NCBI GenBank assembly: GCA_022925895.1
Contig: JAKSYS010000531.1
Location: forward strand, 1 to 43,670
Direction: 5' to 3'
DNA length: 43,670 nt
Source: Fragilaria crotonensis
Lineage: Eukaryota > Bacillariophyta > Fragilariophyceae > Fragilariales > Fragilariaceae
Numbering within the stretch: position 1 is the stretch's first letter; each line of letters opens with the position of its first letter. Both the position numbers and the translations under genes were made by a program. The notes beneath the pieces were generated by a model, which saw nothing but the letters and a program-made list of their open reading frames with translations, was not told the DNA's origin and did no database searches. This document shows, one piece after another, positions 1 through 43,670 of the stretch.

Positions 1-1389
<1,389 letters not shown>

Positions 1390-1752
1390 GCTTCTTAGTC
1401 CATGTTTCAGTTATGACCTAAACTTTACGTTCATGTACAAGCCTTTCATTGCCGTCCCGAACGACGTTTTAGAAACGCCGTAACTTCACTCGTATGTTGT
1501 GATTGCCTTGAGCGTAGATCGCTCAGTATCACTAGCTAGATATGCGCTATCGTCTGGTGGTTGTAGACGAATTCAACATGTGAATTTGTATAGCAGTTGC
1601 AAGGTGACATAAAACTTGTAATTTGAAGGACAACACCTGTAATAAGCCCGACGTTCCGTTCCCATAATCATTGGCATGAATGACACTGGATAGGCAACCA
1701 GAATGTGCAATTCCTACCGCTATGGCGATTCTACACTCGACATTCGAAATCA
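1390..1752. other. Convergent intergenic spacer (CaM / PGM 3' ends)
   Basis: A 363-base spacer between two convergent genes, expected to hold both 3' UTRs. I see no further gene or repeat in it. Confidence 0.5.
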
Positions 1753-3721
1753 CTATAGTTTTGCCGTGCTATCCTTGCGAATGGTTGTTGAAAGTCCATT
1801 CTCCTCCGGCTTGAGAAGAGTGTTGATCACGACGGTGGACATTTCTGCGAGTTCCTTTTGAACTACATCTCGCGAAATTCCTGGTTTCCCTTTCATTTCC
1901 ATGTAGTACTTGAACTTGGGTTCAGTTCCACTAGCTCGGAACTGAGCGACGCAACCATTCGTAAACGTTAAAGTCAACATTGGTGAGGATTCAGAAGTTG
2001 GTAGAGTTGGCTTTTTATCGGGCGAGGTGGAATCGTAGCCTGGTTCCCCCAAGTCGCGAATCGATTCGATTCGGTAGGGACCCACCGCAGTGAGATAAGT
2101 ACCATCATTGCGAATATCATTAAAGATCTTCGTAATGACAGATGGGTCTTTGTAGAAGTAGTATCCATTGTTGCTAACGAATTCGCCGTATTTGAGGTAT
2201 AGATCTTTCAGGTGAGACACGAGACTTGACCCTCGACTGTAGACACTGTACGTAAGCTCCGCGAAAACTCCAAGGGCGCTGATACCATCCTTATCGAAGA
2301 TGACATCACCGCAGCAAAACCCAATTGCTTCTTCGTAGCAGAAGATGGAGCGATACTCTCCGGCATTCAAGGCTGCGGCACGAGATCCAATCCATTTGAA
2401 ACCTGTCAATGTGTCTTCAAAATAAAAGCCTTCGACACGGGCCATTTCTGCAAGCACCTTAGACGAGACTACGGAAGCACACATGGCAATGGGCTACCCA
2501 TGGAAGAGACACGGGCGTGAGATTTGACAATTCCGGATTGAGGAAATACGACGGAAACCGAGGAGCAAAACTGCATCGTACCTTGTCGCTCGTCTTGCCT
2601 ATTATTTCCCACAACCAGCTGCCCAACAAAGCACCAATCTGATCACCGGTGAAGACAGTCCATTCTCCAGTCTCTCGGCTTCGTTCCGCGACAGCGAGTC
2701 GATCTGCATCGGGATCATTGGCCAAGACAACATCACATCCTTGCAGCTCTGCATGAGATTTCGCCATGTCCAGCGCTCCCTTTTCCTCCGGATTAGGGAA
2801 GGATACAGTTGGAAAAGAAGGGTCGGCTTCCTCTTGTTGCGGAAGCGACACGAATGGTGGTAAGGCAAAGACTGAAAATACACGTTTGGCGAAGGGAAGA
2901 CCGACTCCGTGCATGGCAGTGTAACAAAACTTGGGAGGCTCCATTGTCGAAGGGCATTGGCTTGCTTGGCCTGATACAAGACCACTCCCCACAATAGCCT
3001 CAAAATACTTCGTTTGCAGTGAATGAGTCAGTGTTGCATCCGCCAAACCCAATGTTGGACTTCCACCGTGCTGCATTCGGCGTTCCGCGAGCTTTTGTCG
3101 ATAGTCCACCCAGGGCGTCAAGTTCTCCATTATCGATTTCGCGATACCTTTATCAATAGGTGGTCGAATCTGGCATCCGTCACTCCAATAAACTTTATAG
3201 CCATTGTCTTCTTTCGGATTATGCGACGCCGTCACCATGATTCCAGCTGCGGCATTAAGTCGTGTCGTGCAAAAGGGAATCATCGGTGTTGCTGTAAGAC
3301 CTTCGAGGAGGACGCATTCAATACCCGCTTGCTGAAAGACCAGAACCGACAAGATGGCGAAGGACAGCGACGAAAGCCCCATATCGGAATTAGAGCGATG
3401 GTCGTAACCAATGACAATCTTCAACTTCTCCGTCACTGGATTCTGTTCCTGGCAGTATTTTGCAATCCCCTGCGCCGTTTGCAAAACGACAAGATCATTC
3501 ATCCGCAACGGACCAATATTCATTGAAGCTCGCAAGCCAGCTGTTCCGAATCCAATACGGCTGTAGTCATCTGGAAAAAGTATAGAGAGTTCTTTCTCGG
3601 CGTTATCGTCACCACGTTCGACACGACCAAGAAGATCGCGAAGGCAAATCGTTGTCGTTTCGTTGGGATCCCAACGACACCATTCTTGTGCTCGTTCTAG
3701 GGTGACTTTTGAGATCACCAT
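1753..3721 (-). CDS. Phosphoglucomutase / phosphopentomutase, PGM2 type
   Basis: Alpha-D-phosphohexomutase interconverting glucose-1-P and glucose-6-P (PGM2-like members also act on pentose phosphates). Two exons, 3721-2582 and 2493-1753, with a GT-AG intron (donor GTACGA, acceptor GGGTAG) in phase 0, give about 626 residues, near the usual PGM2 length of about 610. Visible motifs: catalytic phosphoserine loop TASHNP (Ser about 166), metal loop DPDADR (336-341), sugar-binding region EEAIGF, and phosphate-binding loop RASGTEPKFKYYME near the C-terminus. All key residues are present. The start MVISKVTLERAQEW matches where family homology begins. The frame stays open upstream with further ATGs (to 4000), so an N-terminal extension or targeting peptide cannot be excluded. 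It is flanked by two calmodulin-family genes; no functional link is implied. Confidence 0.93.
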
Positions 3722-4264
3722 GGTGAAATATATCAGGAGAGGAGGTACAATGATGATGCGGAAGGACGACAGAGCGACTGAGAATGACAACAATAATGGT
3801 GCGTTTGATTTGTTCCTTCTGAAACGAACTCCTACGTATGTTAACCCGCTGATGTGGATCATGGTATCGGGTATCGGGTTCGTACTTGTATGTACCGATA
3901 TGCTGCATAGTTGGGGCTTCGTACAGTACCGACGGCAGTAGTAGCAGCACTCCCTACGAGAGAGTATTACCGCTTTACCTAGTACAAGCACGTATGACAT
4001 ACAAGTACCAGGAAAGCACTCCCTTGAGGACGTTTGTACTATACGGGACTACGACACTGATACAGGAAGTACTGCTCATAGCAAGCCTGTTAGCATCAAT
4101 TCAAATTTTGGGGAGACGGGGGCGGGGCTGCAAACAAGATTCGGCTTTTTGGGAGTCATTTTGGAGGCAGATGTTGACCCTGCCTGCGCGTCCTCACTTA
4201 GTCCGGTGCTCAACATTCTGTTGTATACCATCAAAAAGCCTGCTCCACACGAATCCGGCAAACC
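3722..4264. promoter_or_regulatory. Divergent intergenic region between PGM and CaM-like gene
   Basis: A 543-base head-to-head spacer that must carry both promoters and 5' UTRs. It contains a TACAAGTAC palindrome at 4000-4008 and related GTAC sequences around 3981. No TATA box is convincing. An upstream extension of the PGM frame overlaps part of it. Confidence 0.4.
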
Positions 4265-5221
4265 ATGTCAGATTCAAGGGATCTCAGCGAGGAAGAGATC
4301 GCCGACCTCAAGGAGGCGTTCTCCATGTTCGATATCAACGGCGATGGTGAGTCAATCGAAAGCGAAGAAAGAAACGACTGAAAGGCGAGACGAAAACGTT
4401 TGGTCACTTGAGACCGCGTGGAAATGCCTCTTGACCTATGATGCACTCCTTTTGTCCTTCTTACGGCAGTTCTTCGGCTGGAAGTGACAGGAAGCAGCAA
4501 TGCTGAGAAATGTGATGTTTTAAGTTACTAAGTTCAATCCTCGTGTCAACGATGGACGATGTCCTGTTGATGGCTACCCGTTCAGTTAACCTCGTATCGC
4601 GCTTTGGATGCGAATGTCGGCGATGACCACAAGAAGATTCGCTTCTCAAGTATTGGAAGTCCCAGTCGTCCTACTGGTTTCGTGTATCTCACCATTTTCA
4701 TCCTGTTCCTTTTACTTCTTAGGTACTATTGAACTCCATGAACTTCAGTTAGTCATGAAGAAGCTTGGTCAGAACCCAACAGAACACGAACTGATTGAAA
4801 TGATTAATTCGGTTGATGACAATGGTGACAACGAAATTGATTTTAACGAATTTCTTGTTCTAATGAAATCCAGAATCGGCGAGCGAGATCCCGAGAAGGA
4901 GTTGAGGGATGCCTTTGCTGTGTTCGACACCGATGGAAGCGGAAGTATCGACCGCAAAGAACTCAAGAGACTGATGAAGAAGCTCGGACAAGCACTTACA
5001 GAGGGCGAGCTTGATGCCATGATGGATGAGGTGGACACGAATGGGGATGGTGAAATTAGTTTTGAGGAATTCAAGGCGATGATGGTACGTTGACGTTTGC
5101 TTTGTATTATGTTTTCTGACTTCTACCAGTTGGATCGGTCATTGAGGCATTGCCCCAACTCCAGGACTAACTTGTTTTCTCGGTTTCAACATTGACTTTG
5201 AGCAGTCGTAAGAAGGCGTAG
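4265..5221 (+). CDS. Calmodulin-like EF-hand protein
   Basis: A calmodulin paralogue of about 149-150 residues, presumed calcium sensor. Exon 1 (4265-4346) ends in the first loop, DINGDGTIELHE, and exon 2 starts at 4723 after TTCTTAG. The intron sits in the same codon and phase as intron 1 of the calmodulin gene at 510. Other loops are [24 protein letters not shown] and [12 protein letters not shown]. Loop 2 has Asn instead of the usual Gly at position 6, which may weaken calcium binding. The 3' end is ambiguous. The frame runs to TGA at 5091-5093 (ending MMVR), or a phase-0 intron with donor GTACGT at 5085 and acceptor CAG ending at 5215 gives MMS and stop at 5221. I prefer the spliced form because its length (149) equals calmodulin. 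Confidence 0.9.
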
Positions 5222-5924
5222 AGCGCCGTTCCTCGTTTCAATGAAGCAAGTCTCGTCCACGCAGAGATATGGAGGGGAGTTCTGGTCGTAGTGGAAAGTT
5301 GTTAAACGTGTCTCGAAATTTTAGCAGTTTATTGGTGATCCTTGCGAGCAGACGACTTGATTCTTATCCTTTATGTAGTGGTACAAGTACGCAGTAGGGA
5401 GTACATCTTAACGACGAACTGGGACTATCATATGAATCCAATGCCCCCTTGCCTGAGGGTTTGTGCTGTCTAGCTAGAATAGTAGCAATACAATCCGGAG
5501 TGATATGAAATTGTTGATCGTGTTCAACTTGAGAAATTGTCATCAGAGTACTACCGGCTACCGGTAGTACCCGGTAGTGGCGGGTGGCGGGTGGCGGGTA
5601 CAGTACCAACATTTCTGTTTCAGGCCCTCAGCAATCCAGTTCCCACTTCATTTGCCTACATTTACCAAGACACGAGGACTGAGACTCGAACAAGTGTCGA
5701 CACACGACACTTGACACGCCGAAGCATTACAATCTTAGACCTTTATCTTGGCCAAGAAGACGAGACCGGACTGGAGTACGATGCTCTCTGCCGAAGAGGC
5801 GCCATGTCTGACAATACCACCACCAGTGAGCCGTCGCCGCTGCCACCGTTACTTGGCGATGGTCGCGAGGCGGTTCCAAAGCTGAATATCGCTTCCCCTG
5901 GCACGACGAGCGTACGACGCCACC
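5222..5924. other. Intergenic region with G-rich and CCGGTAGT repeats
   Basis: No supported gene. It contains TACAAGTAC at 5382-5390, a block of CCGGTAGT/ACTACCGG inverted sequence around 5549-5578, and three tandem GGCGGGT units at 5579-5599 with G-quadruplex potential. Open frames here (for example from 5802) give low-complexity Pro/Ser protein and overlap the start of the TPR gene in another frame, so I do not call them. Confidence 0.4.
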
Positions 5925-6674
5925 ATGATTCGTCAACATGGCCTCCTCCGTCGCGAAGACAATACCGCCTACCATCAGCTATCGCACACGCCCTGGGTAC
6001 TGCGCTACAGTGAGGATGCGTCTCAATCTCCCAATCAGCCGTATCCGTCCTTCTCGTATCTCGATTTGCGACGACAACAAGGAGATTCGTGGGCCGCATC
6101 TAATCTAGCGGAGGGTATCGCGTTGGCCAAAGCGGGGAAGTCGAAGGAAGCCGAGGCATGTTATCAACAGAGCCTGGACTTGGTCGCGAATCATGCTCCT
6201 ACATTAGTCGCGTATGGTGCTTTGTGTGCGAATCTGGGACGGACTGACGAAGGAATCGCAAGATTGAAGGAAGCGTTGGCAGTGGATTCATCTGTAGAAA
6301 ACGGAAAGAAGTACTTGGATGCGATTGAACAACAGCAACTAGTCAAACAACAGCGAGAGATACGGAGTCGAGAGAATGCTAACACGTTAACGCTGCGAGC
6401 TGATAACGCGTTGCAGAGCGCCATCGCGGAAAGTGCCATATCTTTCTCGGATGGACAACAACATGACTTGGCAGATGCGAAGTATCCGTTGCTTCCAGAG
6501 AACTACACCAGTAGCAGCGAAGATGACAATCGTCGTCGGAAACGCAAAAAGAAAAAGAAGAAACGCAAAAGGAAGCGACACGACTCTGACGATAGCAGCG
6601 AAGAGGGGTCACGACGACGACGCAAGATGAGAAAGAAACACCGCCGTAGGTCCAGAGACAGCTCCAGTCCATGA
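5925..6674 (+). CDS. TPR protein with Lys/Arg-rich C-terminal tail
   Basis: A 249-residue protein with one single open exon. Residues about 58-125 form two tetratricopeptide repeats (signature NLAEGIALAKAGKSKEAEAC, then ALCANLGRTDEGIARLKEAL), a protein-protein interaction fold. A helical Gln/Arg-rich stretch (130-160) follows. The last 50 residues are a highly basic KKRK-type, Ser/Asp-rich tail typical of nuclear, RNA-associated proteins. The overall plan resembles TTC14, but I cannot confirm orthology. The start is chosen for its strong context GCCACCATGA and because the TPR frame has no better upstream ATG. An overlapping Pro-rich frame begins at 5802, so a spliced 5' exon is possible. Confidence 0.7.
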   Translation: MIRQHGLLRREDNTAYHQLSHTPWVLRYSEDASQSPNQPYPSFSYLDLRRQQGDSWAASNLAEGIALAKAGKSKEAEACYQQSLDLVANHAPTLVAYGALCANLGRTDEGIARLKEALAVDSSVENGKKYLDAIEQQQLVKQQREIRSRENANTLTLRADNALQSAIAESAISFSDGQQHDLADAKYPLLPENYTSSSEDDNRRRKRKKKKKKRKRKRHDSDDSSEEGSRRRRKMRKKHRRRSRDSSSP

Positions 6675-6722
6675 AAAAGACGCGGTAAGCCATTAGGAAG
6701 CAACGCAAGCAACTGGTAGCTT

Positions 6723-7794
6723 TCAATCACTGTCGGAGCCGTAAGTTGCCAACAAGTTCAGGGATGTTGGTAGCACTGGTGGTCGAAACTCAGTGACTGT
6801 CACCTTCCCTCGATTTGAATTCAATATAAGTTTCTTCCTTGCTTTTGCAGAGGTGTGATGTGGATCACTCGAATTACTTCCTGTCACTCGAGAGGCTACT
6901 TTATCTGGTGTGAAATCTTGCTTGGCGGTGGTTAACTTCACCCGACTGCCTTGCCCCGACCTTTCTTGAGAAGGAACCTGTTGAGTCTGCAGTTCAACTG
7001 TTACGCTGCGTTTGGCGCTGGAAAATATAGAACCACAGCGGGCACGCCGCCATTTCAGTCGCTCTGTCATTTTGCCGTCAGAATAAGTTATCGATTTAGC
7101 AGCGACGACGTCTTCCATCCGGTCATGGTCTAACACCTCCATGCCCTTCGCCCAACCAAGTTTTGCACCCTCCTCAATCCGAGCTTTCTTTTATGGCGAT
7201 CTTTTCGGTAATGTTTTCGGATGACTGCATTGTTGGAAGCATCTTCTCCAAATGTTTTGCTGTTTACCTTGAGCAAACTATCCAGGGCATCTCGTTCTGT
7301 CGCTGCTTTTCGTTTTCCGTCTGCAAAAGTTTCCAAGTGTGCCAAGCTGTTTGGTTCCGCACTTCTAACCAATCGATTTCCATCGTCCGTAGTCTCTAAG
7401 ATTACACCAGCAGCATCCACGGACTCTTGAACTCGTTTATGAATCCCACTCAGATAGTCGAAGCCTTGTTCCTTGGGATTGGTCCGAATCACAAATTCAA
7501 CAGCAGCGCAGATACGGCACTTCATTCGAAATTCATAGATAGGGCTTGTCAGATAGGCCCCGGCCTTTGACTTGAGAGCATTGAAGCGCGTTCCTCGGCC
7601 GGCGTTCGCGCCACATGCGATGCAAAAACCATCGTATGGCAACTCGAATCGCACCACGCCCTTTTTGCAAATATTGATTGTGACCTTTCGAGCCATTGAA
7701 TTGGCTGACCGACTTCTTCTTGTATTGGCCACTTGTGAAGTACTCTGGGGGAGACATAATAACCATCGGCTTGTGTTGCCGCAAGAGATGACAT
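6723..7794 (-). CDS. CWC16/YJU2B (CCDC130)-type splicing factor, frame broken at three mononucleotide runs
   Basis: Family members (DUF572; CCDC130/YJU2B, fungal Saf4) are spliceosome-associated zinc-binding proteins. Family features appear in order but in different frames: N-terminus MSSLAATQADGYYVSP (from 7794), EYFTSGQYKKKSVSQFNG, then the core VVRFELPYDGFCIACG, RFNALKSKAGAYLTSPIYEF and FRMKCRICAAVEFVIRTNPK with four zinc-binding cysteines. The tail is LGWAKGMEVLD through LLATYGSDSD (6723). Getting one protein needs one base fewer in G5 at 7747-7751, one fewer in T5 at 7662-7666, and one more in T4 at 7189-7192 (+ strand). No intron with usable splice sites explains these. Because each break falls in a mononucleotide run and the protein is otherwise well conserved, I favour sequence error over a pseudogene. 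Confidence 0.8.
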
Positions 7795-8038
7795 GGTTTA
7801 CGACTGCTGCAGTACAACTTGTTTTGGAAGACAAGTCCACCAAGGTACTACAGTACTAGTACCGGAAGTCTACGAATATCGAGTACAAGTACTGATTTCT
7901 GATCTGCTGTTTGCATACGTACTACTATGCACCAGCTATGTCATACAGTAATAATTTAGGGACGTGAACATCAACATCTAAACTCGTGCAATTGCGTAGA
8001 AATGATATTAGCCAGAACTAAGGATTTCACGACTAATT
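7795..8038. other. Intergenic GTAC-rich spacer
   Basis: Contains dense GTAC palindromes around 7845-7895, including TACAAGTAC at 7884-7892. It probably holds the promoter of the CCDC130-like gene. No gene seen. Confidence 0.35.
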
Positions 8039-8817
8039 TTGCCACCATCCTTTCCAACGATGTCCCCACCAAGTGACGATAGCAACAAACAAGGAAATGC
8101 CATCCTTCAACAAATGGAACATTTCAACGTTGAGTATGTTGAAAGAGAACTGCAGAAACAAAGTGCCTTGCAGGTAGCTATTGTTGTCCAGGACAAGAGG
8201 ATATCTGCACTCACAAGTAGAAAATGTGACAGAGCAAGAGAGAAGCTATTCCGAATGAAGAAGGATAAGGCTGCTGATGAGTTGAACAATGTTGTGGAGA
8301 ACTTGGACAGAGAAATTAAAAATCTTGTAATGGAGTTGAGGACTTTGCAAGAGACAGAAATCCAGCATGATCGTGACAAGAAGGTGATCATGATGACATG
8401 TCAAGTGATGGTCAAAGAGAACATTCATCATTGTCTGGAGGGTCATGAAGTTATTGAGAATGACGTTCTCATCAAGAAGAGCACTCCAGACAAGAGCACC
8501 CCGGACAGAAACACTCCCGGCTTATACAGTCGATATGGCGACTATCCTGTGTATGTTGTTTTGCACCAGGATCTGCCCTAGCACCACTATGATGAGGAAG
8601 TTTGTGTGGAATGTTCCACCACTCCATGTATTTACAAGAGCCAGTGGTGTCGGTGATTTGTCTGCACTTTGTGTTGTGAAGAGAAGCAGGATCTTGTGGA
8701 TATGATTAGGTGGTGTGGCAAGTGCTTTGACAACAAAAGTATCACCAATCAACAACAACTTCATCATGACGGAAAAGAATATTTGTCAGACGGAGAAGGG
8801 TACTACTATAAATGTTA
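8039..8817 (+). pseudogene. Decayed coiled-coil / Cys-rich ORF
   Basis: Not recognised. An open frame of 180 codons (8039-8581) encodes a Lys/Glu-rich helix, probably coiled coil (for example ELNNVVENLDREIKNLVMEL). It ends at TAG, but the same frame continues to 8817 through only one more stop (TGA near 8657). It then shows an unusual set of Cys pairs (CVECSTTPC, CTLCCEE, WCGKC), like a zinc-finger domain. Both stops are one C-to-T change from Gln and Arg codons. The stretch is AT-rich and CpG-poor. It lies beside a Harbinger transposase relic and may be the companion ORF of a dead element. Some ATG-distal start codons could be nearer 8060. Confidence 0.45.
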
Positions 8818-9259
8818 ACTAGTGAAGGTTTACTAATGAAGTCTGATGAATTTAATGTCGTCCACATGAAAAAGTTGTTAGTTGGAACTTCTTCTCTTGG
8901 TTTCTTGGCAAGTTGCGTTGGTCATATGATATCGTTGTCATGTAATTCAGTGTCAAAATTATCAATAAGCATCAAACAGAAACAACTCAATCACATCCTT
9001 CACTGCCATTCCATTGCTAACAATTGTGCTTGGAGAATAATTTTCAGCGAAGTCATCAACACTGTTGCAACCATCATGCATCATTACCATAGATGTTCTT
9101 ATATCCAGCCAATTGTGGTACCATTGTAGGTATGGATTGGAGATGAATTTGCTCCAGATGGGTCAACCAGCCTCCGAATGATCGCACCGGGAACATCCCT
9201 TTCATCGAATACTCTCTTACCCAGTGGAATGGCACAACATTTCTCCAACTGTTGCATCC
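8818..9259. other. CpG-poor degraded sequence
   Basis: AT-rich DNA between the Cys-rich ORF and the Harbinger relic. On the minus strand it may hold the decayed 3' part of the Harbinger element, but I see no further recognisable motif and no intact gene. Confidence 0.35.
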
Positions 9260-9765
9260 AACAGAAGGTTGAGCAGATCACAACACATCAGCCAGATTTT
9301 ATCTGCAACTTTGCTGTTGTGCATCCTGGGGCCTGTCTTTAGAACTTCTTGCCATTGTCCTCAGCCTCTTGTCAATATTCCAAATACACACTTGACATCC
9401 TTTTGCAAGGATTCAAGCCATTGTGAGAATCGAATCTCACTGTGATTCATAGAATGTTTCAGTGGAGGCACAGTAGTAAGACATTTCAGGTTGCTGTTGT
9501 CTACAATGACATTTGCACCCTTGATCATGATAGCCCGTCCACATTTGTTTGACAGAACAAACAACATCGTGAATCAAACTTGCCTGCTCGGAGTTGCTGC
9601 ACCATGAAGCCGTCAAATTGTATTAGAGTTTTATCATTCAACCTTCCAGAGTGGCCTGGCGTGGTGTGCAATATCTTGCAACAGTGATTGACTGTCGAAT
9701 TGTATGTACAAGTGATGCAAGGCGTCTTGTAGTATTTTAGCCGAGATGGCTTGCCTTAATCCAGT
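9260..9765 (-). mobile_element. PIF/Harbinger transposase relic
   Basis: On the minus strand, in shifting frames, I can read hallmark blocks of Harbinger (DDE_Tnp_4) transposases. In order these are NSTVNHCCKILHTTPGHSGR and LNDKTLIQFDGF (around 9620-9717), VIVDNSNLKCLTTVPPLK, and FSQWLESLQKDVKCVFGIL (about 9375-9435). The last block is KTGPRMHNSKVADKIWLMCC (about 9275-9335). Family members normally read NDKTL, DNGYLKWSTTVPP and SEWLESMRKDVECTFGILKG, so several catalytic-region residues are altered. Stops and frameshifts are numerous; the gene is dead. The relic runs right up to the TTAA that bounds the neighbouring element at 9766. The region is CpG-poor. Confidence 0.75.
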
Positions 9766-9769
9766 TTAA

Positions 9770-10022
9770 CCCCAGTGCGAAAATTCCGTGCGACAAAAAA
9801 GACGACAAAATGTTGAAACCCAATAACAGAGGAACAACCCACAACCATTTGATTCTGAAAAGTGCGATCTGTAATGCTTTTAACCTTCTTCCTACATCTG
9901 TGAGGATAACTTCCTAATCATGATGCTCGCAAAGTTACAACATTGCAAACTTCATCAATTTTTTTTCGGAGTTCGCACGAGTTTGTCGCATGAAAAAAGC
10001 TAGCATGCGACAAAAAAAAATA
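9770..10022. repeat. Left inverted terminus and subterminal hairpin of the TTAA element
   Basis: The terminus CCCCAGT (9770-9776) is followed by TGCGACAAAAAA-type sequence. An inner hairpin has arms TTTGTCGCATG (9982-9992) and CATGCGACAAA (10004-10014) with GCTAGC in the loop. The same motif family occurs inverted at the right end, suggesting transposase-binding sites. Confidence 0.7.
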
Positions 10023-10077
10023 CGACTATTGAAAAATTAACACGAGGAGACTCGCATTGACACAATGATGTTCAGTC

Positions 10078-13000
10078 TTAAAACCGCCGTATTGGAGCTC
10101 TCCTTGGTCTCAGCGATCTCCGAAGTCTTCGTGTTACCACAGGAGTAATCCGAGATCGAACTCTGCGAGGAGCAGGTGGCTCCTCGTTTTCCTGAGAAGA
10201 ATCATCTGGATTCACTGAACCTCGATTCGGAGGTGGTGGTCGGTTTCGATGCGGGATGACGTGAACCACAGCATCCATCTCGGCTGTGCAATAGTCTACC
10301 AATGATCTGCTTGTATGAAATAACTCATGGCAGCTCATGCCGTTGAAACGCTTGACACGACAAAGGCTGACCATGCACACAGGACACATGAACTTCGTCG
10401 TACGACCATGCCTGCAGTGCTTCGGATCTGGTTGATCATGCCTCTTTCTGCAGCACCAGACACAGCTTGTTGGTTTCGATTCCACTTTGCATAGAACATG
10501 TGGCAATGACTGGTCCAATCGTCTTTGAATCATCTCGCGACTTGTGAAGTACAGCTCGCGCTTGTTGTATGTAAAAGACCTTCCGCTTGTGTTCAGAACA
10601 CTTCCTTCTCCCGTCTGCTGGATGCTGATACCACCATCATCTCCTCCTTCACTGTCGCTGCTGTCATCACCTGAAACCTCGAGTGTTAGGTCTTTAGCAA
10701 GAGAACTGCAGAACTTTGAAAAAGACCCATACAGCTTTCGGTGTGCCTGGAATGCAGCATACGAATTGCACCCATCACTTAGCAGGAATGCAACAGAGCG
10801 ACTGAGAATGTAGCTCTGATATGCATTATAAACTCGAGACATCAGAAGACGAAGCCATATGTGTGCCAATGGTGAGAGCTGTGCATGCCGAGCATGGCAG
10901 TTCTTCATGTACCGCGAGAACACATCAACAGGACCTTTGCTTCGATTCCACATTGCTACAATGGTCGGAATCAACATGCGTCCTGCTGGCAACGGTCTGC
11001 CCGGGTCTTCACAAGATTATAGATTGCTCTCCATAGTTCCAACGTATTTTGAACAGTGTACTCGTCAACTGCATGCCTCAGCTTCATTCCTCCCAAACAC
11101 GGTAAACGACCATGAAGTACCCAGGAAAGCTCACGATCATGTACCTCTTGCAATGCACATCGATATTGCTCAACCACCTGCTCATCAACATTCACATGAA
11201 CAACACGAATTATCTTGTGCAATGATGCCACCACATAGAAAGCATGTCGCAGATTGCCACATGCAATGCCATGCAACAATTGACACCTGTACTCGGGCTC
11301 AGGAATCATTCGTTTAAAGTCGTCGTTCGTAGGAGGATCCGTCATAACAACATAAATCGTTGGACACGTGCCGTAGGTCCTGGCCAATGCGGTCTCTTTC
11401 ATTACTGTTGCGGGGGGTGCATTTGCTCTTGATCTCCACTATGAAAGGAATACCTTCGTCCTCGCCAAATATGTTTTCGTTCTCCGCAACTGCAATCGCA
11501 TCGGGCGAGAATGCTGCATAGAACATACCTTTTGCACATAACAAGCCATATTCCCTGATATGTGTCACAACGAAATCGCTTTCCTGATCAAGAAACAGGG
11601 GAAGTCTTGACAATACATTTGACTCATTGAGGGTACCTTCACGCATTGAGGTCGATGAGGCAAAGGGCGACATAAACCACTTCTCCAGAAGAAGTTCCAG
11701 TATTGGGCATTCCCCGTTTGACTGATCAGATCCTCCCCATGAAAGCACTCTATCAATGAGAATTGTTTTGCTCCCTGTCACCAGCAGAGATTTCGCTCGG
11801 CAAATATCTTTTAGGTGTGCAACCGACAACCCCACTAACTCATGTCTACTGTAAATCCGATCAGCCACAGCCTCATTTGGAATGAGTTCATTCGAGCATT
11901 TCAACCCAAGTATTTTACAGCTTGACAGGATATTGTGCGACAGCTCCCCCCTCCACTGGTGACACTGGCGGTGTAACGAGCCCGATGCGCATAGCGCTTC
12001 CATAGTGCAAGAGCAGTGGTTCCAGTAATTTGAAACTGACGCTGGTTGAACCATTCTGGAGATCGTTGCGTATCTGTCAGCTGCTCAACATGGTCTGCTT
12101 CAAACAGTCTAATTACTTCATCATCTGTAGGTTCTGGAGCGACATCGCATCCTCGTTGTCGGGTTACAAGGGTAAACTTTCCCGGTCCGTACCTGTCATC
12201 AGTCGTTTGCATGAGAACCACCCGGCCTAAGCCGTTTCGACTGGCCAGTGCATATTGATGTGTAACTCTTGAACCATTTCTTATCGCCTTCGTAGCCCAA
12301 TAATGGGCTGATGCACCTTTCTCTGCAATAAGCCGCCGGTCTGGGCCCGGATGTTGGTCGTATGTAAAAGGGAACGATCGCATTCTCTTTGTTGTTCCCA
12401 AAAGCATAGCTCCAACCGACACACTCCACTGGTTGACTTCTCCATTCACTCCACCATATCCTCGATCCCAGAAGAAAGTGTTGCCATCGAGTCGGATTTG
12501 CGATTCGGATGATACGCCTGTCATACTCCTCTGCAATATTTTCACACAGTCCAAAGTTGACTCACCCCGAGCTGCAACATGCCCGCCAATATACAAACCA
12601 GTGACCACTGACACTGCTCCATGATGAATGACTCCTAACCCTTTGCAGGGGTTGTTGATCTGTGAGAACCCGTGATTGATGACCCTCTTTGATCGCATCC
12701 GAAGTAAGTCATCGTCCAAACCAACTTGGGTCACTCCTGCAACAAAAGCTAGCTCTGACCCAGTTGAACGAACAATTTCCATTGCTGCAGCCATTTCTCT
12801 GTCATGCTGCATAGGAGGTGTCAAGTTGATGCTGATTCCTGCCTTGAAGTGCCAGACCGTGACAAAGCCTTCAAGATCTCTCGGTATCGAATGAGGTCCA
12901 TACCCTGTCCTGCAGATGGAAAATTTGCTCGCTCATCCATATCAAAGTACAACGAAGGGGAGACTCGGTAGAATGAGAGCATCAATTCAATCCGAATGAA

Positions 13001-13392
13001 GGCAAGTATCTCTGAATTCGAGACGGAATCCCAAGATAAGTTCTTATTGATGAATTGCTTGATATGTCCCAGCAAATTAGCATCCATCCACGCCTCTAAA
13101 AACGAGCAGGTTCAACCTTCCACAGATTCCTGACTCTTCCGCCAAACATCTTGGCTTTCAGACGGTTAAGGACAATTGGTACCTCCTGGCGGGCCACCTC
13201 CAGCAGATGTCGGTCTACTACATCGATCTCGATAGTTGTCTCAAACTCTCTGATGAAGTTCCATTCTCCTATCGGTTCCTCATCGTCGTCTGCATCATCC
13301 AAATCAGCATCACCAGCTGAACCAGACATCAAATACATCATATCCTCAAGATCAGAGTCACTTTCATCGCCACCATCACTGTTGTTTGACAT
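10078..13392 (-). CDS. PiggyBac-like transposase with embedded SAP and YqaJ-type nuclease domains (frame broken)
   Basis: About 1100 residues from ATG 13392. Order: acidic N-terminus (SDSDLEDMMYLM); piggyBac N-terminal block (NSEILAFIRIELMLSFYR); possible first Asp GLDDDLLRMRS (near 12716); second Asp in FFWDRGYGG (12467). An insert follows. YqaJ motif I is QRSPEWFNQRQFQITGT (about 12070), then a SAP-like helix pair (11737-11847). Nuclease residues follow: GTLNESNVL (Glu, 11625), FSPDAI (Asp, about 11508), VEIKSK (ExK, about 11436) and EYRCQLLHGI (Gln, 11282). The DDE fold then resumes with WNRSKGPVDVFSRYM (third Asp, 10926). It ends with a Cys-rich finger (CVWCCRK, CPVCMVSLC; 10315-10464) and an Arg-rich tail. 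Single-base changes are needed near 13098, 12864, 11946, 11412 and 11002. Domain calls rest on motifs read by eye. Confidence 0.75.
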
Positions 13393-13639
13393 GATTGAGG
13401 GACCTTTCAAGAGCAAGAATTGATTTCTTGTTGATGCAATGGCGGGTGCTTGTTGTTGCTGCGCACTTCAAAGTGCACATACACCTCTGTATGAGGGTCT
13501 ACAGATAATACCTACCGTATGTAGAACCTACAGTGTACAAAGACCTGAACTTTTAGTACGGAGACAGGGTGCACAACTGGTCTCTGGAATGCATGCAAGG
13601 GGCAACAAGGGAACTTCAATTGTAGGCATCAATGAGAAT

Positions 13640-13759
13640 CGCTGAAAAACATTTGTCGCACGAAATTTCTCGCTAGCTTTTTCGTAGGACAAAAATTTTG
13701 GGATATCCCAAAACTCGGAAGATTTTTTGTCGCATGCCATGCGACAAAAAATACTGGGG
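13640..13759. repeat. Right inverted terminus and subterminal hairpins of the TTAA element
   Basis: Contains a hairpin with 14-base arms TTTTTTGTCGCATG (13723-13736) and CATGCGACAAAAAA (13738-13751) separated by one base. There is also an 18-base palindrome TTTTGGGATATCCCAAAA (13696-13713) and a GCTAGC-containing copy of the left subterminal repeat around 13650-13690. It ends in ACTGGGG then TTAA. Confidence 0.7.
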
Positions 13760-14057
13760 TTAAGTTACGCTATTTACGGTAGTAGACTAGTACATAGTAC
13801 TGTAGTACTCTGGGAGTTCCAGTACGATTTACAGCACCGGAACCAGATTGTGCTTCACATTACCGGCATAGTATGACACTGGTCCAGCTGCCGCATTCGC
13901 CCGCATTCGTCGACCTCGAAACTCGAACCTCACCTAACGGTTTCGTCTGTCTGTCGGCAAAACCCGAAACCCCAATTCATACTGGCACCATGCAATCCTC
14001 AATGAAAAAAAAAATCCGACACTTTTGGCCCTCCTTCAGCATATTATGTTCGTGACG

Positions 14058-15662
14058 ATGTCGTCAACGACTTACATTTCCATTCGCGATGATGGCCGAT
14101 CTCTATCCTCAAACGAGCGCAACTTTGTTCGGGAAAGTGCCTTCTCATCACGTCGGATTGACGGTCGCGGTCCTGGTGATCTTCGCAAGATCAAGCTCCA
14201 CCTGAGTCGCAAAGAAAACGCTGCGGAATGTACTGTGCAATGGGGCGAGACAAGAGTTTCTGCCGAGATAACTGCTTCCCTCCAACCACCGCCGTCAGAA
14301 GATAGACCTTCCGAAGGTATGGTGAGTATAACAGTCGATATCAGTCCAATGGCATCGTCAGCCTTTGGTATGACACAACCACTAACCACAACTCCTGGCG
14401 AAGGCAATCGAGCAAATTTCGCACCGACCGCGGATGATTCGCAAAAGCTGCTGGGTAACCGCATATTGAGATGTCTTGAACGAACGATAATGCTGGGAGG
14501 TGCCCTGGACACTGAAGCCCTCTGCGTTCAATCGGGGGCTTGGGTGTGGAAGCTATCCCTATCCGTGAAAATATTTGATCACGGTGGGAATCTCCTAGAC
14601 TCGGCAGTCATGGCTGCCATGGCCAGCTTAAGACACTATCGTAAACCACAAGTGGACGTTGTGGAAACTGGAATACCTATTTTAGTCCCCTCGGATACTC
14701 GAGAACCAACTCCCCTGCCTCTGCATCATACACCTCTTAGTATGTCCTTTGCCCTGATTCATGCCGACGACGTTGCACTCTCCTCTTCATCAACATTGAC
14801 GGTTGCTGCTCTGGTTGATCCAACGGAACGAGAAGAGCTGGTTCAAACTGGATCCATATCTATCGCCATGAACTTGCACGGCGAAGTCTGTCTGCTAGAT
14901 TTTGGTGGAGGATGTGAGTTGCAACCTTCTCAACTCAAACGATGTTGGCAATTGGCAGAGCGATGCGTCAAACAGCTGTGCCAGATGCTCGAAACCTCCT
15001 TAGCAGAGGCCGATAAGAAGGCGCAGCGTGAGCGATTGCATAGATTGCAAGAGGAACAGCTCGGTGGTTTGATATCTCCACAGCCACATGACCAACCGGA
15101 GGTACCCTTTTGGTCAGAAGATGGTGATGTGGTGGTGGATACTGCAAGCCCGTTTGCTGATGCAACGCGTGAGATGCATACTGCGGAAAGTAAGGTCAAG
15201 GATCTGGAGCAAGAGAATTATCGACTGCAGGCATTGGAATACAATCAGGGGCATGTTGCTGCTAAGGTGAAGGAGAACGACAAGACAAGGAAGAAGAAGC
15301 AAGAAGGCAGCACGTTATTAACCGCTATGCTCCAGTCCGTTCAAAAGGCTTCCGATGTAGGTGTTGCGTTTCAGGTGAGCACGCAGACTGAGGGTGTGAA
15401 AGCTGAATCCGTGTCAACCGAACTCGCTTCCGACGAACAAATGGATGAATTCGCGAAGTTTGCCACGGCAGCCAAAGCTAAGGTCGACATGGATATTGAC
15501 GATGACGACGAGGAAGAGGAAGCCCCAGTGATGCTCAAGACAGAGTTTGAGTCTATCGCGCTAACAAAGGAATCGACAACAGTTGGTGTCGCCGATGGCG
15601 ATGATGTTGACGACTTGGCCATGGCAATCAAGAGTAAATCGAAAAAGAAGAAAAAGAAATGA
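14058..15662 (+). CDS. RRP45: Exosome complex subunit RRP45 (EXOSC9)
   Basis: RNase PH-like ring subunit of the RNA exosome, acting in nuclear and cytoplasmic 3'-5' RNA processing and decay; eukaryotic ring subunits are catalytically inactive. About 534 residues without introns. N-terminal blocks are diagnostic: NERNFVRESAFSSRRIDGRG, VQWGETRVSAEITASLQPP, LGNRILRCLERTIM, ALCVQSGAWVWKLSLSVKIF, DHGGNLLDSAVMAAMASLRH and, in the second half, MNLHGEVCLLDFGGGCELQP. The PH fold spans about residues 10-300. A long C-terminal extension follows, with coiled coil (about 310-345, 385-430), an acidic DDDDEEEE patch and a final KSKKKKKK, a likely nuclear signal; longer C-tails are known for this subunit. 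ATG 14058 (MSSTTYISIRDDG) is preferred; ATG 14046 is also in frame. Confidence 0.93.
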   Translation: MSSTTYISIRDDGRSLSSNERNFVRESAFSSRRIDGRGPGDLRKIKLHLSRKENAAECTVQWGETRVSAEITASLQPPPSEDRPSEGMVSITVDISPMASSAFGMTQPLTTTPGEGNRANFAPTADDSQKLLGNRILRCLERTIMLGGALDTEALCVQSGAWVWKLSLSVKIFDHGGNLLDSAVMAAMASLRHYRKPQVDVVETGIPILVPSDTREPTPLPLHHTPLSMSFALIHADDVALSSSSTLTVAALVDPTEREELVQTGSISIAMNLHGEVCLLDFGGGCELQPSQLKRCWQLAERCVKQLCQMLETSLAEADKKAQRERLHRLQEEQLGGLISPQPHDQPEVPFWSEDGDVVVDTASPFADATREMHTAESKVKDLEQENYRLQALEYNQGHVAAKVKENDKTRKKKQEGSTLLTAMLQSVQKASDVGVAFQVSTQTEGVKAESVSTELASDEQMDEFAKFATAAKAKVDMDIDDDDEEEEAPVMLKTEFESIALTKESTTVGVADGDDVDDLAMAIKSKSKKKKKK

Positions 15663-15831
15663 TACTTCGAGCAGGCAGATGCACAAAAGTGTCCTCGCGG
15701 CGTTCGATGCATCCATAATGTCTCTGTTCTAGGCTGTACGACAATGAGGGAAGGGTTCTCACAACTCTAGATTGCGAAAGGTCACGTGTAGCTAGTCAAC
15801 AAAACGAGTGTACAACTAAATGATTTCATGC

Positions 15832-16793
15832 CTACTGTTGCGGTGCGAAGTCAGCATGCGTTTTATGGTACTTGTCCAACAAATGCTGCCCTGTTGTCGT
15901 GGGTGGATACCTGGGTGGATTGTCTTCAGAACAACAAACATCCAATACTTGTACTTCAGTATCAAAGTGAGGGTCGAAGAAGCACGGCAAGGAATACCGT
16001 TCCGCACTGCCATTGGTCAAGACACGGTGCACGGTCGAACGACAGAGGCCATTGGTCCATCTCTCCAACATATCGCCTAGATTGACGACAAAGCAGTGGG
16101 ACGAGGAGGCACATCTATCCATGTCTCATCCTTGGTTAAGATTTGAAGTCCTGGATTTTCATCAGTCAAGAGGAGCGTAATCATTCCATAATCCGAATGA
16201 GCTCCGCAGGCGAAGATGCCCTCATCTGGTTCGCTGACTTCCTTTGCATAACGAAGCAGTCGTAAGGTCGTTAGAGGATCAGCAAAGGCTTGATCGAAAA
16301 AGTGTTCATCAAGTCCAATAGCAAGAGCAATCAATTGCACCAGTCGAAAACCAACTCGAATGCATTCACTCCTGTATTCATTCATAACGTCTTGAAAGGC
16401 CTGGCAGTCCTTCATCGAAGGGCACTTTTCAGGAGATGGCCACTGATTCGGGCCAGTTAATTTGGTAGGATTATACTCAGGCGAGTCTGCAGGTACATCT
16501 TTGCCGATGTAAAAACCTTCTTTTGAATCTCCCTTGGTTTGCCGTTCTGGATCAAGCGTCTCTTCCTCGAAGGCAGTATATCCTCGACTCATGGATTTGT
16601 CCGAGATGAGCTGCTTTTCCTCCAAGGGAAGATCGAACAGGAGTTTCGATTGATCCATCACTCGTTGAATCAAAGTCTGTGAGATGCCATGATTTTCAAG
16701 GTAGAAAAAGCCCACATGGACACACGCAGAGCGCAGATCCTTCACAAGCGTATCGATGTCAGTGTTGTCAAGTTGAATGCTGGGAATACTCAT
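15832..16793 (-). CDS. 2-oxoglutarate/Fe(II)-dependent oxygenase, isopenicillin N synthase-like (one frame break)
   Basis: Members oxidise small metabolites using 2-oxoglutarate, O2 and Fe(II); the substrate cannot be told from sequence. About 318 residues from ATG 16793. The N-terminal DIOX_N part (RSACVHVGFFYLENHGIS, PLEEKQLISDK, SRGYTAFEEETLDPERQTKG) and the jelly-roll core are clear. Iron ligands are HxD in GAHSDYGMITLLL and the distal His in VHRVLTNG. The 2OG-binding R-x-S is in ERYSLPCFFDP. The frame breaks between VPPRPTA and FVVNLGDMLERW. One extra base in the A3 run at 16090-16092 (+ strand) restores the family motif exactly, so I treat this as probable sequence error in an intact gene. 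Convergent with RRP45. Confidence 0.88.
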
Positions 16794-17079
16794 AATGAGA
16801 GGTCACTGGAAGGCAAAATTGTAATCACTGATGCTGCGCCTATGTGTCTCTTTCACAAGAGTGCACACATTATTGTTCTGTTGTTGTCATGCTCGATATG
16901 TAGCCGCGAACGAGCTCCCTTGTTCAGAGCGGAAATGCGGTCATGTGTCATACCGTCATACGTCGTACATCGTACATGAGGGTATGAGTCACACTGTCAC
17001 CTGTCACACTGGACACTCTACACTCTACTGGTACCTTGTATGCATACCAGCATACCAGCAGTCCAACATCCTGTGTTGT
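16794..17079. other. Spacer upstream of the oxygenase gene
   Basis: Probable promoter of the oxygenase gene, ending at the start of the minisatellite. Several CGTACAT/GTACATGAG palindromic bits lie around 16965-16980. No gene seen. Confidence 0.35.
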
Positions 17080-17887
17080 GGTTGTCGGTTGTCGGTTGTT
17101 GGTTGTTGGTTGTTGGTTGTCGGTTGTCGGTTGTCGGTTGTCGGTTGTCGTCGGTTGTCGGTTGTCGGTTGTTGTCGGTTGTTGTCGGTTGTTGTCGGTT
17201 GTTGTCGGTTGTTGTCGGTTGTTGTCGGTTGTTGTCGGTTGTTGTCGGTTGTTGTCGGTTGTTGTCGGTTGTTGTCGGTTGTTGTCGGTTGTTGTCGGTT
17301 GTTGTCGGTTGTTGTCGGTTGTTGTCGGTTGTTGTCGGTTGTTGTCGGTTGTTGTCGGTTGTTGTCCGGTTGTTGTCGGTTGTTGTCGGTTGTTGTCGGT
17401 TGTTGTCGGTTGTTGTCGGTTGTTGTCGGTTGTTGTCGGTTGTTGTCGGTTGTTGTCGGTTGTTGTCGGTTGTTGTCGGTTGTTGTCGGTTGTTGTCGGT
17501 TGTTGTCGGTTGTTGTCGGTTGTTGTCGGTTGTTGTCGGTTGTTGTCGGTTGTTGTCGGTTGTTGTCGGTTGTTGTCGGTTGTTGTCGGTTGTTGTCGGT
17601 TGTTGTCGGTTGTTGTCGGTTGTTGTCGGTTGTTGTCGGTTGTTGTCGGTTGTTGTCGGTTGTTGTCGGTTGTTGTCGGTTGTTGTCGGTTGTTGTCGGT
17701 TGTTGTCGATTGTTGTCGGTTGTTGTCGGTTGTTGTCGGTTGTTGTCGGTTGTCGGTTGTCGGTTGTCGGTTGTCGGTTGTCGGTTGTCGGTTGTCGGTT
17801 GTCGGTTGTTGGTTGTTGGTTGTTGGTTGTTGGTTGTTGGTTGTCGGTTGTCGGTTGTCGGTTGTCGGTTGTCGGTTGTCGGTTGTA
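17080..17887. repeat. Nested minisatellite: 10-bp GGTTGTTGTC units flanked by 7-bp GGTTGTC/GGTTGTT units
   Basis: The core (about 17161-17750) has close to 58 head-to-tail copies of GGTTGTTGTC, with only two visible deviations: an inserted C near 17366 and a G-to-A change near 17709. Both flanks are 7-bp arrays of GGTTGTC and GGTTGTT, arranged almost as mirror images. The plus strand contains essentially no A through the array, and GG recurs every unit. Because no stop codon can occur in the unit, all three forward frames stay open and spell a Val/Gly/Cys/Arg/Leu/Ser repeat. I regard these as fortuitous, not genes. Confidence 0.97.
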
Positions 17888-18432
17888 TCGGTTATGGGCT
17901 CTTCATCAAAGAACAGAATTTTCGAGAAGACACCATGACTGCATATTCTGTACTACAGTACTCTAGTACTACTGTAGTACTCCGAATACAAGTACAAGTA
18001 TCGATAGACATACCGACATGCCTATCACGAATTTCCGCTTGAAATGTGTATGACTACGGATGTATGGCCTATAACCTATGTATAACTTTTATACTAATAC
18101 TACAAGTCTACAGTATATTCGTGCAATAAATCAATCACGTATTCCTTGGTATATTAACCAAGCAGGAAAAAACTCTGTGCTGTCGCCGTGATAAAAACGG
18201 AGTACTTGGAGGACGACAAAAAAAAAAACAAAAAAAAACCCAACATCTATTTAACGTACTATCGCTATGCCCGTACCAGGGGCATTCGACCTAAATGAGA
18301 ACACTAAAAATATGCATAAATTATTTGATTTTCCATACCATTGAAAGCATACAGCGAGCTAAATGCGGAAGTTGGGATTGAGAGTCCCATTCTTCTCATC
18401 CCTCTTCAGTCCATTGATGTCATTGGTAATGC
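17888..18432. other. Intergenic AT-rich sequence with GTAC palindromes
   Basis: Holds a palindrome-dense block around 17950-18000, including TACAAGTAC at 17987-17995 and alternating CAGTACT/AGTACT, and A-rich tracts near 18220-18238. No gene seen. Confidence 0.35.
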
Positions 18433-19499
18433 TTGTTGCACCCTTTTAGAAACAAATTCAAAATGGAAAACAAGCCCAGCAGTGTAGCCCTTGATCCCCT
18501 GAGACTGACAAGAATGAAGCTGATGAACTTGTCACTCAACACAAATAGTAGAGTACATCAGGAAAAAGCTGCCTATCCTGAACTCCCATTTGCTGGCAGA
18601 TACTGCTTGCCCAGCACTGTGCTTGCCACAGTTGTCACAGTTTTTAGTGTACATACAGCAAAGGCTTGTACTACAGTACCAGAATTGTCAAGGGATTTTG
18701 TTATTGATGTAGTTCTCCACACTTCCTTACTCCCCAGCAAATGCTGCGGGAACTAGATGACCCACCCTGTGTGCTGACACATCCCTTGAAGTGAGATCCC
18801 CAAACCATGTTGGCAATTTTTTGACTGTCTTGATATGGAAGGCCTGCACTTTGCGGGAGCATAATTCAAAGAGGTTGACAATTCTATTTCGGAAAAGGCT
18901 GCGTAAAAGACCAGTATCATGGATGTGGGAAAGATGACCAACATTGTAGTGGGAGCTTCATCCTGACTGTCAAATCGCATGCTTGAATAATGTCCATGAG
19001 AATTTCAACTGTCTCCGTCACCATGCATGTGTTTGAAATCATCCTTGATAATGACACGTGATTGCCATAATAGAAGTTGTAATTTGTTGCTCCATTGTCA
19101 TCCAAGGCAAGGGTGGAAAACAAACAAGTTACAGGGAGATTTATCAATCACATGGAACATACAGATCATTATGAAAAACTTGCTCTGAGTACCATCCTGC
19201 CATCCTGTTGGAATAAATGTAGGCCAATATGCGAAGGAGTGCCTCTGGAGATAAGTAGCATTTGCTACTAAGAAATCCTAGGAGTGAAACAATTACAAAA
19301 AATCCAGCTCCAGCATTTTTTAATGACTCAATTACCAACAACATTGAGAAACCCTCCGTGCTCCTCCTCGCCCCAATTGGGGTTGATCTCAATGACATCA
19401 TGTCACAGTCACACCTTCCTGGTGGGAATGGAAAAAATCACCTAGAAAAGATCGGCTCCATAATTTTTATTGAGCAATCCGCTATTGAACTTTGAACGA
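18433..19499. other. CpG-poor degraded region, unidentified relic
   Basis: AT- and TG/CA-rich sequence with few CpG dinucleotides, like the two transposon relics elsewhere in the window. Frames on both strands (18433-18756 plus; 18753-19401 minus in three pieces) are short and overlapping. None has a domain I recognise. The continuous minus-strand pieces suggest a decayed protein gene, but I cannot name it. Confidence 0.35.
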
Positions 19500-19868
19500 T
19501 GCCACATTTCATTGCTCCAAGAAGATTTGCAAGTTTTGGAGTCCAACAGACATCGCACAAGATTTGAGGGAGCATTTCTGAATTGGCGAATACAGGATAC
19601 GAGATTCATGAATACCAAAAGGTGTTTATTCGTCCCATTGGGTGGCTAGTCAGTATGTAGCCCCTCATTTAGGACCCACACCTGCAAATGGAGAACGATC
19701 AGCCAAGGAAACGGGGGAAGGGAATGAGGACCAGATTCTGAGGACTGACGCTGATTGCCAACTTAATGCTACAACTAATTATTAGATTCATTGGGATGCC
19801 AATGCCGACAGAAGTGTGCGACCCCAGGACGCAGAATCAACGGCAAAAGTCAATCGCACATAACCATG
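19500..19868. other. Intergenic spacer
   Basis: No gene or repeat recognised. It probably includes the 3' UTR of the DUF6824 gene. Confidence 0.3.
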
Positions 19869-21118
19869 CTAGACACTTTCGTTAACTTTTCTTGTAGCCC
19901 GTCCGTTTCTAACGAAAGCAGATGGCACTTCTAGCATAATTGAATCCGCCTGAAATGACATTGGCACCAGGCGAAGCTTCCACCCAGCGGGTTGAGTCCC
20001 CAGGTCAACTTTCTTGTTTCGATATTGAGGTAACGGAAAGAACTTCCAGCCTCCCGCAACGGGCAATGCGTCATGCCCCTCTTGCAACGTCGGGACGACA
20101 ATATCATGCAGAAACCTCACGTATCGTTTGCTAGCTTCCTTTTTAGCTGGTGGATGCGTTATTTCCGAGGATTCATTTCCCTTGCACTCACTGCCGTTTT
20201 GGAAGAAACCATTCACTAGCACAGAAGCAGCAGTCTTTTCAGCTGTCTGTTCAGTCTCAGTGCTGAATCGAAGCTTTTTGCCATTCCTTGAGGCATCCCC
20301 CGCTAAACTGCCTGCACTGTCCATAAGCTCTGCAGCCCTTTTAGCTCCAGATAACTCCGATCTCCCAGACGACAGTTCGAGCAAACAAGATGCACCGATG
20401 GCGTCGTGGTTTTGGCATATCATCACGGGCGTGTGGTCTTTAATATCGCGACGTCCTTGCGCCTGTCGAGAAGGGCCAATCCCGTCACGAGATCTCGCGT
20501 ATGCCCATTCAGTAATCATCTCGCGTTTTTTACCTACTGGAGTTACCATCTCAACGTAGTCCATTATTGCAATACCTTCCCTCTTCAGCTGATTCCTTGT
20601 TTTAAGATTCAAGTCAAGATGCTTCTGCACCAACCCTGATCGGTCTCGAAGAGAATGTCCGACCTGCAAAGGAGAAAATTGTGAGGCTTCTGAGGACTGC
20701 GCTGGTGGCTCAATTCTACGAGTAGAATCCACGCTTCAAACCTTACCTTCATTTTCGTCGCACTGTACGTGATCTCTGCAAATATTCCTCTCTTGTCTCG
20801 CTTCAGAAAGCGATATCCTGCTGCTAGTGCAATATCGATGACGGAGCGGACGAGACCGGTTTTAAAGCTGCGGGATCTACTATCAACGTACTCCTGAATA
20901 AACATGTCCACAAGTCGTCGAAAGCGTCTATTCCCAATGAAGTTGTACATATTGTGCCCCCGACCGATCAATATGTCTCGGTCTCCTGGTCGTACCAGAT
21001 AACTCGATTCTGAGCGAGGAGATTTCTCCATCGTGCAATTTGTGCTGTCAGGCACGTCGAGGCATTCGCTGCTGTTGATTCGTGTGATTTTTGTGACACT
21101 GATGTACGAAAGGACCAC
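19869..21118 (-). CDS. DUF6824-domain protein (diatom-expanded family)
   Basis: Function unknown; the domain is abundant in diatom genomes. Exon 1 ends at 20747 (donor GTAAGG) and exon 2 runs 20663-19869 (acceptor TTTGCAG), a phase-0 intron of 83 bases. From the ATG at 21031 the protein is about 359 residues; an in-frame ATG at 21118 would add 29. The domain occupies the first 100 residues: GDRDILIGRGHNMYNFIGNR, FRRLVDMFIQEYVDSRSRSF, AGYRFLKRDKRGIFAEIT, and across the splice ATKMK/VGHSLRDR, with the expected GRG, GN-R and RFLK pattern. The remainder is Ser/Glu-rich and of low complexity. It carries a second conserved-looking block near the C-terminus (YVRFLHDIVVPTLQEGHDAL, GGWKFFPLP). A regulatory, possibly DNA-binding, role is speculative. 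Confidence 0.8.
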
Positions 21119-22146
21119 GAAAGTAGTTTCGATGTGTTCAGAAAATTGGTACCTGGTAACACCGACGATACAATGCTTGTATTCAAATACATATGCATGT
21201 ACCAGAGTTTACATCAATGTGTTTACGATTACAGTAGTCTATCATGCAAAAAAACACCGAGGTCGTGTGTACCACTACCTGGTACAAGTACCACTGTTTA
21301 CATGAAGGATTCAGTTTGAATGTACAATGCACGGAGTACTGAACCATAAAGCATATGTCTACTAGAGTACAAGTATCTGGTATTGTTAGCCGTATGCTAT
21401 GGTACACGGTATGTATGTTCGTGAAGAAAAGTATGCATACGTCACACAGGACGCACCCGCAAAGGGACGGAACTTTGGCATGACCCATAACCCATATCTC
21501 ATATCATGCAGAACGTGCTGTCTGCTGACTGCATAGAATTGGAACTAGTAGGGGTCTACTTCTTGGTTAATAAGAATACGGACTACACGTATGTCATACC
21601 TTTGCACATGGATACCTATGACATAGTAGAATCGGTGTATGGGATCCTATGTACGACTGACCGAAGCGAACGATGCGTACATGTACCAGAACTCTTAGTT
21701 GCAGAATACAGTAGAAGCCACTATCACCTGCGAAGGCAAAAGAACGAACTTGCGCGAGCAAGGCTGCAAAATTGAGGATCATAAACTAGATGCGATTGGT
21801 TTTTCTACCAGGTACAAGTACCGTGTTCGTAGTACAATTATTAACATAAGTTGTTGCGTTCCCGGTTCCGGGCGCCAGTGCTCCGCGGCAAAAAAACGAT
21901 TGTTGAGTCTATTTAATTTTTCATACAGACGTCGACAGGGATCATGAACCGTTTCGAATTCGTGCGCATGAAACTGCACCATCGTTGACTTTCGGAAACG
22001 TCAATTTGCGAACACGAAACACTGACGCACCTTCATAATTTTACTTTGTTGAGTAAAAGGCAGCAAGCATCCTGAGAACAACAGCGAAGTCATATTACGA
22101 TATAGCCTTCAATTTAGTTTATGGGCAAGGGTACCAGGTACCCTTA
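21119..22146. other. Intergenic region rich in GTAC palindromes
   Basis: About 1 kb without a supported gene. TACAAGTAC occurs at 21283-21291 and 21813-21821, GGTACCAGGTACC-type sequence at about 22130-22142, and many GTAC sites lie between. The short frames here (for example 21506-21775) show no domain. Confidence 0.4.
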
Positions 22147-24960
22147 CTAACCTTCGGACCTCATGTCGTACAGCCCGACCAAATGGTCATGCTTCTGTTT
22201 ACAAAGTGGTACGGTCATAGTACACAAGTCGGTAGGATGCACTTGGCCAAACGCTACACACTTCTTGCACTGCATGGAAACATGATAAATTGGACTTTTT
22301 CCTTGAAATTGACTTGGGTTTGGATGACTGACATGTTGTAACAATAGATTAAATGGTCTTCTAAATTGAACATCCTCATTATGTACACGATAGTTTTGAT
22401 TGTTGCCTGCTTCTTCAACAACCATGATATGACAGAAGACATGTTGAGGTTGATTAGGAAACCAGTTTGTGATCGCCTTGTATGTTGATCATGTGTGATT
22501 GGAGTCTACAAAGAGTTGTACATCCACATCCTTCCCTTGGGGTGGAACTTCATTCGGTGTGATTGACTCTCTCATGTAACCATAAAATGATACCTTTAAA
22601 AAAGACAAATCTGATTATATAGGTTGACCTCTGGTAGGAACTTTTCCAAGGATAAACAAAGTACCTAGCCATGGCAGATTTCTCCTATTGGTGATAGTGC
22701 AAAGAATTCTGGGATTGATTATGACAATGGTTGGGAGATTGTCCACGGTAGTGGGTGGCCATACACCAATCATACTTGGTAGCATATTTCTAGCTGTGTT
22801 GGGTGGAAATCAAGGGTGTGGAGGAGTGCAGGTGGATTGTTCCCTAAGCATTGGACAAGGAATCATGTATTGGCTGCTAGTAAACCATTTTTGTGTTTTT
22901 CCACCTTTGGGGTATGCAGCTGGAGCTGACTTAGCTTCCTGTTCCAGCCATTGCCATCAGAGGGGCAAGTTGCGGCATTAGTGTTGATCTGGTAGTTTAC
23001 GACAGTTTGCTAGTATAAGAAAATGTGGATCCAGTGGGGACAGCCAAGGGATGCTACAGTTTTGTTGAACTGTCATCCCAAGTCAATTTGCTGCACACAA
23101 CAAAGTGGTTCATGAATGACAAACTTTAATCAAGTCATGCATGTACTTACTATGATGCATCACATGGATAGAAGAGATAGGTGTCAGAGTCTGCTTTGCC
23201 AAAATAGTACCAATGAACTTGTTGTTGGATTTCTGATGATGTGGTGGTCAGCTGTTGGTGTGCCTCATGCTGATTCACATCACAGAACTTGCACAAAACT
23301 TGGGAAGAGCAAAAGAAATGCAACTCATCAGTTGCCTTGCAAAAGCAGGCATGGGCTGTCATTTGAACAAATAACCACCCAGACATAGTACAATATGGAA
23401 TAAGAAGACAATGAAAAAGTAGTAGTAGTCTCTAGAGGTAAGGAAACAAAATCCCACACAACAAAGCACAATTTTCAAGTGATGGAGACATGCTTTTCTA
23501 CAAGAAATATCTTTAGCGCTCACCATCTTTTCTGCAATTTGCTGCACTTCATTTTGATCATAAGATTGAGCCCAAGCACTGGTGTTCAAGTCATCAAACT
23601 TTGCAAATGCGTGCCTGGTCTTGAAGGTCAGCAATTCGTTGACGGACCTGACGGTTATCTTCTGCTTGTTTGGTCAGGGAGCAAATTGACTCATAGTAAA
23701 GAGCACAGATGTCATGGATGATGTTCATCATGTTGCTGTTAATGTTGTGGACCATCAGCCAGTGGCATGGTTGCTTGTGGCACTTGCTGGAGCTGATGAT
23801 ATATCCAATGCACCAACATAATCATCAAGTTGCTGAAGACTTGACTGCATCTGTTGGTGAAGATCACCAGCTAACTCCCAGAAGTAGAGAAAACAAGATG
23901 GCTTCCCATTATGAAATGAGGCTCAATTCTGCAGTGCACATTCAGAACGGGTTGTCAGCAATCCAAATCTGACGGAGGATGTGTCAAATATGATATAGTA
24001 ATCCTCGGGATCCTCATGTTCATTATCATCGCCAGCATGCCTTCCCGCCTTGGCTTGTCCACGCTTATCCCAGTTCTGAATGATTCCTAGACGGTTGGAC
24101 CAAATGGAGGCCAAAACATCCTCTAGTACCTTCTCTGGAGTGGCTTACATCAGTGCAGTAACTTCACGATCATGCTGAGAACAGTTAGTAGGGATTGCAA
24201 AATTTTTATGGCATCCTGATAGTTGTGCAACTGGATTGAAAAATTCATCATTTCACCTATCAGAGATTAGCTCAAATGCAGTTGGAGGTCTTACAAACTG
24301 AATTCCCTGCAGCATCAATTTCAAGATGAATCCTTGCATTTGCACGCTGAAGAAAAGCAGACTTGATATCATCCTGGGTGAGGCACATAGATAACTGCAT
24401 GTATGGAATAAGACCTTGCCACTATCTACTACCAGCAGATTGACAACGTGCTTCTTCTGCTGTTCTTGCTGGGCACTCAAAACAATTTCTCAAGTCTGTT
24501 TAGCTACCTGCCTTGTGTGGGTCCAGGACACCAGGGTGTTCTTGAAGCCATTCAATCTAGTAGTACGTGGTGCAACTCCAGCAGTTTGTGGGCTAGTAGC
24601 TGTGGTGGACACGATCCATGACACTGGACACAAGTTTGCTACGCCAGCACATTTCACCTGCATATTCAATTCTTGCGGGCTTAATGTCTTGTTTCTTGAC
24701 AGATTGCCATGGCTTGGCATCAAGATCAAACACCAGAGTCCCTCTTTCTGCTGGAAGGCCAGAAACAACTGCCTTTTAGCATTTGAAATAATGTTTTCAT
24801 CATGATCGTCTGCACTGTCATTGCAATCATCAGCTAGATCAGGCTGAAGACAACAACTCACCTCTTGCAGACTGCTCATCGCAGTTGGAAAGAAACGAAA
24901 CAAACCTTCATGAGCGAATACATGTGACAATTGTAGCAATAGGCTATAAATGTTCAAAAC
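22147..24960 (-). mobile_element. Strongly CpG-depleted retroelement relic, Ty1/copia-like
   Basis: On the minus strand around 22300-22580, in changing frames, I read VQLFVDSNH, then THDQHTRRSQTGFLINLN, then SVISWLLKKQATIKTIVY. This matches the order and spacing of the copia RNase H region (VDADHAGD..TRRSRTGF..YLN, PI.WFSKKQ..VETS). Further upstream (toward 23120) a fragment SKYMHDLIKVC resembles the copia KYVQEAVRN segment. Other pieces up to 24960 look like old coding sequence but are unassigned. No long terminal repeats were found. The block from 23041 to about 23515 contains no CpG at all. The element is dead. Copia assignment is moderately supported for the RNase H part and weak for the rest. 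Confidence 0.5.
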
Positions 24961-26696
24961 TTCCAACTTCAATGTTGGGGCATGGTGACATAATGGATTT
25001 TGAAGTTTCGAACATTCATCTCAATACATTGGTCATGAATGTTTCGAAACTTCAAAACTTTGATGTTTTGTTAGAGTTGGTACAAGTACTACGTCCCGTT
25101 ATATTGTTGCATTATGCTACTACTACATACAAAATACAAAATACAATATGCCATAGCAAGATTATTCTGATGGAAGTACCGTTCGGAGCATTCGAGTACA
25201 GTACTGGTCCTAGTCTTGAGTCTTGAGGTCAACGGCGGTTTGCGAGGCAGCCAAACTTCATATGCTATTCCGTTGGGAGTTGGCGGTCTGGAGTGTGGAT
25301 ACAATAGTGGGTCCGGAATTGTACGACATTTTAAAGAGTTGAGTTTAAGATCGTTCTTCGGACGCTCAAGATCGGGCCGACTGTATATAAGGTAACCGTC
25401 GTTAAAGTACTTTGAGCTGTGAGTGCAGACGGAAGCGAAGGTTGAATGTTAGGTCTATGGTACAAGCATAAACATAGTACCTGGACTAGAAAAATTATTC
25501 GCTGTATCGGCACACTTCATACACAACTTCTAACGGCAGCAAATTGAAGATCTCATAAAGGGCTTTCTTTTCAGCTACTCAAAGCAGTGATACAGTGTAT
25601 ATTGATGGAGTTATGAGTGGTCTAATTTTATTTTTCGAGATTTTTTTAAACATAGTAACTGGACATTCAGTCACTAGTGTGGCAAATTGAGTCCCTTTTG
25701 ACAATCTCAAGTCGGAACAGGTTTTTCTTCACGTTACAAATACATCGGAAGGGTCTATTCTAGGAGTCTGCCATCTTGGAATTTATCTATTCAGCAATGA
25801 TTACATTCGAATTGCAGTTGACATGGACAGCAGGAATATTTCGTGGTTCGTAATTGAACGCATGCTTTTGCGACCGTAAATGCGATTAAATTAGTAGCAT
25901 GTAATTTTTTGTATGGAAGGTGCCGTAGGATTAAAAAATTGCGACGTGAACGCACTTCTATAATCAAAATTGACTTTGACCATGTTGACTTTGAAGCGGC
26001 CGCAAGAAATGCAAAAGTTGGATATTTGACTGCAAATTTGACAGAATATTAGATTACCGGCATACCAACAAGTACTAACAGTGTAATAGAAGCAGTACTG
26101 ACGTTCGTTGCTTTGACATGATACAAAATGTGCAATTTAATTACAAGCGAAAGTTTACATTCCCAAAAAAATCCAAAATTTTAACTCGCCCCATCTTTTG
26201 AACTGTCCCACCTAACCACAAACAAGCTACGGTAACCCCATATGTTTAAGGGCGTAGTACTACTCTCTAGTTAGTGAAATCGTCAATCTTCGTGCATGTA
26301 TGTGGTGAAATTAGCGGTTTCTAAATCCGTCCAGCTACTCTCGTAATTTTGGTTGTCCAGATACTATGTTTATGCGAGTACGACAAAAACGTGAGTAGGC
26401 GTTCAACGGCTCAAGATAGTGCATATGGCTTGTTTCGCTTCGTAGCAAAATATAGTGCAACTCGTGTAGGATCAGTACAAAATCCGTGACGTCTTCGTTT
26501 TATGCCAGGGGATGGCAGCCTCGCACATCGAAACAAGACGATCGAAACCACACCAAAAAAAGTTGTTCGGACCATGATATTGTAACGACAACTTCACCAA
26601 CTTACACTTCGTAACTGCCGAGCCTTTTGTTGCGACTGGATCAATAATATACTTCAAGGCAGAGTTTAACTTGCGAGGGTCGGCAGTTGAGACATA
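24961..26696. other. Intergenic AT-rich region
   Basis: No supported gene over 1.7 kb. TACAAGTAC is at 25081-25089. A duplicated phrase built on GTTTCGAAACTTC/GAAGTTTCGAAC sits around 25003-25060, forming a local inverted repeat. The rest is AT-rich. The far end may hold the unrecognised 5' part of the transposon that follows. Confidence 0.35.
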
Positions 26697-29600
26697 ATGA
26701 AGACGCTCGCAACGTATTATCAGTGTTGGCTTGAAATCACCAAGCAACAACGATACCGAGACAAATGGCTGTCAGACGAACTCTATTTCCGTGCAATCAA
26801 TGCCCAGTTTCCAACTCTCAAGGCCCTTGGATTCGATAGAGGCATGTTGAACAAAGCAATTTCATCATGCGAAGGCGCAACACTTGATGACTTCACAGAA
26901 TTGAATGATACTGGCCGATTCCGGAGGTCAGCCAAAGGCCTTGATATCTTCGGCAATCCAAAACGAAAGATCTGGGGATACTACGTAACAGATCCCGGAG
27001 GATTGGTCGAACGTCCGCCAGATGGAAAGAAATGTTTCTTGTCTCTGTTGCAAGACGCAGGAATAAATGATCGCTATAGTGTGGCACGTGGTTCATCGGA
27101 AATTGTGGATCTGACGACGGAAATTCATATCAATCGAGAGCAAAGAGGAAAGCTGAAGCAGGTGCAGCTGTTGCGGCACAATCTCCTGGTAGTCAGAAGA
27201 AAGCAAAGGCTTCTCAACTTGCTTCTGGATCTGATTCGGCAATTATCTCGGTAGAGAGCTACTGGGACAGTCCGGGGCAAAAAGCTCTTCCTTGGGAGCT
27301 CAACCGACAACCGAAGCGTTGTTGATGTTCTTCAGCAACGTATAGAAAGGCTGCAGCAAGTCAATAGAAGTCCTGACGGGTGGAGAGACCTCATTGATAA
27401 GCATGATGTAGACAATCTCTGTTCTCCGTATGATATCTTCATAATACGACAGCGATGCTCCATTCTTTGCTTAGCATATATCATGGCCTTGGAGGAGATG
27501 AACTCTGCTCGGTGGGTAGAAGATTGCTGCTCCCAGGCTGTCTATGATAGCAATAGGATGGGCATTGAAGCCGCAACCAGCAAGCTTACAGTTGCAGGCT
27601 GGAATATCCTACTGCGAGCGAATCGCGAGCACTTTCCGTTACCAGACCCGAAGATACATAAACAAAAGAAACCACTCCCTGATCTTCTAGAGTACTTCCG
27701 TGAAGAAATCACATTACCATGGATTGACTACTGTATTGGAAGCCTTGCTGACCTAACAGTGGAATCGGCACGTAACGAGCTGATCACTAAGATAATTCCT
27801 AACTATTGTTCGCAGGTGAATGACGATGACACGGAGGAGAATGCAACAAACGAGAACGGTGAATCTAGTACTACAATTAAAGACTGCTGCCCACTCCTTC
27901 AGACGTATCTAGATTCTCCTATCTCATTGACGACAACCTGGCGATGGCTTCGACGTCTCGGCTTTCATTACGACAGTCGCAAGAAATCCTTCTTTGTTGA
28001 TGGGCATGAGAGACCCAATGTCGTATTCCACCGGAACGAGTTCTGCACGAAATACCTATCGAAGCTTGAACCTCGAACCCATCGATGGATTCAAGTGAGA
28101 AGAGAAACTGTGGAAAAGTGGAAGTCAGAGAAAAGAATTTCAGACGACGTCGGAGGTCAAGGATATTCTTACCAAGAGCAGCCTTCGGGCAAAGAAATGA
28201 TTGAATTCCACGTGGACGATTTTGATTTTCTTCATTCGGTTGCGGAGGAAATGGGCTTTGGTATGTTTGGAGGGAACCTCAGCGTTCGCAAGCCGCTAGG
28301 TCTGAAACCACTGATGATCTTCGGCCAAGATGAAAGCGTGTTCAACCAGTTTCTGCTCAAATCACGCCAATGGGTTGGGCCACTAGGTCAACGTCCACTT
28401 TTGCCAAAGACGGACGGAATGAGCCTCATGCTCTCCGCAATTCAATCGCGTGAAACCGGATTCGAGTTCCGATCAGTCGGATTCAGATGGAAGAAATAAA
28501 TGAGACTCGTCGTGGTCATAACTATGTTGACCTTGATGCAGCGATTGCAGTTCATGGCCAAGTGTCCAAGAAAGACCTGGAAGAATCGCCATTTGTTGTG
28601 AGTTTCGGTGGGAGCAAACAACGAAGGGTATTGGACTTACAATCACATGAGCATGCAGTTTGAGGACTGCGTCGACTGCATCAAAGTTATATACCCCCAA
28701 TTTGACTTCGTTTTTCTGTTTGATCATTCGCAGGGACATTCAAAGAAATTGACGGGCGGTCTAGATGCTTACAGTATGAATAGAAGCTATGGAGGAGCAC
28801 AACCAATAATGCGTGAGTCAAAAATAAAGGAACACGATGGGTACCTCGGGATGCATGCTGCACGAACCTTAAACGTTGGCGACACACAATCTTTTGTGTT
28901 TACCTCGGAGGATGATGGTCCATTCTGGATGTCACCACAAGAACGGAACTTAACCGTGATGACCGCATACTCCCATCTCCGGCAGGCATTCCGCGAATGC
29001 GAAACAAAACCATCGCTGAACTCAAATCGGAGCTCGCTCCACTCAATATCTTGAGCAATCGCCGCCAATATCGCCTGACCGAATTACAACAGATTGCAAG
29101 GGATAACAATTTGGATCCAAAAGTGGAAAGGACAAGGGAGAAAAAGGTTGGTTAGGCCAGCCGAAAGGTCTCATGCAAGTCCTTTGGGAGCGAGGATGGA
29201 TAGATGAAGGCAATATTGACAAGTATACAATGGATATTGCGAAGGACAAGAATGATGGTGAAGATATGGAGGATGCCGAAAATTGGAGCTTAAAATATCT
29301 GATGGCATCGTGTCTTGACTTTGCTGAAGAGATGACAGCGTTGCAGCATGGACATGCACTTGGAGTTTCGGTCCTCATCACTCCAAAGTTCCACGCCGAA
29401 ATGGCCGGCGAGGGAATTGAATACAGTTGGGGGTGTCGAAGAGTGTCTACCGCAAAATGCCACTGGATTCTAAAAGGGAAAGACATCTTTCAAGGCGTTA
29501 GTGAAAGAATGTACAAGCAGAGATGTCCTCAAAACAGTGACAGTGCGAAAGCTTTCGACGGGCACGATCATACATATGTGCATACTTTGTCCTTCATCAA

Positions 29601-30032
29601 CAAAACCTGAACAGTTGCGAGGACAGTATTCCTACAGCACTCACCTTGCCTCGGATTGAACGCGTCAGGAAGGAATTCAAAACCCACCGAGCTGTAGTTG
29701 ACTTTGATGCTGGCTTTGTGCAAAGCTTTGTCTCGCCTGCAATAGAGGACGTTGTTCTGATGGCAGCAAAGAATGAAACGCCAGCAGCAGGAGTATAACG
29801 TCTGAGACGCTATCGGTACTTTCGGAAATGCAAGACCGATAAAGACGAATCTGTTCAACGTGCAGCTCACCTTCAATTATTCTCGTTGCTTCTTCATCGT
29901 TTCGGCCTCGTAGTGCAAATAGATGCGAATGAAACAGATTGTCGAAGATATAGATTTATGGATCATACCGAATTCTTGTTCTATTTTGAGGAGACTGCCG
30001 GAGGATTGGAGGCAGTTTCTCAGTTCAACTAA
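26697..30032 (+). pseudogene. D-D-E transposase (Tc1/mariner-related type with YDGHER-like motif), interrupted
   Basis: A dead or mis-sequenced transposase of about 1100 codons. An N-terminal part of unknown fold (DIFGNPKRKIWGYYVTDPGG, 26697-27250) comes first, then a coiled linker. The transposase proper begins at about 27480, with RWLRRLGFHYDSRKKSFFVD, GHERPNVVFHRNEF, first Asp in FGQDESVFNQFLL (about 28325), second Asp in FVFLFDHSQGHSKK (about 28720) and Glu in GEGIEYSWGC (about 29410). It ends FYFEETAGGLEAVSQFN. The family resembles transposases common in fungi. There is one in-frame TAG at 27252, and frame changes near 28495, 28605, 29000-29170, 29440 and 29590. CpG content is normal, so decay is recent. 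No convincing terminal repeats were found. Confidence 0.6.
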
Positions 30033-30619
30033 AATTTTAGAATACTGAGTCTACGTGCTCCTACCATATATTGCCTCATGGTGAAACAAGCCATACTTAC
30101 TGCATACGTGTCTTCCTTATTACAACAACAAGTACTGTACCGGTAGCATCGCCCTCGAAACTATGCATACAAGTCTACACGAGTGCTGCAAGATTGTACG
30201 TGTATGCACGAGGGTGAAACGTCGTGCAACATAGTCATATGAGTACAGTTCTTAAGTGAATCTGAATGTCTAACGAAGTATCTACCACAAGTTTTCTGTA
30301 TTCATACGTCCTATGTTATACCGATATGCCCTTCGTGAAACAGTTAGAGACGGTCGATGATTGAAGGAGAAGCACAGATTGCACTTAGCGATATCCGCCT
30401 ATGATTGGCACATGGTACATGGTTCATGTACTCACTTACACGTGCACCTATAGTCTATAGTCAAGAGCTGCTGTAGGGGAGTAAAGCAGACGAGAAACGA
30501 GAAATGAGCATGAAACATGAAACACTTCTAACGAAGGCCTTCTTGTACGAAACTTCTACTGAGGTTGTCGCTCTTTTGCTCGCAGTATAATACGTCCCTA
30601 TCACAAGGAAATCCCAACG
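30033..30619. other. Intergenic spacer / putative promoter of the 30620 gene
   Basis: About 590 bases with AAGTACTGTACCGGTA-type palindromes near 30135 and no supported gene. Confidence 0.35.
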
Positions 30620-31618
30620 ATGATGGATGTGAGCTGTGTTACTAGCGCAGAACCGCAGCGACAGTCTTCGCTGCTTCTGTTGAAAGTTGAGGGAAGAGAG
30701 TTCGATCTCACAAACCTTGTTCCAGCACGAAAGGTGAATGATTTGAGCGAACCATCGTTGTATCCAGCGAAAGCAGAGCTTCTGAAGTGTTCAGTTGAAG
30801 TTGAAGGAATCAACTCAACCGCTGATGGAAGGTCGCCTATGATTAGATCGCAAAGCTGTCGAGAAGCAGACAAGCTGCGACCATCGCTATACCCAAACCT
30901 TAAGGATTTGGACTTGTCTTTCGATACGCAAGACGTTGCTGACATCTTCAGCAGACTGTCACGTCGAAAATCCACTGGCACTCTATCAAGCCGGCCTCTA
31001 GATGACGTGAGCCAAGCAGACCTTTTGATGAAAGCCAAAATGAAGCTCACACCGACTTCGTCATTAAAATCCGACTCCGTATTTGACGAAGTGAGAAGCC
31101 CCAAGGCTGCGATGGCGTTCCTCTCGAGAGCTCCTGATCCACCGCTATCTTATTCTATCAACAGAGAATTACCGCACCGACAATCAGAAATGATGCACGA
31201 TGCCGTCAACGAATCGTTGCCAGGCGCTTTATACGCCAATACATCAACGCAGCATGGCCACTCTGTCACTATTGAGCGCCACCGCTGGTCTCCTGAACGA
31301 GAAGTAAGATCAACGACCTTTGGACAAGTCCAACATTCACCACGAGCTACCAGCCCTCTCCATAAGATCGAAGTTGCTCCAGGGTTCGTTATGGATCTCC
31401 GTGGAGCGCATGAGACCGTTCAGGCTGTAGAGTCTGGAGTTGCCGCCTCCGTGCCATGTGCCTGGTGTGATGTCTGCCTGCTGTGTGTCCCTGATGCGGA
31501 AGCAGTGATTTGCCCGGATTGTCGAGTGCTTACTCCAGTGGTGGAGGAGGAAGGGAGAACAAAGTATCTGATGAGAAGAGGAGTCGGACTTGGTCTCAAG
31601 GACGATCCAGTTGATTGA
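30620..31618 (+). CDS. Hypothetical protein with C-terminal Cys cluster, diatom type
   Basis: A 332-residue single-exon protein of unknown function. The N-terminal two thirds are Ser-rich and apparently disordered, with repeated phrases such as PSLYPAKAELL and PSLYPNLKDL about 50 residues apart. The C-terminal 90 residues form the conserved-looking part: FVMDLRGAHETVQAVESGVA, then CAWCDVCLLCVPDAEAVICPDCR. That is a CxxC-xx-C...C-xx-C arrangement likely to bind zinc. Similar modules (RGSxETWxAI followed by C-x-C and CPxCR) occur in many uncharacterised diatom proteins. I cite that from general familiarity, not a search. The start is the first of two adjacent ATGs, in a C-A-ACG-ATG context. Confidence 0.7.
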   Translation: MMDVSCVTSAEPQRQSSLLLLKVEGREFDLTNLVPARKVNDLSEPSLYPAKAELLKCSVEVEGINSTADGRSPMIRSQSCREADKLRPSLYPNLKDLDLSFDTQDVADIFSRLSRRKSTGTLSSRPLDDVSQADLLMKAKMKLTPTSSLKSDSVFDEVRSPKAAMAFLSRAPDPPLSYSINRELPHRQSEMMHDAVNESLPGALYANTSTQHGHSVTIERHRWSPEREVRSTTFGQVQHSPRATSPLHKIEVAPGFVMDLRGAHETVQAVESGVAASVPCAWCDVCLLCVPDAEAVICPDCRVLTPVVEEEGRTKYLMRRGVGLGLKDDPVD

Positions 31619-32600
31619 AAGGTTGAACAGCGTACTCGAGCTGAAACGCGGTGATATCTCTAAAAAAGTTGTCAATGACTTCATGAAGATGCCACCATCA
31701 TTGAGACTCCCACAACAGCCCTCCCTTAAATTTTCGCCAACCAGCAATTCGGGCTTCGGGAAGCGATATGACCCCAGTTTAAAACAGATTCGTCGGATGC
31801 GTCGTGCACTGTGCCGAAGTACATTGTTACTCCAGCTGCCATGCGAGTCGAGTACTACATTCCTTTTGTCAGATAATGCATGTTAGGTTTTTGTTTATAA
31901 AGTACTTCTGATGACCAATGAAAGTTCTGATCTATGTACTCCGAGATACGAGTACAACTTAAATGGTCAATGATTGACGCGAAGATGAACGAATTTGATA
32001 GGGTTCAATATCTGCAGCGGGAATTGTCGCGTGCACTGAGTACGTCATACTGACTGCCTGTTCCTGATGCGTCCTGACGCCTCTGCACCCTTATTCAAAG
32101 GACGGCGTCTTTTATTTCCAAGTTCGCTGCATAAAGTAGAATCTAACACATGGCCACAACCCACAACCCATCAACTTCGAAAAAGTTCAGCCACTTTTCA
32201 GTTTATCTATCGCGTATACAACCACAAGAGATCAGCCATTTGGCGAGCCTACTCGTCGATCACTTACCTGCAGGACTCTGCGTTAAATCGAAATTAATTT
32301 TTATTTTTAGCTGAGCTGAATGCACTGTCGAACAAATTGATGTGTTCTTGCCCCGTGCTTAGTTATGCACAGAACGGAGCTGGAGTTTCCCAATGTCGTA
32401 TTTCTTGGCAAAGGTAGGAGCGAGGTAATCATTAAGGTCACCGTCGTCAGACCATTCTCATTTGGTATAACAAACAAACACTAGTAGTAGTGATTGCCTT
32501 GCGATAGTGGTAGTGCTGGGACTGACCGTTATTAAATCGGAACAAGCTACACACAAAGCATCGCAAACCTAAATTACAATACTCTCAATCGAAAAAACAC
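31619..32600. other. Convergent intergenic region
   Basis: About 1 kb between the hypothetical gene and the Rab11 3' end. An open frame at 31590-31886 overlaps the preceding gene and shows no domain, so it is not called. No other feature was recognised. Confidence 0.35.
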
Positions 32601-33540
32601 TTAGCAGCACCCTCCACTCTTCTGCGGTTGCATGTGTTCCGGTTCTGGTGGATTGTGCAGACTGATGGCCTGTCCGCGCCCGGCCTGGAAACCATCACCA
32701 GTTCCCCCTGAATGGCCTTCGGTCGCCCGGTTGACATTCTTAAGTTGCTTTTTCGTCTGCGTCTTGTAGATTTCCTGCAGAATTCGTTGAAAGGCAGTGT
32801 CAACACCAGTGGCATCCAGGGCAGAAGTTTCAATGAAGGCTAGTCCATTCTTTCTTGCAAAAGACCGCCCGTCTCTTACGAATACTGTGCGCTGATCATT
32901 AAGATCTGTCTTGTTCCCAACCAACATGATCAAACAGTCCTTTTCAGCATTTTCTTCAACCTCCTTGAGCCACATCGGAACATGATTAAAGGAGTTTCTA
33001 TCGGTAACGTCGTACACCAACAATGCACCTACAGCACCGCGGTAATAGGACGATGCGATACTGCGATAGCGTTCCTGCCCGGCAGTGTCCCAGATCTGTG
33101 CTTTCACCAGCTTGTTGTCTTCAATCTGCACCGTTTTGGTGGCAAACTCCACTCCAATGGTGGACTTTGAGTCTTTATTGAACTCGTTTTTAGTAAAGCG
33201 AAAGACCAAGTTTGACTTTCCAACACCCGAATCTCCAAGAAGAACAATTTTAAAGATGAACTGAAGGTGAGGGAGGGAGAAATGATGTGAGGGGTTTCGT
33301 CAACGCGTTAATCAAATATCATGCTGCCGTTGGGGTACATTTCGTCAAACAGAGCTCGTCAGTTGCTATTAAAATAGGCGCACATAAGACATCCAGTGAA
33401 CCTCCCATAGCTCGTACAATAGTTATTCCTGGTTGGGGCTTGGAAGTCAACTGGGCAAGAAATTGCGGAGCGTTCGCTCACTGCCAGTCTGCCGGAAACC
33501 TTCAATGGGAAACACTCACATCGTAGCTTTCGTTGTCCAT
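32601..33540 (-). CDS. RAB11: Rab11-family small GTPase
   Basis: Membrane-traffic GTPase of recycling endosomes and the trans-Golgi network. Exon 1 is tiny (33540-33520, MDNESYD); a 259-base intron (donor GTGAGT, acceptor TTCAG) follows; exon 2 is 33260-32601, phase 0. Product about 226 residues, normal for Rab11. Motifs: P-loop GDSGVGKS (16-23), switch [23 protein letters not shown], base-specific GNKTDLND and ETSALD. The Rab11-typical [13 protein letters not shown] and [13 protein letters not shown] are exact in pattern. It ends in GGCC for double geranylgeranylation. The short first exon had to be recovered from the splice signals; without it the frame would lack the P-loop start. Head-to-head with the TcdA-like gene. 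Confidence 0.96.
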
Positions 33541-34016
33541 GATAACTGAAAGTAGACAAGGCCGCTGCAATCTATTCAATAATGAAGTGGTGGTCGACGG
33601 GAAGTTTCTTATTTCGTCTGTGTGGGAAAAATGCACATAAAATACGTGCTATGCAATCCAGCAGATTTTCTGGGAGCCGGTCACATGACTAATGACTCGA
33701 TCAGCACAACACCTAGTGCAGTAATGGTATAGTACCCAGTAGGCGTGAACGATATAGTAGAAGTACACATCGCACACAAGAGGATACACCCCATGCTCTG
33801 CCCATGCTCAACATACAGCAGTTGCCAGTTGCCAGCTGACACTCGTAGGCACTGGTGGAGTACGGCGTACTTGTACTAGTAGCACGTATGTATATTTTGT
33901 CTTCAGTTACTTAATGACTTGAGTCTTTCCTTTCTTGCACACAGCAAAAGAGGAACTCCCTCCGACCTCCGACCACCACACACCATACAAACCGACGGAC
34001 AATTGACAACAACAAG
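33541..34016. promoter_or_regulatory. Divergent promoter region Rab11 / TcdA-like
   Basis: A 476-base spacer between two divergently transcribed genes, with GTACTTGTA at 33868-33876 (reverse of TACAAGTAC) and further GTAC sites around 33720-33780. Confidence 0.45.
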
Positions 34017-35056
34017 ATGAGTGCACATGCCAACGCAGTGTTGTTACGGTCGACCTTGACAAGTTTTATCAGCAGAGCAACGGCATCGCGCTGGTCCTGT
34101 CAATATGGAATCGAAAGAAACAGTCTGATAGGTCCAGCGAAAGTGAAAAAGGCCGCCACAATACAAATAGCAGCATACCCGAGGAACTCCGTGACGAGCA
34201 ATTGTCGCGACACACGCTGTACTTCGGCGATGACGGCATGGAACGACTTCGAGGTGCAAAGATTGTCGTTGTTGGTCTCGGTGGAGTGGGCTCTCATGCG
34301 GCCCATATGCTGGCGCGATCTGGGGTTGGTCACCTGCGAATGATTGACTTTGATCAAGTCTCACTGTCGTCATTAAACCGTCATGCTTGTGCAACTCTTG
34401 CCGATGTAGGAACCCCCAAGGCAAGCTGCATGAAGCGATTCTGCGAGCGTCTATGTCCTGATCCAGAATACTTGGTACTTGAAGACATCGTGCAAATGTA
34501 TACCGCAGAAACTGGACCCCAGCTGCTCGATGGTCACGATTGGGATTTGGTAATTGATGCCATTGACGACATTCCCACCAAGGCGGCCTTGCTGGCACAA
34601 TGCATGAAGCTCAATGTACGAGTCATTTCCTGCATGGGTGCGGGTGGGAAGTCTGATGTCACTCGTCTCCACATTTCGGACCTTCGGACTGCCAGTCGCG
34701 ACCCTCTGGCCAGCAAACTTCGCCAATCCATCAAACGTCTGCTACACGGAGACACGTCATACATGGATGATATGGAGAAGCTGACGGTGGTGTATAGTTC
34801 GGAAAAGACCGTTGTCAAGCTAGCGGATTTTACGGATGAGCAAAAGGAGCAAGGCGTTCATCAATTTGGTGCTGTCGACGGCATGAGAATCCGTATCATA
34901 CCTGTGTTGGGCACCATGCCTGCAGTGATGGGACAGACTCTTGCCGCCACGGCACTTTGTGAGCTAGAAATAAGCCTTTCGCCCCTGTCACTGGAGAACG
35001 AGTTGGTCGCAATGTTCGGAACCGTATTTTTCAACACGCGAAGCGGCGCGAGCTGA
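34017..35056 (+). CDS. tRNA threonylcarbamoyladenosine dehydratase (TcdA/Tcd1-like, ThiF family)
   Basis: An E1-like enzyme that uses ATP to cyclise t6A37 to ct6A in tRNAs; in yeast the homologues sit at the mitochondrial outer membrane. The conserved part is in one frame to 35056: EELRDEQLSRHTLYFGDDGM, nucleotide loop VVVGLGGVGSHAAHMLARSG, DFDQVSLSSLNRHACAT, DVGTPKASCMKRF, DLVIDAIDDIPTKAALLAQC, CMGAGGKSDVTRL and a C-terminal IIPVLGTMPAVMGQTLAATA. This frame has no ATG after its last upstream stop (34004). The only good start, ATG 34017, gives an Arg/Ser/Thr-rich, acid-free, mitochondrial-like leader in a second frame. One extra A near 34115 would join them; an unseen short exon is the alternative. 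The 3' end is also uncertain (see the next ORF). Confidence 0.85.
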
Positions 35057-35116
35057 AGATAAGAATCAGTAGAAGGTGTCGTCCCAGCAACCGAGCATGG
35101 CGACGATGAGAATGAC

Positions 35117-35407
35117 ATGGAAGGCCGAATTGTCAATGGAATTTGGGTCAGGCCTATTCAGATAGACGGAGACGACGTTGAATATCTCCTCGAGGTCTGG
35201 AGAAACCGATGCGGTGTCACCGGAGATAAGCTTGGGACTGTTTTGGAGCTTGTTCGATGGGATCTGACAAAGCCTTCGAGATGCGACAACTTGGTCCTGA
35301 TGGGATGCAGAGCACTGAAAAAGTTTGATGTCGACAATCAAGAAAGCGTGCCTGAGAATGTCCGCCAGAAGATTGAACAGCGACTTCGATCGTGTCGCAT
35401 CGATTGA
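35117..35407 (+). CDS. Small conserved-looking ORF downstream of the TcdA-like gene
   Basis: A 96-residue ORF, EGRIVNGIWVRPIQIDGDDV through RSCRID, in the same frame as the TcdA-like gene and separated by only 60 bases with two stops. Features include a Trp-Arg-x-Arg-Cys segment (EVWRNRCGVTGDKLG) and LVRWDLTKPSRCDNLVLMG, which look like a compact folded domain with an HNH-like feel but without the catalytic His pair. I do not recognise a named family. It could be a separate gene or a C-terminal domain of the dehydratase cut off by sequence error. An overlapping minus-strand frame (35066-35545) is less protein-like. Confidence 0.5.
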   Translation: MEGRIVNGIWVRPIQIDGDDVEYLLEVWRNRCGVTGDKLGTVLELVRWDLTKPSRCDNLVLMGCRALKKFDVDNQESVPENVRQKIEQRLRSCRID

Positions 35408-35553
35408 ATTACTTGAATATCTACAGCTACGTTTGTACAAAGAACTCTTATAGAATAATCCCTGCGCGCCACTGTAGTTCTTTTCTCCTCCAACGATGTA
35501 ACGGTTGCAAAATGTGCCATACGTGCAGGCAGCTGAGCCCATCATCTTACAAC

Positions 35554-36009
35554 CTACGCACGCGGCGGACCTTCAGTCGTTGCAATTTGCTTAAGCTTTT
35601 CATTTGCCATGTAGGCCTTAACTATTGGCTGGATCGTCGCATCAACGTCTGCAACTGTCACGGGAAGAGCAGGGCGCTGCTCAGTGAAACCAAGGATTCT
35701 TTCCATGTACAAAACGCTCTCAATGTCGTCTTCTATTTGTTGTTGTCGTTGCATATATTTGTTGAGCTGTTCCTCCATCCGTTCATCTAGTTCCTTTTGA
35801 ATAGCATCATCGATTTCTTGTTCCAGTTGACGCTGAATCTCATCATCAGCCTCACGGAAATATCGGTTCTGTTCTTGCTCCCATTCGTAGTCAAGCTCTC
35901 GCACCAGTTCGTCTTGTTCCGCTGGTGCATCACATTCGACATCACTCTCTGGCCAATCGTCTATGTCTGTGCCGTCATCGACAACTGCTTCGGGCAACTC
36001 AAAAACCAT
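35554..36009 (-). CDS. Acidic coiled-coil hypothetical protein
   Basis: About 151 residues from ATG 36009. The N-terminal 40 residues are Asp/Glu-rich (DDGTDIDDWPESDVECDAPA). A long charged helix with heptad character follows (about 45-110, for example EIQRQLEQEIDDAIQKELDE), then a hydrophobic segment YMERILGFTEQRPALPVTVA. No family recognised. The frame is open to 36042 without another ATG. A CGTCAG just upstream of the ATG could be a splice acceptor, so an upstream exon is possible. Composition suggests a scaffold or complex subunit, but this is only inference. Confidence 0.65.
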   Translation of the reverse strand: MVFELPEAVVDDGTDIDDWPESDVECDAPAEQDELVRELDYEWEQEQNRYFREADDEIQRQLEQEIDDAIQKELDERMEEQLNKYMQRQQQIEDDIESVLYMERILGFTEQRPALPVTVADVDATIQPIVKAYMANEKLKQIATTEGPPRA

Positions 36010-36585
36010 CGTATCCTGACGAGGACGGCGATTGACAACCAACTACAGTGTTCTCCGGAGTATCCTGGAACCTGAAACCAGACGATGTTGGATGCTACCA
36101 GGGACTGCAGTCCTTGACGACACGGCAGTGGTAAGTTGCTTTTACTTCTTCTTCTATGGGATGTTTCCCTTGGTGGTGAAGGACTGGTACTGTACATTTC
36201 ATAGATATATTCCATACTGGAGTACTGGCGATGTACAAGTACCTTGTATGAGATACAGTACCTGGTACTGGAGTACACGTGCATGACTTGCATGAGGTAC
36301 TACCAGTACCTGGTAACCGCCAATACCTCGCACAGTACGCCATCTAAATAACAGATCACACACCCGTTGCAACAACGCCAGCCACAAGCCTCTCGCAACG
36401 CCCGTCGCGCCACCTCCCAAATACCACTAGTAAGGATGTCACATGTCATGAGTCATGAGTCATGAGTCATGAACCAGGAGTCATGACTCACTCATGACAG
36501 CATCAGTAAAAGCGAAAAAAACTACCGCCATCGGATTGAAATCACGTCATCGTGCACATCAACAAGTATATACTCGAAACTCATC
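36010..36585. promoter_or_regulatory. Divergent intergenic region with GTAC palindromes and bZIP-like sites
   Basis: Holds TACAAGTAC at 36234-36242, many GTAC palindromes between 36185 and 36310, and the TGAGTCA cluster listed separately. It must contain promoters for the acidic coiled-coil gene (-) and the plastid-lumen gene (+). Confidence 0.5.
36449..36490. promoter_or_regulatory. Cluster of four TGAGTCA/TGACTCA (AP-1/GCN4-like bZIP) sites
   Basis: Three head-to-tail TGAGTCA copies at 36449-36469, each directly abutting the next, and an inverted TGACTCA at 36484-36490. They lie about 100-140 bases upstream of the lumen-protein ATG. TGAGTCA is the established recognition site for AP-1/GCN4-class bZIP factors. 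Diatoms have many bZIPs, so a regulatory role is a reasonable inference, but the trans-factor is unknown. Confidence 0.55.
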
Positions 36586-37138
36586 ATGAAGTTAACGTTG
36601 TTGCTTCTCTCTTGCCTGACGGTGGTCCAAGGATTTTCGGTAGTCTCCCCTTCTTCCCGTCGACAGCTTCTGGATGCAGCAGCGGCATCGCTTGCCGGAT
36701 CCGTCCTACTTCCACACGCAGCTCACGCTGACGTTACAAACAAGGTCGCCTCATCCACCGCCATTCGAGGCGTCAAGCGTGCCCAGAAGCTGATTGATGC
36801 ACTAGAACTTTATGTCGTGAATGATCAGTACCTGGAGTTAATGGCAGCGATCCGAGAGCCTCCATTTCCGAGATTCGCAAGGCATGCACCACGCTGGTCC
36901 GTGGGGAGAAGATGGCATGGATGCCGAAAAACTGGCTTCTTCGTACCAAAGCTTTATTTCATCGTTCGAAAAGTTGTACACTACGGCTGGATTCGGTGTC
37001 AGGGGCAGAAAGCTGAAAGATGGCGAGCTATTGGGAGTCTACAAGGACAGTGTCACGGCATTGGCAAGTTTTGTGGCTGTTGCGGAAGACTCCTTGACCA
37101 TACCGTTGCAGTATAGCGATGAGGCAACAATGCCTTGA
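36586..37138 (+). CDS. Thylakoid-lumen protein, PsbQ/Psb31-like candidate (two frame breaks)
   Basis: About 184 residues once two breaks are allowed for. The N-terminus is a signal peptide MKLTLLLLSCLTVVQG followed by Phe (diatom plastid FxP-like junction). A second targeting region follows with twin Arg and a hydrophobic stretch (SRRQLLDAAAASLAG), ending AHA before DVTNK. This bipartite-plus-Tat layout predicts the thylakoid lumen of a secondary plastid. The mature part is all-helical (AIRGVKRAQKLIDALELYVV, SEIRKACTTLVRG, DAEKLASSYQSFISSFEKLY, TALASFVAVAEDSL), fitting a four-helix PSII extrinsic protein such as PsbQ or Psb31, but I cannot prove which. One extra C at 36862-36863 and one extra G in G4 at 36903-36906 restore the frame. 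Confidence 0.7.
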
Positions 37139-37469
37139 GTATTATCAGTCTTATGATGTTACCTGCTACTGATGGATGGATGACCTTCTCCGATAGACAC
37201 TACCTTGTCAACAAGTTGAACGTCGTTGATGAGTCTACCTGACTCGAATAAAGCATCCACGTCGAAAATAGCTAGCATAGCATATGTAGATATCGGAAAT
37301 AGTAGCCAATAGCCAACACTAAGTGACTAATGGCAGAAGCGAGGTTTGACTGCAGCAAGCATGAATTGAGCTTCGGAATTATATCGACAGTGGAAGGTCA
37401 AGAAGTTGGTTTAGGTAGATCTCAATAGCGCCACAAGACCATTTTCCTGTCAGCAAGCAAACGGCTCAA
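37139..37469. other. Convergent spacer
   Basis: 3' flanks of the lumen-protein gene and XPF. No gene recognised. Confidence 0.4.
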
Positions 37470-40400
37470 TTACGTCGCTCCCATCTTTTGGCGAAAGAAC
37501 GTGAAGAGCTTTTGCCCGGTAACAGGTCCAGCGATGCGTTTCAGTTCGTCGCGTGGCAAGTCTACTAATTCTGCAATCGAATCACACCCTTGCATGATCT
37601 TCCTTGCGTTGTGGACGTTGACTCCCGGTAACCGCAACAGCATGTCACGTGCAACTTCATTGATTTCGTCGTCGTCTTCGTCCGCTTCCTTCAGGAAAGC
37701 TTCAACTGATTCGTTTCTGCCCATTTCCACAGCCTTGTCAACATCTACCTCATCGTGGTTCTGCTTCAAATCCTTGAAGATCCGCAGAGTCTCGTGGGGA
37801 CTCCGCGACCAGAGGAGCCGTAATTGAGGAAAGTGCGACGTCAGTAGAACCATCTTTGAGCAAACCGAGTCTGTTCGAATTTCGATTCCCATTTCGTTAA
37901 CGTTCTGTAAGCAAAACGACTTGCTGGGGTCAAATTCGATTAGAAGGCAAGGGCACTTGTAACATTTGGACATGCTCTCGGCTTGTGTGAAGAGCCGACC
38001 GGATGCAAAGCTCCCAAAAAGATCAGAGATTGATTTCCTTTCGACACAATGCACATTGCTGAGGACGAAATCGCCGACGGTCAGAGTCACTGGGGCAAGG
38101 CGCATGCCTCCTTGGTGCAATATGGAGGGTAGAGCCGAACGAAATTCTCGCACATCAACAGCAATGTCTCGTTTCTCAGTGTCAGCCTTGGCCTTCCCTC
38201 TTCCAGTGCGAGTGTCAACAGACAACGGCAATGAACCGCCGGCATACGTTCCTGCCACACACCCACTCTCCATAGCCTGCTGCATCTCTTGAGTAGTTCC
38301 GGACAATGTGTTAAGGTGGGTGCCATTATCTTTTGTGGTGAATCAGCCGTTCAAAGGCGTTCTGCTCTCGTTCAAGTGCCTTTCAGATTTCTTTTCTTCT
38401 GCACTGGCTTCGAACAGCATGAAATATACCCGAATACGTTCCTGATCATCAGGTTGCAAACTGGAGTGGATTTCAACTGCTCGAACGAAAGAGACATCCG
38501 CGTCATAGAGGACGACATAACGAGGTTGAGATCTTGAAGCAATAAACTTGCTTGATCTCCATCAATCGATGAATAACTTCTGATGAACAGTCGCATTTCG
38601 TTTGCCATGTGAACGTCGAACCACTTGGATTCATCGTTGTCATCGTTGTCCTCCTCGTTCCTTTCTAATAAGCGCGGCAACGTGGAACCTAAATCGTGGT
38701 CTGTGACCTCCAACGCTTCATCGAGTACAGCCCTGCGTTCTAGGTCTTCGGTCTGTCTCGTAGCTATGCCTCGACTCTTTTCAGCAGCAACCTTGCGATG
38801 CTTGCGCATGTAGTCAGGGACTTGGTTTAAGTTCTTGCGTTTCGATCCTGTCAAGGCCCTCGATGAGTTTCGACCATAGAGAGCTTGTCGAGCACGTTGT
38901 TCATCTTCGAGTAGCAGTCGACTTTCTTCAGTGATGGCAGAGGAGCCACCGGCGTTTTTGGTAATTGATCTGGACCGATCGTTGTGACCTTCTAGATATC
39001 GTAGCCAGCGACCTGTCATAGTCTTTTCTTTGCCATCCACAAGATAGCTGCGTATCACTTCCACTGATGTCTCATCTTTGACCATGATGAGGACATTTAC
39101 AGGAGCCGTTGTATTTGGAGATTTCGCGGTTTCGTCATGAATTTCCTTGACAATCTGTCGCAAAAGCCGCCATTTGGGATTCTCTTCCAAGATAGGTTCA
39201 AGTTTGGCAACGAGGTCAGGCACATTCTGTGTCGGCTTTGGCCTTACAACATTGTACAAGCGCTCTTTGGCTTTTCGAAAAAGCATATCGGCAGCAGGAG
39301 TAAACAACCACATGCTTGGCTGCCGCGATGCAGCGGAAATCGTCTTGATAGAGTTAATCAGTTTCCAAAGGCAATGCAATCATAATGAATCAGAGACAGA
39401 AAAAGAGTTCGGAGTGTGCGGAGGTCTTGAACTAGTTGCTTTGTCTGAGGTTTGAGACGGTGCCAGTCACCTTCCAACTGCCGTGAAATAGCCCGATCAA
39501 AATCTTGGGTGACACAGTTCTCAACAGACAGCTCGTCGTCCTTCCACTCCAGCAAGGTTGTTGACGCCTTAAGCTCTCGAATACATGTTTGCACTGCAGC
39601 AGCTATTGCATTTTGGATCTCCTTCATCTTTGGCGTCAATTGTTGATGGAGTTCATCCACATGAGGGGGGCTCGTCGCTCAAGTTCATCAGCGATGGTTG
39701 AGTGAAATCGTGGGTACAAATATAGTCGCCGCACATACAGAGCCTTCATCACCTTGTCAATCTTGGCAAAACCCGAAAGAAGCACCTCAGGTGATTCCGA
39801 AAAAGCTTTGATGAATCCCTTACCAGTTCCATCCTTCGAGGCGAATTGCTTTTGCGTCTGAAAGATTCTAAGAATGAATGCCTCGGTGGATTGTTCTGTC
39901 ACATTCTCGGCATGCGCAACCAGCATTCCCTCAATGTCGCTGGGGTTGGCGATGCTAGTCAAAAGGTCTACAATAAGAATACGCGTCGTTATACAAAAAA
40001 TTCCACCTTGCTGGTAAAGAACTGAGAGAAATCAGTGAGTTCTCGCCAGGGGGAAATATAAGTAAACCTGATTACAAAAGCCTCGAAGAAACCTACCGGC
40101 TCGATCTTTTCCCTGTCCACTCTCGTTCGTCACCATCGTCGGAAGAAGATGTGGAGGTGTTCCCCATGTTTCCAGTATCGATACCAGCGCGTTGCGTTCA
40201 TTGTCCTTGAGACCCAAAACAAAGACAAGCGGAGGCTTCTTTGCGTTGGAATCTGCACTATATCCTTCTTCAACGTCACCGTAGAAACGGACAAAGGCAG
40301 CTAACAGAGGCAACAGCCCCAATCCCTTACCCAAAACCAAGAGGCCGTCTTCTTCATAGATTTCTCCGAAGGCTTCCGCCAAGTACGCGGGCAGGAGGCC

Positions 40401-40475
40401 GGTTGGAACCAGTGGATGTTGAGTGCTGGACTCGTCATCGTCGTTCCTTGTATCATTTCTATTCGAAGTCGACAT
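37470..40475 (-). CDS. ERCC4: XPF/ERCC4 DNA repair endonuclease (several frame breaks)
   Basis: The catalytic subunit of the XPF-ERCC1 structure-specific nuclease (nucleotide excision and cross-link repair; Rad1 in yeast). About 970 residues. Exon 1 is 40475-40097; a 90-base phase-1 intron (donor GTAGGT, acceptor GCAAG) is followed by one long exon. Order: N-terminal helicase-like part (EIYEEDGLLVLGKGLGLLPL, TTRILIVDLL, GFIKAFSESPEVLLSGFAKI, KALYVRRLYLYPRFH), YDCIAF, NPKWRLLRQIVKEI, and RYVVLYDADVSFVRAVEIH. The nuclease domain VDVREFRSALPSILHQGGMR has metal/catalytic motif GDF...VERKSISD. The C-terminal helix-hairpin-helix is DMLLRLPGVNVHNARKIM. Breaks near 39665-39670, 39367-39369, 38521, 38375 and 38331-38334 each need one base, mostly in runs, so I judge the real gene intact. 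Confidence 0.92.
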
Positions 40476-41010
40476 TTGCAAAACACGGATTAGGGTCGGA
40501 AACAATCAGGAGCTAATGTGTCTTTCTCTGGCTCCATGACGGCTGCTGGCAACCCGCATGAGGAAACGGGGGGCAATGGTCTCGTCTGCTACGATCCATC
40601 TGATACTGTAGTATTCTTCTCGGAATGCGTTTTGTTGTGTTCGTCGATGTGTGTGCTGGTCCAAGTGTGTTGGTAATTTTATCTACGCAGACAAACAAAC
40701 AAACAACAGTAGACAATTCGTCCTCCATACCTGGTACAAGTAGTTGTACCACAACTTCGGTATGATTACCACCTGGTACTACCGGTAGGTACTCGCATGC
40801 TGACATATCCTACCGGTATAGTATACAGATGGGCAAACAGAAAACTTCTACCGGTAGTTTGACGGTTTACCACGCATCACAATCTGTAAGCACTGGCTTG
40901 TAGTATTTGCGCTACGCCGATCAATTCTTAAACTACAATAGCTGTTGTTGTAGAGTCAGGAAATCAAACACTTCTCGTAGAAGAATGTGGAGCGAAGCAA
41001 GAGGGTTGAT
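40476..41010. other. Intergenic region with ACCGGTAG and GGTACAAGTAG palindromes
   Basis: The presumed XPF promoter side. It contains CTACCGGTAG-type palindromes near 40780-40860 and GGTACAAGTAGTTGTACC at about 40732-40750. No gene supported. Confidence 0.4.
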
Positions 41011-43670
41011 TTAAGCAGAAGCAAACACTATAAGGTGGCTAATGGGAAGGTATTGGAGAACGAAAGTTGTCGTCGGCACGGGCAATAATGTCTTCTGCCA
41101 CCGACTGGGGAACGGTTTCCAACAAACCATGGCAAGACTGCGCAAGTTGGACAAGGAAGGTGCTCTCAACCCCATGATTGTGGCTAATTCGTCTGTAGAC
41201 TGATCCGAGGTCAGCCACATCAGGACTCGCGTGAGCGCGGCACAGGCAAGCCTTTTGGGACTAATTTTTCGCCGTCAATCTCAAGATTGCGGCGCAACCA
41301 TTCACTAACCAAGGGTTTGAGTCTGTTGAACTAGACAATGCCAACCATGTTCGCAGACAAGCTTGCGCGGCAAATACGGGGTCCACCTTACCCCGCATGT
41401 GGATGGGACGAAACTCTCGAACGTTCGCACGTTAAGCACGTGGTTCAAGAGCAGCCACAAGACCTGGCGGTGCCCGTCAGTAATCGCGAAGGCATTTTCT
41501 CGATCAGCTTCACGTGAAGTCAAAACTGCCGGTGACAGATTGTCATCTAATATATATGATTCAGCTGTCGCCATGTCGAATTGCCGCGCCTTGGATCAGA
41601 ATATCACAGCAACTCAGGACCAAGCCATTCGTGCCTCCGAGTAAGTTGGCTCCAGCAGCTACATTGCTTGCCGATACGCATTGCCGCATGACAGTCGAGC
41701 CATCGAAGGGAAAAGTGCTATGTCCATGACGACCTGCCATGTAACATGCTGCATCCAAGACACGTTGAGTTGAGACCACAGCTTCCTCGTTCCAAGTCAT
41801 TTCGCGCTGCTGCAAAATGAGAAGCGCAGGAATAATGAGGTCAAAATCAAGCCCGCCACTAGATGAGGTAGCCGTGAGGGCTTGCTGAATGTTCGCGAAT
41901 TCAGTCACGTAATTCAGCGTCCCCTCGTCATCGTCATCGGGACTGTCAGAAACGCCATATGTTAGAATCTGACCGAAGTCGCATTCTGCGTTTTGTAAGC
42001 AGCCCTCGCACAACCTTCGCAACCAGCTCGTGGGCATCAAATCATTCAGATTGACTGCAGTTGGTGACGCTTCCTGGGTGACACACTCGTCTAAGCACTT
42101 CAGCGCCCATATTCGAACTTCTTCCTGGCACAGCAACGGACATTTGTCGTCAACATCAATGAGTGCAAACTCAAGTTGAGCCTCCCGTGAAAGAGACCTC
42201 CAATATCTTTTCCGAGACTCCTCATCAACTAAGCCCAGCAGAAGAGACGCCGCATCCGGAGACGCTGATATGATAGTGGAAACCATAGCCTTGCAGAAGT
42301 CCAGAGGGGGCGAGCGCGCATCGGAGCTCGTGGGTTTTCGGTACCGTAATTCGTCAGGCATAGCAACGTTCACAAGCACAATAGCTCGGGACAATTCATC
42401 TCTCGCAACACCAACAGATAGAAGCGCCCTCAGAGCCCAAAGCAGGTCTTCCGGATTGGAGTTTTCGGAGTATTCGTACCCTGATCCCATAGCAATATTT
42501 ACCGTCTCAGGCTCACGGACACACATCTTGTAGTCACGGCCGCAAGCATTAACTCGGCCTTTGCTGAGTCATAGTCTGTGTTGCGTCGCAAGAGGAATCC
42601 AAGATCGTTGACATGACAAGGCCACCTTTCGCTAAGCAACCTACCATTATCGGCCACGTGAGACAACGGACTGTCTAGGATACAATGATAGCGTTCCTTT
42701 CGGATAAGGGGACAATACTGTCAAAAATACACTCGAGGCTGTCTTGATCATCGTCGTAGTCATCTTCTCCAGTGCATTTGAGGAGCTTAAGTTCGTGCCA
42801 CGATTCCACATCACCAAGGAGCCCAAGGGCGATGCAAGAGGCAGTAAAATAATCCTCACGCTGAGACAGCCAGCTCAGGACATGATAAAAGTCGCTTCAA
42901 CGTTCCTAACGAAACAATGTCAGGTGAAAATACCTGAGCATGACTGTGGAGGACGGATAGGAGGACTGGCACTTGTGATTCAAAGGTGGCACGACTCTCC
43001 TCTGTATCTCCTAGCATTGCCCAAGTCGCACTTTTGCACAAGTCGATGTGACTTCTCAAGGTGAGACAGACGTTGTGATCGCTTGACTTTGGGAGTTCGA
43101 CGGGGATAGCATCGATTCGGTGCCACGATAACTTAACGATGAGATATCTCAATGCATCGATCACAATGTTGCTGCCATCTCCACGTTCGTCGTCGGATGT
43201 TGCGGTTTCAAAATTACCTTGCTCAGTTTGAGTGATGACAAATAAATTCGGCTCTTTAAGCGAGTTCGGTATCTTAGTAGCAGTCACATAGAGCTCGTCA
43301 GCGAGGTTGGAGTACGCATGGTTGGATTGCTCTAGTGCTAAAAATCGTGCAAGTGACAGGACCATTGTTCATGTCACCTAGGTGAATCCACCAACTCCAC
43401 CACGTAGGCGCCTTCACCTTCCGTCGCACCATCCCAGCAGATGAAAAAAGGGCTCGTTCAATGTAGAAGGAACAGCCCTGGAAAGAGCGCGACCAAGCGC
43501 TTTCGATAGATCTCAAGTCGAATGATCGAGATAGTCGAGCAGCGTTTCTGACACTCTGTCTGGTCGAATGACAGGTATGGGTGAGGACTTATTTGTATAG
43601 TGGGCATACGAAGGCAGGTCGCTTGATTCCAATGTATCGAAGCAATGGAATAGTTCAAGGTCATTGCCAC
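41011..43670 (-). CDS. Large unidentified helical (possibly HEAT/ARM-like) protein, partial, frame broken
   Basis: The coding strand is clear, but the protein is not one I recognise. Its N-terminus lies beyond the right edge: the frame at the edge reads NDLELFHCFDTLESSDLPSY without an obligatory start. Downstream pieces in alternating frames are PVIRPDRVSETLLDYLDHS, IERALFSSAGMVRRK and FLALEQSNHAYSNLADELYV. Then come SWHRIDAIPVELPKSSDH, a segment 42530-42860 (LRKERYHCIL-like frame) and the long open stretch 42526-41561 (YSENSNPEDLLWALRALLSV, DILIQGAAIRHGD). The end reads QLAQSCHGLLETVPQSVAED before a stop near 41038 or 41011. Repeated amphipathic helices suggest an alpha-solenoid. At least six frame changes occur, so this is either a pseudogene or heavily affected by base errors. 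Confidence 0.5.

Follow-up and report, generated by a model that had tools for sequence, protein, structure and literature searches.

The element at positions 9766–13763 of the Fragilaria crotonensis DNA analysed here (43,670 nucleotides, referred to as the window) raises the question of whether a piggyBac-type transposase can house a complete nuclease within its catalytic domain, and what such a nuclease would do there. DDE transposases tolerate insertions ahead of the last catalytic acidic residue, and in piggyBac the insertion domain that separates the second catalytic Asp from the third comprises around 60 residues. We know of no DDE transposase insert that is itself a second complete DNA-processing enzyme, and no piggyBac transposase with such an insert was found in the literature searched. 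The window element holds one gene on the minus strand, broken into six overlapping frame pieces running from 13467 to 10078, and the following features were located.

9766–9769, no strand: left TTAA target-site duplication
9770–10031, no strand: element terminus on the gene's 3' side, with CCCCAGT and subterminal TGCGACAAAAAA repeats
10315–10467, minus strand: Cys/His-rich C-terminal finger, zf-Tnp_2-like
10687–10860, minus strand: C-terminal helices, IWLRLLMSRVYNAY...FSKFCSSLAKDL
10906–10938, minus strand: third catalytic Asp motif, KGPVDVFSR (motif-level assignment)
11256–11291, minus strand: nuclease motif YRCQLLHG (Gln in 24/25 readable copies)
11419–11679, minus strand: nuclease core with GTLNE, SPDAI and EIK motifs (conservation and structure model)
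11419–11448, minus strand: EIK motif
11491–11517, minus strand: SPD motif
11620–11679, minus strand: GTLNE motif, Glu codon at 11623–11625
11740–11850, minus strand: SAP domain nested in the nuclease (Pfam SAP match at 11740–11835, E 1.1e-6)
12018–12068, minus strand: nuclease motif QR(S/T)PEWF...ITGT (conserved motif)
12450–12476, minus strand: second catalytic Asp motif, FFWDRGYGG (cf. piggyBac ITCDNWF; motif-level assignment)
12687–12725, minus strand: first catalytic Asp motif, GLDDDLL (cf. piggyBac TIDEQLL; motif-level assignment)
12821–13111, minus strand: frame piece matching Pfam DDE_Tnp_1_7 positions 9–94 (E 5.1e-7)
13096–13467, minus strand: N-terminal frame piece, acidic leader and start of the N-terminal region
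13652–13759, no strand: element terminus on the gene's 5' side, with ACTGGGG, a palindrome and TTTGTCGC repeats
13760–13763, no strand: right TTAA target-site duplication

The original prediction had placed N-terminal block, two Asp motifs, nuclease with SAP, third Asp and finger in this order in one gene, and the motifs were located accordingly; the Glu that it put at 11625 is encoded by the GTLNE codon listed above. Judged by motif, the predicted nuclease with its SAP domain follows the second catalytic Asp and precedes the third, the place of the insertion domain in piggyBac. The TTAA duplications and CCC-type ends were likewise seen as described, with CCCCAGT...ACTGGGG inside the TTAA flanks, and the element is thus of the piggyBac type by its ends, having the CCC...GGG-type short terminal inverted repeats of that superfamily. 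With piggyBac (PDB 6x67/6x68) and piggyBac-like elements it shares TTAA targets, CCC...GGG ends, the N-terminal DDE_Tnp_1_7 block and the order of the Asp motifs, and possibly also the C-terminal Cys-rich finger.

The element is a broken copy of an old, multi-lineage piggyBac-type family with at least 28 loci in the host genome and lineages down to approximately 36% protein identity. The TGCGACAAAAAA repeats are present in both orientations in the window element, and the palindrome in the 5'-side end (13722–13752) has 15-base arms with full complementarity and a 1-base spacer. The 13652–13759 end sequence was also found in C23, C261 and non-autonomous elements, and a query with 9766–9960 gave 35 matches beyond the window's own (70–99% identity, some partial). 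TTAA flanked two of the 27 coding loci as retrieved on both sides (window and C23), as well as three of the four end-only loci retrieved (C614, C295 and C877), and was present on one side of six further coding loci (C786, C27, C603, C83, C114 and C261). For the remaining coding loci, an exact-pattern scan found no end, with some sequences incomplete or carrying a different first base. No empty site was readable at the window insertion, since the left-flank repeats do not run on into the right flank.

The window scored above the cut-off for DDE_Tnp_1_7 (PF13843; 29.7 bits, cut-off 22.4) in the HMM search proposed for it, with the match confined to the N-terminal block (profile positions 9–94 of 349), and the same profile matched 6 of 16 family fragments (E ≤ 10, best 2.6e-7). 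Matches to zf-Tnp_2 were obtained in 3/12 family members (best E 9.5e-4; 18.2 bits in C110, below the cut-off of 24) and to zf-B_box in 4/12 (best E 0.05). By piggyBac residue numbers, GLDDD is equivalent to TIDEQLL (D268) and FFWDRGY to ITCDNWF (D346), while KGPVDVFSR presumably corresponds to the D447 region; we take D268, D346 and D447 to be the catalytic Asp residues of piggyBac. An alternative candidate for the second catalytic Asp, LMQTTD (also LMHTTD), was ruled out by this numbering. The first Asp was kept in all 23 copies covering the site, the second in 20 of 24 (22 of 24 with another query set), and the third in 19 of the 23 copies readable there. The second and third Asp are 506 residues apart in C52, compared to 124–131 (exact to about one residue) in 12/12 ordinary piggyBac proteins from the same genome, making this stretch approximately 375–382 residues longer in the family, where it holds the SAP domain and the nuclease.

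When the Asp regions were compared to ordinary piggyBac proteins and fragments by profile-profile, HMM and Smith-Waterman methods, no significant match was obtained at the Asp motifs. In a pairwise test, the best alignment of one of four members paired GLDDD with TIDEQLL, at a score not above shuffles, and with an HMM of the third-Asp block a few C-terminal pieces outscored most of the shuffles (for C110, 4/500 were as high), the Asp being unpaired in the C110 alignment. A whole-protein AlphaFold2 model (930 residues, 54 mostly partial rows) had a mean pLDDT of 37.3 and gives no basis for fold claims. As this model was poor and the profile and pairwise tests were negative, the embedding of the insert in one RNase H fold stays at the motif level. 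The expectation of a nuclease inserted into a single RNase H fold was therefore borne out for the nuclease, whose fold was predicted for C52, and not for the surrounding fold, given the poor model and negative profiles. The order of secondary-structure elements in the nuclease part of the whole-protein model agrees with that in the later model of the C52 region.

The nuclease fold was modelled on the homologous region of C52, a relative of the frame-broken window copy. With the core divided into 16 blocks of ten residues, pLDDT in the AlphaFold2 model was 66–85 for 14 of them and 47 and 54 for the remaining two; the QRSPEWF...ITGT stretch, at pLDDT under 40, was not confidently modelled. The three best PDB matches in Foldseek were all lambda exonuclease (best E 2.7e-3, with nothing at E ≤ 0.001), and VIA-align gave Z-scores of 9.3–9.6 to LHK-Exo, lambda exonuclease and mimivirus R354, with further matches to Dna2, Cas4 and restriction endonucleases; the lambda-exonuclease-like match comes from the second half of the domain in the C52 model. 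Among profiles, a PHROG RecE-like exonuclease matched 2/5 members (best E 6.2e-4) and TIGR03033, a lambda-exonuclease family, 1/5 (E 0.013). In the same search, an unrelated MBL-fold hydrolase model outscored TIGR03033 (E 0.0049, 1/5 members). Full proteins gave no useful match to PHROGs, and nothing useful in the PDB except for the SAP region to SIZ1 (E 0.15). Pfam SAP (PF02037) exceeded its cut-off in the window (28.5 bits, cut-off 23.9) and at 14/27 loci, and was found in 10/20 family fragments (E ≤ 10, best 1.3e-7), while Pfam YqaJ (PF09588) had no match in the window and matched one of 20 family fragments at E 0.21, short of its cut-off. The embedded SAP and YqaJ/lambda-exo-type nuclease originally proposed is hence upheld for SAP by Pfam and for the lambda-exonuclease fold by the C52 model, and of the Pfam searches suggested for this part SAP succeeded and YqaJ did not; a missing nuclease fold, named at the outset as grounds for rejection, did not arise, as the homologous C52 region matches lambda exonuclease. 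As modelled, the nuclease is a lambda-exonuclease-like PD-(D/E)XK enzyme with a SAP domain inside, of predicted activity and polarity. The genome search for YqaJ listed a single locus, C120, outside the transposon family, and a profile comparison of the family nuclease with this YqaJ-type gene was negative.

In C52 and C509 the main frame is long and uninterrupted (1041 and 999 aa, respectively), so that a single open frame spans both Asp motifs, the nuclease and the third Asp. In 24 of the 27 tabulated loci, from lineages with approximately 36–64% protein identity, the nuclease aligned from first to last motif at the same place; the exceptions (C83, C705 and C38, plus C753) have internal deletions or truncations in which transposase sequence was lost as well. 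The listed matches C131, C340, C261:56575 and a second C603 match (76154) were left out of the table. A chance insertion of a nuclease gene into the window copy alone, for which nothing was found in favour and which the original prediction had named as its possible undoing, is contradicted by this shared position across several lineages, by the insertion common to C52 and C509, and by constraint between lineages, and can practically be dismissed. The roles of the lambda-exonuclease catalytic motifs are known, and we take the E...D...ExK...Q positions of the family nuclease to be catalytic positions of a lambda-exonuclease-like set. Across the 27 tabulated loci, with denominators giving the copies readable at each site, the GTLNE Glu was kept in 22/24, the SPD Asp in 23/24, the ExK Glu and Lys each in 20/25, and the YRCQ Gln in 24/25. 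The anticipated co-conservation of these residues with the three Asp was thus seen as their retention in most copies across lineages within the host genome. Single nuclease residues are missing in some decayed copies.

In pairs among C52, C509 and C110, pS was 0.73–0.84 and pN 0.23–0.25 in the nuclease and 0.18–0.24 in the flanking parts. Pairs involving the window, C23, C51, C471 or C45 lineages had a nuclease pN of 0.34–0.45, above that of the N-terminal part (0.14–0.31), so that the nuclease evolves faster in these lineages, with misread frames in broken copies accounting for part of the high values. Between close copies omega was widely spread, mostly 0.2–1.3, reflecting decay. Nuclease and transposase distances co-varied over 22 copies (r 0.70 and 0.81; 0/999 permutations as high). 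No homologues were found in viral and prokaryotic collections (few eukaryotes included), and the best phage relative by tblastn had an E of only 4.

Two known systems combine a transposon with a related nuclease. KolobokE has a lambda-exonuclease-like nuclease, which lies downstream, and TTAA targets (PMC9587614). These two shared traits would fit a Kolobok (KolobokE-like) rather than a piggyBac transposon in the window, an identity that we regard as highly unlikely: Kolobok termini are given there as 5'-RR...YY-3' (PMC9587614), which the window family with its CC...GG ends does not have, and DDE_Tnp_1_7 is over its cut-off in the window. ISL2EU encodes a YqaJ exonuclease domain in a second ORF, alongside a PHIS-type transposase and with an A|AT|T target (PMC4482050), in contrast to the one frame of C52 and C509 and the TTAA target seen here. 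KolobokE and ISL2EU are thus precedents for pairing a transposase with a nuclease, not for nesting. Lambda exonuclease, LHK-Exo and R354 resemble the family nuclease in predicted fold and catalytic motif set and differ in being outside any transposase; to our knowledge, none of them has a SAP domain.

Excision by piggyBac proceeds through TTAA hairpin intermediates. On balance, we lean towards a nested transposase-nuclease in which 5' resection of the donor break would divert repair to template copying. The transposase part would excise the element in piggyBac fashion via such hairpins, while the nuclease would be held in the same complex, with SAP anchoring on AT-rich end or flank DNA. The nuclease would then resect the donor break at its 5' ends, the element ends being spared as long as they are hairpins. 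Once its 5' TTAA overhangs were lost, the break could no longer be rejoined seamlessly and would be repaired by copying from the sister chromatid or homologue, so that the element would be restored at the donor site and its copy number would rise. That a transposase with its own end-resection enzyme in the catalytic domain dictates donor-break repair, which would be effectively replicative transposition by one polypeptide, is put forward only tentatively.

The nuclease might instead act in the cutting chemistry (hairpin opening, flap trimming) or as an endonuclease. Its fusion into the transposase suggests action within the synaptic complex, and the fold matches cover Dna2, Cas4 and restriction endonucleases besides exonucleases, but piggyBac transposases open hairpins using the RNase H site alone, and we consider this role unlikely. 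More doubtful still is the view that the nuclease has no enzymatic role, or only a secondary one, and works as a structural or DNA-binding insert in the manner of the helical insertion domain of piggyBac. The location of the nuclease after the second and before the third Asp motif, the SAP domain within it and its faster change than the N-terminal part in some lineages would all agree with such a role; a scaffold, however, would need none of the PD-(D/E)XK catalytic-type residues retained across lineages. A part in guarding the element through the breakdown of competing or invading DNA, separate from its own transposition, would accord with a fold common to R354 (PDB title: virophage resistance system) and Cas4, yet appears very unlikely, as a nuclease fused inside the transposase without a separate frame is tied to the transposition complex.

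Returning to donor-break resection, an active nuclease would allow control of this repair by the element itself to be tested in a single protein. PiggyBac is used as a tool for scar-free excision, with which a piggyBac leaving a resected donor site would contrast. A lambda-exonuclease-like nuclease has joined a TTAA transposon twice, in KolobokE and in the window family, which points to a possible common need at breaks of the TTAA type.

The element at 9766–13763 is bounded by TTAA on each side, and its terminal sequences read CCCCAGT at one end and ACTGGGG at the other, bearing out the original prediction of TTAA duplications and CCC-type ends; TGCGACAAAAAA repeats are found subterminally, inside the ends.

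9766–13763, gene on the minus strand: piggyBac-type element, TTAA flanking each side

The single gene is broken in this copy and lies in six overlapping frame pieces. In these, the only Pfam matches over cut-off were a SAP domain (E 1.1e-6) and the N-terminal portion of DDE_Tnp_1_7 (E 5.1e-7). A palindrome of two subterminal repeats (13722–13752) occurs at one end only, making the element ends asymmetric. The left flank (9372–9763) is part of another repeat, matching four places in contigs C108, C657 and C478 of the same genome at 81–84%; this repeat ends a few bases short of the TTAA and is not continued in the right flank, which makes a nearby deletion or truncation likely.

Using the nuclease piece of the window and the protein of contig C509 as queries, family pieces were matched at 92–96% identity, with further pieces ranging as low as about 36%. 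In total, 27 loci were tabulated (the fetched loci L001–L026 and the window), and with a 28th on C753 the family numbers at least 28, a few weaker matches being left out of this count. Unbroken main open frames were found in C52 (1041 aa) and C509 (999 aa), which are about 60–64% identical to each other. The first coding part of C52, a single open frame, stops at FYK and the main frame picks up again at VSP past an interruption that is probably an intron, a position at which the window lineage reads straight through; the corresponding part of C509 lies in two frames, and this copy is thus not claimed to be intact throughout. An otherwise conserved TTD motif is TTE in one lineage (L005, L006, L007 and L026, on C522, C471, C51 and C65). 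Furthermore, a TTAACCCG-type sequence, together with a flank common to copies, is found inside the element upstream of the gene in the lineages of L003, L015 and L002 and of L004, L012, L013, L014 and L016, where it looks like a second, internal end.

The order of parts was identical in all copies that could be read across. Ahead of the nuclease are the Asp motifs GLDDDLL and FFWDRGYGG, matched by motif to TIDEQLL (D268) and ITCDNWF (D346) of piggyBac, whose two Asp are catalytic residues; the Asp is kept in 23 of the 23 copies covering GLDDD and in 22/24 for FFWD (20/24 in another tabulation). KGPID is located past the nuclease, with its Asp kept in 19/23 copies. In C52, 506 residues separate FFWD from KGPID, compared to 124–131 (to about one residue) in all 12 ordinary piggyBac proteins examined in this genome, and the extra length falls where piggyBac has its insertion domain. 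The Cys/His-rich finger following KGPID matched zf-Tnp_2 in 3/12 members (best E 9.5e-4) and zf-B_box in 4/12 (best E 0.05). Motif order, conservation and piggyBac features at both ends of protein and element suggest that the nuclease is embedded inside the transposase core. The predicted placement between the second and third Asp motifs is upheld by motif order and conservation, whereas profile, pairwise and whole-protein structure tests gave no statistical confirmation that these motifs belong to one RNase H fold.

The nuclease motifs read QR(S/T)PEWF...ITGT, GTLNE, SPDAI, VE(M/I)KSK and YRCQ. In readable copies, the GTLNE Glu was kept in 22/24, the SPD Asp in 23/24, the ExK Glu and Lys each in 20/25, and the Gln in 24/25. 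The SAP domain, which scores above its Pfam cut-off at 14 of 27 loci, is located between the first and second of these motifs and hence nested within the nuclease. A PHROG of RecE-like exonucleases was matched by 2/5 members (best E 6.2e-4) and the TIGR03033 lambda-exonuclease family by 1/5 (E 0.013), as was, in the same kind of search, an MBL-fold hydrolase model (1/5, E 0.0049); in a PDB profile search mimivirus R354 was found at E 0.027, ranked below SAP proteins. The only gene of the genome with Pfam YqaJ over cut-off is a 510-aa open frame outside the transposon family (C120:137692–138066, L028).

The C52 region was modelled with AlphaFold2 (330 residues; alignment of 20 rows, mostly partial), giving a mean pLDDT of 59.3, with 66–85 in 14 of the 16 blocks of ten residues that make up the nuclease core, 63–84 across the SAP domain and below 40 across the first nuclease motif. 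The top three Foldseek matches to this model in the PDB were lambda exonuclease chains (best E 2.7e-3), with no match at E ≤ 0.001, and VIA-align gave Z-scores of 9.6 for LHK-Exo, 9.5 for lambda exonuclease and 9.4 for R354 (138–153 residues, rmsd 3.0–3.9). Of the proposed YqaJ/lambda-exonuclease type, lambda exonuclease is favoured by the predicted fold of this relative, but the family nuclease did not reach the Pfam YqaJ threshold and is therefore classed, from sequence and model, as putatively lambda-exonuclease-like. From the known chemistry of piggyBac transposases and lambda-exonuclease-like nucleases it would follow that the nuclease resects the 5' ends of the donor break, which may then be repaired by copying.

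The nuclease is not a one-off insertion in the window copy, as an alignment spanning its first and last motifs was obtained at 24 of the 27 tabulated loci (exceptions C83, C705 and C38) and no otherwise collinear copy lacking the nuclease alone was found among the family loci of this genome. It is absent in C83 and C753 and partial in C705 and C38, where internal deletions or truncations also take transposase sequence. Nuclease distances co-vary with those of the N-terminal (r 0.70) and C-terminal (r 0.81) parts (computed on the 22 of 26 copies that were sufficiently covered; none of 999 permutations as high). Synonymous sites are almost saturated in comparisons among C52, C509 and C110 (pS 0.73–0.84), and pN is 0.23–0.25 in the nuclease and 0.18–0.24 in the flanking transposase parts; omega of the nuclease is 0.105 for the C52–C110 pair. 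In pairs with the window, C23, C51, C471 or C45 lineages, pN is higher in the nuclease (0.34–0.45) than in the N-terminal part (0.14–0.31), partly because broken copies are misread, and the ratios between close copies (mostly 0.2–1.3) fit decaying insertions.

In ISL2EU elements, YqaJ sits in a separate second ORF (PMC4482050), in contrast to the nuclease within the transposase itself found here. A haptophyte transposon survey mentions piggyBac families (PMC5963040), and a word search of its text gave no "nuclease", "YqaJ" or "SAP". Among the matches listed in literature searches, no title or abstract opening described a nuclease inside a piggyBac transposase. No homologues beyond this genome were found in the collections searched, which hold few eukaryotes. 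This DNA most likely comes from a diatom genome, as a silicon transporter search gave 19 matches, 18 of them over cut-off. Three of the matches lie in tandem in a single 1456-aa open frame (C97:29749–33762), apparently a fused triple silicon transporter.

With one element end as query, 36 matches were obtained, including the window's own. Four loci matching the element end but not the protein were examined; on C442 a single element end was found, and the other three are non-autonomous elements:

C614:101597–102990 (L049), 1394 bases: both window-lineage ends, TTAA each side
C295:171029–172416 (L050), 1388 bases: both window-lineage ends, TTAA each side
C877:91857–93169 (L052), 1313 bases: both window-lineage ends, TTAA each side

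In two of these elements the gene-5' end is 97–98% identical to that of the window, and the opposite end 81–87%. The three two-ended elements presumably moved in trans, and all three also retain the 13722–13752 palindrome.
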